The notes under the pieces were generated by a model. That model saw only the letters and a program-made list of their open reading frames with translations. It ran no database searches and was not told where the DNA came from. A program made the translations under genes and the position numbers. Below, one piece after another: positions 1 through 45,817 of a stretch of 45,817 bases of DNA. Position 1 is the stretch's first letter. Every line of letters starts with the position of its first letter. Origin of the DNA: Candidatus Nealsoniibacteriota bacterium (GTDB lineage Bacteria; Patescibacteriota; Minisyncoccia; Minisyncoccales; GWA2-38-27); contig JAUWYA010000004.1 of NCBI GenBank assembly GCA_030616085.1, forward strand, positions 1 through 45,817. Direction: 5' to 3'.

Positions 1-43
1 AAGTTTTAAAAAGAAAAAAATAGAAAAGAAGTTTCTTAGATAC

Positions 44-72
44 AAAAAATCAGCCCTTCGGGCTGAGTTTTT
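44..72. terminator. Bidirectional Rho-independent terminator
   Basis: A CAGCCC-TTCG-GGCTG hairpin is followed by TTTTTG on the plus strand and by ATTTTTT on the minus strand. It can end the minus-strand mscS transcript, whose stop is at 95, and any plus-strand transcript entering from the left. Confidence 0.8.
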
Positions 73-94
73 GTTTCTTCAAGTTTCTTTGTTT

Positions 95-667
95 TTACTT
101 TCTTGAAAGATTGGAAGCACTTTTTATCTGGCCATTGGGAATATAATGAATTATTCCATCCTCGTCTTTTATAACCGTTTTTCTTAAATTTAAATCTGTA
201 ACCTTACCTTGTTTTCCCCCTATGTCTACTTTCTCTCCAACCCGATATTGGTCTTCAAGTAATATAAAAAGTCCTGCTAAATAATCCTGAACTAAACTTC
301 GGGAACCCATACCTATTGCCAAACCAATTAATCCGGCTCCAGCTAAAAGCGGTGTGGGATTAATTCCAAGTTCTGGTAAAAGCATTAAAATTGCTATTAC
401 CCAAATTACTATCTTTAAAGTAGAGCTAAAAACCTTACTAAGGGTCTTAGCTCTTTCTTTTTGAATCTGTCCATTTCCAATTATTCCATTGCCTTTTTCA
501 ACAATAGTCTTTATTACTTTTAAAACAAAAACCTTGGCAATCTTGTTTAAAATTAAAGCCAGCAATAAAATAACAAGTATTTTTATTCCATGAGAAATAA
601 GCCAAGACATTATTGTCTCTGGTATACCTAATACTACTTCTGCTTTTAATAAATCCTGATAATTCAT
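95..667 (-). CDS. mscS: Short MscS-family mechanosensitive channel
   Basis: This 190-aa membrane protein of the small-conductance mechanosensitive channel family should open under membrane tension and release solutes during osmotic downshift. Hydrophobic helices lie near residues 25-45 and 85-105. They are followed by a glycine/alanine-rich pore helix (LAGAGLIGLAIGMGSRSLVQ) and the beta domain (LEDQYRVGEKVDI...HYIPNGQI). It stops just after the beta domain, so the C-terminal vestibule domain of longer MscS proteins is missing. I chose the ATG at 667 because any longer frame runs into tRNA-Ser. That ATG lies 3 nt after the mature 3' end of the tRNA, so no Shine-Dalgarno site fits between them. 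Confidence 0.88.
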   Translation of the reverse strand: MNYQDLLKAEVVLGIPETIMSWLISHGIKILVILLLALILNKIAKVFVLKVIKTIVEKGNGIIGNGQIQKERAKTLSKVFSSTLKIVIWVIAILMLLPELGINPTPLLAGAGLIGLAIGMGSRSLVQDYLAGLFILLEDQYRVGEKVDIGGKQGKVTDLNLRKTVIKDEDGIIHYIPNGQIKSASNLSRK

Positions 668-670
668 ATG

Positions 671-755
671 CGGTGGGAGTGGGATTCGAACCCACGGTGA
701 GTTTCCCCACACACGCTTTCCAAGCGTGCTCCTTAAACCACTCGGTCACCCCACC
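671..755 (-). tRNA. tRNA-Ser(GGA)
   Basis: The cloverleaf has acceptor stem GGTGGGG/TCCCACC, a G73 discriminator, anticodon arm CACGC-TTGGAAA-GCGTG (anticodon GGA) and a long variable arm as expected for a class II tRNA. The 3' CCA is not encoded. Its 5' end directly abuts the stop codon of the zinc-ribbon gene (756-758), and its 3' end is 3 nt from the mscS start codon. Confidence 0.97.
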
Positions 756-1289
756 CTATTTTGGCAACTCTAAGATTAATTTGGAAACTACTGGGTGTTC
801 AGTTGCAAACTTATAATTAAAAAGCTTTAGAATTGTCAGAAAATCCAGAATTTCTTCTCTTAACTCTTCGGGGCCAGTAAATATTTCTCCAAATTCCTGC
901 AATAAATTCTTAGCATAATTATTCATAACTTCATAATCTGCTTTTTCTTTAAGCCACTCAATTATTTTCTTAAACTCTGCTCTATCCAGCCAAACTCCAT
1001 GACAAAGATTGCAAATATCAATAACTATACCTGAATCTCCATAATATACCTCATAAAGAGGAAGTCTGCAAGAGGGACAAGCTCGTATTCCATAAGAAAT
1101 CTTAAAGTCTTTCTTTTTCTTCCACAAATCAATATCCAACCATTTTAAATCCTTGTCTTTTTCATCTTTTGCCCATCTTAATTCTTCCTGTTCAAACCAA
1201 AGACCAAAACAAACAGGACAATAATCTACTTCTACATTGTAAAGAATTGATTTTAAAAGTTTTGTTTTTTTGCAGATAGAACATTGCAT
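756..1289 (-). CDS. TFIIB-type zinc-ribbon protein
   Basis: This 177-aa protein has two zinc-ribbon motifs: CSICKKTKLL...YCPVCFGLWF near the N-terminus and ACPSCRLPLYEV...CNLCHGVWLDRAEF around residues 70-105. The second strongly resembles the zf-TFIIB family (CPxC...CxxCxGxWLDxxE), a widespread bacterial family of unknown function that probably binds nucleic acid or acts as an assembly factor. The C-terminal part is helical and has no recognised domain. The TAG stop codon touches the first base of tRNA-Ser, so gene, tRNA and mscS probably form one transcript cut apart by tRNA processing. Confidence 0.8.
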   Translation of the reverse strand: MQCSICKKTKLLKSILYNVEVDYCPVCFGLWFEQEELRWAKDEKDKDLKWLDIDLWKKKKDFKISYGIRACPSCRLPLYEVYYGDSGIVIDICNLCHGVWLDRAEFKKIIEWLKEKADYEVMNNYAKNLLQEFGEIFTGPEELREEILDFLTILKLFNYKFATEHPVVSKLILELPK

Positions 1290-1355
1290 AATTTCTAATT
1301 TTTAATTTTGAATCAAATTCGAATTTTTAATGTTTTAAAATTCAGTCATTTAAAA

Positions 1356-2252
1356 TTACACCCTCATACCCCTTAATGCGTTTAAACGTTCTTGTACTGG
1401 TGGATGCGTCATAAATAACTTGGTGAGAAAATTCTTGGATTGTTTGCCTCTGAATGGAGAAGCAAAATAAAGATGGGCGGAAGAATTGTTTGCTGTTTTT
1501 AAAGAATAAGGGCTTTGAGAAATTTTCTCAAGAGCCCTGGCTAAACCCTCTGGGTATCTTGTTAAAAGAGCTCCTGCAGCATCGGCTAAAAATTCTCTTT
1601 TCCTAGAAATTGCTAACCTTATCAAAGTAGCAAATAAAGGGGCTGAAATAGCTAAAGCCAAAGCGATTAAGAGCATAACTGCGCCTGCCTTGTTGTTTCT
1701 ATCGTTTCCACGACTTCCATAAAAACTAATCCGGAAGAAAAAATCAGTCATCATTACCACTACTCCGACTAAAACAACAACAATTGTCTGCAAAAGAGCA
1801 TCTCTGTTTCCAATATGCGATAATTCATGAGCAATTACTCCTTCTAATTCAACTCTCTCCAGCTGATCTAACAATCCCTGAGTTACTGCTATTACTGCAT
1901 GTTCTGGATTACGGCCGGTAGCAAAAGCATTTGGCTGCGCTCCTTTAATAATATAGATCTTTGGCAAAGAAAGACCAGCAGTAATGCAAAGATTCTCTAC
2001 AAGACGATAAAGCTCAGGATTATCTTTTTTCTCAATAGGTTTTGCCTGACTCATTGCCAAAACAATTTTATCTGAATACCAATAACTTAAAAAGCTCATT
2101 AAAACGCTGTAAATCACTGCAAACCACAAGATAATATATGTTCCAAGGAAATAAGAGATGATCCAGCCAAGAAAAATAATTAAAATTAAAAAACCAGCGA
2201 GATAAAGCCAGGTTTTACGAGTATTGCTTTCAGCTTGAGTATATAAAGTCAT
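1356..2252 (-). CDS. htpX: Membrane zinc metalloprotease HtpX (M48)
   Basis: HtpX is an inner-membrane M48 protease that degrades misfolded membrane proteins. The zinc site HELSH is at about residues 142-146, with a downstream ligand in SRKREFLADAAG. Two TM helices near residues 15-55 precede the catalytic domain and two more follow it. Family members usually begin near MTLYTQ, so I take the ATG at 2252. An ATG 24 nt upstream would add residues encoded by the edge of an intergenic repeat. The gene follows lemA on the same strand, a common pairing that suggests shared envelope quality control. Confidence 0.93.
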   Translation of the reverse strand: MTLYTQAESNTRKTWLYLAGFLILIIFLGWIISYFLGTYIILWFAVIYSVLMSFLSYWYSDKIVLAMSQAKPIEKKDNPELYRLVENLCITAGLSLPKIYIIKGAQPNAFATGRNPEHAVIAVTQGLLDQLERVELEGVIAHELSHIGNRDALLQTIVVVLVGVVVMMTDFFFRISFYGSRGNDRNNKAGAVMLLIALALAISAPLFATLIRLAISRKREFLADAAGALLTRYPEGLARALEKISQSPYSLKTANNSSAHLYFASPFRGKQSKNFLTKLFMTHPPVQERLNALRGMRV

Positions 2253-2373
2253 ATAAATCCAAATGTCAAAATCCAAAGATTCAAATCAATGACTAAAATC
2301 CAAATGTCAAAAAATAATAAATAATGTTTTGGATTTTGAGCTTGATTTGACATTTGTCATTTGGGTTTTGGAT
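2253..2373. repeat. AT-rich inverted repeat array between lemA and htpX
   Basis: Units such as ATCCAAATGTCAAAATCC occur in forward orientation on the left half and as GGATTTTG/GACATTTG on the right half. The spacer can therefore fold into a long imperfect hairpin. Closely related arrays occur at 34765-34890 and 39318-39456, and a coding version lies inside pilD. It separates two genes that are normally adjacent. Confidence 0.75.
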
Positions 2374-2928
2374 TTAAAAGCTTACTTTCACTGGTTCTCT
2401 GGCTGCTGCCTCTTCAATTTCAAAGAAATCCATCTTTTTAAAATTAAAAAATGAAGCAATAATTTTCTCTGGGAATTTTTCAATCTTAATATTCAAGTCT
2501 CTAACATTTCCATTATAGAATCTTCTGGATGCCTGAACCTTATCTTCAGTATCGCGAAGTTCCCGTTGAAGTTCTAAAAAGTTTCCTGCAGCTTTTAACT
2601 GGGGATAATTTTCCGCAACAGCAAATAAGCTCTTTAAAGTAGACGAGAGCATATTCTCGCTTTTAGAATGTTCTTCCATTGTTTGAGCTCCCATTGCTCT
2701 GGTTCTGGCCTCAGTAACCTTTTCAAAAAGCTCTCTTTCATGGCCAGCATAGCCCTTTACTGTTTGAACTAAATTGGGAATTAAATTATATCTTCTTTTC
2801 AATTGAACATCTATATCTGACCAGGCCTCTTTTGCCCGATTACGTAAAGAAACTAAACGATTGTAAATAAAAATCGCCCAGAAAACTATCACAAGAATAA
2901 TGCCTAAAATGATATATATAATAAGCAT
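2374..2928 (-). CDS. lemA: LemA family protein
   Basis: This 184-aa protein has one N-terminal TM helix (residues 2-24) and the LemA signature VSLRNRAKEAWSDIDVQL, then RYNLIPNLVQTVKGYA. The remainder is a long helical bundle facing outwards or the cytoplasm depending on topology. LemA proteins are linked to envelope stress and often sit next to HtpX, as here. The molecular role of the family is not settled. Length and motifs look intact. It starts 16 nt after the preceding surface-protein gene ends, so read-through from that gene is likely. Confidence 0.9.
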   Translation of the reverse strand: MLIIYIILGIILVIVFWAIFIYNRLVSLRNRAKEAWSDIDVQLKRRYNLIPNLVQTVKGYAGHERELFEKVTEARTRAMGAQTMEEHSKSENMLSSTLKSLFAVAENYPQLKAAGNFLELQRELRDTEDKVQASRRFYNGNVRDLNIKIEKFPEKIIASFFNFKKMDFFEIEEAAAREPVKVSF

Positions 2929-2944
2929 AATTTTTAATTATTAG

Positions 2945-4204
2945 TTAAAATGGGGTTATTTCTTTCCATGTAGGAAGAGGCAGAGTTGCTGTTAAAGGAA
3001 ATACACACGGACACATACTACCAGTTACCTCCAACCGAACAATATAATCTCCTGTTAAAAGATAAGTATAAACAGTATCTCCTTTGGTCCAATCAGTCGG
3101 GTCAAATGAACCATCATAATCAAAATCCCAGCTATAACTAACACCTGCTCCATCTTTGCAATCATATTCTACTCCAACAGATGTATAACATTTTGACTCA
3201 TCAATGAAAGTAACTTCTACTTGAGCCGGAGGATTTAATAAATCAGGGACAAAAGCAGTATTTGGCCATCTAATATCAGTAGTAAACGGACTAACCGCTG
3301 GATAAATCCAATCAGATTCAAGAGACGGAGTCCCACCATCCCAGACTTTTAATCTCCACCAATATGGAGTGTTAAAGTTAAGACCAGACGGAGCATAAGA
3401 GTAATCCGGTCCCGGACCAGAAGTATTCACCTCTCCAGAATCCATTGCTAAAGAAGTATAACTGCTATTTCTGTGTATTTCAACTTGATAGACAGATTGT
3501 GTATCTCCTGGGTCGTCAAATGTCCAGTTTAGATAAATCGGAGGGCTACTTTTAGAGCCGCTGCATTGAGTAACTTGACTTATTGCACAGCCACAATAAT
3601 TGCCTTCGGTTCTATTAAGATTAATAGCCGTTGGAGGGTTATTTATAACAACGCTAGTCATTACTTTGTAATCTGAAGTTACGCAAGCTCCTGCTGTATT
3701 GGAACAATTAAAACTAATCCAGCCAACTACAACATCTCCCCAAGCCCAACCTTCAAACACAGATGCCGGAGGCGGACTTGAATTGGAAATAACAGAAACT
3801 CCATCTGTCCAACTTCCACTTAGTTTTATCCAGCCATCCCATCCACCTCCATAAGACAAAGCTCTTGCCCAGCCAGAAACCTCTCCAGTGCTTAAATCAA
3901 GATCTGCTTGACAATCAGCGGGCGAATCAGGACAGCCAGCTACATTCACGTCTGCTGGTTCAAAACTAATCCAACCAATATTTTCTGACCAGGCGTAACC
4001 GGAAAATAGACCAGCTCCATCAATATTAACTCCGTAATCTATAGCTCCTCCACCGCTTATGTTATTAAAACTAATCCAGCCGATGTTTTCAGACCAAGCC
4101 CAACCCCAAACATTATCTCCAGGTCCAGCTTTTGTTTCTCTTATAGCAAAAAAACTAACAGATAAAATAGTTATTATTAAAAATACTAAAATTTTCTTTT
4201 TCAT
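2945..4204 (-). CDS. Secreted surface protein with WSENIGWISF repeats and PKD-like end
   Basis: This 419-aa protein begins with a Sec signal peptide (MKKKILVFLIITILSVSFFA). At least three copies of a motif like GWAWSENIGWISF follow near residues 35, 70 and 150 (the last is WGDVVVGWISF). The second half has a fibronectin-like stretch (PIYLNWTFDDPGDTQSVYQVEI) and a PKD-like stretch (DGAGVSYSWDFDYDG). This architecture is common in Parcubacteria surface proteins, but no function is established; a structural or adhesive role is an inference. There is no C-terminal anchor, so it may be released or attached noncovalently. Confidence 0.75.
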   Translation of the reverse strand: MKKKILVFLIITILSVSFFAIRETKAGPGDNVWGWAWSENIGWISFNNISGGGAIDYGVNIDGAGLFSGYAWSENIGWISFEPADVNVAGCPDSPADCQADLDLSTGEVSGWARALSYGGGWDGWIKLSGSWTDGVSVISNSSPPPASVFEGWAWGDVVVGWISFNCSNTAGACVTSDYKVMTSVVINNPPTAINLNRTEGNYCGCAISQVTQCSGSKSSPPIYLNWTFDDPGDTQSVYQVEIHRNSSYTSLAMDSGEVNTSGPGPDYSYAPSGLNFNTPYWWRLKVWDGGTPSLESDWIYPAVSPFTTDIRWPNTAFVPDLLNPPAQVEVTFIDESKCYTSVGVEYDCKDGAGVSYSWDFDYDGSFDPTDWTKGDTVYTYLLTGDYIVRLEVTGSMCPCVFPLTATLPLPTWKEITPF

Positions 4205-4251
4205 ATTTTTGTTATTTTATTATATATATTTTATTACATATATACATATAA

Positions 4252-4480
4252 TTAAATATCAGTTCTCAACCACATTCTGCCTGTTTCAGGACTGGATGGA
4301 TATGAAGTTCTTGTTTCAATAATTAAGCCTCCTGTTGCTTTAATTCAACCACTGACCACTTCAAGTTTTTTTATTTAATAACCCCTTGCGAACCAAGATA
4401 TATTTCTTGTAGCATTCGTGGCATTTCCTAACAACATCAAGGACTTCTGACGGGATTTGCGTCCCAATGCCGACGTTGAA
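4252..4480 (-). pseudogene. Decayed tail-fibre-like surface gene remnant
   Basis: Directly downstream of the intact tail-fibre-like gene, the minus strand still encodes NVGIGTQIPSEVLDVVRKC in one frame. After a shift near a run of seven A it encodes LEVVSG, an in-frame TGA, then IKATGGLIIETRTS and PSSPETGRMWLRTDI before a stop at 4252. The NVGIGT...PSE.LDV and GGLIIETRTS...WLRTDI pieces are typical ends of tail-fibre-like CPR genes. This is therefore the C-terminus of a second paralogue broken by a frameshift and a nonsense codon. Confidence 0.65.
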
Positions 4481-4482
4481 AA

Positions 4483-5655
4483 TTATTGCCTGAGGTTGAG
4501 TTGTGCCTTTAATGCTTCAATCTCTTTTTGCTGTTCTTTTATCGCCTCAACCAATAACGGGGTTAATTTACTATAATCCATGCCGGTCGTAAATTCGGGG
4601 TTATCTTCATCCCAGGCAACTATCTCCGGCAGAATCTCGCCCACCTCTTCACCAATCATCCCAATGTCATGTTGACCCCCGTGTTCCTCATCCCAGTCAA
4701 AGTAAACACCTCGAAGCTTCATGACTTTATCAAGCGCGCTATCTATTTGCTTGATATTCTTTTTCCACCTAATTGAAGAAGAGCCGCCATAATTTATCCC
4801 ATCGCCTGAAGCCCAAAAATCATAGAAGCCAGCTCCCCCTTGTCCTTCCACGCCATTTTGTGTTCCCCTGCCTATTATCGCATGGGTTCCACCGGCAACC
4901 TCTAGTTTGTAAGGACCGGCGTTTACTCTCCCGATGCCGACGAAGCCTTCTTTTAGAACAAAATCATTATTGTCTAATTCTGCACCAGTACCAGATTCAC
5001 GATGAGATAATTTAAGGGCATCATCACTATATCTATAACCATAGACGACTTTTCTGACTCCATTTGAATAAAGAGCAGTATAGGAATTACGGTCACCACT
5101 AGCCTCTAAATACATTCTTGCTGAATCATCAATAATCTGATATACATGCAAATTTGCTTCTGCATGTATAGTAGAGCCTGTCGACCCGATGCCGACATTG
5201 CCGGTGCTTCCATTGACTACGATACCTAATGTTTCGACATTATTGTTTACTGTCCCAAATCTAAAAGTGTTGCTGGTGTCATCAAAATATATTCTGCCAC
5301 CATAAGCAGAGTCGGTGGGGTCTTCAAAGTAAATCCCCACTTGATTACCTCCACCAGGATTAGCTATGTGAAGCTTGTCCCCAGGACTCCTCGTCCCGAT
5401 ACCGACATTGCCGCTATCCCAAGCAAGATGGGTTTCACCATCAGCAGTAAGTCCAGCAACCCGCAGGGTTCCAGTCTTATGTTGACCCACATTACCAACA
5501 TTAATTGGAGCATCACAACCTGGATCCCTGCTAGTACATCCAGGCGGATTTTGAAGCGGTTCATCCCAGGCAACAGCATAAAAAGCTATTGCAAAACAAA
5601 CGACCAAAATACTAAAAACTAATGAAACCACTTTGTATGAAATTTGTTTTTTCAT
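4483..5655 (-). CDS. Tail-fibre-like surface protein with C-terminal endosialidase chaperone domain
   Basis: The 390-aa protein has an N-terminal signal/TM segment (residues 8-28). A repetitive beta-rich stalk follows, with GNVGIGTRSPGDKLHI and NVGIGSTGS motifs. A Peptidase_S74 intramolecular chaperone domain starts at about residue 293. The self-cleavage Ser-Lys dyad appears present: SSIRWKKNI places Ser293 and Lys298 five residues apart, as in SDxRLK of the family. Downstream HDIGMIGEEVGEILPEIV and DYSKLTPLLVEAIKEQQKEI are the expected core. Such domains trimerise fibres and then cut themselves off. Here it probably shapes a cell-surface fibre, not a phage tail, since no phage genes are nearby. 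Confidence 0.88.
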   Translation of the reverse strand: MKKQISYKVVSLVFSILVVCFAIAFYAVAWDEPLQNPPGCTSRDPGCDAPINVGNVGQHKTGTLRVAGLTADGETHLAWDSGNVGIGTRSPGDKLHIANPGGGNQVGIYFEDPTDSAYGGRIYFDDTSNTFRFGTVNNNVETLGIVVNGSTGNVGIGSTGSTIHAEANLHVYQIIDDSARMYLEASGDRNSYTALYSNGVRKVVYGYRYSDDALKLSHRESGTGAELDNNDFVLKEGFVGIGRVNAGPYKLEVAGGTHAIIGRGTQNGVEGQGGAGFYDFWASGDGINYGGSSSIRWKKNIKQIDSALDKVMKLRGVYFDWDEEHGGQHDIGMIGEEVGEILPEIVAWDEDNPEFTTGMDYSKLTPLLVEAIKEQQKEIEALKAQLNLRQ

Positions 5656-5694
5656 ATATTTTTATTTAATTTAGTTAATAATTGATAATAAAAA

Positions 5695-5949
5695 TTAACG
5701 AGGTTGCTCTAATTCTTCAAGTTGTTTTTTAATTTCCTCTTCAGACAAAGACCCGGCTTCTTCTTCCAATTCTTGTAGTTGTTGTTTGATAGTTTCTTCT
5801 TTCTTTGATTCAAGTGGTTTCTCCTGTTCTGGCGCCTCCTTTAATTCTGTCCATTTTAAATAATAAAAAAGGCCAATGCAAACAACAATGGCTATTATAA
5901 TAATTATGCCTAAACACTGAAGAGATTTTTTATCTAATTTTTCTATCAT
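5695..5949 (-). CDS. Small single-pass membrane protein with acidic coiled coil
   Basis: This unrecognised 84-aa protein has a short basic N-terminus, one TM helix (IIIIIAIVVCIGLFYYL, residues 15-31) and a Glu/Lys/Gln-rich helical tail. The tail ends in SLSEEEIKKQLEELEQ, which resembles SHOCT-like or coiled-coil tails. It lies between the minor-pilin genes and the tail-fibre-like gene on the same strand. It could help anchor or organise surface structures, but nothing in the sequence fixes a function. Confidence 0.6.
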   Translation of the reverse strand: MIEKLDKKSLQCLGIIIIIAIVVCIGLFYYLKWTELKEAPEQEKPLESKKEETIKQQLQELEEEAGSLSEEEIKKQLEELEQPR

Positions 5950-6030
5950 ATTGATTAATCTAACTTAGTTAATTTTAATACTTTTAAAATTTATTAGCAA
6001 ATAAGTTTTCCACAGGAAAGATAATATCAG

Positions 6031-6472
6031 CTCAAAGTTCAAAGTTCAAAACTCAAAGCCACAGCCTTAAAACTCAAAACTTATTCTTGTTCTTTAAAGT
6101 TAATAAACTTGAACCTAACATATTTGATATTTCTTCTGTTTCTTTTAAAAGTTGATTAGTTTTATTTTTATCTGTTTCAGTAGAATCTCTCAATAATCCT
6201 AACCAATACTTAGTTTCATTGGCTGATTTTAATGCTATTTCGTAAAATTTAATAAAGTCTCTCTTAGAGCTTGCAGATTTAGCCTCAACTACATTAGCTC
6301 CAATAGAAGTAGCTGACCTCAAAAGCTGGTCTGAAATTACCCAATAAACTTTCTTTTCGGGTAAATTTCCTAAAAACTTAATTATTTGAATTGAAAAACA
6401 ATAACATCTATATTTAAGTTCAGTTTTTAGCTTTGAGTTGTGGTTTTGCACTTTGAGTTTTGCACTTTGAAC
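6031..6472 (-). mobile_element. Candidate IVS-like element: four-helix-bundle gene between inverted repeats
   Basis: The left end 6037-6058 (GTTCAAAGTTCAAAACTC...) and the right end 6472-6451 read on the minus strand (GTTCAAAGTGCAAAACTC...) match at 21 of 22 positions in inverted orientation. They enclose only the four-helix-bundle gene, whose GTG start and stop lie inside the repeats. The same repeat type, including CAAAACCACAACTCAAAGCT, is inserted in valS at 34391-34445. I see no clear target duplication. Confidence 0.5.
6074..6451 (-). CDS. Four-helix-bundle protein (23S rRNA IVP / Avd-like family)
   Basis: This 125-aa all-helical protein has the family hallmarks YRCYCFSIQIIKFLGNLP, SDQLLRSATSIGANVVEA and SKRDFIKFYEIALKSANETK, then a YWLGLLRDS helix. 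Relatives are encoded by intervening sequences within 23S rRNA genes and include the accessory protein Avd of diversity-generating retroelements. They form basic pentameric barrels that bind nucleic acid. Here there is no rRNA gene and no reverse transcriptase. The first dozen residues (MQNHNSKLKTELK, GTG start) are encoded by the flanking repeat. The free-standing copy between pilin genes probably marks a mobile element and not a pilus component. Confidence 0.85.
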   Translation of the reverse strand: MQNHNSKLKTELKYRCYCFSIQIIKFLGNLPEKKVYWVISDQLLRSATSIGANVVEAKSASSKRDFIKFYEIALKSANETKYWLGLLRDSTETDKNKTNQLLKETEEISNMLGSSLLTLKNKNKF

Positions 6473-6474
6473 TA

Positions 6475-7014
6475 TTATAAATCAAGGTTTCTTTGAGAAA
6501 TAGTGGTTTGAATTTTTATTCTTGGCTGCTGACCCGAGTCCTTTGCTTCTATTTCTATAAAAATTGTTACCTTTGGCTGAAGATTAGGACTCTCTCCAGA
6601 TATATCCCCAGAAACTACAACATTAAAATTACTTACTTCAAAATTATCTGAAGTTAAATCATACTCTTCTCCATCTCTATCTATTTTTAGTTGTCCATTT
6701 TCTAGAAAAAATCTCCAACATTGGTCGTGATAAGTTTTAAATTGTATATTATCATTAATTCCCGTATTGGGATTGTAATTTGAGGTACCAAAACAGGTGT
6801 CGTCATCTTTCTGAGCCATTCTTATTGTCCGATCCATATATTCTACTGCAAAGCTAACTTGGCTTAAAAGCTGCTGGTGAGTTAAATTATATCTTTGCAA
6901 CTTAATAGCTGAAACAAAAACTCCAATAGCAGCTCCAATAATTATAGAAAAGATAAGGACGGTGACTAATATTTCTATTAAAGTAAGCCCTTTATTTTTG
7001 TTTAGAATCTTCAT
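6475..7014 (-). CDS. Minor type IV pilin (PilJ/PilW-like)
   Basis: The 179-aa prepilin has a short basic leader ending in KNKG before LTLIEILVTVLIFSIIIGAA. Prepilin peptidase should therefore cut after Gly, with Glu at position +5. The hydrophobic helix is followed by a globular domain with SFAVEYMDRTIRMAQKDDDTC, typical of PilJ/GspJ-type minor pilins. I chose the ATG at 7014 because the preceding gene stops at 7016 and the same TAA-N-ATG spacing is used at the upstream junction. It is the last of three minor pilin genes placed after pilD, likely forming the tip or priming complex. Confidence 0.82.
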   Translation of the reverse strand: MKILNKNKGLTLIEILVTVLIFSIIIGAAIGVFVSAIKLQRYNLTHQQLLSQVSFAVEYMDRTIRMAQKDDDTCFGTSNYNPNTGINDNIQFKTYHDQCWRFFLENGQLKIDRDGEEYDLTSDNFEVSNFNVVVSGDISGESPNLQPKVTIFIEIEAKDSGQQPRIKIQTTISQRNLDL

Positions 7015-7015
7015 A

Positions 7016-7462
7016 TTAATACCAATCATACAGATTTTCTTCAACAGTTATTGTGCCATCATTTCCCCTTATATCCCATTGAACCTCAACTTTAACTTCT
7101 AATTTAGGGTCATTAAAAGTAACAATTGTTCTTCTTTCATAATTCGGAAAGCCCGGAACTGCTTGCAGACCACTATCGCCTATTAAACCATCGTACCAAT
7201 TAGGCGCTTCTTGCAGCCAATTTGTGTCTCTGATATTTCTGACATTCTCAATTCCTTCTTTGGCAAGATATGCAGCACTAAAACGATAACTGGAAGAAAG
7301 AGTAGAAAAGATAATTTGCTGAACCATAGCATAAGTAGCCAATCCTCCAATTGTAATAACCAATATAGTAACTAAAACTTCAAGAATGGTAAACCCAGTT
7401 AAATTTGCTTTGCAACTATTTAACCGGGTAAATCCATTTTTTGTTTTGTTATATTTAAACAT
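7016..7462 (-). CDS. Minor type IV pilin (PilV-like)
   Basis: The 148-aa prepilin has leader MFKYNKTKNGFTRLNSCKANLTG before FTILEVLVTILVITIGGLAT, with Glu at +5. The conserved AAYLAKEGIENVRNIRDTNW after the helix is typical of PilV/GspI-type minor pilins. The leader is unusually long and contains GFT twice. The extra GFTRLNSCKANLT segment is encoded by a small inverted repeat at 7394-7428. Start at 7462 gives the tight TAA-A-ATG junction with the preceding gene; an ATG 12 nt upstream is possible. Confidence 0.82.
   Translation of the reverse strand: MFKYNKTKNGFTRLNSCKANLTGFTILEVLVTILVITIGGLATYAMVQQIIFSTLSSSYRFSAAYLAKEGIENVRNIRDTNWLQEAPNWYDGLIGDSGLQAVPGFPNYERRTIVTFNDPKLEVKVEVQWDIRGNDGTITVEENLYDWY
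7394..7428. mobile_element. 35-bp inverted-repeat insertion in a minor pilin leader
   Basis: Arms CCCAGTTAAAT and ATTTAACCGGG pair with one mismatch around a short loop. TAAA flanks the segment on both sides (7390-7393 and 7429-7432), consistent with a 4-bp target duplication. It is in frame and splits the pilin leader so that the GFT motif occurs twice. It resembles the 9236-9294 copy in position and layout. Confidence 0.45.
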
Positions 7463-7463
7463 T

Positions 7464-7985
7464 TTACTCAACATAAATTAGGCCTGCTTTATTTACAATA
7501 AGATTTATGTTTTTGCTTAAATCGTTTAAAATGGCGATATTGATTGTAATACTATTAGTACTTATGCTACTACCCCCTGGATTCATAAAAAAAACCTCTA
7601 GGTCTGGTGGAAAAAAAAATATAGATATTAAGCTTGCAGGACTTATACTATTAATTTCTATTCCATTCTCTAAAAAAATATCTTCTCCGACTTTTTCTGA
7701 AGGATTATCATATATACCGTCTGAATCCAGATCAACAAATATAGTATAAGAGGTGCCAGGCGACAAACTAATTCCATAACCTCCCCCCGGAATTTCTCCT
7801 TCAAACTCTTCTGCCGACATTGCCATTTCCCGAACTGTCCTTATGTCCTGAGCTAATTTAAAAGCTGAACGCTGAAGAGCAAGTTGCTGCTTGGCAGAAT
7901 AATAATTAGGAAGAATTATTAATGATAAAACAACAATAATCAATATTGTTACTAAAGATTCAACTAAAGTGAAAGCTTTTGTCAT
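7464..7985 (-). CDS. Minor type IV pilin (GspH/FimT-like)
   Basis: The 173-aa prepilin has leader MTKA before FTLVESLVTILIIVVLSLI, with Glu at +5. LALQRSAFKLAQDIRTVREMAMSAEE after the helix matches the GspH/FimT minor-pilin pattern. There is a beta-rich C-terminal part with SYTIFVDLDSDGIYD. The start at 7985 overlaps the pilD stop in an ATGA junction, which indicates translational coupling and argues against the longer frame. Confidence 0.82.
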   Translation of the reverse strand: MTKAFTLVESLVTILIIVVLSLIILPNYYSAKQQLALQRSAFKLAQDIRTVREMAMSAEEFEGEIPGGGYGISLSPGTSYTIFVDLDSDGIYDNPSEKVGEDIFLENGIEINSISPASLISIFFFPPDLEVFFMNPGGSSISTNSITINIAILNDLSKNINLIVNKAGLIYVE

Positions 7986-8797
7986 ATGAATAAGTTCCAA
8001 TACCAATTAATAATTGCTTCTCCCAGAAACAAGGCAGTAAATGTGCCAATAACTAAAAATGGTCCGAATGGAACTTCGCTTTTCATTGTCTTTCTTTTTG
8101 CCAAAATCAATCCTATTCCTATTATAGCACCAATTAGAAAACTAAGAAACAAGGCAACTAAAATATATGGAAAGCCAAGCAAAAGACCCATAAGAAAAGC
8201 CAACTTTATATCTCCTATTCCCATCCATTTGCCTTGAGATACCAGAACAATAAATAAAAAAAATGCTGATGCGCCAATAGCGCTTAAAATTAAAGAATTG
8301 AAAATTGAAAATTGATTGAAAATTAGAAATTGAAAATTGAAAATTAGAGCTATAATAATTGCTGGGAAAACTACTTTGTCTGGGATAATGAAGTGTTTTA
8401 AATCATAGACGAAAATTACAATCAAGAAAGAAGAAATCAAAATCCAAAATCCAAATGCCAAATCAAATCCAAAATCCAAATGCCAAAATATTAAGACAAA
8501 TAAAATAGCCGTAGCTAATTCTACTAAAGGATACTGCCAGGAGATTCTTTTCTGACAGTAGCGGCATTTTCCTCTTAAAAACAAAAAACTAAAAACAGGA
8601 ATTAAATCCTGCCAAGATAAAGTATGTTTGCAATAAGGACAATAAGATTTACCCCGTAGGAAGCCGAAAGCTTTCCTTTGGGGTCGTCCTTGTGAGAATG
8701 AAGTTATTCCTCCCTTGTTTCTCATTTCCATCCTATAAATCACGCAATTCAAAAAACTCCCAATTATCAAACCAAAAAGGAAAACAAATAAATTCAT
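7982..8797 (-). CDS. pilD: Prepilin peptidase / N-methyltransferase PilD with in-frame insertions
   Basis: PilD cleaves prepilin leaders and methylates the new N-terminus in the inner membrane. Seen here are the zinc motif C53-x2-C56 and C78-x2-C81 and the two catalytic aspartates, D132 (VIFVYDLKHFIIPD) and D196 (MGIGDIKLAF). Eight or so TM helices fit the family. Three stretches look like in-frame repeat insertions. Residues about 30-46 come from a hairpin at 8652-8683, residues about 103-120 (HLDFGFDLAFGFWIL) from a CCAAATGCC array, and residues about 151-167 (FNFQFLIFNQFSIFNS) from an AATTGAAAATTG array. All spare the catalytic motifs. Its substrates are the pilins encoded on both sides. 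Confidence 0.92.
   Translation of the reverse strand: MNLFVFLFGLIIGSFLNCVIYRMEMRNKGGITSFSQGRPQRKAFGFLRGKSYCPYCKHTLSWQDLIPVFSFLFLRGKCRYCQKRISWQYPLVELATAILFVLIFWHLDFGFDLAFGFWILISSFLIVIFVYDLKHFIIPDKVVFPAIIIALIFNFQFLIFNQFSIFNSLILSAIGASAFFLFIVLVSQGKWMGIGDIKLAFLMGLLLGFPYILVALFLSFLIGAIIGIGLILAKRKTMKSEVPFGPFLVIGTFTALFLGEAIINWYWNLFI
8296..8347 (-). repeat. AATTGAAAATTG array inside pilD
   Basis: Tandem imperfect AATTGAAA/AATTAGAA units encode a Phe/Asn/Ile-rich hydrophobic stretch within a loop or helix of PilD without changing frame. Confidence 0.7.
8437..8491 (-). repeat. AAATCCAAATGCC array inside pilD
   Basis: Two near-identical copies of AAATCCAAAATCCAAATGCC lie in tandem and match the intergenic arrays at 2253-2373 and 34765-34890. 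On the pilD strand they read GGCATTTGGATTTTGG and encode FWHLDFGFDLAFGFWIL in frame. Confidence 0.7.
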
Positions 8798-8812
8798 AAA
8801 AATTCCAAAAAA

Positions 8813-9370
8813 TCAGGGGCAAGTGATGGCTGTTAATTCTTCTCTGCAATCGCTAGCTGTTAATTCAATCTCCCGGCCAGCTCCTTCTGAATCAACGCAC
8901 CAGCAATTTCCCAAATTCAAACTGGAAATAACTGCATAACCTGCCTCATCATCCTTACACCCGATAATTCCTTCAGAACCGTTATGTTCTGTAATATAAT
9001 CTTTAATCCGGCCAAAATCGTTATCATCAGATAAAGTAATATCGCCTGGATCGCAAACTCCTTCATAGGTTTCTCTGTTATTATAATACAATTCTGCTGC
9101 GTTCCTAACTTCTCTTAAAGCTGTTTTAACCACTGCATCTTCTCCCTCTTTTTTAGCGGAACCTGTACGGACTAAAACAATAGCAACTAAAACAGCAACT
9201 ATAGCAATTACTGCTAATAATTCAATTATAGTAAACCCTGTTAGAGGTTTGCTGATTTTGTGGTTCTTTTGTGCTTTGTTAACCTCTAACGGGGTAAACC
9301 CCCCACTTTTACTAAAAGTAGGGGGTATATCTTTCTTATTCTTTTTTCCAATACAAATAAACTGAGACAT
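8813..9370 (-). CDS. Type IV pilin paralogue with invaded leader
   Basis: This 185-aa prepilin has the pilin core GFTIIELLAVIAIVAVLVAI and a C-terminal domain with NCWCVDSEGAG and paired cysteines, paralogous to the major pilin upstream. Its leader is about 43 residues, far longer than the 4-10 usual for pilins. The excess (DIPPTFSKSG and FTPLEVNKAQKNHKISKPLTG) is encoded by two hairpin repeats, one at 9300-9325 and one at 9236-9294. The first GFT (GFTPLEV) is a target-duplication copy. The actual peptidase site is predicted before FTIIELL. The start codon is uncertain because of the insertions. Confidence 0.83.
   Translation of the reverse strand: MSQFICIGKKNKKDIPPTFSKSGGFTPLEVNKAQKNHKISKPLTGFTIIELLAVIAIVAVLVAIVLVRTGSAKKEGEDAVVKTALREVRNAAELYYNNRETYEGVCDPGDITLSDDNDFGRIKDYITEHNGSEGIIGCKDDEAGYAVISSLNLGNCWCVDSEGAGREIELTASDCREELTAITCP
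9236..9294. mobile_element. 59-bp CCCC/TGTTAGA inverted-repeat insertion in pilin leader
   Basis: Arms CCCTGTTAGAGGTT (9236-9249) and AACCTCTAACGGGG (9281-9294) are inverted repeats of the CCCCGTTAGA family. TAAA flanks both ends (9232-9235 and 9295-9298). The insertion is in frame and duplicates the pilin GFT codons. Confidence 0.65.
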
Positions 9371-9404
9371 TAAAGGTCTGAAAAACTTAACTAAATATTA
9401 GTTA

Positions 9405-9851
9405 TTATGGACAAGCAGTTAGAAGAAAAGTAGCATCACAAACGTCGGTCGCCGTTAGCATATTTTGTGAAGTTCCTTGTGAGTCAACACACCACTGTTG
9501 ATCAGCAGCATCATTTATAGGAGAACAAGCTGCCCATTCAGTAGCACTATCATTGCAGATAGCGGTTTGTCCATTATCAGCAATCCCAGCTTCAGCTCTT
9601 ACCCAATCATCGTTATTAGGACCAGCACAAAAACTCTCAGCAGGAGTCCCGGCAGTATTGTCATAATTACTCTGATGATCCATAGCCCACAATTCAGCTG
9701 ATGACCTTAAGCCTGACAAATCCGCTTTGATTGCTACATCCCTTGCCTTGTTCCTGGCTGAACCTAATGAAACCAAAACAATTGAAGCAAGAATTCCAAT
9801 AATAGCAATTACTACTAATAATTCAATCAATGTAAAACCTTTCTTTTTCAT
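9405..9851 (-). CDS. pilA: Major type IV pilin
   Basis: The 148-aa prepilin has a minimal leader MKKKG and a canonical helix [19 protein letters not shown], with Glu at +5, then [20 protein letters not shown]. The C-terminal globular part contains several cysteines ([25 protein letters not shown] at the very end), likely disulfide-bonded. The clean leader, own extended -10 promoter and position between the assembly genes and pilD make it the best candidate for the main filament subunit. The second pilin follows directly and shares the C-terminal pattern. Confidence 0.88.
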
Positions 9852-9918
9852 AAATATTTACGATTTATTTTTAAATTAGAACACTCGACCTTTTGGTTTT
9901 TTTAACAACCTTTGTATA

Positions 9919-9945
9919 ATTATACCATACTTAAAAAGAAGCAAC
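9919..9945 (-). promoter_or_regulatory. Extended -10 promoter of the major pilin
   Basis: On the minus strand TATGGTATAAT gives a perfect TATAAT (9924-9919) with an upstream TG in the extended -10 position. No -35 stands at ideal spacing. Transcription would start about 60 nt before the pilin ATG. Confidence 0.6.
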
Positions 9946-10039
9946 CTGTGGAAAACCCTAATTCAAGATTATATATTTAATTTAAGATTATATATATCTA
10001 TACAATAGCGAATCAAGGTTCTCACCAAAGATGAGGTTC

Positions 10040-11245
10040 TTATATCCCTCCCATTGAGTAAAGAGGCAATAAAACTGCTCCCATCAAACCAGCCACTACT
10101 CCTCCTAAAATAATAATAAAAATTGGTTCAAGAAGTCGGACAAAATTATCTAAGCTTCTATCTACGTCTTTTTGATAAAAGTCCACTACATTCATTAAAG
10201 AGCTGTCTAAACTACCTGTTTTTTCGCCCACTGTTATCATTTGATAAAAAAGAGGAAAAACAAGAGAAGGATATTTTTCCAAGACAGAACTTATTGTTTC
10301 TCCTTTTTTAACTTGATCCCGGGTTTCAAAAAGAAGTTCTTTATAAAGGTCGTTGTTTACAATCTCGCCAGTAATTTGCAATGCCTGGGATATAGAAACA
10401 CCTCCTGAAATTAAAGTAGAAAGGTTTAAAGCGCATCGGCCAAGATAAAGTTTTTTTAAAAAGTTTCCCAATATGGGCAATTTTAATAAATTTCTGTCAA
10501 AAAACTTTTTTCCTGTTTCACTTTTTACAAACTGATAAAGCCCGGCCACTAATCCAATTAAAACTATAAGTGCAGCCCACCATCGTTTTTTCAAAAATTC
10601 TGAAACTGCCATCACTATGCGAGTAGCCAAAGGAAACTCCTGGCCAGTTCCCTTTAAAACCTCAGAAAGTTGAGGAATAACATAAACCATTATTAAAACA
10701 ACTACTCCTATAAAAACAACTAAAATAAAAATTGGATAGACCATTGCTCCTCTTATCTTTGAACGGAAAGCATATTCTTTTTCTAAATAATCAGCTAAAT
10801 ACAAAAAAATATCGCTAAGCTTGCCAGAGGCCTCTCCAGATCTAACCATGCTGATATAAAAAGGAGTGAAAAGTTTTGGATAAATAGAAAGAGATTTAGA
10901 AAGAGATGTTCCACCTTCTATTTCTCCAGCAAGTTTTAAGATTTTTTCTCTGAAAATAGATTTTCTTGTCTGTTTGGCAATGGCTCGAAAACTCTCAACT
11001 ATTGGCACATTAGATTTGAACATAATTGATATTTGCCTAGAAAAAAGCACAATATCTTTTTTGCTAACTCTTTCAATAAATTTCAATTTTTTAGCATAAA
11101 AAGGAGCACGCGTTGTCTCCTCCAAAGCAGTTACATAAAACCCATGAGTTTTTAAAACATTAAAAGCAGCTTCTCTGTTAGAAGCCTCAACCACGCCCGA
11201 CTGAATTTCTCCTGTTTTGCTTCTAGCTTGATAATTAAACTTCAT
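10040..11245 (-). CDS. pilC: Type IV pilus inner-membrane platform protein PilC
   Basis: PilC (GspF family) is the membrane platform against which PilB and PilT work. The 401-aa protein has two GspF domains, about residues 65-190 and 268-390. Each has the TM segments expected: VYPIFILVVFIGVVVLIMVYV and WWAALIVLIGLVAGL in the middle and PIFIIILGGVVAGLMGAVLL at the end. The N-terminal FNYQARSKTGEIQSGVVEA is typical, as is GEASGKLSDIFLYLADYLE with its repeat-domain counterpart GEKTGSLDSSLMNVVDFYQ. It is the last gene of the assembly operon before the pilin promoter. Confidence 0.95.
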   Translation of the reverse strand: MKFNYQARSKTGEIQSGVVEASNREAAFNVLKTHGFYVTALEETTRAPFYAKKLKFIERVSKKDIVLFSRQISIMFKSNVPIVESFRAIAKQTRKSIFREKILKLAGEIEGGTSLSKSLSIYPKLFTPFYISMVRSGEASGKLSDIFLYLADYLEKEYAFRSKIRGAMVYPIFILVVFIGVVVLIMVYVIPQLSEVLKGTGQEFPLATRIVMAVSEFLKKRWWAALIVLIGLVAGLYQFVKSETGKKFFDRNLLKLPILGNFLKKLYLGRCALNLSTLISGGVSISQALQITGEIVNNDLYKELLFETRDQVKKGETISSVLEKYPSLVFPLFYQMITVGEKTGSLDSSLMNVVDFYQKDVDRSLDNFVRLLEPIFIIILGGVVAGLMGAVLLPLYSMGGI

Positions 11246-11260
11246 AGCAATGCAATATCG

Positions 11261-11283
11261 TTGTCGGTATCGGATACCGACAA
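11261..11283. repeat. GTCGGTATCGGATACCGAC palindrome, copy 1
   Basis: A 19-bp core with 9-bp perfect arms, extended by TT/AA to 11-bp arms, lies between pilT and pilC. Two more copies lie at 27165-27183 and 44772-44790. Confidence 0.85.
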
Positions 11284-11288
11284 TACCC

Positions 11289-12356
11289 TTACCTCCTCAC
11301 TAAATTCCTTAATTCTGCAGGATTCAAGGAATAATTCTGAGCAACCTCCAAAGCAATCTCTTTTGACCTAACTAAATTAGCCAAGTATCTATTTAAAGAA
11401 ATCATTCCTATTTCAGCTGATGTCTCAATAACCATAGGTATTTCGTGAATTTTATTCTCCCTAATCAAATTAGCAACAGCCGGAGTATTAAGCATTATCT
11501 CGCAAGCAGGTATTAGTCCTCCTTTAATTCTTGGCACTAATCTTTGAGAAAGCACACCAAGCAAAGAGCCTGAAAGCTGAGCCCGAATCTGTGCCTGCTG
11601 AGAGCCAGGAAAAGTATCCACAATCCTATGGATGGTCTGAGCAGCTGAATTAGTATGCAAAGTAGCTAAAACCAAATGCCCTGTCTCAGCTGCAGTAATA
11701 GCAGTGCCTATTGTTTCAGGATCTCTCATCTCTCCCACCATAATTACATCTGGATCTTGGCGAAAAGTAGATTTTAGAGCTTTGGCAAAACTTAAAGTAT
11801 CTGAATTAAGCTCTCTTTGGTCAATAATTGACCTATCATCTTCAAAAATATATTCAATAGGGTCTTCAATTGTAATTATATGAACAGCCCTAGTATGATT
11901 TATTTCATCAATCAAAGCAGCTAAAGTTGTGGATTTGCCCTGGCTGGAAGGACCGGTGATTAAAACAAATCCCTGAGAGGACCGGATAAATTCATGCAAA
12001 ATCGGAGCAAGATTTAATTCTTCAATAGTGGAGATTTTACTTGGAATTAAACGAAGAGCAGAAGAAATATTTCCTCTCTGAAAGAAAATATTAACTCTAA
12101 ATCTTGCCTCGTTATTAAAGCTATAAGAAAAATCAATTTCTTTTTCTATAAGAAATTTCTCCTGCTGCTTCTCGTTCAATAATGCAAAAGCCAATCCTTT
12201 GCAATCTTCTGAAGAAAGTTCTTTCCTTCTAACTAAAGGGACTAATCTTCCCCCTATCCGTAAAACTGGAGGATGGCCTATTGAAATATGAAGATCAGAG
12301 GCCTTCTGGGATAATGTGATTTCTAATAGATCTTTTAAAATGGGAGAATAATTCAT
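11289..12356 (-). CDS. pilT: Pilus retraction ATPase PilT
   Basis: PilT powers pilus disassembly and twitching. The 355-aa protein has Walker A GPSSQGKS (residues 135-142), acidic motifs around ITIEDPIEYIF and DVIMVGEMRD, and the His box TGHLVLATLHTN. It also has the PilT-specific C-terminal stretch PAVANLIRENKIHEIP. Walker A still fits GxxxxGKS, but SQ replaces the usual GS. The absence of the tetracysteine zinc motif separates it from PilB. The start overlaps the response-regulator stop by 4 nt. Confidence 0.95.
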   Translation of the reverse strand: MNYSPILKDLLEITLSQKASDLHISIGHPPVLRIGGRLVPLVRRKELSSEDCKGLAFALLNEKQQEKFLIEKEIDFSYSFNNEARFRVNIFFQRGNISSALRLIPSKISTIEELNLAPILHEFIRSSQGFVLITGPSSQGKSTTLAALIDEINHTRAVHIITIEDPIEYIFEDDRSIIDQRELNSDTLSFAKALKSTFRQDPDVIMVGEMRDPETIGTAITAAETGHLVLATLHTNSAAQTIHRIVDTFPGSQQAQIRAQLSGSLLGVLSQRLVPRIKGGLIPACEIMLNTPAVANLIRENKIHEIPMVIETSAEIGMISLNRYLANLVRSKEIALEVAQNYSLNPAELRNLVRR

Positions 12357-12724
12357 AATTTGTTTAATATCTTTTTTACTTCTTCAATCACCTCGCTTGG
12401 CGTATAATGCGCTTTTACTAAATATTTCGCTGCGCCTAATTTTAATCCTTTTTCTATCTCTTCTTTTTCACCAAGATTCGAAAGAACAACTACTTTTAAA
12501 GCTTTTAATTTATCATCTCTTTCAATCCTTCTAAGAATCTCCCAACCATTAAAATTAGGCAAAACAATATCTAAAAGCAAAAGGTCGGGCAAATCTTCTT
12601 TTATTTTTTTTAATGCTTCTTTTCCATCAGTAGCTACCTGTACAGAAAATCCCGCCTCTTTTAATTTGGTGCTATAGATATCCACTAAAAATGGATCATC
12701 TTCAACTAATAAAATTGTTTTCAT
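12353..12724 (-). CDS. Single-domain response regulator
   Basis: This 123-aa CheY-like receiver has acidic pocket D9/D10, phosphoacceptor D52 (DLLLLDIVLPNFNG), S82 and K104, all in the right positions, and no output domain. It overlaps pilT by 4 nt, so it most likely controls pilus retraction or assembly by protein contact, as CheY-like proteins do in twitching systems. No histidine kinase is seen in the window, so the partner must be elsewhere. Confidence 0.92.
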   Translation of the reverse strand: MKTILLVEDDPFLVDIYSTKLKEAGFSVQVATDGKEALKKIKEDLPDLLLLDIVLPNFNGWEILRRIERDDKLKALKVVVLSNLGEKEEIEKGLKLGAAKYLVKAHYTPSEVIEEVKKILNKL

Positions 12725-12731
12725 ATGTTTG

Positions 12732-15700
12732 TTATTTCGATTTTTTATTAAGAACTCCGTTTCTTTTTCTAACTCTTCGTCTATAAATTAATAACCCTCT
12801 TACCATAAAGCAAGTTAAAAATCCTAGGCTCAAAATATTTTTCCATTTACCTTTTGAAATTACTTTAATAATATCGCTACCTTGAAATGGGCTTCCATCA
12901 ATCAACTTACCAGTAATTATTATTTCTACTTCTTCTCCTGTTTCAAGAATATCTTGAACAGCTGATTGGTCAAACTTTACCATTCGCTCCAATATATCAT
13001 TATTGTCGATATCTACTAGATATGAATTTGAATCAGTAACAAATTCATATTTGGGATTGTTTTCAGCTGGAATTTGTCCGTTTAATAATACGGTGTTGAG
13101 ATCAATTAAATTAGGGTCGTAATCTTTCGGAAGTTCTATATATACTGTAACCCATTTGCCTTTGTTTTTAAGATTTAAAGTATCAGGATTAAAATCAACA
13201 CGAGCAAGTAAAATTCCTGGCCCTATAGCAATATCGTGAGTACCACTAATTTGATGTTCTAATTCTATGCCTGGTTTTATGTCTTCCGAAATAATGGTTG
13301 AGATATAAATATCGGCTTCAGGATCAATGTAACGAGCGTAAACATCATAACTATCAGTAGTATCTTCTATTTCTTGGGCAATCTCTGGGTTTTCTTCTAA
13401 GAATTTTTGGTTATCATAAGAGGAAACTACAAAATGACAATTAGTAATATCGGGAGGGATAAATATCCACTCTGGTGCGTTTTGATTATCACCAGAAACA
13501 ATTGCTTCTTCAATTTGAATCTCGTACTCTCCGGTTTCGTAATCCATTCCGATGTGTCTGCCACCCTCACAATAAAGATGAAGATCAAGGTCAGGAGAGG
13601 TGGTTGGTTCTAAGGGTGGAAATAAAATTGGGCTTAAACTATTATTTGGAACAGTTCTCACAACTCCAGGTGGTTTTGGGGACGGTTCTGGTGTTGTATA
13701 AAGAACTACTAATAAAGAGATCGAAACAATAACAATAATTATAGAAATAATCCATAATATTTTTATTGTTATTTTTATCGCTCTTTGAGTTTTTTCTAAT
13801 CTCCATCGTGGAAAAACTTTTTTATTCAATAAAATTAACAAAAGATTTAACAAAATAATAGAAATTAGAACCTCAAAAGAAATTATTTTAATTATTCTAA
13901 TTGTCTCTCCTTTTGAGTATTTTACAGGCGTTCCGATTTCTCCTTCTCTTTCTTGTGGGTTAAAAGAAGTTGCTGTTAATTGTATTCCTTCAAAATTATT
14001 TTTGATTTTATAAAATTCTGAAGTTTTTATAGAATTTGGAACAAATATCTTTTCTAGCCATTTCTTAAAAGTCGACTTTGGTCTTAAAACAATTCCCCAA
14101 AATTTATCGTTGAAAGAATCGTAGGTTATTTCTTCAATTTTTGTTTGAATTTCATATTTATCATTAACAGTCCTATCGGTTATTGCTGAGAATTTAACTA
14201 AATTATCTAAATCCCTGTAGGTTTCATTAAATAAAGGATTTAATATGCCATCGTTAATCGATCCCTCACCGGGAATAGTTACTGTTCTGTATTGATTCCA
14301 CATCATGCCTTCTTGATATTCGATAACGCCTTCTGGAACATAGCCATATTCAGGCAATCCTTTTGTATCAACATAATACAAAATCAAATGTTTGCTAGTC
14401 AATTCTGGTAAAGATGAATCCCAGGTTTTCAAATCTCTATTTCTTGTTTCTAAAATATAATATTTTGAAGATTCATCATTTACATCATCGGTTAAATTAT
14501 ATCTAAAAACCTTATCTCCAAATTCACTTGTTTCTAAAGAGTTAATCCAATGTTCGCCGTAAGCAGATTTTGGATGAATATCATAATTTAACCATTGGAG
14601 AAATTCTTTTGTATAGGAACTCATAAAAGGCGGGTTGGTACCTTTATTGAATAATAATCCGTTATTCCAAGCTCCGCCTGCCATTAAATCCCATTTCCCC
14701 ACATTTCCCATCTTATATAAATCAGGTGTTATAGTATTTTCTGATGTTATTATTGCTCCAATAATATGTCCTATCTCATGTGCTTGCCCACCAATAAAGT
14801 CGTCTTCAGCAACTAAAATTTTGTAAGGCGGATAACCTAAGGGCTGATTATCAGGTGTCCATGTAGAGGTAAAAAGCTTTTTAGGATGGGGGTTTAATAT
14901 AGGGATATAATCTTTTTGATAAGAAGTCCCTGAATGAACAACAATAACCATATCATAATTCGCTAATTCAATTCCTTTATTTCGAGCTAAAGTTATGGCA
15001 TCTATAACAAACTCATCTTTTTTACCTAAATAGTCTTCTTCATTTTTATCTGTTTTAAACCAATTACCATTATCATCAAAAATTTCAAAATCTAAATTAA
15101 TTGTTTCAAAAGAGTTTTCTTTATGATAATCAACAACGCAATAAGTTAAGTCTTGGTAATACTCTTTACTACGACCATTTGGATAAGTTTTCTCAGGAAG
15201 AAGTTTACAGGGTTGATATTCTTCTGGATCAGATTCATGAAGAACATCGGCAGATTCAGCTAAAATCACAGCCACATTATAAGTTGGAATCGGTGGCACT
15301 TCCCAGCCACTTTCTTCCATAAAAGGGTATCCATCTTCTCCGCCAGTAAAAGTATAAGGTGTATCGCCTATTCTGTCACTTCCGGATTGGTCTTGCTCAG
15401 GTCCATTATAAAAATCAACTCCAATATAATCTGACCAGTAATTTCCTCCATCTGGATAGCCATCGTCAAAAAGATTATCACTTCCGCCGGAGACATACGC
15501 TTGGGCATAATTGTTATCTATAAAATTATTGTGATATATCCTGTTGCTCGAACAAGAACCAAGATAGATTCCAATATATTCATTTGAGGTGATATCATTC
15601 CCGACTAAATTGTTACTGTTAGAAGAAACAGCACGAATTCCATAGCCATTTGAATTCATAACAACATTACTAATAATCTTGTTGCTGTTAGAAGAATAAA

Positions 15701-17720
15701 GAAAAATTCCACCACTACTATTTGAATTGACAACGTTATTGGTGAGAATATTTTCAGAAGAAGAAGTTAGATCAATTCCATAATAGTTATTCGAAATATT
15801 GTTATTTATAAGAGTGTTATTATTGGAAGAATAAATAATAGGGATTCCGTATACATTATTTGAAACTTTATTGCTGGTTAAAATATTATTGGAAGATTTA
15901 TTGATAAGGAGAATTCCATCCCGCGTATTTGAAACATTTACATTGTCGATTTTCGAATCGTTTGAAAAAGCAAAAAGTATTCCCTGCCCATTATTACTTA
16001 AAGTTAAATCTTTTATAGTTACATTGGTAGAATTTATTACTCCAAGATAGCCAATATCCCAACTTGAATCTATGATCACATTTTCCTGACTAATAAGATA
16101 CTGTATGGGTTTATCGTTTACTTTATTGCTTGTGTCTATATTGTGGATGAATTCGGAAAGAACATCACCATAGACAGAGAAATTCCAAAGATTATTAAAT
16201 ATACTATTACTGATTAAAGTTGTACTAGGAGAATGACTAAGTATAATTCCCCATGAATCATTGAAAGAAACAGTATTCCCATCCAAAGTGTTGTTCTCAG
16301 AAGAGTAAAGGGCAATCCCCCAAGGATTATTCGAAATATTATTATTAATTAGGCTATTTTTTGAAGAAGATTCAAGGTAGACTCCATAATGTTTATTCAA
16401 ATTAGTGGTGTTGCTATCTAGAATGTTATTGCTTGAAGAATCAAGGTAAATTCCAGCCCAACTACCAACGTTAGCAATGTTATTGATAAGAATATTATTA
16501 TTGGAAAAAGAGAGCGAGATTTTACCTTCATTGTGGGAAAGGGTATTTTGATCTGAATATTTAAGGTAAACTTCTTGATGCCGGTTGTTTGAAATAGTGT
16601 TGCTGTTGGAATAATAGAGAGAAATTCCATAATTATTGTCTGGGGCGCTTACTCTCTCTATCTTTGAATTTTGTGTTCTCCAAAAGAAGACGCAACTATT
16701 TTTCGTGAGCACTAAATTCTCCACCGTTACATTATTACAGAATATACAGTAAATCGTGCCAACATTTGTAGTGTTATCATAAATTTGATCGGTTGCATTT
16801 TGAATATAATAAATGGGCTTATTATCAACCGTGTTAGTGGTATCTATATCGTTCATAAAATGCTCGTCAGAGGTACCACTTATGTCAAAATTATGCTGAT
16901 TATCGGTCATCGTATTATTGATTAAAGTGGTATCACCAGATCTATAAAGATAAATCCCAAAGCCTCCGTTAGAAATAGCTGTATTATCAATTAGAGTATT
17001 ATTGGAAGAATTATAGAAATAAATTCCAGACGCGTATTTATTATATTTATTGGTCACGATATTGTTAAAAAATACATTATTAGAGGAATTATATAGATAA
17101 ATATCATGATGAAAATTATTCGCACTACAGTTCTTGATTGTAACACCTGATTTATCTTTCAAATAAATTCCGTATCCACCACCACTACCAGTTATACTAT
17201 GACCGTCACAATCCAAAGTAATGTTATCTGTGGTAATTTCTACTGAACCTGTTATGTCATAGTCCAAAACTGTATCTTCAGAAATAAAAGTTGTTCCTTT
17301 TATTTCTTGGAACCAAACATGGTGGGGCTGAGATAAATCTTGGACCCAGCTATAAGCTCCGTTTTCAGACGAAATAAAAACAGCTTCGTTTTTGTAGCTG
17401 TCTTGGTATTTATAATAGGTCTTATTGGACTCTAAACCTTGAATGGTTAATTCCGTGGAATTGATGTTCTCAGTAGCAGTTTCAATATCCAAACTAATCA
17501 TCCTAGGAATTGACTCTAAAACCACTTTTATCTCTTCAGCGCTTCCCAAAGTAATATCAAGATATTCGCTATCTTTTATTTCAAAATAGGTGCCAGTTCC
17601 TTCTGTTTTTCCTGGTATTGATAATTCTAATTCTGTTGGCTCATCATAAGCTAATACAGGCAGTGCTATTAACAGCACTACTACATTCATTAAAATAAGT
17701 GTTATCAATTTAGTTCTCAT
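12732..17720 (-). CDS. Giant surface protein: NosD-like beta-helix fused to M6-like metalloprotease
   Basis: This 1662-aa protein starts with a signal peptide (MRTKLITLILMNVVVLLIA). Residues about 145-790 are a parallel beta-helix of dozens of short repeats such as NTLIDNTAISNGGFGIYLY, as in NosD/PbH1 proteins that bind carbohydrate or copper. Around residue 980 AHEIGHIIG, then GKWDLMAGGAWNNG and MSSYTKEFLQWL, match the M6 (immune inhibitor A-like) zinc protease core. Two hydrophobic segments near residues 1275-1345 precede a beta-rich domain, and a final TM with RRRVRKR tail ends the protein. It lies between pilB and the response regulator, 8 nt from the latter, so it is probably made with the pilus. 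Confidence 0.8.
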   Translation of the reverse strand: MRTKLITLILMNVVVLLIALPVLAYDEPTELELSIPGKTEGTGTYFEIKDSEYLDITLGSAEEIKVVLESIPRMISLDIETATENINSTELTIQGLESNKTYYKYQDSYKNEAVFISSENGAYSWVQDLSQPHHVWFQEIKGTTFISEDTVLDYDITGSVEITTDNITLDCDGHSITGSGGGYGIYLKDKSGVTIKNCSANNFHHDIYLYNSSNNVFFNNIVTNKYNKYASGIYFYNSSNNTLIDNTAISNGGFGIYLYRSGDTTLINNTMTDNQHNFDISGTSDEHFMNDIDTTNTVDNKPIYYIQNATDQIYDNTTNVGTIYCIFCNNVTVENLVLTKNSCVFFWRTQNSKIERVSAPDNNYGISLYYSNSNTISNNRHQEVYLKYSDQNTLSHNEGKISLSFSNNNILINNIANVGSWAGIYLDSSSNNILDSNTTNLNKHYGVYLESSSKNSLINNNISNNPWGIALYSSENNTLDGNTVSFNDSWGIILSHSPSTTLISNSIFNNLWNFSVYGDVLSEFIHNIDTSNKVNDKPIQYLISQENVIIDSSWDIGYLGVINSTNVTIKDLTLSNNGQGILFAFSNDSKIDNVNVSNTRDGILLINKSSNNILTSNKVSNNVYGIPIIYSSNNNTLINNNISNNYYGIDLTSSSENILTNNVVNSNSSGGIFLYSSNSNKIISNVVMNSNGYGIRAVSSNSNNLVGNDITSNEYIGIYLGSCSSNRIYHNNFIDNNYAQAYVSGGSDNLFDDGYPDGGNYWSDYIGVDFYNGPEQDQSGSDRIGDTPYTFTGGEDGYPFMEESGWEVPPIPTYNVAVILAESADVLHESDPEEYQPCKLLPEKTYPNGRSKEYYQDLTYCVVDYHKENSFETINLDFEIFDDNGNWFKTDKNEEDYLGKKDEFVIDAITLARNKGIELANYDMVIVVHSGTSYQKDYIPILNPHPKKLFTSTWTPDNQPLGYPPYKILVAEDDFIGGQAHEIGHIIGAIITSENTITPDLYKMGNVGKWDLMAGGAWNNGLLFNKGTNPPFMSSYTKEFLQWLNYDIHPKSAYGEHWINSLETSEFGDKVFRYNLTDDVNDESSKYYILETRNRDLKTWDSSLPELTSKHLILYYVDTKGLPEYGYVPEGVIEYQEGMMWNQYRTVTIPGEGSINDGILNPLFNETYRDLDNLVKFSAITDRTVNDKYEIQTKIEEITYDSFNDKFWGIVLRPKSTFKKWLEKIFVPNSIKTSEFYKIKNNFEGIQLTATSFNPQEREGEIGTPVKYSKGETIRIIKIISFEVLISIILLNLLLILLNKKVFPRWRLEKTQRAIKITIKILWIISIIIVIVSISLLVVLYTTPEPSPKPPGVVRTVPNNSLSPILFPPLEPTTSPDLDLHLYCEGGRHIGMDYETGEYEIQIEEAIVSGDNQNAPEWIFIPPDITNCHFVVSSYDNQKFLEENPEIAQEIEDTTDSYDVYARYIDPEADIYISTIISEDIKPGIELEHQISGTHDIAIGPGILLARVDFNPDTLNLKNKGKWVTVYIELPKDYDPNLIDLNTVLLNGQIPAENNPKYEFVTDSNSYLVDIDNNDILERMVKFDQSAVQDILETGEEVEIIITGKLIDGSPFQGSDIIKVISKGKWKNILSLGFLTCFMVRGLLIYRRRVRKRNGVLNKKSK

Positions 17721-17732
17721 AAGTTTTTTACA

Positions 17733-19463
17733 TTACTTCTCCTCTGCTGCTCTTAATATCTCTTCTAAAGAAGTAATGCCTTCTAAAACTTTCAATATCC
17801 CGTCTTGCTTCATTTTAAGCATTCCTTGGCGCTTAGCTTCTTCTCCAATCTGGGCTTCCGAGGGCTTTGTTAGAATCAATTGGCTAAGTTGATCAGTCAT
17901 TTCCAAAATTTCATAAATCCCAATCCGGCCAGAATAACCTACATTATTACATCTTTTACAGCCAACTGGTTCATAAATATAAACGATCTTACCTAATTTG
18001 ACATCCGCCTTGACAGCCGGAGGAAAATTCTCTATTTCCTTTAAAAGTATTCTTTTTATTTCTTTATTTGCTTTTATTTTCTTTTTGCAATGAGGGCAAA
18101 GTTTTCTTACTAATCTTTGGGCAATAGCCAAACTTAAAGTAGGAGGAAGAAGAAACGGCTGAATTCCCATATCAATTAATCTTGGAATTACTCCGAGGGT
18201 ATTTGATGTATGCAAGGTAGAAAGCAAGATATGACCGGTTAAAGCTGCGTGAATAGCCAAGGAAGCAGTCTCTTCATCTCTAATCTCCCCTACCATTAAG
18301 ATATCCGGATCTTGTCTTAAAGTATAACGGAGACCACTGGCAAAACTATAACCAATTTCCGGTTTTACTTGGGACTGATTAACTCCTTCAATAAAATACT
18401 CTACTGGGTCTTCCAATGTCATTATGTTCACCTCCTCTTTGTTAAACAGACTCAAAATAGAATAAAGAGTGGTAGTTTTACCTGAACCGGTGGGCCCGGT
18501 AGCTAAAATCATTCCATATGGTTTTTTTAATGCTCTTTCTATTTTTTTAAGATTTATTCCAATTATACCCATCCCTTTAAAATCAGCTTTTCTTTCACCA
18601 GGATCTAAAATTCTTATTGCTATTTTTTCTCCTAAAGTAGTCGGGAAGCTAGAAACTCTAAAGTCAATATTCCTATCCTCGATTTTAGTGCTAAATCTGC
18701 CGTCCTGGGGAATCCTGGTCTCATCTATTTTTAAATTAGAAAGAATCTTAATCCTAGCTACTACGGCTGGCAAAATCCTCAAAGGTAAAAAAATACTAGA
18801 ATGCAATATCCCGTCTAATCTAAAACGAACTCTTAATTTTTCTCTGCCTGGTTCAATATGAATATCTGAAGCATTGCCGTCAACAGCATGTCTTAATATA
18901 ACTGCTACTACTTTTGAAATTGGAGCTTCTTCTACTACCCTTTCAAGCTCAGTTGGTTTAATTTTTTTCTTGCCAACCTCTTTTTCTTTTTTAAGCTCGG
19001 TTTCCAACTCTTCCAAAGCTCTTGTTACTTCTTTTCTTAAAGTTCGGTATTTTCTTAAAAGTTCATTGAAGTTTGATAAAGTAATTAAGAAAATCCGATA
19101 ACTAAATTTATTCTGACGGGCTAAAAACTCTAAAGCCTCTCTTGCTTTTAAATCCTTAGGATAAACCATGCCTATTTCTAAACGATTCCCTTCTTTAACC
19201 AAAGGTATCATCTGATAATACCTGGCTGATTCTTCAGGAATTGTTTCCAAAACTTTTAAAAGAACATCTTGAGAAGAAACTACTTTAAGAGGTATTTTCA
19301 AGATTTCGCTTTTCATCCCAAACAAAAAATCTTCAGAAACGATTCTTTTCTCTAAAATTACCTCTTCCTCTCTTTGGCCAGAGGTCTTAATTTCATATTC
19401 CAAAGCAGTTGCCTTTTGCTTCTCCAATATTCTTTTTTTAACTAATTGTTGAACTAAGATCAT
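17733..19463 (-). CDS. pilB: Pilus extension ATPase PilB
   Basis: PilB (GspE family) drives pilin polymerisation. The 576-aa protein has an N-terminal MshEN-like region, then DASDIHIE-type start NASDIHIEPG (residues 197-206). The core has Walker A GPTGSGKT (323-330), IMTLEDPVEYF, Walker B ILMVGEIRDEET and His box TGHILLSTLHTS. A zinc-binding tetracysteine is formed by CPHC (456-459) and CKRC (about 505-508), which is diagnostic of PilB rather than PilT. It sits 1 nt before the small membrane protein gene stop in the same operon. Confidence 0.95.
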   Translation of the reverse strand: MILVQQLVKKRILEKQKATALEYEIKTSGQREEEVILEKRIVSEDFLFGMKSEILKIPLKVVSSQDVLLKVLETIPEESARYYQMIPLVKEGNRLEIGMVYPKDLKAREALEFLARQNKFSYRIFLITLSNFNELLRKYRTLRKEVTRALEELETELKKEKEVGKKKIKPTELERVVEEAPISKVVAVILRHAVDGNASDIHIEPGREKLRVRFRLDGILHSSIFLPLRILPAVVARIKILSNLKIDETRIPQDGRFSTKIEDRNIDFRVSSFPTTLGEKIAIRILDPGERKADFKGMGIIGINLKKIERALKKPYGMILATGPTGSGKTTTLYSILSLFNKEEVNIMTLEDPVEYFIEGVNQSQVKPEIGYSFASGLRYTLRQDPDILMVGEIRDEETASLAIHAALTGHILLSTLHTSNTLGVIPRLIDMGIQPFLLPPTLSLAIAQRLVRKLCPHCKKKIKANKEIKRILLKEIENFPPAVKADVKLGKIVYIYEPVGCKRCNNVGYSGRIGIYEILEMTDQLSQLILTKPSEAQIGEEAKRQGMLKMKQDGILKVLEGITSLEEILRAAEEK

Positions 19464-19464
19464 C

Positions 19465-19737
19465 TTAATAAGGTAAAAATGGATTGTCCCGTCCTATTTC
19501 TCCTTCAAAAGAAGGGGCCTTCTCAAAGACCTGTGATTCTTGCAAAAATTGGTTATCTAACACATCAAAATCTATTTTTATTTCTTTTATAGAGCCAACT
19601 GGAGCATTTTCTGAAACAGGTTTTGGTTTTCTAAAATATCCAAACCATAAAATGACAGCAGTAATTACAAACACTGCCATTAGAATTAGTGTTAAATACT
19701 TTTGCTTTTTTCTTTCTTGGATAAAATCAATGGGCAT
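19465..19737 (-). CDS. Small bitopic pilus-operon protein, possibly PilP-like
   Basis: The 90-aa protein has one TM helix (residues 14-34) and a short periplasmic tail ending EGEIGRDNPFLPY. A GRDNPF ending and the location after pilO and before pilB recall the N-terminus of PilP/GspC-type proteins, but the main PilP domain is absent. A role in linking the PilMNO platform to the motor is an inference. Its start codon lies within the target duplication of the adjacent GIY-YIG element (TATGC), so the ancestral junction with pilO was probably an overlap. Confidence 0.6.
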   Translation of the reverse strand: MPIDFIQERKKQKYLTLILMAVFVITAVILWFGYFRKPKPVSENAPVGSIKEIKIDFDVLDNQFLQESQVFEKAPSFEGEIGRDNPFLPY

Positions 19738-19738
19738 A

Positions 19739-20054
19739 CCCCGTAGAAGAATTTCGAAATATTCTTCAATTTTTTAAATTGAAAAAATACTCCTTTAATC
19801 TTCTTTTTAATAATCTTTGACCCTGTGTTGTTTTTAAATAATGTTCTCTTCTCCTGACATCTTTTTCATTTAAACATGCTTCATAATATATCAATATCCA
19901 AGGTCTATATGGTTTAGTAGATTTAACTAATCCTTGATTATGTTCTTTTAATCTTTTTCTTAAATCTAATGCGTAGCCCACGTAGAGATTTCTATTTTTT
20001 TCACTTTGTAAAATATAATTATAGAACATAATCAATTCGAAATTTCTCTACGGG
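19739..20054 (-). mobile_element. Putative minimal mobile element: TIRs plus a GIY-YIG gene
   Basis: Left terminus CCCCGTAGAAGAATTTCGAA and right terminus (inverted) CCCCGTAGAGAAATTTCGAA match at 18 of 20 positions. The 5-bp sequence GCATA (TATGC on the coding strand) flanks both ends (19734-19738 and 20055-20059). Nothing but the GIY-YIG gene lies inside. The insertion sits exactly at the pilO stop/next-gene start junction and supplies a new TAG stop for pilO. Confidence 0.7.
19766..20035 (-). CDS. GIY-YIG family nuclease carried by an inverted-repeat element
   Basis: This 89-aa single-domain protein shows the GIY-YIG fold: YNYILQ and NLYVGYALD (GIY and YIG strands), then DLRKRLKEHNQG with the catalytic Arg, and a Glu-containing helix near YYEACLNEKDVRRREHYLK. 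It is the size of the YhbQ/UPF0213-like group, whose members nick or cut DNA. The gene fills the whole space between terminal repeats, so it is probably the element's own function (as nuclease or transposition helper) and unrelated to pili. ATG at 20035 or 20029 could be used. Confidence 0.88.
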   Translation of the reverse strand: MIMFYNYILQSEKNRNLYVGYALDLRKRLKEHNQGLVKSTKPYRPWILIYYEACLNEKDVRRREHYLKTTQGQRLLKRRLKEYFFNLKN

Positions 20055-20626
20055 GCATAAGATTGGGCCTCCAGATTTAGATTAAAATCAAACAGGTCCT
20101 TTTTTTCTTCGGAAGAAGAAAAACCAATGGACTTAACTTCAATTAATCTGCTGCTTCTATAAACTGCGGAAAGAAAGTTCTTAAAAGCGGAATAAGAGCC
20201 GCTAACTGAAATAGAGAAAGACATTTTTTGAATTTTCCCTCCTGAATCCTCTTGGGTTGAACTTTGTTGAACTGAAGTCTCTGAAGAAAAAAGTCCGCTT
20301 ACGTCAATGTCTGTTAGGATTAAACCATTTTCTGAACTTGTTTTCTCAAAAAAATTAAGAAGATCAGCTATTGAAGAATCCTTAGGAAGAGCAGAATCAA
20401 TCTTAGAAAACTGCTCTTCATATGCTGACAACTTCTCTGAAAGAATTCCTAAGTTTAAAATATATTCCTCTTTTTTTCTAATCTCTTCATCTTTTGTCTC
20501 AATTTCTACTTTTTTCCATTTAAATTCCTGATATTTAGGCCAGCAAAGAAAATATCCTCCTAAGGCCAAAAGGATTAAAAGACAAATAAGAATAATTAAG
20601 GTGGTATGTTTAGAAGTAATCATCAT
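20048..20626 (-). CDS. pilO: Type IV pilus assembly protein PilO
   Basis: PilO is a bitopic inner-membrane protein that pairs with PilN to join the cytoplasmic PilM ring to the pilus. The 192-aa protein has one TM (TLIILICLLILLALGGYFL), a coiled coil (KWKKVEIETKDEEIRKKEEY) and a ferredoxin-like C-terminal domain with MSFSISVSGSYSAFKNFLSAV, the family hallmark. It overlaps pilN by 4 nt. The last two residues and the TAG stop (SYAP-stop) are encoded by the TIR of the GIY-YIG element. Without it the frame would read SYAH then TGA. Confidence 0.87.
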   Translation of the reverse strand: MMITSKHTTLIILICLLILLALGGYFLCWPKYQEFKWKKVEIETKDEEIRKKEEYILNLGILSEKLSAYEEQFSKIDSALPKDSSIADLLNFFEKTSSENGLILTDIDVSGLFSSETSVQQSSTQEDSGGKIQKMSFSISVSGSYSAFKNFLSAVYRSSRLIEVKSIGFSSSEEKKDLFDFNLNLEAQSYAP

Positions 20627-21126
20627 TTAAAAATAAGTGAAAGATTAAAAATAATCTTTCCTTCTTCACCTAATGAAACCCCGGTGATATTTGAACTTGT
20701 TAAAAGAGGCTCTTTTTCTAAAATATCGATTTGCTGTTCAAGGGTTGTAAAATTATCTGCCTCTGCAGAAAGATTTATTTCTCCATTTTCAAAACTAAAA
20801 TCAGAAAACCAAACAGTAGAAAGACAGATTTTCTCTAAAAAAATGAATATATCTAATGTTTTTTTATGTCCTGCAAGCAATGTATTAAAATCATCTATTT
20901 TTTGATTAATTGGCTCAAGTTCCGCCTCTTTCTCTGCTATGGCTTTTTCCAAAGGAGCATCTGCTATATTCCTTTCTTCAAGCTCCTTAGACATTTTCTT
21001 TAAAGAAAATTCAAAATAAGAATAAACAGCAATAAGGCCGATAAGCAAAATCAGCAGGATAATTCCAATAATAATTGTCCAACTAGGTAGTTTAATTCTT
21101 GCTCTTGGAGAAATTTCTATAGCCAT
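20623..21126 (-). CDS. pilN: Type IV pilus assembly protein PilN
   Basis: This 167-aa bitopic protein has N-terminal IEISPRARIKLPSW, which resembles the NLLP-type PilM-binding peptide of PilN though it is not exact. A TM helix (IIIGIILLILLIGLIAVYSYF), a coiled coil (LKKMSKELEERNIADAPLEK) and a C-terminal domain with FLEKICLSTVWFSDFSFENGEINLSA follow. Order pilM-pilN-pilO and length support the assignment. PilN should bind PilM in the cytoplasm and PilO in the periplasm or external space. Confidence 0.82.
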   Translation of the reverse strand: MAIEISPRARIKLPSWTIIIGIILLILLIGLIAVYSYFEFSLKKMSKELEERNIADAPLEKAIAEKEAELEPINQKIDDFNTLLAGHKKTLDIFIFLEKICLSTVWFSDFSFENGEINLSAEADNFTTLEQQIDILEKEPLLTSSNITGVSLGEEGKIIFNLSLIFK

Positions 21127-21262
21127 AAGAACTTAATTTCTAATTACTAATTACTAATTACTAATTTCTAATGTCTAATAATCAATGTCTAAAATATTAT
21201 ATATTTGTTAATTGGGTTTTGGTTATTGGGATTTTGTTAGATATTAGAAATTAGAAATTTGT
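21127..21262. repeat. AATTACTAATTACTAA / AATTTCTAATGTCTAA array between pilM and pilN
   Basis: Short tandem units (ATTACTA, TTTCTAATGTC) run forward on the left and reappear inverted (ATATTAGAAATTAGAAATTTG) on the right, with TTGGGTTTTGGTTATTGGG in between. It resembles the arrays at 39318-39456 and in tsaD and valS. It breaks the otherwise tight pilMNO operon. Confidence 0.7.
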
Positions 21263-21285
21263 CATTTACTTTTGCAAAGCAAAAG

Positions 21286-22407
21286 TTATTCTAATCCTTT
21301 CATTGCCGAACCCATGGCAACAGCATAAATCGGCCCTATTTCTTTTAAAGTATTGGTAAGAATTGCCGAACAGGCAATATTAGAAAAAGGATCAGCAATA
21401 TCTAATTCTTTTTTTAACTCTGTAGAAAAGTATTCTTTTAAACCAGGCATTAACACTAAGCCTCCGGCCAAAATAATCTTTTCTACTTCTTTTCCTTCTT
21501 TTAGATAAAAATTCCTAAACGCCTTCTTGATCTCTTCTAAAATTGAATCAATTAAAGGAATTAAAATCTTTCTAATATTCTTTGATTCTTCAAGATCATC
21601 ATTGATAATCAGTCCATGCTTTTTTTTAATCTCCTCAGCTTCATTATAATCAATATTTAAAGATCTGGCTATAATCTCTGTTAATTGATTGCCGGCAGTA
21701 TTAAAACTATGACTTATTTTTAAAACTCCTTGTTCAACAACACTGCAGGTAGTGCTTCTGGCTCCAATGTCTATCAAACCAATTACTTTCTTTTCTTTCT
21801 CATTTTCACCTCCTTTACCAAATTTTTGGTGTGAGGGTTTAATTAAAGCTCTAGTTAAAGCAAACACTTCTGATTCTAAGATTCTTAAGTTTAAATCAGC
21901 AAGACGAGCAATCTCTCTATACTGATTAACAATATCATTGGGAATAGCTACTACCAAAACTTTAAGAGCAGTCCCAGACGGCTCTCCTTCAATTATAGAC
22001 CAATCTAAAGTAACTTCATCTAAAGGAAGAGGGATATAGGGCCTGATTTCATATTGAACTGCTTGAGAAATTTCATCTTTAGCCATTGCTGGAAGCTTTA
22101 TACTGGTGAAGAAACTGCAAAAATCAGGAATAGAAAAATTGACTTCTTTGGCTTGAATTCCTGCTTCTTTAGAAATGACTTGAATACTTTTAGCTATTTC
22201 TTTATTAGAAAGAGAAAGAATGTTTTTTTGAAAAACCCTAAAAGATCTCCTTTTAAAAGATGAAGTATCTGATCCTCCGTAATTCTCAAGCTTGTATGCT
22301 TGGCCCTTGCGGCTAAGTTCAACAATTCTTACAAAAGAGGTGCCAATATCTATTCCTAAGAATTTCTTGGGCCTAAATCTAAATAAACTACTAATCTTGT
22401 CTAGCAT
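21286..22407 (-). CDS. pilM: Type IV pilus actin-like ATPase PilM
   Basis: PilM is a cytoplasmic actin-fold protein of the pilus alignment subcomplex. The 373-aa protein has the phosphate-1 motif FLGIDIGTSFVRIVEL (about residues 16-31), a central GLIDIGARSTTCSVVEQG (phosphate 2) and EKIILAGGLVLMPGL (adenosine motif). SEVFALTRALIKPS in the middle fits the PilM/FtsA group. The ATG at 22407 follows the inner end of a MITE-like element by 1 nt (GGGG-ATG). The ancestral start, near 22555, is separated from the gene by that element. Confidence 0.93.
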   Translation of the reverse strand: MLDKISSLFRFRPKKFLGIDIGTSFVRIVELSRKGQAYKLENYGGSDTSSFKRRSFRVFQKNILSLSNKEIAKSIQVISKEAGIQAKEVNFSIPDFCSFFTSIKLPAMAKDEISQAVQYEIRPYIPLPLDEVTLDWSIIEGEPSGTALKVLVVAIPNDIVNQYREIARLADLNLRILESEVFALTRALIKPSHQKFGKGGENEKEKKVIGLIDIGARSTTCSVVEQGVLKISHSFNTAGNQLTEIIARSLNIDYNEAEEIKKKHGLIINDDLEESKNIRKILIPLIDSILEEIKKAFRNFYLKEGKEVEKIILAGGLVLMPGLKEYFSTELKKELDIADPFSNIACSAILTNTLKEIGPIYAVAMGSAMKGLE

Positions 22408-22550
22408 CCCCGTAGAAGAATTTCAACAATTAATAATTATAATAATTATTTTTAATTAAATTAAAATTCTTCTTTAATTAAAATTATTTTCTTTTTACCC
22501 CGTTTATTTGGATTTTCTTTCAGAAAATCCAGTTGAAATTTCTCTACGGG
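22408..22550. mobile_element. Non-coding MITE-like relative of the GIY-YIG element, at pilM start
   Basis: Left terminus CCCCGTAGAAGAATTTCAAC (22408-22427) and right terminus, inverted, CCCCGTAGAGAAATTTCAAC (22532-22551) show the same left/right asymmetry (GAAGAA versus GAGAAA) as the GIY-YIG copy. GCAT flanks both sides. The interior is AT-rich, contains a hairpin GGATTTTC-TTTCA-GAAAATCC, and has no gene. Confidence 0.7.
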
Positions 22551-22574
22551 GCATTATTTAATTCTACCATAATT

Positions 22575-22613
22575 AAAAAAAACAACTATGTGGAAAACCA
22601 TATAGTTGTTTTA
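22575..22613 (-). terminator. Rho-independent terminator of the NUDIX operon
   Basis: On the minus strand AACAACTAT...ATAGTTGTT forms a 9-bp stem with a loop containing TTTTCCACA, followed by a run of eight T. It lies just after the NUDIX stop at 22625 and upstream of pilM. Confidence 0.85.
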
Positions 22614-22624
22614 TGTTTACAAAA

Positions 22625-23050
22625 TCACTTGTCTGAAAAATAATCGCCCTTTTTGAAAACCTGAATCTCTCTAATGTGGCCAGGGAAAATATCCTGAGGC
22701 AGATTATCTAAATCAAACCATTTCCACTCATAACATCTTTCAGGCTCATTTAGTATAGGTTCTTTATCTCCAGTATCTTTAGCTAAGAATCCTATTTGAA
22801 GATAATGTTCATCTTCACGTACATCGTTTATAAGTCCTGCGAATTTAAATTCATCTGCTTTCAATCCCGTTTCCTCCCCTAACTCACGCGCAGCAGCTTC
22901 TTTCATGCCTTCTCCGTATTCCAAATGACCGCCTGGCAAACCCCAGGTTCCTGCGCCATATACATTCTTTCTTTTTCCTAATAATAGCTTCTTATTTCGA
23001 ACAACAAATACGTTTATCCCTATATGAAATTTTTCGTATTTCTCTTTCAT
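22625..23050 (-). CDS. NUDIX hydrolase
   Basis: This 141-aa NUDIX protein has an intact Nudix box at residues 41-63 (GHLEYGEGMKEAAARELGEE then TGL), giving the metal-binding REx2EE. The fold resembles MutT/ADP-ribose-type enzymes acting on nucleoside diphosphate derivatives, but substrate is not predictable. KRKNVYGAGTWGLPGG upstream is common in the cytosine/8-oxo-dGTP sanitation subgroup. It overlaps the DNPH1-like gene by 4 nt (ATGA), so the two act together, probably in cleaning or salvaging the nucleotide pool. Confidence 0.9.
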   Translation of the reverse strand: MKEKYEKFHIGINVFVVRNKKLLLGKRKNVYGAGTWGLPGGHLEYGEGMKEAAARELGEETGLKADEFKFAGLINDVREDEHYLQIGFLAKDTGDKEPILNEPERCYEWKWFDLDNLPQDIFPGHIREIQVFKKGDYFSDK

Positions 23051-23463
23051 TGTTTTAGAAAATCATCAATGAGGCTAAATGCTTCATCCAAATCATTATA
23101 CTCTTTAAATATTATGTTCTTATCTCCTTTCATCATAGCAGATATTTTCTTTCCGTCTTCTAGTTTCCTGCAAAGACACAAAATTCTTTTCCCCCATTCT
23201 TCAGCTTTTGCTATTTCATAACCAACACCAAGAGAAGGGGTTGATATTTCTGCGATAAAAACATCTGCTTCTCTAAGCCAAGACAGATCCCTTTCATAAA
23301 TTTCTTCTTCAGATATATTCTTCTCATCCAAATCAGTTAAATTCCCATCTCCAATATGTTCGGTTAAAACCTGTCCGTATTTCTTAAGATATTCAATTAT
23401 TTTAAAATAGGCGTTTTGATCTCCTCTGCCAGCGCGAATTGATCCTGCAAAATATATTTTCAT
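23047..23463 (-). CDS. DNPH1-like 2'-deoxynucleoside 5'-monophosphate N-glycosidase
   Basis: The 138-aa protein belongs to the nucleoside 2-deoxyribosyltransferase superfamily. It is strikingly like animal DNPH1/Rcl: FAGSIRAGRGDQNAYFKIIE, GQVLTEHIGD, ERDLSWLREADVFIAEIS and TPSLGVGYEIAKA align over the whole length. The Glu of GVGYE (E83) should be the nucleophile and D59 the general acid/base. DNPH1 hydrolyses deoxynucleoside monophosphates to a free base and deoxyribose 5-phosphate, including 5-hydroxymethyl-dUMP. Coupling with a NUDIX gene suggests removal of modified nucleotides or base salvage. Confidence 0.85.
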   Translation of the reverse strand: MKIYFAGSIRAGRGDQNAYFKIIEYLKKYGQVLTEHIGDGNLTDLDEKNISEEEIYERDLSWLREADVFIAEISTPSLGVGYEIAKAEEWGKRILCLCRKLEDGKKISAMMKGDKNIIFKEYNDLDEAFSLIDDFLKQ

Positions 23464-23519
23464 GTTATTGTTTAGGAGTTAGAATTATCCAACATCTGAA
23501 GTTGCAAATATACAACATC

Positions 23520-23683
23520 TGCGGCGGGAGTAGGATTCGAAGAGTTGCCCGAAGGCATTGCCTCCTCCCCCGCCAAGGCGGGGTCGTCGCAATTCGGGGA
23601 GTAGGTTCTCAACATATTCCCCAAAAGCAATCTTAAACTTCTAAAGAAGTTTGCGTTTGCTTGCGGCGGGAGTAGGATTCGAA
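23520..23683 (-). repeat. Direct repeat of a tRNA-Ser 3' end
   Basis: The 22-bp TGCGGCGGGAGTAGGATTCG-AA, which is the acceptor/T-loop 3' end of tRNA-Ser(TGA), occurs at 23520-23541 without the rest of a tRNA and again at 23662-23683 in the intact gene. The 120 bp between hold a GC-rich hairpin (CCCCGCC/GGCGGGG around 23569-23584) and no gene. Confidence 0.75.
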
Positions 23684-23748
23684 CCTACGGTACCTTGCGG
23701 TACAACTGTTTTCAAGACAGCCCCATTCGTCCGCTCTGGCATCCCGCC
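23664..23748 (-). tRNA. tRNA-Ser(TGA)
   Basis: Acceptor GGCGGGA/TCCCGCC, G73, anticodon loop CTTGAAA (anticodon TGA) and a long variable arm. No encoded CCA. It decodes UCN codons. It lies 5 nt downstream of tRNA-Ser(GCT) in the same direction. Confidence 0.96.
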
Positions 23749-23753
23749 TTATG

Positions 23754-23844
23754 CGGAGAGGGAGGGATTCGAACCCTCGATAAGGCTATTATACCCTATA
23801 AAAGTTTAGCAAACTTTCCCTTTCAACCACTCAGGCACCTCTCC
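23754..23844 (-). tRNA. tRNA-Ser(GCT)
   Basis: Acceptor GGAGAGG/CCTCTCC, G73, anticodon arm AAAGT-TTGCTAA-ACTTT (anticodon GCT) and a long AT-rich variable arm. No encoded CCA. It decodes AGC/AGU. Confidence 0.95.
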
Positions 23845-23861
23845 TTAGTCTATATACTAAC

Positions 23862-24878
23862 CTAATTTTTCAATCTTTTCAAGTGTTTAGAATTATGAGA
23901 GCTAAAAATTTTAAAATATTTCTGCATATCGCTTATACTGTCTAAACGGATATCTTCTTTAGTTTTTACAAATCTAGGATTTAATCCGTTATATTTTAAA
24001 ATATCGAATACGGATTTACGCAAAGGATAAGAATGACTTGTAAAAGAAAGTTTTTTATAACCATAAAACCTACCATTTACTTTATAACGATGGGTAAATA
24101 CACATCCATCAGTATCAACAAGACCACGCACACAAGCAATAGAATATTGCCTATCTTTTTTAACCCAGTCAGGGATATCCACCTGTTGCTTGACTTTGTT
24201 GCCTTGCTTAAGACCAAGTTTTTCTGTACAGAAACGAATTAACTCGGTTCTGGAAACATTATAACTAATTGCTTTAGAATCTTTTTTATAATGAACGCCA
24301 ATATAAACATTAAATAATTTTTTTATCAACTTAATCACAAAATCACCATATTCTTTATCATCTTCAGAATGAAGAGTTACTGAAATCTGTTTCTTGCCAA
24401 TACTCCCATCACCTAATATAATTCCTACAAATTCAGCAAGCTTTTCTGAAAAATCAGGCTTCTTAATCGGCTTAACAGCGCTGATGATATTTGATTTATA
24501 CTTGCCCTCTCTTTCCCACCATTCATACCATTTTTTCTTCCGATATTCTGGATCGCCAAAATATCTCCCGTATTTTTTATAAACAGCTAAAGCTCCTTTC
24601 TTCGAGCCCTTATAAGCATACCAAAAAGGTTCTTTAGTCTTTATATCTTTTGGTATTTTAACTTTTGCAACCTTTGATATTCTTTTTACTGCATCAAGAG
24701 GCATTGAATATTCCTCTCTCCTCCAATCATTTAATGTTCTTTTATGTACTTCTAATTTATTTGCAAATGACGCCCACGAAAGATTTAAATTTTTTACTGC
24801 TTTAAATAAAAAACGTTGCTGCTTAGTAGGAGGAAAAATAATTCTTTTGCTATAATTTCTCTTTAACGATTCAGCCAT
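23862..24878 (-). CDS. Free-standing LAGLIDADG endonuclease with N-terminal HTH
   Basis: This 338-aa protein has two LAGLIDADG motifs, LAEFVGIILGDGSIG (residues 147-161) and IACVRGLVDTDGCVF (247-261). The catalytic acids are D157 and D257, so it is a monomeric homing-type nuclease. Residues 33-70 (LSWASFANKLEVHKRTLNDW...) form a helix-turn-helix. It is encoded as an independent gene, not inside a visible intron or intein, and sits between tRNA-Ser(GCT) and tRNA-Arg. The natural target is unknown; DNA cleavage at a nearby tRNA or another conserved gene is an inference. The frame is full-length with no sign of decay. Confidence 0.9.
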   Translation of the reverse strand: MAESLKRNYSKRIIFPPTKQQRFLFKAVKNLNLSWASFANKLEVHKRTLNDWRREEYSMPLDAVKRISKVAKVKIPKDIKTKEPFWYAYKGSKKGALAVYKKYGRYFGDPEYRKKKWYEWWEREGKYKSNIISAVKPIKKPDFSEKLAEFVGIILGDGSIGKKQISVTLHSEDDKEYGDFVIKLIKKLFNVYIGVHYKKDSKAISYNVSRTELIRFCTEKLGLKQGNKVKQQVDIPDWVKKDRQYSIACVRGLVDTDGCVFTHRYKVNGRFYGYKKLSFTSHSYPLRKSVFDILKYNGLNPRFVKTKEDIRLDSISDMQKYFKIFSSHNSKHLKRLKN

Positions 24879-24913
24879 TATTCCATTTTACCATTATTTT
24901 TAAGTCTAGCCAA

Positions 24914-24940
24914 TTGATTTTTAAAGAATTTTGTGATAAA
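24914..24940 (+). promoter_or_regulatory. Putative tRNA-Arg/recG promoter
   Basis: TTGATT about 16 nt before ATAAAT (with a TGTG extension) stands 15 nt upstream of tRNA-Arg. The match is moderate. Confidence 0.4.
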
Positions 24941-24954
24941 TTGAAAAAGTAAAT

Positions 24955-25027
24955 GCGCCTGTAGCTCAGTGGATAGAGCGCTTGGTTGCGGACCAAGAGG
25001 TCGTAGGTTCGACTCCTACTAGGCGCG
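24955..25027 (+). tRNA. tRNA-Arg(GCG)
   Basis: Acceptor GCGCCTG/TAGGCGC, G73, D-loop with A20 (GTGGATA, an arginine identity base) and anticodon arm CTTGG-TTGCGGA-CCAAG (anticodon GCG). No encoded CCA. Most bacteria read CGN codons with an ACG anticodon edited to ICG, so a GCG anticodon is unusual. The recG ATG starts 3 nt after G73. Confidence 0.95.
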
Positions 25028-25029
25028 CA

Positions 25030-27147
25030 ATGAATCTCTCTACTCCAATTGAAGATATTCCCCGCATTGGGCCGGTTTATCAAAAGAAATTAAAAAGGTT
25101 GGGAATTAAAACAGTTCAGGACTTGTTTTTTCATTTTCCTCGCAGGTACGAGGATTTTTCTAATTTAATCCCTATTTCAAAAGTAAAGATAAATGAAATT
25201 TGTACAGTTTACGGAAAGATTCTTGGAATTGAAACTAAAAGAACCTGGAAAAGAAAAATGTTTCTGACTGAAGCAGTTATTGAAGATAAAACAGGGGCAA
25301 TAAAAGCAACCTGGTTTAATCAGCCATATCTGACAAAAACCTTGAGAAAAGAAGACAATGTTTTTCTTTCAGGAAAAGTGACGATATCAAAAAACGGGAT
25401 ATATCTATCAAACCCTATTTATGAAAGAGGAGATTTATCATCTGATTTAACCCACACTGGCCGGCTCATTCCTGTTTACCCGGAAACTGCCGGCTTGTCT
25501 TCAAGATGGATTAGATATATTTTAAAACCTTTATTAACTGATCTTGAAGATCAAATTGATGAAACCCTGCCTAAAGAAATAATAAAAGAATATAAGCTTA
25601 TGCCTGTTAAGAAAGCTCTTTGGGAGATTCATTTTCCAAGCTCTGTGGAATTATCGCAAAAAGCCCAGCACAGGTTTTCTTTTGAAGAGCTCTTCTATAT
25701 CCAGCTCTTTGTTTTAAGAGAAAGAAACCGCCTTAACAAGGAAAAATCAGTTTCTCTTCCAATCAAATTAGAAACAATTCAGAATCTTGTTAAATCATTA
25801 TCATTTAAATTAACTGACGCGCAGAAAAAATCCGCCTGGCAGATTTTAAAGGATTTGGAAAGACCAAGACCAATGAACCGTCTTCTTGAAGGAGATGTTG
25901 GCTCTGGGAAAACTGTTGTCGCTGCAATGGCTGTTTTAAATACTGTTAAACAAGGATATCAAGCTGCTTTTATGGTTCCTACTGAAATTTTATCTAAGCA
26001 GCATTTTCAAGAAATGGCCAAACTGCTTCAAGATTTTAAAGTTAATATTGGATTATTAACTGGAAAGCAGGACCAGTTCCGTTCAAAGAAATTAAAAAAC
26101 CAAATAATAGAGATCTCAAGAAAAAAACTTCTTGAAAAAATCGCAGATGGTGAAATGGACATTCTAATTGGAACTCATGCCTTAATTCAAGACAAAGTAA
26201 AGTTTGGAAAACTTGGCTTAGTTATTTTAGATGAACAGCATCGTTTCGGCGTAGAGCAACGCGCTAAGCTCTGCCGCAAACAAGATATTGTTCCCCATCT
26301 TCTCTCTATGACTGCTACTCCTATTCCTCGCACCTTAGCTTTAACTGTTTACGGCGACCTGGATCTCTCTCTGATTGACGAACTTCCAAAAGGAAGAAAG
26401 AAAATAATTACTCAAGTAATTAAGCCTGAAGAAAGAAAGAAAACCTATGACTTTATTGGAAAAGAAGTAAAAAAAGGAAGGCAGGTTTTTGTAATCTGCC
26501 CGAGAATAGAAAAAACCAATGACAATGAACAATTATCAGAAGCCCAGATGAGCTGGGCTAAAGTAAAAGCAGTGGAAGAAGAATATGAAAAGCTTTCAAA
26601 AGAAATCTTTCCTGATTTAAATATAGGGATGCTCCATGGAAAGATGGCAACAAAAGAAAAAGAGAATATAATGAAGGGCTTCAAAAGCAAAAAGACTGAC
26701 ATCTTAGTCTCAACTTCTGTTATTGAGGTAGGCATTGATATTCCTAATGCAACAGTAATGATGATTGAAGGAGCAGAACGTTTTGGCCTGGCTCAGCTTC
26801 ACCAATTCAGAGGAAGAGTGGGCAGAGCAAACTATCAGTCTTACTGCTTATTATTCACTGATTCGCATGCTAAGAAAACTCATCAGCGATTAAAAGCTTT
26901 AATCAGTTCTGAAGATGGGTTTGCTTTAGCTGAAAAAGATTTGGAAATCAGAGGACCTGGCGACTTTAAAGGAACCAGGCAATGGGGAATCCCTGATCTA
27001 ATGATGAATTCTTTAAAAAACATATCTTTGGTTGAAAAAACCAGAGAATCAGCAAAACAAATTTTAATTCAAGACCCTCAATTAAAAAACTTTCCTCAAT
27101 TAAGAGCAAAGCTTAGCCAGTTCCGTGAACGCATCCACTTAGAATAA
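25030..27147 (+). CDS. recG: ATP-dependent DNA helicase RecG
   Basis: RecG remodels stalled replication forks and Holliday junctions. The 705-aa protein has the wedge (OB) domain at residues 1-220 (IPRIGPVYQKKLKRLGIKTV). Superfamily 2 motifs follow: LLEGDVGSGKTVVAA (Walker A), VILDEQHRFGVEQR (DEQH box), LLSMTATPIPRTLALT, VSTSVIEVGIDIPNA and FRGRVGRANYQSYC. The length is normal. The ATG at 25030 is just 2 nt after the mature 3' end of tRNA-Arg, so the shared transcript would yield an almost leaderless recG mRNA after tRNA processing. Confidence 0.96.
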   Translation: MNLSTPIEDIPRIGPVYQKKLKRLGIKTVQDLFFHFPRRYEDFSNLIPISKVKINEICTVYGKILGIETKRTWKRKMFLTEAVIEDKTGAIKATWFNQPYLTKTLRKEDNVFLSGKVTISKNGIYLSNPIYERGDLSSDLTHTGRLIPVYPETAGLSSRWIRYILKPLLTDLEDQIDETLPKEIIKEYKLMPVKKALWEIHFPSSVELSQKAQHRFSFEELFYIQLFVLRERNRLNKEKSVSLPIKLETIQNLVKSLSFKLTDAQKKSAWQILKDLERPRPMNRLLEGDVGSGKTVVAAMAVLNTVKQGYQAAFMVPTEILSKQHFQEMAKLLQDFKVNIGLLTGKQDQFRSKKLKNQIIEISRKKLLEKIADGEMDILIGTHALIQDKVKFGKLGLVILDEQHRFGVEQRAKLCRKQDIVPHLLSMTATPIPRTLALTVYGDLDLSLIDELPKGRKKIITQVIKPEERKKTYDFIGKEVKKGRQVFVICPRIEKTNDNEQLSEAQMSWAKVKAVEEEYEKLSKEIFPDLNIGMLHGKMATKEKENIMKGFKSKKTDILVSTSVIEVGIDIPNATVMMIEGAERFGLAQLHQFRGRVGRANYQSYCLLFTDSHAKKTHQRLKALISSEDGFALAEKDLEIRGPGDFKGTRQWGIPDLMMNSLKNISLVEKTRESAKQILIQDPQLKNFPQLRAKLSQFRERIHLE

Positions 27148-27162
27148 ACAACGATATAAATA

Positions 27163-27185
27163 TTGTCGGTATCGAATACCGACAG
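27163..27185. repeat. GTCGGTATCG(A)ATACCGAC palindrome, copy 2
   Basis: Core at 27165-27183 with 8-bp perfect arms and CGA in the centre, between the convergent ends of recG and the nucleotidyltransferase gene. Confidence 0.8.
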
Positions 27186-27200
27186 AGTAAAATAATAAAA

Positions 27201-27737
27201 CTACTGAATTTCTTCTAATATTTTAATAGTTGATTGCTTTTCTGCCCATTTTTTAATATATTCTAAATCAACTTTTGAAGTTTTTAAAATTGATTTAGCA
27301 TCTTCTAATCCACGGTGGGACTGCGTTTCTTTATATGCCAAGAGTTTAGTCAAAATTAGATCTTCGGGTGAGATAATAAAAATTTCTTGACCAAATATTT
27401 TTTCCTTTAATTTTCTTTTAAACTCTGAAGCGCCGAAAAGGTCTTTTTTAAGAAGCCAAAAATCTATTTTTAAACCGCTTTTATGATGAACGGCATTAAA
27501 GGTAAATCTTGTTTTAATTGCATCTTCTGTTGCTTCTGAAGAGATATAAAAGTCTTTTTTAAAAAGATTAACTATTTTCTCTTTGTCTTCTTTCTTAGCC
27601 TCTATGACTATATCAATATCATGGGTGGTCCTTGGAAAACCCCAATAGCTCACAGCTATTCCTCCAGTTAGCATATAGGTAATTTCTCCTTTCTCTAATC
27701 TATTTATTACTATTTTTAAAAGGGAAACTAAATCCAT
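27201..27737 (-). CDS. Nucleotidyltransferase of the AbiEii/DUF6036-like group
   Basis: This 178-aa protein has the minimal nucleotidyltransferase signature, with YMLTGGIAVSYWGFPRTTHD giving GG and the paired aspartates DIDIVI, and a third acid in GLKIDFWLL. Family relatives include AbiEii-type toxins that transfer nucleotides to tRNA, and housekeeping-like uncharacterised enzymes. A C-terminal helical region (ISPEDLILTKLLAYKETQSHRGLEDAKSI, in two parts) is common to these. It overlaps the upstream small gene by 38 nt, as in two-gene toxin-antitoxin modules. A toxin role is plausible but unproven. Confidence 0.78.
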   Translation of the reverse strand: MDLVSLLKIVINRLEKGEITYMLTGGIAVSYWGFPRTTHDIDIVIEAKKEDKEKIVNLFKKDFYISSEATEDAIKTRFTFNAVHHKSGLKIDFWLLKKDLFGASEFKRKLKEKIFGQEIFIISPEDLILTKLLAYKETQSHRGLEDAKSILKTSKVDLEYIKKWAEKQSTIKILEEIQ

Positions 27738-27918
27738 ATATTCTTTCCTGAAGACGTGCTTTTAAATCTTCAGAAGAAATATTAGGGCTTTGATTTTTTA
27801 TTCCTTGTTTGGCCATTTTTAAACTAAATTCTCTTAGTTCCATAGCAATCTTTAACCGTTCTTCACCGCTTTTTTTTTGCATTATTTCAATATATTTTTC
27901 TTCAGTTTTATCACTCAT
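27700..27918 (-). CDS. Small helical partner of the nucleotidyltransferase, possible antitoxin
   Basis: The 72-aa protein is charged and mostly helical (KKSGEERLKIAMELREFSLK), with a C-terminal SPNISSEDLKARLQERIYG. This layout, small helical protein ending in a SxEELxxRLxxRxYG-like segment before a nucleotidyltransferase gene, is seen in Rv0078B-type or similar antitoxins. Its 3' end overlaps the nucleotidyltransferase by 38 nt, suggesting coupled translation. No DNA-binding motif is obvious. Confidence 0.6.
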   Translation of the reverse strand: MSDKTEEKYIEIMQKKSGEERLKIAMELREFSLKMAKQGIKNQSPNISSEDLKARLQERIYGFSFPFKNSNK

Positions 27919-27997
27919 TTTTATTTTAAGAAGTTTAGTTCTTTGCTTATTTTAACATCTCTAGAATGAAGATCAAGTAAATAAAAGTAGACCTGAT

Positions 27998-29563
27998 TTA
28001 CTTTCTAACCTTCTCAGTAACCCAAAAGCCCATATATTTTCCCAGCATCCAGCGGGTCTGAGCATCAAGAGCAGGGAGAGCGCCAAAAAATATCATCATA
28101 AATGGAAATAAAAGCCAGCCGAAAATAAAGATTAAATGTTTGTATTTGCCGTATTTTGGGGGTTTGGGAGGAAGCAAAAGAAAACTCAAATAAATAGAAC
28201 TTACCAAGCCAATCATAGCTAAAGTCATAACTCGGCTGATTATCTTTGGCAGATTATATGAAATTATGGTCTGAGAGAAATCGGGTCCTCCTAAAGCTAA
28301 AGGAAGCCAGCCCAATAAGAAAATCATAATGCTGGCAGTTGCCCAGGAAAAATGTCCTTCAACCAGCTCAATCCCTAAAGAGAGCTTTTTCAGAAAAGGG
28401 ATTTTTTTATTCTTATAAAATCCAAAAAGGAAATAAGCAATATCTCCTACTCCATAAGCCCATCTTCTTTGCTGTTTAAAGATGTTAATCAAAGTTCTGA
28501 AAAAACTTTTTGCTACATTAGCATCCATAGAAACTGGATAATACAGAGGCTGAACATGATAATCTCCATCATATTTCAAAAAGCACTGCCAAAAGATTCT
28601 TGAATCATCTGAAACAACGTTTGTTTGTTTAAAACCAACATCATTCAGCGCCTGAAAACTCATTGAATGAGAGGAAAAAGTTACCAATTTCTCTGCTCTT
28701 TCCTGATTCATAGCATGCCAAAAAGTTGAAGAAAAAGAAAAAACCCTGGAAATTGCCGGAGCCTGCCAGATATTGTTGATAAAAAGAGGAACAGGCTGAA
28801 AACTGGTTCTTGTTGGTTTTTCTGAAACAAGGTAATGATACGTCAAACAGCTAAAATATTTTGGGAACACGCAAGTATCAACATCAAAAGAAGAAAAAAC
28901 TATATTCTCATAAGCAATACCCAAAGGATCAATAATTTTCTCTTTTGCTTTTTTGGCTGCCCAAGTTTCATTAGACCCCTTGCCTGGAATTTCGCCTGGC
29001 AAATTATCAGGATGCCAGGTTATTAAGAATTTAAAAAACTTTGAGCTGAATTCTTCTTTAATTTGTTCTGCTATGACCTGGGTGGAATCCTTAAATTTCT
29101 CTTCACAAGCCAAAACAACAATCATTTTATCATTTGGATAATCTGTATTCTCTAAACTCTTAAAACCGTCTCTAACAATCTCTAATGACTCTTTAGTCAT
29201 TGGAATAATAATTAAATGATAGAGGTGTTTCCAGCTCGACAATTCATTAAGTTTTTCCATCCAATCGGTCTTTTCATGTTCTGCCATCTTCTTATATCCT
29301 GACCAGAGATGTAAAGAAAAATAAATGGTTCGGAGAAACCAAAAAATCACAAAGATTATAATAAAGACAGCAATCCAAATAGGCTTCCACCAGGAAAGAA
29401 AAACAACTGAAAACAAAAGTCCCCAAGACAAAACTCCTGGGAAAACTTCAAATAATCTAAAAAGAAATCTCTCTTTCAGGTTTTTCAAATCTTTTGCTCT
29501 GGCAACTCTAAGATAATAATCTTGTTCCACCCCGTTAGAAATACTCCTATTTTCTTGATTCAT
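27998..29563 (-). CDS. Family 2 membrane glycosyltransferase
   Basis: The protein (521 aa from this ATG) has two N-terminal TM helices (residues 40-85) and a GT-A domain. Motifs are IIIPMTKESLEIVRDGF, then VFSSFDVDTCVF (DxD-like), SDDSRIFWQCFL (acidic acceptor motif) and FKQQRRWAYG (QxxRW). Four further TM helices follow. QxxRW is typical of processive synthases such as cellulose or hyaluronan synthases; the polymer is unknown. The start region is invaded by an 82-bp element. The first 11 residues (MNQENRSISNG) come from it, and a GTG at 29530, rebuilt from the target duplication, would give the ancestral-like MEQDYYLRV start. Confidence 0.88.
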   Translation of the reverse strand: MNQENRSISNGVEQDYYLRVARAKDLKNLKERFLFRLFEVFPGVLSWGLLFSVVFLSWWKPIWIAVFIIIFVIFWFLRTIYFSLHLWSGYKKMAEHEKTDWMEKLNELSSWKHLYHLIIIPMTKESLEIVRDGFKSLENTDYPNDKMIVVLACEEKFKDSTQVIAEQIKEEFSSKFFKFLITWHPDNLPGEIPGKGSNETWAAKKAKEKIIDPLGIAYENIVFSSFDVDTCVFPKYFSCLTYHYLVSEKPTRTSFQPVPLFINNIWQAPAISRVFSFSSTFWHAMNQERAEKLVTFSSHSMSFQALNDVGFKQTNVVSDDSRIFWQCFLKYDGDYHVQPLYYPVSMDANVAKSFFRTLINIFKQQRRWAYGVGDIAYFLFGFYKNKKIPFLKKLSLGIELVEGHFSWATASIMIFLLGWLPLALGGPDFSQTIISYNLPKIISRVMTLAMIGLVSSIYLSFLLLPPKPPKYGKYKHLIFIFGWLLFPFMMIFFGALPALDAQTRWMLGKYMGFWVTEKVRK

Positions 29564-29611
29564 AATTTTAACATCAGCTAAAACCCCATTATTTCATAAT
29601 TTCTAACGGGG
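29530..29611. mobile_element. 82-bp CCCCGTTAGA element on the glycosyltransferase start codon
   Basis: Arms CCCCGTTAGAAAT (29530-29542) and ATTTCTAACGGGG (29599-29611) are perfect inverted repeats. TTCCA flanks both sides (29525-29529 and 29612-29616), a 5-bp target duplication. On the gene strand the duplicated TGGAA belongs to ATG-GAA, the ancestral start. The interior supplies an alternative in-frame ATG at 29563. Confidence 0.75.
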
Positions 29612-29644
29612 TTCCATATATTTTTATATAATAGCACTTTTTTA

Positions 29645-29682
29645 AAGAAAAAAAAGGGGCGGTTTCTTGTAAGAAATCGCCC
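29645..29682 (-). terminator. Rho-independent terminator of the secreted basic protein gene
   Basis: On the minus strand GGGCGATTTCTT-ACA-AGAAACCGCCC is followed by nine T. A second hairpin without a T tract (CCCTGCAGAT...ATCTGCTGGG, near 29692-29718) lies between it and the stop codon. Confidence 0.88.
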
Positions 29683-29731
29683 TTATCGCCACCCTGCAGA
29701 TTTTGTTATCTGCTGGGTATTGCAATATTAT

Positions 29732-30232
29732 TTATTTCTTAGCTTTTTCAAGCTCTTGCTGGAGTTTTAGTTTTTCTAGCTCCAACTCAAGGATTTGTAT
29801 CTGTTGCTGAAGTTCCTGGCTTTTCTGCGTTTGTGTCATTTGTGTCATTTGTGTTTTCTTTGGCTTTGTCTTGATTATTCGTCGTATCGGAACAACCGTG
29901 TTACTTCGACCTCTGATGATTCGATGCTGCCCGTATCTGGGCGCCTGTCCTCTTCTAATTATGTCTAAAGCTTGATTGTCCATCGATATCCGATGATCAA
30001 CCAGTTTATTGCCTACTAATATCTGGTTTAGTAAGCTGCCGCCAATCATTATTTTCCCGAACGTACTGTCACTTCCATGGCCGCATCTGACTCCAAACAT
30101 CCGGCCAATATGTCTATGGCCAAAGCCATGACGGACATAACGATCAGGATTATAGAGATATGCAAATTGAGCCTCAGCCGAACTACTTACCAAAACTACT
30201 ACCACTGCAATTGTCATCATTAAACGTTTCAT
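29732..30232 (-). CDS. Secreted basic protein with C-terminal coiled coil
   Basis: This 166-aa protein has a signal peptide (MKRLMMTIAVVVVLVSSSAEA) with a likely cut after AEA or AQ. A His/Gly/Arg-rich middle (YVRHGFGHRHIGRMFGVRCG) and a Gln/Glu/Lys coiled coil (LQQQIQILELELEKLKLQQE) follow. I do not recognise a family. It has a strong Shine-Dalgarno (AGGAGC, 6 nt before ATG), a near-consensus promoter and its own terminator, unlike most genes here. It is transcribed divergently from the alpha/beta hydrolase gene. Confidence 0.7.
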   Translation of the reverse strand: MKRLMMTIAVVVVLVSSSAEAQFAYLYNPDRYVRHGFGHRHIGRMFGVRCGHGSDSTFGKIMIGGSLLNQILVGNKLVDHRISMDNQALDIIRRGQAPRYGQHRIIRGRSNTVVPIRRIIKTKPKKTQMTQMTQTQKSQELQQQIQILELELEKLKLQQELEKAKK

Positions 30233-30286
30233 TTTTCTGCTCCTTAAAAAAGGTTAAAATAATATTGTAATGTACTAACTACCTAC

Positions 30287-30314
30287 ATTATAGCAAACCA
30301 GTAGAATTTGTCAA
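30287..30314 (-). promoter_or_regulatory. Consensus promoter of the secreted basic protein gene
   Basis: TTGACA (30314-30309), 16-bp spacer, TATAAT (30292-30287) on the minus strand. The -35 box is 6 bp from the -35 of the divergent hydrolase promoter, so one regulator or one supercoiling domain could affect both. Confidence 0.85.
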
Positions 30315-30320
30315 GTAGTA

Positions 30321-30349
30321 TTGACATATTTAGGTAATAGGCGTATAAT
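30321..30349 (+). promoter_or_regulatory. Consensus promoter of the alpha/beta hydrolase gene
   Basis: TTGACA (30321-30326), exactly 17 bp, TATAAT (30344-30349). This is a perfect match to the sigma-70-type consensus, about 40 nt before the start codon. Confidence 0.9.
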
Positions 30350-30396
30350 ATAAACAGTAAATTAAAAAATGAACATTGCTTGAAAGGAGCTTAGAG

Positions 30397-31245
30397 ATGT
30401 ATAGAAAAGAAAAGATTGAGAAAAGATGGATTAAGATAGAAGATTTATCTATTCACTATTTGACTGCTGGGGAAACAGGTTCTCCGGTTATCTTGCTTCA
30501 TGGTGGAATCTGGGATTCAGCTTCCCTTTCGTGGAAGCTCACTATTGGTTTTATTTCTCAGAACCATAAAGTTTTTGCCCTTGATTTACCGGGCTGTGGA
30601 GAAAGTGATAGGCCGAACACAGAGTGCACCAATGAATATTATGTTAATTTTTTAGGCCAATTCATGAATGCTCTGGGTCTAAAAAAAACCAGCTTAGTAG
30701 GTTTTTCCATGGGAGGAGCAATCGCTTTAGGTTTTTCGCTTCAATCACCTGAAAAAGTTGATAAGCTTGTTCTGGTGGATAGTTATGGGTTAGACAAGGA
30801 AATTATTTTAAGAAGGATCTTGTATCTTCTTGCCAGAATACCTGTTATAAGCAGACTAATTTGGAGCAGTTCTGGCTGGAGCCGTTGGATGGCGAAATTC
30901 AATCTTTGTCACCTGTCCTGCAATTCCAAGAATGTTACTAAAGAATTAGTAGAAGATGTTTATCATGCGGCAAAAGAAAGAAAAGTAGAAGCTTTTCAGT
31001 CCTGGTTAAGAAGCGAACTTGGCTGGAATCAACTTCGCACTAACTTTCTTGATAAGCTTCATGAAGTTACAATACCGACTTTGATTCTTCACGGCGCAGA
31101 AGATAAAGTAATACCTGTTTCTTCTGCAAAAAAAGCTCATAGTAAAATTAAGGACTCTAAGTTGCATATTTTTTCAGAATGCGGACATTGGCCTCCACGA
31201 GAAAAAACAAATAAGTTTAACGAAATACTTTCGAGCTTTTTGTAA
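30397..31245 (+). CDS. Alpha/beta hydrolase
   Basis: This 282-aa alpha/beta-hydrolase-fold enzyme has the oxyanion strand VILLHGGIWDS, nucleophile elbow LVGFSMGGAIAL (Ser104), acid LHGAEDKVIPV and base ECGHWPPREK. The catalytic triad is complete. There is no signal peptide, so it should act in the cytoplasm on an ester, lactone or similar bond; substrate is not predictable. I chose ATG 30397, with AGGAG 8 nt upstream, over an upstream TTG. It ends in its own strong terminator, so it is monocistronic. Confidence 0.9.
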   Translation: MYRKEKIEKRWIKIEDLSIHYLTAGETGSPVILLHGGIWDSASLSWKLTIGFISQNHKVFALDLPGCGESDRPNTECTNEYYVNFLGQFMNALGLKKTSLVGFSMGGAIALGFSLQSPEKVDKLVLVDSYGLDKEIILRRILYLLARIPVISRLIWSSSGWSRWMAKFNLCHLSCNSKNVTKELVEDVYHAAKERKVEAFQSWLRSELGWNQLRTNFLDKLHEVTIPTLILHGAEDKVIPVSSAKKAHSKIKDSKLHIFSECGHWPPREKTNKFNEILSSFL

Positions 31246-31278
31246 GAGCGACTCAATAATTCGAGCCGCTCTTTTTTT
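31246..31278 (+). terminator. Rho-independent terminator of the hydrolase gene
   Basis: AGAGCGACTC...GAGCCGCTCT stem (one mismatch) followed by seven T. It ends 2 nt from the 3' end of the convergent tRNA-Glu. Confidence 0.9.
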
Positions 31279-31279
31279 G

Positions 31280-31352
31280 CGACCCCACGGGGAATCGAAC
31301 CCCGGTTTCCAGGATGAAAACCTGGTATCCTGGTCCACTAGATGATGGGGTC
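31280..31352 (-). tRNA. tRNA-Glu(TTC)
   Basis: Acceptor GACCCCA/TGGGGTC, G73, anticodon arm CCAGG-TTTTCAT-CCTGG (anticodon TTC), T-arm CGGGG-TTCGATT-CCCCG. No encoded CCA. Confidence 0.97.
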
Positions 31353-31418
31353 GTATGCTTAATTTTAGCATAAAAATTGAATAAAATCAAGTTTTTAGAT
31401 AAGATAATAGAATATGAA

Positions 31419-31497
31419 CCCTGTTAGAAATATACAAAATTAATGGGGTTTACAGAGTAAGTTATTATGACTAAAAAAACAAAAATTTCTAACGGGG
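31419..31497. mobile_element. 79-bp CCCC/TGTTAGA element on the tsaD start codon
   Basis: Arms CCCTGTTAGAAAT (31419-31431) and ATTTCTAACGGGG (31485-31497). TGAA flanks both sides (31415-31418 and 31498-31501). The ancestral ATG at 31414 (ATG-AA) follows a GATAAT -10 box by 5 nt. The duplicate on the gene side reads GTG-AAT. The interior shares CATTA(A)TTT...AAACCCC sequence with the glycosyltransferase copy. Confidence 0.72.
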
Positions 31498-32576
31498 TGA
31501 ATATTTTAGCCATAGAAACATCTTGCGATGATACCTGTATTGCTGTTATAGAAGCTAAAGGACAAAAACGTCCCTGTTTTAAGGTATTATCAAATATTGT
31601 TTCTTCACAAACAGAAATTCATAAAAAATGGGGAGGAATATACCCAAGCTTAGCAAAACGGGAACACCAGCGCAATTTACTTCCTGTTTTAATTCAAGCA
31701 CTAAAACAGAGTAAATTGCTTAAAATTTCTAATTTCAAATTTCTAATTTCTAAACAAATCTCAAATCCCAAATTCCAAATTCCAAAACCTAATATTGATT
31801 TTATCGCGGTAACTATTGGTCCAGGTTTAGATCCTTGTTTATGGACTGGAATTAATTTTGCTAAAGATTTAGCTAAAAAGTGGGACTTGCCAATTGTCCC
31901 AGTTAATCATATTGAAGCACACATAGTTGTCAACTTCGTTGACAAAGTTCAAAGTTCAAAGTTCAAAGTTCAAAACTTTCCTGCGATTGCCTTAGTTGTT
32001 TCTGGAGGACATACGCAATTAATACTAATGCGAGATTTTGGCAAATACAAGATTTTAGGAGAAACAAGAGATGATGCGGCTGGAGAATGCTTTGACAAAG
32101 TAGCGCGGATTTTAGGAATTGGATATCCTGGAGGACCTGCAATTGCTGCACAAGCAGCAAAGACTACAAATCACAAACTACAAACTATAGATAAACTGCC
32201 AAGACCGATGATAAGCCAGAAAAATTATGATTTTAGCTTCTCTGGTTTAAAAACTGCTGTTTTGTATAAGCATAAGGGGAAAAAATATGTAAAAGAAATG
32301 TGCAAAGAAGTTCAACAAGCAATAATTGACGTATTGATCAAAAAAACAATTAAAGCAGCTAAAGATTATAGGGTAAAAACAATAATCTTAGGGGGCGGAG
32401 TTTCTGCTAACAAAGAACTAAGAAAACAATTCAAATCTAAATGGGAACATAATCTTTTGGCTCCTTTAAAAGAATTTTCTACTGATAATGCCGTAATGAC
32501 AGGAATAGCTGGCTATTTTGGAAAACCCAAAAACTGGCAAAGAATCAAAGCTGACGCTAACCTAAGAATATGTTAG
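31467..32576 (+). CDS. tsaD: tRNA threonylcarbamoyltransferase TsaD with repeat insertions
   Basis: TsaD transfers the threonylcarbamoyl group to A37 of ANN-decoding tRNAs. Seen are ILAIETSCDDTCIAV, the metal site HIEAH (residues 148-152), GPGLDPCLWTG, the phosphate loop LVVSGGHTQL, DAAGECFDKVARILG and GGGVSANKELR. The 369-aa length exceeds the usual ~340 because of two in-frame insertions, KISNFKFLISKQISNPKFQ (about residues 86-105) and DKVQSSKFKVQNF (about 159-171). The first ten residues derive from the element at 31419-31497; GTG at 31497 would give the ancestral-like (M)NILAIETS start. valS follows after 9 nt. Confidence 0.95.
   Translation: MTKKTKISNGVNILAIETSCDDTCIAVIEAKGQKRPCFKVLSNIVSSQTEIHKKWGGIYPSLAKREHQRNLLPVLIQALKQSKLLKISNFKFLISKQISNPKFQIPKPNIDFIAVTIGPGLDPCLWTGINFAKDLAKKWDLPIVPVNHIEAHIVVNFVDKVQSSKFKVQNFPAIALVVSGGHTQLILMRDFGKYKILGETRDDAAGECFDKVARILGIGYPGGPAIAAQAAKTTNHKLQTIDKLPRPMISQKNYDFSFSGLKTAVLYKHKGKKYVKEMCKEVQQAIIDVLIKKTIKAAKDYRVKTIILGGGVSANKELRKQFKSKWEHNLLAPLKEFSTDNAVMTGIAGYFGKPKNWQRIKADANLRIC
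31716..31793 (+). repeat. AATTTCTAATTTC / AAATTCCAAATTCC array inside tsaD
   Basis: Direct imperfect units encode a Lys/Phe/Ile/Ser-rich peptide without shifting frame. An 8-bp inverted repeat (CTGTTTTA/TAAAACAG, 31684-31709) precedes it. The same array type occurs in valS at 33842. Confidence 0.7.
31927..31978 (+). repeat. Hairpin plus TTCAAAG heptad array inside tsaD
   Basis: TTGTCAAC-TTC-GTTGACAA is immediately followed by tandem TTCAAAG units. A heptad read in threes cycles KFKVQSS with no stop in any of the three plus frames, while every frame of the opposite strand meets TGA. Confidence 0.75.
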
Positions 32577-32585
32577 AATGGATAC

Positions 32586-34760
32586 ATGAAACCATCTAAG
32601 GCATATGATCCAAAAGAAGTTGAGGATAGAATTTACCAACTTTGGATAAAGTCTGGTTTTTTTAATCCAGATAAACTTCCTAAAACCCACAAAAAGCCAT
32701 ACACAATTGTCATTCCCCCTCCAAATGTCACAGGAGAGCTGCACATGGGCCATGCTTTAAATGCAGTTATTCAGGATATTCTTATTCGCTGGAAAAGAAT
32801 GCAGGGATTTAAAACTCTTTGGCTTCCAGGAACAGACCATGCTGGAATTGCTACTCAGAATGTAGTAGAGAAAAAATTAAGAAAACAGGGATTAACTAGA
32901 TTTGATTTGGGAAGAGAAAAATTCATCAAAGAAGTTTGGAAATGGAAAGAAAAATACGGAGACATTATTTTGAACCAGTTTAAAAAAATCGGCTGTTCCT
33001 GCGATTGGTCAAGAACAAGATTCACTATGGATAAAGAATATGCTGAAACAGTTAAACAAGCTTTTCTGCATTACTATAAAAAGGGATGGATTTATCAGGG
33101 CGAACGGACAGTTAATTGGTGTCCTCGCTGTTCAACAAGCTTATCAGATCTTGAAATTGTGTACAAAGAAAAACCAGCAGAAATGTATTACATCAAATAT
33201 GGGCCAATTACTATTGCTACGACAAGACCGGAAACAAAATTAGGAGATACTGCTGTTGCAGTAAATCCTAAAGATGAAAGATACAAAAAATATGCTGGCA
33301 AAACAATTACTATTAAAACTGTGTTAGGACCAGCAAAAATGAAAGTTATTGAAGACAAGATGGTTGATATGGAGTTCGGAACTGGAGCTATGAAAATAAC
33401 ACCAGCTCATGATATCCTTGATTTTGAAATAGGAGAAAGACACGGCCTAGAAAGAAAACAAGTCATAGGTCCTGATGGACGAATGACAAAACTGGCTGAT
33501 AAATATGCTGGAATGACAGTAACAGAAGCAAGAAAACAAATTGTAAAAGATATGGATAAAATTGGAATCTTGGAAAAGGTTGAACCATATACTCATAACA
33601 GCGCCCGCTGTTACAGATGCGATACTGTAATAGAGCCGATTCTTTCCAAGCAATGGTTTCTGAAAATGAATGAGTTGGCTAAAATGGCTGAAAAGCCGGT
33701 TAAACAAGGAAAGATAAAATTCCACCCCAAAAGCTTTGAAAAACCATATTTTGACTGGCTGAAGAATATAAGGGATTGGTGTATTTCAAGACAAATCTGG
33801 TGGGGACACCAGCTTCCTGTTTGGCATTGCCAAACAGGAAGAATTTCTAATTCCCAATTTCTAATTTCTAAACAATTTGAAAATTCAAAATTGAAAATTG
33901 AAAATTCGTCGGCTGAAAAATTCATAATCTCAGCTAAGAAACCGAAACAATGCCCTTTTTGTAAAAATTGTGAAATGAAACAATCAGCCGACGTGCTTGA
34001 TACTTGGTTCAGCTCTGCTCTTTGGCCTTTTACAACTAAGGATTTTTATCCTACTGATGTCTTAATCACTGCTCGAGATATAATAAATCTTTGGGTAGCA
34101 AGGATGATTTTCTCTGGAATGGAATTTAAGAAAGAAATTCCATTTAAACATGTGTATATCAATGCCACTATTTTAACCAAAGAAGGAAAAAGAATGTCAA
34201 AATCTCTTGGCACTGGAATAGATCCAATAAATCTTATCAATGAGTTTGGCGCAGACGCTACCCGTTTTGGAATTGCTTATCAAATTATGGGAAATCAAGA
34301 TATGAAATTTGTTAAAGATAATATTGTTATGGGAAAGAAATTCTGCAATAAACTCTGGAATGCCAGCCGATTTGTCTTAGGACAAATCAAGAGCTCAAAG
34401 CTCAAAACTCAAAACTCAAAACCACAACTCAAAGCTCAAAACTTAACTGCGGCAGATAAAAGAATTTTAAAAACATTAGACAAAACAATAAAATCTGTAA
34501 ATAAAGATTTAGAAAACTTTAAGTTTGGGAAAGCAGCTCATACTTTATACAATTTCTTTTGGCATGATTTCTGCGATGTATACATTGAAGCATCTAAAAA
34601 ACAAGAAGGTGAGAAAACTAAGAAAATCCTACTTTATGTTTTATCAAACTCTCTAAAGCTTTTACATCCGTTTATCCCTTTTATTACTGAAGAAATCTAT
34701 CAAAAATTGCCTATTAAAGATAAAAAGAAATCTTTAATGATTGAAAAATGGCCCATTTAA
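32586..34760 (+). CDS. valS: Valyl-tRNA synthetase, compact form with repeat insertions
   Basis: ValS charges tRNA-Val. The 724-aa enzyme has the class Ia HIGH motif as HMGH (residues 53-56 within PPPNVTGELHMGH), the editing domain (TIATTRPETKLGDTAVAV) and the KMSKS motif as RMSKS (about 536). LDTWFSSALWPF is typical for ValS. The C-terminal coiled-coil arm of longer bacterial ValS is absent. Two in-frame insertions are visible: GRISNSQFLISKQFENSKLK (about residues 419-441) and SSKLKTQNSKPQLKAQN (about 602-619). The first falls in a zinc-knuckle-like loop, before CPFC; the second in the anticodon-binding region linker. Confidence 0.96.
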   Translation: MKPSKAYDPKEVEDRIYQLWIKSGFFNPDKLPKTHKKPYTIVIPPPNVTGELHMGHALNAVIQDILIRWKRMQGFKTLWLPGTDHAGIATQNVVEKKLRKQGLTRFDLGREKFIKEVWKWKEKYGDIILNQFKKIGCSCDWSRTRFTMDKEYAETVKQAFLHYYKKGWIYQGERTVNWCPRCSTSLSDLEIVYKEKPAEMYYIKYGPITIATTRPETKLGDTAVAVNPKDERYKKYAGKTITIKTVLGPAKMKVIEDKMVDMEFGTGAMKITPAHDILDFEIGERHGLERKQVIGPDGRMTKLADKYAGMTVTEARKQIVKDMDKIGILEKVEPYTHNSARCYRCDTVIEPILSKQWFLKMNELAKMAEKPVKQGKIKFHPKSFEKPYFDWLKNIRDWCISRQIWWGHQLPVWHCQTGRISNSQFLISKQFENSKLKIENSSAEKFIISAKKPKQCPFCKNCEMKQSADVLDTWFSSALWPFTTKDFYPTDVLITARDIINLWVARMIFSGMEFKKEIPFKHVYINATILTKEGKRMSKSLGTGIDPINLINEFGADATRFGIAYQIMGNQDMKFVKDNIVMGKKFCNKLWNASRFVLGQIKSSKLKTQNSKPQLKAQNLTAADKRILKTLDKTIKSVNKDLENFKFGKAAHTLYNFFWHDFCDVYIEASKKQEGEKTKKILLYVLSNSLKLLHPFIPFITEEIYQKLPIKDKKKSLMIEKWPI
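33813..33910 (+). repeat. 29-bp perfect hairpin plus AATTTCTAATT array inside valS
   Basis: CTTCCTGTTTGGCA-T-TGCCAAACAGGAAG (33813-33841) is directly followed by AATTTCTAATTCCC and AAAATTGAAAATTG units to 33910, all in frame with valS. Confidence 0.75.
34369..34447 (+). repeat. Hairpin plus CTCAAAAC array inside valS
   Basis: GATTTGTC-TTAG-GACAAATC (34369-34388) is followed by CTCAAAGCTCAAAACTC units and CAAAACCACAACTCAAAGCT. The latter is nearly identical to the ends of the four-helix-bundle element at 6031-6472. Confidence 0.75.
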
Positions 34761-34764
34761 AAAA

Positions 34765-34890
34765 AATCCAAATGTCAAAATCCAAATTTCAAATCAAGTT
34801 CAAAATCCAAAACCCAAAAAGTTATTATTTTTTGATATTTGAACTTTGGGTTTGATTTGACATTTGTCATTTGGATTTTGGATTTAAAAA
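34765..34890. repeat. AT-rich inverted repeat array between valS and prsW-like gene
   Basis: AAATCCAAATGTCAAAATCC units on the left and their complements (GACATTTGTCATTTGGATTT) on the right can fold into a long hairpin around 34815-34835. It is closely related to 2253-2373. It artificially extends the next open frame upstream from a TTG. Confidence 0.75.
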
Positions 34891-34892
34891 CT

Positions 34893-35642
34893 ATGGTTTA
34901 TCTTTTTTATATCATTCTCGGCTTTGCTCCAAGCATTATCTGGCTTTTGTTTTATCTTCGAAAAGACGCTCATCCTGAATCAAAGAGAATGGTTTTGAAA
35001 ATTTTCCTTTATGGAATGCTTTCAGCTGTATTAGCTGGCTTAATAGAAATAGAAATATCTGCTGGCTTGTCTTTCTTTGCAGGAAATTTCCTGCAAAGAT
35101 TCCCCTTTTTATTCTTCATTGCATCTCAATTTATTATGATAGCTTTAGTAGAAGAACTTTCTAAATTTTTGATTGTTAAAGAAAAGGTAATCAGTAATCC
35201 AGAGTTTGACGAACCAGTAGATACCATGCTTTATATGATTATTACAGCTCTTGGATTTGCCGCTTTGGAAAATATCTTAGTCTTGTTTTTAGGAGATGAA
35301 CCAATGCTCATTAGAGAAGCTATAACTATTACTTCTTTCCGCTTTATAGGAGCCACTTTGCTGCACGCTTTGTGTTCTGGAACCTTAGGTTATTTCTTAG
35401 CTTTATCTTTTTTTGAACCTAAAAAACGAATAAGATTAATTTTCAAAGGAACAATAATAGCTGTTCTCTTGCATGGTTTGTTTAATACTTCTATAATGAT
35501 GATTGAAGGAAGCTTAGCAGAGAAAAATTATCTCTTATTAACTTTCTCAGTTATTTTCTTAGCTATTCTTTTAAGCGGCTTAACGTTCTTTATTTCTTCT
35601 GGATTTAGAAAACTTAAAAAAATAAAAAGTATTTGTAAATAA
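34893..35642 (+). CDS. PrsW-like intramembrane metalloprotease
   Basis: This 249-aa polytopic membrane protein of the PrsW/CPBP-like glutamic/metalloprotease group (M82) has about eight TM helices. Conserved motifs are MIALVEELSKFLIV (EExxK), ITALGFAALENILV (E...N), ATLLHALCSGTLGY (H) and VLLHGLFNTSIM (H). Such proteases cut anti-sigma factors or modify envelope proteins; the substrate here is unknown. I choose ATG 34893, since everything upstream is repeat-encoded (FGFDLTFVIWILD). A perfect 24-bp palindrome at 35075-35098 lies within the coding sequence. Confidence 0.85.
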   Translation: MVYLFYIILGFAPSIIWLLFYLRKDAHPESKRMVLKIFLYGMLSAVLAGLIEIEISAGLSFFAGNFLQRFPFLFFIASQFIMIALVEELSKFLIVKEKVISNPEFDEPVDTMLYMIITALGFAALENILVLFLGDEPMLIREAITITSFRFIGATLLHALCSGTLGYFLALSFFEPKKRIRLIFKGTIIAVLLHGLFNTSIMMIEGSLAEKNYLLLTFSVIFLAILLSGLTFFISSGFRKLKKIKSICK

Positions 35643-35646
35643 TTTT

Positions 35647-36168
35647 ATGACAGACTTTTTTGAAAAACTTAAAAAAGGCATGGACATAGAAGAAAAACCA
35701 AAGATTAAAAAAAAGAAAAAACCCGCCCTTGCCCGCCGGAAAGACGGGACTAAGACAGACAAAAAAAAGATTGAAATTAAATCAGAAAAAGATTCTGATT
35801 TTGAAAAAGTTCCTATAGAACAAAAAGATAACTGGCTTGATACAGAAGGAGAATTAACAGTTGATGTTTATCAAACAGATAAAGAAATTGTTATTCAATC
35901 TGCAATTGCCGGCATAGAACCAGAAGATTTGGATATTTCCGTTGAAAAAGATATGGTAACAATAAAGGGGAAAAGAGAAAAGCAATTTGAAGAAAAAGAG
36001 AAAAATTACTTTTATCAAGAATGTTATTGGGGACGATTTTCAAGGAAAATTATCCTGCCTGCTGAAGTTAACAGTTCTAAAATTAGCGCTTCAATGAAAA
36101 ATGGAATTCTGTGTATAAGGATTCCAAAAATTGAAAGAAAAAAGAAAAGAAAAGTATCTGTAAAGTAA
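35647..36168 (+). CDS. Hsp20 small heat-shock protein with lysine-rich extension
   Basis: This 173-aa protein has an alpha-crystallin domain in residues 70-170 (ELTVDVYQTDKEIVIQSAIA, EDLDISVEKDMVTIKGKRE, YWGRFSRKIILP, ASMKNGILCIRIPK). It should act as an ATP-independent chaperone that holds unfolding proteins. The first 65 residues are a Lys/Glu-rich flexible segment, longer and more basic than usual. PALARRKDGTKT in it is encoded by a GC-rich piece (CCCGCC...GACGGG, 35722-35750) unlike its surroundings and may be another repeat insertion. It ends 4 nt from convergent tRNA-Leu. Confidence 0.9.
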   Translation: MTDFFEKLKKGMDIEEKPKIKKKKKPALARRKDGTKTDKKKIEIKSEKDSDFEKVPIEQKDNWLDTEGELTVDVYQTDKEIVIQSAIAGIEPEDLDISVEKDMVTIKGKREKQFEEKEKNYFYQECYWGRFSRKIILPAEVNSSKISASMKNGILCIRIPKIERKKKRKVSVK

Positions 36169-36172
36169 ATTG

Positions 36173-36256
36173 TGCCGAGGGCGGGAGTCGAACCCGCAAG
36201 AGAAAAATCTCAACAGGTCCTAAACCTGTCGCGGTTTCCAGTTTCGCCACCTCGGC
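36173..36256 (-). tRNA. tRNA-Leu(TAG)
   Basis: Acceptor GCCGAGG/CCTCGGC, A73, anticodon arm ACAGG-TTTAGGA-CCTGT (anticodon TAG), long variable arm. No encoded CCA. Confidence 0.96.
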
Positions 36257-36263
36257 TTTTTTT

Positions 36264-36292
36264 ATTATACCCCGTTAGAAGTTTACTTGCAA
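36264..36292 (-). promoter_or_regulatory. tRNA-Leu promoter rebuilt by an inserted element
   Basis: TATAAT (36269-36264) lies 7 nt before tRNA-Leu. The best -35, TTGCAA (36292-36287), is exactly 17 bp upstream and lies inside the 79-bp element, whose target duplication TATAA covers the -10 box. Confidence 0.6.
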
Positions 36293-36348
36293 AACATTAT
36301 ATCTTATTTGATTGAAAAATACAATATTAACGAACACTTCTAACGGGG
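36270..36348. mobile_element. 79-bp CCCCGTTAGA element in the tRNA-Leu promoter
   Basis: Perfect arms CCCCGTTAGAAG (36270-36281) and CTTCTAACGGGG (36337-36348) are flanked by TTATA on both sides (36265-36269 and 36349-36353), a perfect 5-bp target duplication. No coding capacity. Confidence 0.8.
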
Positions 36349-36418
36349 TTATACCTTTTTTCTGCAAAAAATCAACCCCGATTTTTGTTATAGGGGTTTA
36401 TTTATGATAGAATAAAAT

Positions 36419-37939
36419 ATGATTAAGAAGATTTTAATATTAGGCGAGAGAATTATAACAAAATTAGAAACTAATGAAGTTCCTTTTTTTTATTTTATTC
36501 TTACTTTCTTTTTTGTTATTACTTTAAGAAATTTCTTAGAGACATTTTCAGACAAATCTCCTATTTTTTTTGAATTTTTCTTTCATTATTATATTGCTTA
36601 TATTACTTTGGCTTTAGCTCTTATTATATTATTCTATCTTATTACAAGAGAAGATATCAAAAAGATCTCTCAAGTTATTTTACCCAGCTTTTTAGTTTTA
36701 GCCCTTGCTCCTATTATTGATTTAATACTCAGCTGGGGAAAGGGTTATGATATGGCTTATTTGCTTCCAGAGTATCATGGAAGTTTATTATTAAGATTTA
36801 TTACATTTTTTGGCTCTTTTGATGGAAAAGGGATAACGCCTGGTATAAGAATTGAGATTGTTTTAATTCTTTTAGCTTGTTTTATTTATTTCTTTATTAA
36901 AAAAAGGGATGGTATCAAGGCTATAATTTCAACATTTTTAACTTACTCTGTAATATTTATTTTTGGCGCCGCGCCTTATGTTGTTAAGAATTTTTTAAAT
37001 GTTCTTAATATAGAATATAAGCCATCTTCTACATTAATCAGTAACTTTTTTTTATTATTAATTTTTATTTTTACTATTTGGATATTTTATCTTTATAATA
37101 AAAGATATTTTATAAATGTTCTTAAAGATATTAGAATTTTCAGATTCTTGCATTTTGAATTAATGTTTATTTTAGGGATTGTTTTAGCTAAAGTTTATTC
37201 TTCAGGATCTGTTGAATTAAACTCTTCTACTTTATTCCAGATACCTTTTATTATGATTGCTATTTTATTTGCTGGTCTGTTCTCTATTTTTACAAATAAT
37301 TTAACAGACCATGATATAGACAAAATAAGCAATAAAGACAGACCTACTGTTTCAAATGCAATTCCAATTAAAGATTACAAACAATTATCCTGGATTTTTT
37401 TAATATTAGCTGTTTTATATTCATCAAATGTTAATTTTGAAACCTTGTTCTTAATGCTTTTATTTATTGGCAACTACTTTCTATATTCAATGCCGCCTTT
37501 AAGATTAAAAAGAGTTCCTTTTTTCTCAAAGATATTTGTTTCACTTGATTCCTTAATATTGGTTATGATAGGATATTTCCTTATAGCAGGAAACTTAAAT
37601 ATTCCTGGGAATATTATTGCCTTTTTCTTAATAGGCTTTACTGCTGTATTTAATTTTATTGATATAAAGGATTATTATGGAGACAAACAGGAGAATATAA
37701 AAACCCTTCCTGTTATTCTCGGACTTAAGAGAAGTAAAATACTTATTGGTTTGTTTTTTTTAATATTATATCCTTGCGTCTACTTTTTATTAAAACAAAC
37801 TTATCTCTTAATACCATTAACTATTTTTGGCATAATCCAATTCTTTCTTGTAATCAAAAAGAGCTATAGCGAAAAACCAATATTTATAGTTTATTTAATA
37901 AGTATCTTTGCTTTAATAGGTTATTTATGGTTTTTATAA
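36419..37939 (+). CDS. UbiA-family prenyltransferase-like membrane protein
   Basis: This 506-aa polytopic membrane protein ends in a UbiA-type domain (about residues 240-506). Its first Asp-rich motif is NNLTDHDIDKISNKDRPT and its second DIKDYYGDKQENIKTLPV, matching the metal/diphosphate sites of aromatic or lipid prenyltransferases. The N-terminal 230 residues add five or six TM helices not usual for UbiA and of unknown function. Acceptor and prenyl donor are unknown; quinone or membrane-lipid synthesis is possible. TATGAT stands 10 nt before ATG, so the mRNA may be leaderless. Confidence 0.82.
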   Translation: MIKKILILGERIITKLETNEVPFFYFILTFFFVITLRNFLETFSDKSPIFFEFFFHYYIAYITLALALIILFYLITREDIKKISQVILPSFLVLALAPIIDLILSWGKGYDMAYLLPEYHGSLLLRFITFFGSFDGKGITPGIRIEIVLILLACFIYFFIKKRDGIKAIISTFLTYSVIFIFGAAPYVVKNFLNVLNIEYKPSSTLISNFFLLLIFIFTIWIFYLYNKRYFINVLKDIRIFRFLHFELMFILGIVLAKVYSSGSVELNSSTLFQIPFIMIAILFAGLFSIFTNNLTDHDIDKISNKDRPTVSNAIPIKDYKQLSWIFLILAVLYSSNVNFETLFLMLLFIGNYFLYSMPPLRLKRVPFFSKIFVSLDSLILVMIGYFLIAGNLNIPGNIIAFFLIGFTAVFNFIDIKDYYGDKQENIKTLPVILGLKRSKILIGLFFLILYPCVYFLLKQTYLLIPLTIFGIIQFFLVIKKSYSEKPIFIVYLISIFALIGYLWFL

Positions 37940-37945
37940 AAAACA

Positions 37946-37977
37946 AACCCTTCACCTTTAGCTAAAGGTGAAGGGTT
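37946..37977. terminator. 32-bp perfect palindrome, terminator for the T4SS-pilin-like genes
   Basis: AACCCTTCACCTTTAG and its exact complement follow each other without a loop. On the minus strand it is followed by TTGTTTTTT, on the plus strand by no T tract, so it mainly stops minus-strand transcription. Confidence 0.75.
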
Positions 37978-38021
37978 AAAAACCTCTTGTTCTATCTTAA
38001 TTCAAAGATAATTTCAAAATA

Positions 38022-38390
38022 TTAGAACCAGCCACCAGTAGTCGGAGTACCAGCTATTGTTCCTACTAAAGATACTAATCCTTTTGCGCCAAAAGCAACC
38101 AATACTCCAATTAAAGCATAAAGTACGAAATTTCTTGCTGTTTTAGTTTTATCAGGATCTCCAGAAGCCGTAACAAACATGAAAGCAGCAATTATGATAA
38201 AAATAGCAGCTACAATCAATAGAATTGAAAACAAGTAATTCATAAGTCTGTAAATTATGCTATTAGGACCACAACATACTTCATACTCTTTTGCTTCTAC
38301 TACTCCTGGTGCTATTTCTACTTGTGCTAAAATTAATGCCGGTACAATTAAAAGGCCTATTAAAGTTAAACTTACTAAAGCTTTTTTCAT
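38022..38390 (-). CDS. T4SS-pilin-like (VirB2/TrbC) small membrane protein
   Basis: This 122-aa protein has a signal peptide (MKKALVSLTLIGLLIVPALI), then two TM helices (IIYRLMNYLFSILLIVAAIF and ARNFVLYALIGVLVAFGAKG). A conserved loop TASGDPDKTKTARN joins them. This is the T4SS_pilin pattern, with two helices and a short positively charged loop, very common in CPR genomes. No VirB4, VirB6 or coupling protein is nearby, so the link to conjugation or DNA transfer is unproven. It is a tandem paralogue of the next gene upstream. Confidence 0.82.
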   Translation of the reverse strand: MKKALVSLTLIGLLIVPALILAQVEIAPGVVEAKEYEVCCGPNSIIYRLMNYLFSILLIVAAIFIIIAAFMFVTASGDPDKTKTARNFVLYALIGVLVAFGAKGLVSLVGTIAGTPTTGGWF

Positions 38391-38438
38391 TTTTTTATAT
38401 AACTTAATGTTATCTACTCGACCTTTGTTTTATTTATT

Positions 38439-38771
38439 CTAAGGTGTTTTTACTTCAAAGATTTCTCGGAAAAGAGCAATTATTCCCTTAGCGCTTATAA
38501 CCACAAGCAAGCCGATTAAAGTCCAAAGAATCATTTTTTTTGCTGTATTAATCTTTTCCGGCTCGCCAGCTGCAGTAACAAAGTAGAATCCAGCAACAAT
38601 AAACATTATCGGAGCAATAGCTAAGGCAAGCGTAAAAATAATATTAATAATAGCGTCTATAAGTTCGGCAAAAGTATCAGTTTCTTCTAAGGGATTATCA
38701 ATTGTAACTCCTTCAACTGTCAAAGGGGCAAGGATAATAATTAACAGAATTAAACTTAAGTATTTGCGCAT
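38439..38771 (-). CDS. T4SS-pilin-like (VirB2/TrbC) small membrane protein, paralogue
   Basis: This 110-aa protein has a signal peptide (MRKYLSLILLIIILAPLTVE) and two TM helices separated by TAAGEPEKINTAKKM, matching TASGDPDKTKTARN of the neighbour. The two genes form a tandem pair 48 nt apart and may assemble together. Function beyond family resemblance is not known. Confidence 0.82.
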   Translation of the reverse strand: MRKYLSLILLIIILAPLTVEGVTIDNPLEETDTFAELIDAIINIIFTLALAIAPIMFIVAGFYFVTAAGEPEKINTAKKMILWTLIGLLVVISAKGIIALFREIFEVKTP

Positions 38772-38792
38772 ATTATATTCATTATATCACAA

Positions 38793-39317
38793 TTAAGGTT
38801 TTATAAAAACCAATCCATAGTGGTATTTTCCTGCTTCAAATTCTTTTTCTAATTTAAACCCTATATCTTCAGCTATATCTTTTACTTTTTCTGGAGAAAC
38901 TCTTCCTTTTTCTGGCCCTTGAGTTGCCTGAACCAGCCAGTCAATTACTACTAATTTTCCTTTACTCTTTAAAACTCTTTCTGCTTCAGATATTATAGCA
39001 CTTTTATCTTTTATTTGAAAAAGAACATTGGGGATAAGTACCAAACCCAAAGAATCTGCAGTTAAGGTTGAACCTTTTGGCTTTTCTAAATCAGAGCGAA
39101 TAATCTTTATATTAACAATATTTTCCAATAATACCCGGCTCTTTAATGCAGAAAGAGGGCTTTCTTGAATATCTATAGCGTAAACCAAACCTTGATCTAA
39201 TCTTTTAGCCAAAGGAACGGCAAAACCGCCTGAGCCGCATCCAAATTCAGCAGCAACCATGTTTGGACTTAGCTTAAAGCCATTTAATATTTCTTCTGGA
39301 TTTAGAAAAGATTTCAT
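38793..39317 (-). CDS. Class I SAM-dependent methyltransferase
   Basis: This 174-aa Rossmann-fold enzyme has motif I AEFGCGSGGFAVPLA (residues 23-37), motif II VYAIDIQESPLSALKS, motif post-II IIRSDLEKPKGS and motif IV-like LVLIPNVLFQIKDK. It is a small Methyltransf_11/25-type protein similar to UbiE-like enzymes. Target is unknown. It starts near an AT-rich repeat array and is not obviously operonic with its neighbours. Confidence 0.85.
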   Translation of the reverse strand: MKSFLNPEEILNGFKLSPNMVAAEFGCGSGGFAVPLAKRLDQGLVYAIDIQESPLSALKSRVLLENIVNIKIIRSDLEKPKGSTLTADSLGLVLIPNVLFQIKDKSAIISEAERVLKSKGKLVVIDWLVQATQGPEKGRVSPEKVKDIAEDIGFKLEKEFEAGKYHYGLVFIKP

Positions 39318-39456
39318 ACTAAAAATGTCGAAATCCTAATTACTAATGTCAAATAAAATGTCGAATTCTTAAATGTCTAATATCAAATTTTTGACATTTG
39401 TTATTTGATATTTGGATTTTTATTAGAAATTTGAAATTAGTCATTTGTCATTTACT
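39318..39456. repeat. AATGTC/GACATT inverted array after gyrA
   Basis: AATGTCGAAATCC, AATGTCAAATAAAATGTC and AATGTCTAATATC units on the left reappear inverted as GACATTTGTTATTTGATATTTGG on the right. It separates gyrA from the methyltransferase. Confidence 0.7.
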
Positions 39457-41919
39457 TCAGATACACGTTGCCGAAGCAACCTTATCTCCTTCTCCTAATC
39501 TCATTATTTTCACTCCCTGGGTTGCTCGGTTAATTTTAGCAATTGAAGAAATTTTTGCCCTAATTACCTGGCCTTTTTGAGAAATAACAATTAAATCTTC
39601 TTCTTGATCTGTTACAACTTTTGAGAAAACTAACTCTCCAGTTTTTGAAGTGATGTTAGCTGTCTTAATACCGCTTCCTCCTCTTCCCTGCAGCTTATAT
39701 TCTTTCAAATCAGTTCTCTTTCCATATCCGTTTTCCATCACAACCAGTAAATACTGTTTTTCTTTTGTTTCTTGAATAATATCCATTCCAACTACTTTGT
39801 CTCCTTTTTTCAAGCTAATTCCCTTTACCCCAGAAGCTGGCCTGCCCATTTCTCTAATGTTCTGTTCCTTAAATCGTATTGACTGGCCTTTCTTTGTCGC
39901 TATAATTATATTGTTTTGTCCAAAGCTCTTGGCAACCTTTTTTAACAGATCGTCCTTTCTAAGCTTTATCGCAATCAAACCAGACCTTCTAACGTTTTTA
40001 AACTCGTCCAGACCAGTTTTCTTTATTATACCATTTTTAGTAATCATTACTATATTCTTTATTCCTTGAGCAATATCCTCTTTGCCAATAGCCATTAGAG
40101 ATAAAACTTTCTCTTCAGGAGAAATCTCAATAAAGTTCAAAAGGCCTCTGCCGCGAGCCACTCTGGTGCCTTCGGGAATTTCATAAACCAAAGTCCTGAA
40201 AACTTTTCCTGAATCAGTAAAGAAAAGCAGTGAGTCATGAGTTTGAGCTGAAAGAAAATGCTCAACCACATCATCCTGCAGGGTTTTCATTCCTAAGATT
40301 CCTTTTCCCCCTCTTTTCTGAATCTTGTAAGTAGCAGGATTTATTCTTTTAATATATCCGCCTTGGGTTAAGGTAATGATTGTTTCTTCCTGCGGGATTA
40401 AGTCCTCTTCAGCAATCTCTCCAACTTTTTGGACAAAAACTTTTGTTTTCCTTTCGTCGCCAAATTTCTCTTTAACCTCTTTTAATTCTTTTTTCACAAG
40501 TTCTTTTATCTTCTGAGGGCTTTTCAGGATTGCCATATATTCTTTGATTCTTGCTTTCATTTCTTTAAGTTCATCCTCAATCTTCTCTCTTTCTAATTTT
40601 GCTAAAGCAGATAGTTTTGTTTCTAAAATTGCATTTGCTTGAATCTCAGTTAATTTAAACTTCTTTATCAAGTTTTTCTTAGCATCTTCTCTGTCTTTTG
40701 ACGTTTTAATCGTCTTTATTACAGCATCAATCTTTGAAAGACACTTATGCAGACCCTCTAAGATATGGGCTCTTTCTTTAGTTCGTTCTAAATTATATTT
40801 TGTTCTTCTAACAATCACTTCTTTTCTATGCACAATAAAATAATTCAAAATATCAAGAAGTGATAATACTCTTGGCTGGATTCCGTCTATTAAGGCCAGC
40901 ATATTTAAATGAAAGGTCTTTTGCAAATCAGTAAACTTGTAAAGCCGGTTTAAAACCTTTTTAGGATAAGCGTCTTTTTGAAGCTCAATCACAATTCTCA
41001 TTCCTTCTTTGTCTGATTCATCTCTAATATCTTTTATTCCTTGAATTCTCTTGTCCTGAACAAGTTTGACAAACTGTTCAATTAAGCTTGATTTCTGGGT
41101 TTGAAAAGGAATTTCTGTAATAATAATCTGGGTCCTGCCTTTTTCTTCTTTTTCTACTATATCTGCTTTTCCCCGGACAACAATTGGCCCTTTACCTTGA
41201 GAATAAGCAAAAATTATATCTTTCTTGCTGTAAATTGCTCCAGCAGTTGGAAAATCAGGTCCTTTGATAAACTGAAAAACATCTTCAATTGTTGCTTTGG
41301 AATGATCAATTAAATGGATTAAAGCATCAGAAACTTCAGTAAGATTATGAGGAGGAATATTAGTTGCCATGCCAACCGCAATTCCTAAAGAGCCGTTTAA
41401 AAGAAGCTGAGGTAAAGGAGAAGGAAGAACTACTGGCTCTTTCCTTGTGCCATCATAATTAGGTCGGAAATTAACCGTATCCTTTCCAATATCCCTTAGC
41501 ATATCTTCACCGATTCTTGAAAGCCGAGATTCTGTGTATCTATAAGCCGCAGCATTGTCTCCGTCTACGCTTCCGAAGTTTCCCTGACCTTGAACAAGGG
41601 GATATCTTAAGGAAAAATCCTGAGCCATTCTTACTAAAGCATCGTAAACAGCTGTATCGCCATGCGGATGGTATCTGGCAAGCGTAGCGCCAATAACTGA
41701 AGCACACTTTCTAAACTTAGCAGTATGAGTCAAACCATCTTCTAACATTGCATACAAAATCCTGCGATGGACTGGTTTTAGGCCGTCGCGAACATCAGGA
41801 AGAGCCCGGGCAATAATAACTGACATCGCATAGTCAATATATGACTCCTTCATCTCTTCAGTTATTTCCCGAGTTTTTACATTCCCTATTTTATCTATTG
41901 CTTTTTGTTCTTTATTCAT
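39457..41919 (-). CDS. gyrA: DNA gyrase subunit A
   Basis: GyrA is the breakage-reunion subunit of gyrase. The 820-aa protein has the active-site Tyr128 ([11 protein letters not shown]) and the quinolone region [10 protein letters not shown], with Thr at the Ser83-equivalent and Asp at the Asp87-equivalent. GyrA-specific [18 protein letters not shown] lies near the N-terminus. The C-terminal beta-pinwheel begins with [11 protein letters not shown], the GyrA box needed for wrapping DNA, so this is gyrase rather than topoisomerase IV. It overlaps the small upstream membrane-protein gene by 8 nt. gyrB is not in the window. Confidence 0.97.
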
Positions 41920-42127
41920 TGATTACAGGCATTTCCAAGTCAGGCATTTCCAAGTTAGGAAGATTTAATTCTTGAATAATGTTTTGTGACTTAAGCTTTT
42001 GGATTTTTTTATACGAACCATTAATCCATATTACTGTTAAAATCAAACCTAAAATAACTATTACTAACCATAATATTGTTTTTTTAACATATATGGGTTT
42101 ATTTTGTAATTTGTTTAAAAAATTCAA
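41912..42127 (-). CDS. Small single-pass membrane protein
   Basis: This 71-aa protein has one TM ([19 protein letters not shown], residues 17-35) with basic residues before it, then a short helical tail ending [18 protein letters not shown] with a repeated LEMP. It lies between the MBL-fold gene and gyrA in a tight operon (9-nt gap, 8-nt overlap). I do not recognise a family. Confidence 0.65.
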
Positions 42128-42136
42128 GATTATAAG

Positions 42137-42790
42137 TTATGATTGCAATATAATTATTTTTGCTTCCTCTGTTGAAATATCTTTCTTTCTAACAGACAGC
42201 TTGGGCAAAGATTCTGGTTTCTTTATTCCTAGATTCTTTAAAAACTTATCGATATCATCTATCTTTATTTTTAACTTCGGGATCTTATAATGCATTGGCA
42301 TTATTATTCTGGGTTCAATTTGAGCCATTACCTTTACTGCTTCTGCAGCATCAATAGTATAAATTCCTCCAACTGGAATCATTAATATATCAATATTACC
42401 GATTTTATCAAGCTGGTCAGAAGTTAATTCTTTTTGGCCCAAATCTGATAAATGGCATAATCGTATTCCTTCTGTCTCAATAGTATAAATCGTTATACTT
42501 CCTCTCTGCGCTCCTTGAACATTATCATGATAGCCAGAAATCCCTTGAATGAAAACCCCTTTTATATCATATTCGCCAGGTCCTTTTACAATAAACGGCT
42601 GGCCAGAAACTGCTTTAACATTATTATGGTCAGAATGGTCATGCGTGACTAAAACAATATCAGCCTGAAGCTTTGGAGGCTTTAAGCCAGTACTTTCATC
42701 AAAAGGATCAATCACTATTGAAACATGATTGTTTTTCCCTTGAGAGGAAGAAATTTGAAAGCAAGATTGCCCGTACCAATTAATATTCAT
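42137..42790 (-). CDS. MBL-fold metallohydrolase (UlaG-like)
   Basis: This 217-aa metallo-beta-lactamase-fold protein has WYGQSCFQIS at the start, the metal motif THDHSDHNN (HxHxDH-like), DIKGVFIQGISGYHDN and a distal His in IIMPMHYKIP. The group resembles UlaG/L-ascorbate lactonase-like and YtkL proteins; substrate is not predictable. It heads the operon ending in gyrA. On the minus strand TTGAAA-N17-TAAAAT lies 8 nt before its ATG, so the mRNA is probably leaderless. Confidence 0.88.
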   Translation of the reverse strand: MNINWYGQSCFQISSSQGKNNHVSIVIDPFDESTGLKPPKLQADIVLVTHDHSDHNNVKAVSGQPFIVKGPGEYDIKGVFIQGISGYHDNVQGAQRGSITIYTIETEGIRLCHLSDLGQKELTSDQLDKIGNIDILMIPVGGIYTIDAAEAVKVMAQIEPRIIMPMHYKIPKLKIKIDDIDKFLKNLGIKKPESLPKLSVRKKDISTEEAKIIILQS

Positions 42791-42798
42791 GTTATTTT

Positions 42799-42827
42799 AT
42801 TTTATCATATCCAAGTCCAAATTTCAA
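42799..42827 (-). promoter_or_regulatory. Promoter of the MBL-fold/gyrA operon
   Basis: TTGAAA (42827-42822), 17-bp spacer, TAAAAT (42804-42799), only 8 nt from the ATG. The spacing suggests transcription starting at or near the start codon. Confidence 0.65.
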
Positions 42828-42834
42828 TTTTTTA

Positions 42835-42863
42835 TTGCATCTATCGAGGATTTATGTTATAAA
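42835..42863 (+). promoter_or_regulatory. Promoter of the S1-domain gene
   Basis: TTGCAT (42835-42840), 17 bp, TATAAA (42858-42863), 9 nt before the ATG at 42873. Divergent from the previous promoter, with 7 bp between the -35 boxes. Confidence 0.65.
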
Positions 42864-42872
42864 CAATACATT

Positions 42873-43937
42873 ATGAAAAATATCTTGGAAAAAGAGAATT
42901 TAATGAAGCCGCCCAAAATTGGCGAGATTGTCCAAGGAAAGATTGTTAATAAAGGTAAAGCCTCTATTTTTTTAGATTTGGGAATTTGTGGAACAGGCAT
43001 AATTTATGGCAGAGAGTTTTACGAAGCAAGAAACAAACTAAAAGACTTAAAAATCGGAGATAAGATTTTTACCAAAATAGTAGACCTTGAGAATGAAGAA
43101 GGCTTTATTGAACTTTCTTTAACTAAAGCAGGTAAAGAACTTGCATGGGAAGAACTCTCCCGAAAAAAAGAAAGCGATGAAACCATTAAAGTAAAGATTT
43201 CAGGAGCAAACAAAGGAGGGCTTTTGGCAGAAGTATCAGGAATTTCAGCTTTCCTGCCTGTTTCTCAACTATCTCAAGCAAACTATCCAAAAGTAGAAGG
43301 AGGAGACAGCCAGAAAATCTTAACATCTTTGCAGAAATTTATCGGCAAGGAAATAGAAGTAAAGATATTTGACTTTGATCAAAAAGAAGAAAAACTTATC
43401 TTATCTGAAAAAGCAAAAGAAACCAAAAAAATAAAAGAGCTTTTGAAAAATTATCAAACAGGAGATGTAGTTGAAACAGAAGTCACAGGCATTGTGGATT
43501 TTGGAGTTTTTGTAAAATTTAACGTAGATAAAACCGAAGAAACTTTAGAAGGCCTCATCCATATTTCCGAACTGGATTGGCAACTAATTGAAAACCCTTC
43601 AGAAATAGTAAAACCTGGCCAAAAAGTTAAAGCAAAAATTATTGATATTTCAAATGGAAAAGTTTCTCTATCCTTAAAAGCTTTGAAAAAAGATCCTTGG
43701 AAAGATATTGAAGAAAAATATAAAAAGGGCGATATCGCAAAAGGAGAAGTAACGAAATTTAATTCTTTCGGTGTTTTTATTAAAATTTCTCCTCAAATTC
43801 AGGGATTATGCCATGTTTCTGAGTTTGGTTCTCAGAAAAAAATGGAGGAAACCCTGAAAATTGGAGAAAAGCATGATTTTAAAATTTTACTAATTGAGCC
43901 GCTTGAACACAGAATGACCCTAAAGCTTTTACCCTAA
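42873..43937 (+). CDS. Ribosomal protein S1-like RNA-binding protein with four S1 domains
   Basis: This 354-aa protein has four OB-fold S1 domains, about residues 15-85, 100-175, 190-275 and 290-354. The third and fourth have the classic GDVVETEVTGIVDFGVFVKF...GLIHISELDW and GDIAKGEVTKFNSFGVFIKI cores. It likely serves as the S1 protein that brings mRNA to the 30S subunit; four repeats are fewer than the six of E. coli. The ATG at 42873 lies close to the predicted transcription start; a second ATG at 42903 (MKPPKIGEIVQG) has a weak AAAGAG site and is possible. Confidence 0.9.
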   Translation: MKNILEKENLMKPPKIGEIVQGKIVNKGKASIFLDLGICGTGIIYGREFYEARNKLKDLKIGDKIFTKIVDLENEEGFIELSLTKAGKELAWEELSRKKESDETIKVKISGANKGGLLAEVSGISAFLPVSQLSQANYPKVEGGDSQKILTSLQKFIGKEIEVKIFDFDQKEEKLILSEKAKETKKIKELLKNYQTGDVVETEVTGIVDFGVFVKFNVDKTEETLEGLIHISELDWQLIENPSEIVKPGQKVKAKIIDISNGKVSLSLKALKKDPWKDIEEKYKKGDIAKGEVTKFNSFGVFIKISPQIQGLCHVSEFGSQKKMEETLKIGEKHDFKILLIEPLEHRMTLKLLP

Positions 43938-43958
43938 CACCAATGAAATTGGTGATTT
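43938..43958 (+). terminator. Weak terminator of the S1-domain gene
   Basis: CACCAAT-GAA-ATTGGTG stem followed by ATTTTGGG, a short imperfect T tract. It directly precedes the promoter of the next gene. Confidence 0.5.
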
Positions 43959-43963
43959 TGGGC

Positions 43964-43992
43964 TTGACAAATCCGCAGTAACAGTATATAAT
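43964..43992 (+). promoter_or_regulatory. Consensus promoter of the 44054 gene
   Basis: TTGACA (43964-43969), exactly 17 bp, TATAAT (43987-43992), perfect match to consensus, with a ~55-nt leader. Confidence 0.9.
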
Positions 43993-44053
43993 GAAAGCAG
44001 TGAATAAATAAATTGATCGTTGTAAACTTTATATAGTAGAAAGGAGACCTGCG

Positions 44054-44701
44054 ATGGTCGCGCTAAATAATTCTGTTCGAATGATAATGTTGCAATTCAG
44101 TTTTTCTAATATCAAGATTGTTCCACCGTGGATTAGTGAATTAGAAACGGAGCATTGCGGAGAACGAGAAGAACGTAAAAACTGCGAAGGCAAAGGAAAA
44201 ATGGTCATTAGCGAAATCGAAAACTGTTCTTTGGAAAAATTTGTTAGTGATCTCAAAAAAGCTGGATATAATCTGATGGACGCTTCTTATCAGAAACGTT
44301 TGGACCCAAAAGATTCTCAGAAGAGAAGAGTTTATCATATGGTACGTTTCATTTTTGTTCGCAGAGAATATATAGATTTCTCTGAAACTAAAACATTTGA
44401 TGAGATGCTACGGGATAAAATCTTTAAGGAACTTCAAAAGATATGCGTTCAAGCGATGTGGCGAGTTCGAGGATTTATCAATCCTTTCTTCCAGAACAAT
44501 CAAGCAGTTCCTAAATATTCTGCATTGAGTATTAACATGGAAGCACGAGAACCCCTCACCCAATCAAACGGCCAACCAGTAGTTGTTTGGCAGAAAGATG
44601 ATAGCAACAGCCGCATAAGTGATAAGCCGTTCCCCATCAAGCCCAGCCACTATCTTTATATTACGGACAATACCATTCAATTAAGCCAGTTCGTGATATA
44701 A
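44054..44701 (+). CDS. Conserved-looking protein of unknown function
   Basis: This 215-aa soluble, mixed alpha/beta protein has no signal peptide or TM and no family I recognise. Visible features are a Cys/Glu/Lys-rich stretch (ETEHCGEREERKNCEGKGK), a probable helical part (LEKFVSDLKKAGYNLMDASY) and a Pro-rich C-terminus (FPIKPSHYLYITDN). A good Shine-Dalgarno (AGGAG, 8 nt before ATG), a perfect promoter and its own terminator support that it is expressed alone. The codon and base composition is less AT-rich than its neighbours. Confidence 0.75.
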   Translation: MVALNNSVRMIMLQFSFSNIKIVPPWISELETEHCGEREERKNCEGKGKMVISEIENCSLEKFVSDLKKAGYNLMDASYQKRLDPKDSQKRRVYHMVRFIFVRREYIDFSETKTFDEMLRDKIFKELQKICVQAMWRVRGFINPFFQNNQAVPKYSALSINMEAREPLTQSNGQPVVVWQKDDSNSRISDKPFPIKPSHYLYITDNTIQLSQFVI

Positions 44702-44718
44702 GATAGACAGACACTCTA

Positions 44719-44750
44719 AGTCGATGTGCTATTAGCCATCGACTTTTTTT
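44719..44750 (+). terminator. Rho-independent terminator of the 44054 gene
   Basis: AGTCGATG...CATCGACT 8-bp stem followed by seven T. Confidence 0.9.
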
Positions 44751-44771
44751 ATTCCTGAAAGATGGACTGTT

Positions 44772-44790
44772 GTCGGTATCGGATACCGAC
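44772..44790. repeat. GTCGGTATCGGATACCGAC palindrome, copy 3
   Basis: Perfect 9-bp arms around a single G, identical to the core of copy 1. It ends 14 bp upstream of the -35 box of the next promoter. Confidence 0.85.
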
Positions 44791-44803
44791 AGCATCAAAA
44801 TAC

Positions 44804-44832
44804 TTGACAAAAGATTAGTTTGAGTGTACAAT
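44804..44832 (+). promoter_or_regulatory. Consensus-type promoter of the 44890 gene
   Basis: TTGACA (44804-44809), 17 bp, TACAAT (44827-44832). A palindrome lies just upstream. Confidence 0.85.
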
Positions 44833-44889
44833 GTAAACATCAAGAGTTAACCAGGAAGGAACTTTGAAATATAGAAGGGAGGTGTCCAA

Positions 44890-45369
44890 ATGGACGCTAA
44901 AAAAACATACATTTGTTCGGTATGCGTGGATAACGAGAAGAAAAAAGGTTTAATGTGTCCTGCCTGTTATGAAAGACACAAAGATTACGTCAAGCAGGCC
45001 TTGCACGAACACGAACAGGTTGAAACCCAGACAGAATATGCTCTGAGAAGAACAAAAGAAAACCTAACCTTGTTAAAAGAGGAATTGACTTCTTTGATGA
45101 AGCAAACGAGACCGTATTTTAACACTGCACATGAAGAAATTCATAGTGAGTGCAGGGGCGTTCGGCTAGAAAAAGAGGACTTTATGGATTGCGTTAAAAA
45201 ACGGCTCCAAGAGATACTTAAGAAAGCTGGTCTAGAAAGGACCGACGAACGGATCGAATGGCTCAAGAAAACAATCCGAGTCCTGGAAGATGAAACCGAA
45301 TGGTTAAGGAAGATTAATATCCAGAAAGAGGTTACGGATCGTGTTGAAACAGAAAAAGTCATGGCCTAA
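44890..45369 (+). CDS. Zinc-finger and coiled-coil protein of unknown function
   Basis: This 159-aa protein starts with a four-cysteine zinc-binding motif (CSVC and CPAC, residues 9-26 in YICSVCVDN...GLMCPACYERHK). Long charged coiled-coil helices follow (YALRRTKENLTLLKEELTSL, ERIEWLKKTIRVLEDETEWL). No family recognised. GGGAGG 8-9 nt before the ATG is a strong Shine-Dalgarno. With its promoter and terminator it is monocistronic, like the previous gene, and shares that gene's higher GC. Confidence 0.75.
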   Translation: MDAKKTYICSVCVDNEKKKGLMCPACYERHKDYVKQALHEHEQVETQTEYALRRTKENLTLLKEELTSLMKQTRPYFNTAHEEIHSECRGVRLEKEDFMDCVKKRLQEILKKAGLERTDERIEWLKKTIRVLEDETEWLRKINIQKEVTDRVETEKVMA

Positions 45370-45399
45370 GAATTTAATAAGAACCTGGTTAACTTGAAT

Positions 45400-45436
45400 A
45401 GGGCTTTGCTTAATGTTGAAAAGCAGGCCCTTTTTT
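45400..45436 (+). terminator. Rho-independent terminator of the 44890 gene
   Basis: GGGCTTTGCTT...AAGCAGGCCC stem with minor mismatch followed by six T. The ftsH -35 box lies in the loop/right arm region. Confidence 0.8.
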
Positions 45437-45444
45437 GTTATAAT
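45416..45444 (+). promoter_or_regulatory. ftsH promoter overlapping a terminator
   Basis: TTGAAA (45416-45421), 17 bp, TATAAT (45439-45444), 9 nt before the ftsH ATG. The promoter shares its DNA with the terminator of the upstream gene and predicts a leaderless or nearly leaderless mRNA. Confidence 0.65.
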
Positions 45445-45453
45445 AAAATTACA

Positions 45454-45817
45454 ATGAAATTCCTGATTAAAAATTTTGTCTTTGTTCTAATTATCTTTCT
45501 GATAATTTCAGGTATTTTTGCTTTATTCTTCAACCCTTTTGAAGAAAAAACAGAGATTTCTTTAAGCAAATTAGTTGAAGAGATTAATCAGGAAAAGATT
45601 GAGAATATAACGGTTGCTGGTTCAGAGATTTCAATCTTGTTTAGAGATGGAACAGAGGCAGAGTCAAGAAAAGAACCAGAAAGTTCTCTTACAGAATCAT
45701 TGATAACCCTTGGCGTAGATTCAGAAAAACTAAAAGCAATAGAAATTAAAGCAGAACCAGAAGGAGGAGTTTGGATTTGGCTTACACCTGTTTTAATGTT
45801 TGGATTGCCTGTTTTAA
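45454..45817 (+). CDS. ftsH: FtsH protease, N-terminal part (runs off the window)
   Basis: The 121 residues present match the FtsH N-terminus: a first TM helix (FVFVLIIFLIISGIFALFF), the extracytoplasmic domain (ISLSKLVEEINQEKIENITV, then SRKEPESSLTESLITLGVD) and the second TM beginning WIWLTPVLMFGLPVL. The AAA+ and zinc-protease domains lie beyond the end. FtsH degrades membrane and soluble proteins in an ATP-dependent way. The start at 45454 fits both the family's TM position and the nearby -10 box; no Shine-Dalgarno is present. Confidence 0.85.
   Translation, partial: MKFLIKNFVFVLIIFLIISGIFALFFNPFEEKTEISLSKLVEEINQEKIENITVAGSEISILFRDGTEAESRKEPESSLTESLITLGVDSEKLKAIEIKAEPEGGVWIWLTPVLMFGLPVL

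Follow-up and report, generated by a model that had tools for sequence, protein, structure and literature searches.

A family of ~0.3-kb inverted-repeat elements with a GIY-YIG nuclease as sole gene in ultra-small bacteria, and the inferred role of the nuclease in their mobility

In DDE insertion sequences, one gene lies between short terminal inverted repeats (TIRs), a short target-site duplication (TSD) is present, and gene-less copies (MITEs) are presumably moved in trans. RAYT/REPIN systems combine a small, low-copy nuclease gene with short palindromic gene-less elements that have hairpin ends. In homing enzymes such as I-TevI, catalysis resides in a GIY-YIG domain; the selfish elements that encode these enzymes require homologous flanks for homing and leave no target-site duplication. 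Penelope-like retroelements carry a GIY-YIG endonuclease domain and use it for mobility, and Slx1, whose partner is Slx4, cleaves branched DNA. To our knowledge, GIY-YIG enzymes hydrolyse DNA and none joins strands; the transposase chemistries we know of are DDE, HUH/Y1, tyrosine and serine recombinases, Cas1, and those linked to reverse transcriptase. In CPR bacteria, rRNA-gene insertions with GIY-YIG proteins have been described that are not introns and seemingly lie outside spread by homing (PMC11270868), and another study counts a GIY-YIG protein among the genes that other bacteria have received from Patescibacteria (PMC12455944). Our literature search, which did not cover subscription journals or ISfinder, found no description of TIR elements with a GIY-YIG gene, and the widespread mobile-element family in ultra-small bacteria reported here has apparently remained undescribed so far.

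The element analysed here lies in a 45,817-nucleotide stretch of Candidatus Nealsoniibacteriota DNA (the window) and is a minimal form of insertion sequence: two imperfect TIRs of ~20 bp and one single-domain GIY-YIG gene. It shares the architecture and gene-less copies of DDE insertion sequences, but its 87-89-aa protein has no DDE domain, its length is only ~0.3 kb, and its target is non-palindromic and often a start codon; with GIY-YIG as its only gene and the rve genes of the genome unlinked to it, it does not qualify as one. The likeness to RAYT/REPIN systems is limited in the same way, in that the enzyme is a GIY-YIG and not an HUH Y1 protein, 4-bp duplications are present, and the RAYT-like genes of this genome have other palindromes. 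Membership of RAYT/REPIN or IS200/IS605 is not met, as no Y1 gene is linked and the 4-bp duplications covary on both sides. Unlike GIY-YIG homing endonucleases and the CPR rRNA-gene insertions, the element has TIRs, TSDs and dispersed new sites, with no intron and no extra recognition domain, and its dispersed copies with duplications exclude it from the homing endonucleases. Penelope-like elements would share the use of a GIY-YIG nuclease for mobility, whereas ours is a DNA element with TIRs and no reverse transcriptase. Finally, its protein has the sequence and fold of UPF0213 (1zg2, 1ywl) and Slx1, but those are host proteins that, as far as we know, carry no terminal repeats.

The element occupies 317 bp (positions 19739-20055, gene on the minus strand) at the junction of two pilus genes, and is delimited by its TIRs, its ORF and an empty site in a sister species. 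Its 'AG' end, CCCCGTAGAAGAATTTCGAA (19739-19758, plus strand), lies downstream of the nuclease gene, and its 'GA' end, CCCCGTAGAGAAATTTCGAA (20036-20055, minus strand), upstream. When inverted, CCCCGTAGAAGAATTTCGAA and TTCGAAATTTCTCTACGGGG (20036-20055) are identical at 18 of 20 positions, as the initial annotation of this DNA had recorded, and differ only at positions 10-11 (AG versus GA). The same annotation gave a length of 316 bp and a 5-bp GCATA duplication, both of which need correction: the TSD is the 4-bp CATA at 19735-19738 and 20056-20059, and the right-hand G belongs to the terminal GGGG. As it had described, the interior is filled by a single GIY-YIG gene (19766-20035, minus strand), the only ORF present, which encodes 89 aa from a TTG at 20035 or 87 aa from an ATG at 20029 and is supported by a PF01541 match above cut-off and by a structural model. 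It was also right that the insertion leaves both neighbours intact. The pilO-like gene (20048-20626, minus strand) now ends within the TIR, where its reading frame stops at a TIR-borne TAG (..SYAP*), and the pilP-like gene (19465-19737, minus strand) starts within the TSD, its ATG regenerated by the adjoining coding-strand TATG copy. The proposal of a minimal TIR element with a GIY-YIG nuclease as sole gene is thus supported; that the nuclease drives transposition remains an inference.

Other copies of these termini are found throughout the genome that holds the window (G000; 740 kb, 35 contigs). The sequence CCCCGTAGA occurs 28 times, and never in the reversed reading. Together with the variant CCCTGTAGA, these ends delimit 19 elements, namely the GIY-YIG element and 18 gene-less copies of 61-145 bp, and no gene other than GIY-YIG, and no transposase gene, lies between CCCCGTAGA-type ends in this genome. 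One gene-less derivative with the same ends (22408-22551, minus strand) lies directly before the ATG of a pilM-like gene (21286-22407); at this site the sister species cannot be aligned unambiguously. CCCCGTAGA, which the initial annotation took as the terminus, is correct for the window element (type A) but is not the sole terminus type. A second type in this genome (type B), CCCCGTTAGAGAT..ATCTCTAACGGGG, bounds two more complete GIY-YIG genes (L022 and L023), each alone inside, giving three TIR-bounded GIY-YIG genes in two terminus families. Gene-less type-B copies exist too, some with 5-bp duplications. Four lie in the window, none with an assigned strand: 9236-9294 (CCCTGTTAGAGG..CCTCTAACGGGG, TSD TAAA, empty site in the sister species), 29530-29611 (5-bp duplication TTCCA), 31419-31497 (TSD TGAA at the start codon ATGAAT) and 36270-36348 (5-bp duplication TTATA). 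A further GIY-YIG gene on contig C35 (L026) is divergent, gives only a weak match and has no visible TIR around it. Partial type-B GIY-YIG copies were also seen at or near contig ends (C3:1-147, C29:16433-16576 and C30:5-148), as if near-identical copies had broken the assembly, so the genome probably holds more copies than were counted.

Of the transposase families examined as possible mobilisers (DDE_Tnp_1, rve and Y1), DDE_Tnp_1 is absent from the genome, and none of the three Y1 and three rve loci has these ends around its gene. The Y1/RAYT genes were rejected for lack of such ends, two of the three having other palindromes, and rve was rejected because its flanks lack these ends. The two RAYT-like Y1 genes concerned, at C1:40690 (L145) and C15:2957 (L146), each lie amid a palindrome of their own (CTGGCGGTATCCGATACCGCCA and TATGAAGGTCGAACCTTCATA, respectively).

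To assess mobility, the flanks of 31 type-A and type-B elements were aligned to the sister species (G001), the sole other member of the genus in our genome set, all 543 kb of which were examined. Neither CCCCGTAGA nor the type-A nuclease gene is present in that genome. At its pilO/pilP junction no insert is present and the sequence is ..ACCCATGCCTATTGATTTTATTC..; the empty site had been predicted to read ..TATGCCCATTGAT, and the sister species has ..CATGCCTATTGAT. The finding that would have refuted the initial proposal, an orthologous pilO/pilP junction carrying the gene, was not met in any family member with a readable junction. Repeats might also have been missing from the remaining complete close copies of the gene in the window's genome, but all of these are bounded by TIRs of the related second type. 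Clean empty sites with a single 4-bp copy were found for L009:1003 (AAAG), L014 (CATT), L015 (CATA), two elements of L017 (CATA, CAAG), two of L021 (TATG, CAAG) and window position 9236 (TAAA); L020 and the window element (CATA) have empty sites too, at which minor local differences are seen. In all, the sister species has empty sites for at least eight elements besides the window element, each with a terminus identical or related to that of the window element, which implies that the elements moved after the two species split. This comparison is between different species at ~75-94% DNA identity, not between strains. With TIRs, TSDs and precise presence or absence at orthologous sites, the requirements for a transposable element are fulfilled, and we have very little doubt that these elements form a genuine mobile-element family. 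One type-B GIY-YIG insertion (L022 on C26, L028 on C1 of the sister species) is kept in both species, an unusual fate for a copy that is purely parasitic.

The target sites show a strong polarity. Perfect 4-bp TSDs flank 62 of 110 TIR-bounded genes (TATG 33, TGAA 11, TGGA 5, TACG 3, and others), and the right junction overlaps the ATG of a downstream ORF on the nuclease strand in 53 cases, with none in which this holds only on the other strand. Ten of the 19 type-A copies in the genome, the window element included, sit exactly at a start codon, compared with the 1.8% of non-coding positions that are start codons (p ~3e-13). The preference for TATG accounts for part of this bias, as 36% of non-coding TATG sites are start codons in any case, and start-codon insertion and co-direction may be partly due to selection. 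Gene-less copies are also found away from start codons, at TATA, TTGA and AAAG sites.

The two ends of the elements are consistently distinct. Of 44 gene-bearing type-A elements, 43 have GTAG[A/T]GA at one end and GTAG[A/T]AG at the opposite one, while the rest of the ends covary, so that a hairpin of the two ends retains a two-base mismatch. Single-strand folding with the ends paired gave z-scores of -5.7 for the window element and -5.8 for the miniature copy at 22408, the fold being one long hairpin. A strict rule by which TATG always adjoins the GA end was dropped because it fails across subfamilies, although it applies in this genome. A known RNA family was likewise rejected, as Rfam gave no match at the element and elsewhere only weak ones below gathering scores.

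The association between gene and repeats extends well beyond this genome. Within the order, relatives of the nuclease (E<=0.001) are present in 89 of 147 genomes and the degenerate terminus CCCNGTAGWRRAAWTTC in 28, with no match to the reversed pattern in all 147. An inverted repeat scoring at least 11 spans the gene at 44 of the 82 small GIY-YIG loci with flanking sequence; the same score is reached by 15 of 400 mismatched pairs of flanks and by 17 of 256 ordinary genes (6.6%). A scan of species genomes found 307 relatives, of which 80 were kept; 68 of these have repeats with a score of at least 11, nearly all 277-387 bp apart and with the GIY-YIG gene alone between them. A few of the 68 (for example L210 and L260) appear to be matches by chance, and the corresponding null (40 of 400) is inflated because of real terminus similarity between loci. 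By their record titles, the relatives come from many CPR lineages, and a few are labelled Planctomycetes, KSB1, TA06 or Omnitrophota (labels as given; mis-binning is not excluded). A phage origin was rejected, only two weak relatives being found in viral contigs.

Several kinds of terminus can be distinguished: GTAGA/GTAGT (type A), GTTAG/GTACG/GTATG (type B), GTAGG, GTAATAC, GTGAAG, CACACC and CGCCCTC. TIR similarity tracks protein identity (rho 0.63, 0 of 1000 permutations), and the protein tree requires 9 changes of terminus type, against 33-42 with shuffled labels. Linkage of gene and TIR alone predicts such co-divergence, so a shared history is demonstrated and not contact between protein and repeat. 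At least two gene-less type-A ends occur in 4 of the 7 genomes with a close type-A gene and in 13 of the 140 without one (Fisher p 0.0036); this excess is evidence for action in trans. Several of these 13 genomes have more distant GIY-YIG relatives.

The nuclease itself matches Pfam GIY-YIG (PF01541) with 57.8 bits against a cut-off of 22.6, and Tyr7, Tyr18, Arg28, His32 and Glu64 are 98-100% conserved across 101 TIR elements; the profile match, the conserved catalytic Tyr, Tyr, Arg and Glu, and the alpha/beta fold place it in the GIY-YIG superfamily. Its AF2 model (pLDDT 94.5) is closest in fold to UPF0213 1zg2 and Slx1, and its 87-89 aa comprise the catalytic fold without a further recognition domain. 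With TIGR01453, the model for group I intron endonucleases, only a sub-threshold match was obtained. Judged from dN/dS ratios of 0.09 for the insertion common to both sister species (L022/L028) and 0.04-0.28 in other close pairs, the gene is under purifying selection. Inside it, at 19976-19998 of the window, the YVG-motif codons (CCCACGTAGAGATTTCT, plus strand) resemble the terminus CCCCGTAGAGAAATTTC, which may be coincidence.

We favour, with moderate confidence, the explanation that the feature is an autonomous mobile element mobilised by its own GIY-YIG nuclease, which also moves the miniature derivatives; the role of the enzyme is inferred, without biochemical evidence. The nuclease would recognise the two termini once paired, probably in the form of a hairpin or cruciform on DNA that is single-stranded or being replicated, and would cut this structure at its foot. 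Recognition of a folded end is inferred, not shown, from the predicted Slx1/UPF0213-like fold and the TIR stem with its conserved two-base mismatch. A staggered 4-nt cut at a preferred target (TATG, TGAA) might follow, after which host ligase or repair would join the element in; this last step must come from the host, given that no GIY-YIG enzyme is known to us to join strands. Insertion at a non-palindromic target would be orientation-specific and, because non-coding TATG is often a start codon, would place copies between operon genes, where the downstream ATG is regenerated and the host transcript ridden. Gene-less copies would be mobilised by the nuclease in trans. Further points count against this explanation: termini are present in those 13 genomes without a close type-A gene, the genome has other transposase-like genes (three Y1 and three rve), the co-divergence of gene and TIR could reflect mere common descent, selection may underlie part of the start-codon bias, and the empty sites were seen in another species rather than in strains.

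The first two of these points also lend support to a reading in which an unrelated DDE or HUH transposase moves the elements in trans as ordinary MITEs, and the GIY-YIG gene is a captured passenger. Its candidates would be the three rve genes (IS481/IS30-like by eye) and the three Y1/RAYT-like genes, some genomes hold termini without a close GIY-YIG relative, and the 4-bp duplications resemble those of many DDE elements. We nevertheless consider this unlikely, with GIY-YIG the sole gene within CCCCGTAGA ends in this genome, the pairing of gene and TIR recurring in ~100 elements with several terminus types, and a purifying selection for which a passenger has no need.

It is also conceivable that the nuclease acts by homing, cleaving empty alleles into which recombination then copies the element, with dispersal to new sites being rare and due to other processes. 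GIY-YIG domains drive catalysis in homing enzymes, the TIGR01453 match (below threshold) points the same way, the insertion shared by L022 and L028 persists in both sister species with a low dN/dS (0.09), and many TIR-less relatives sit at tRNA genes. Homing alone fails because it leaves the dispersed target duplications unexplained: at least eight unrelated sites have gained copies with 4-bp duplications. Gene-less copies moreover outnumber gene-bearing ones in this genome, and the protein lacks a recognition domain outside its catalytic fold, making this reading a doubtful one. We hold it very improbable that hairpin ends and nuclease together make up a domesticated system that acts at operon junctions on the level of RNA or repair, for instance in transcript processing, with the repeats as a by-product. 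Placement at start codons, the strict co-direction (53:0), purifying selection and strong strand folding would all suit such a role, but gene-less copies lie away from start codons, many sites differ in presence between the sister species, and Rfam finds no match at the element.

Returning to mobilisation by the element's own nuclease, the broader claim would be that GIY-YIG nucleases form an unrecognised class of transposase, in which an 87-aa Slx1-like enzyme cuts hairpin ends in a structure-specific manner, inserts at TATG/TGAA start codons and mobilises ~300-bp elements and their miniatures across CPR bacteria and apparently other phyla. We lean only slightly towards this claim. If true, a tiny hydrolytic nuclease acting as sole protein would add a new transposase chemistry, and we know of no smaller autonomous elements than these (about 0.24-0.39 kb). 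Many repeats dispersed through CPR genomes, and many of their orphan GIY-YIG genes, would be explained, uncultured CPR bacteria would have a native mobility system, and a compact tool for DNA insertion might be gained. A direct test of the mechanism needs only one small protein and short DNA.

Two further patterns were seen among the relatives. Related small GIY-YIG genes without TIRs adjoin or interrupt tRNA genes (L034, L037, L040, L053, L069, L075, L086, L090, L107, L108 and L112), often with a partial tRNA duplicate (e.g. L069, L086, L108 and L112) and with REP-like hairpins upstream, which suggests a second mode of spread that targets tRNA genes. At L213, L229, L248 and L079, the terminus restarts directly after the element (tacgCCCGGTAG, tatgCCCCGTA), as if tandem elements shared one target copy.
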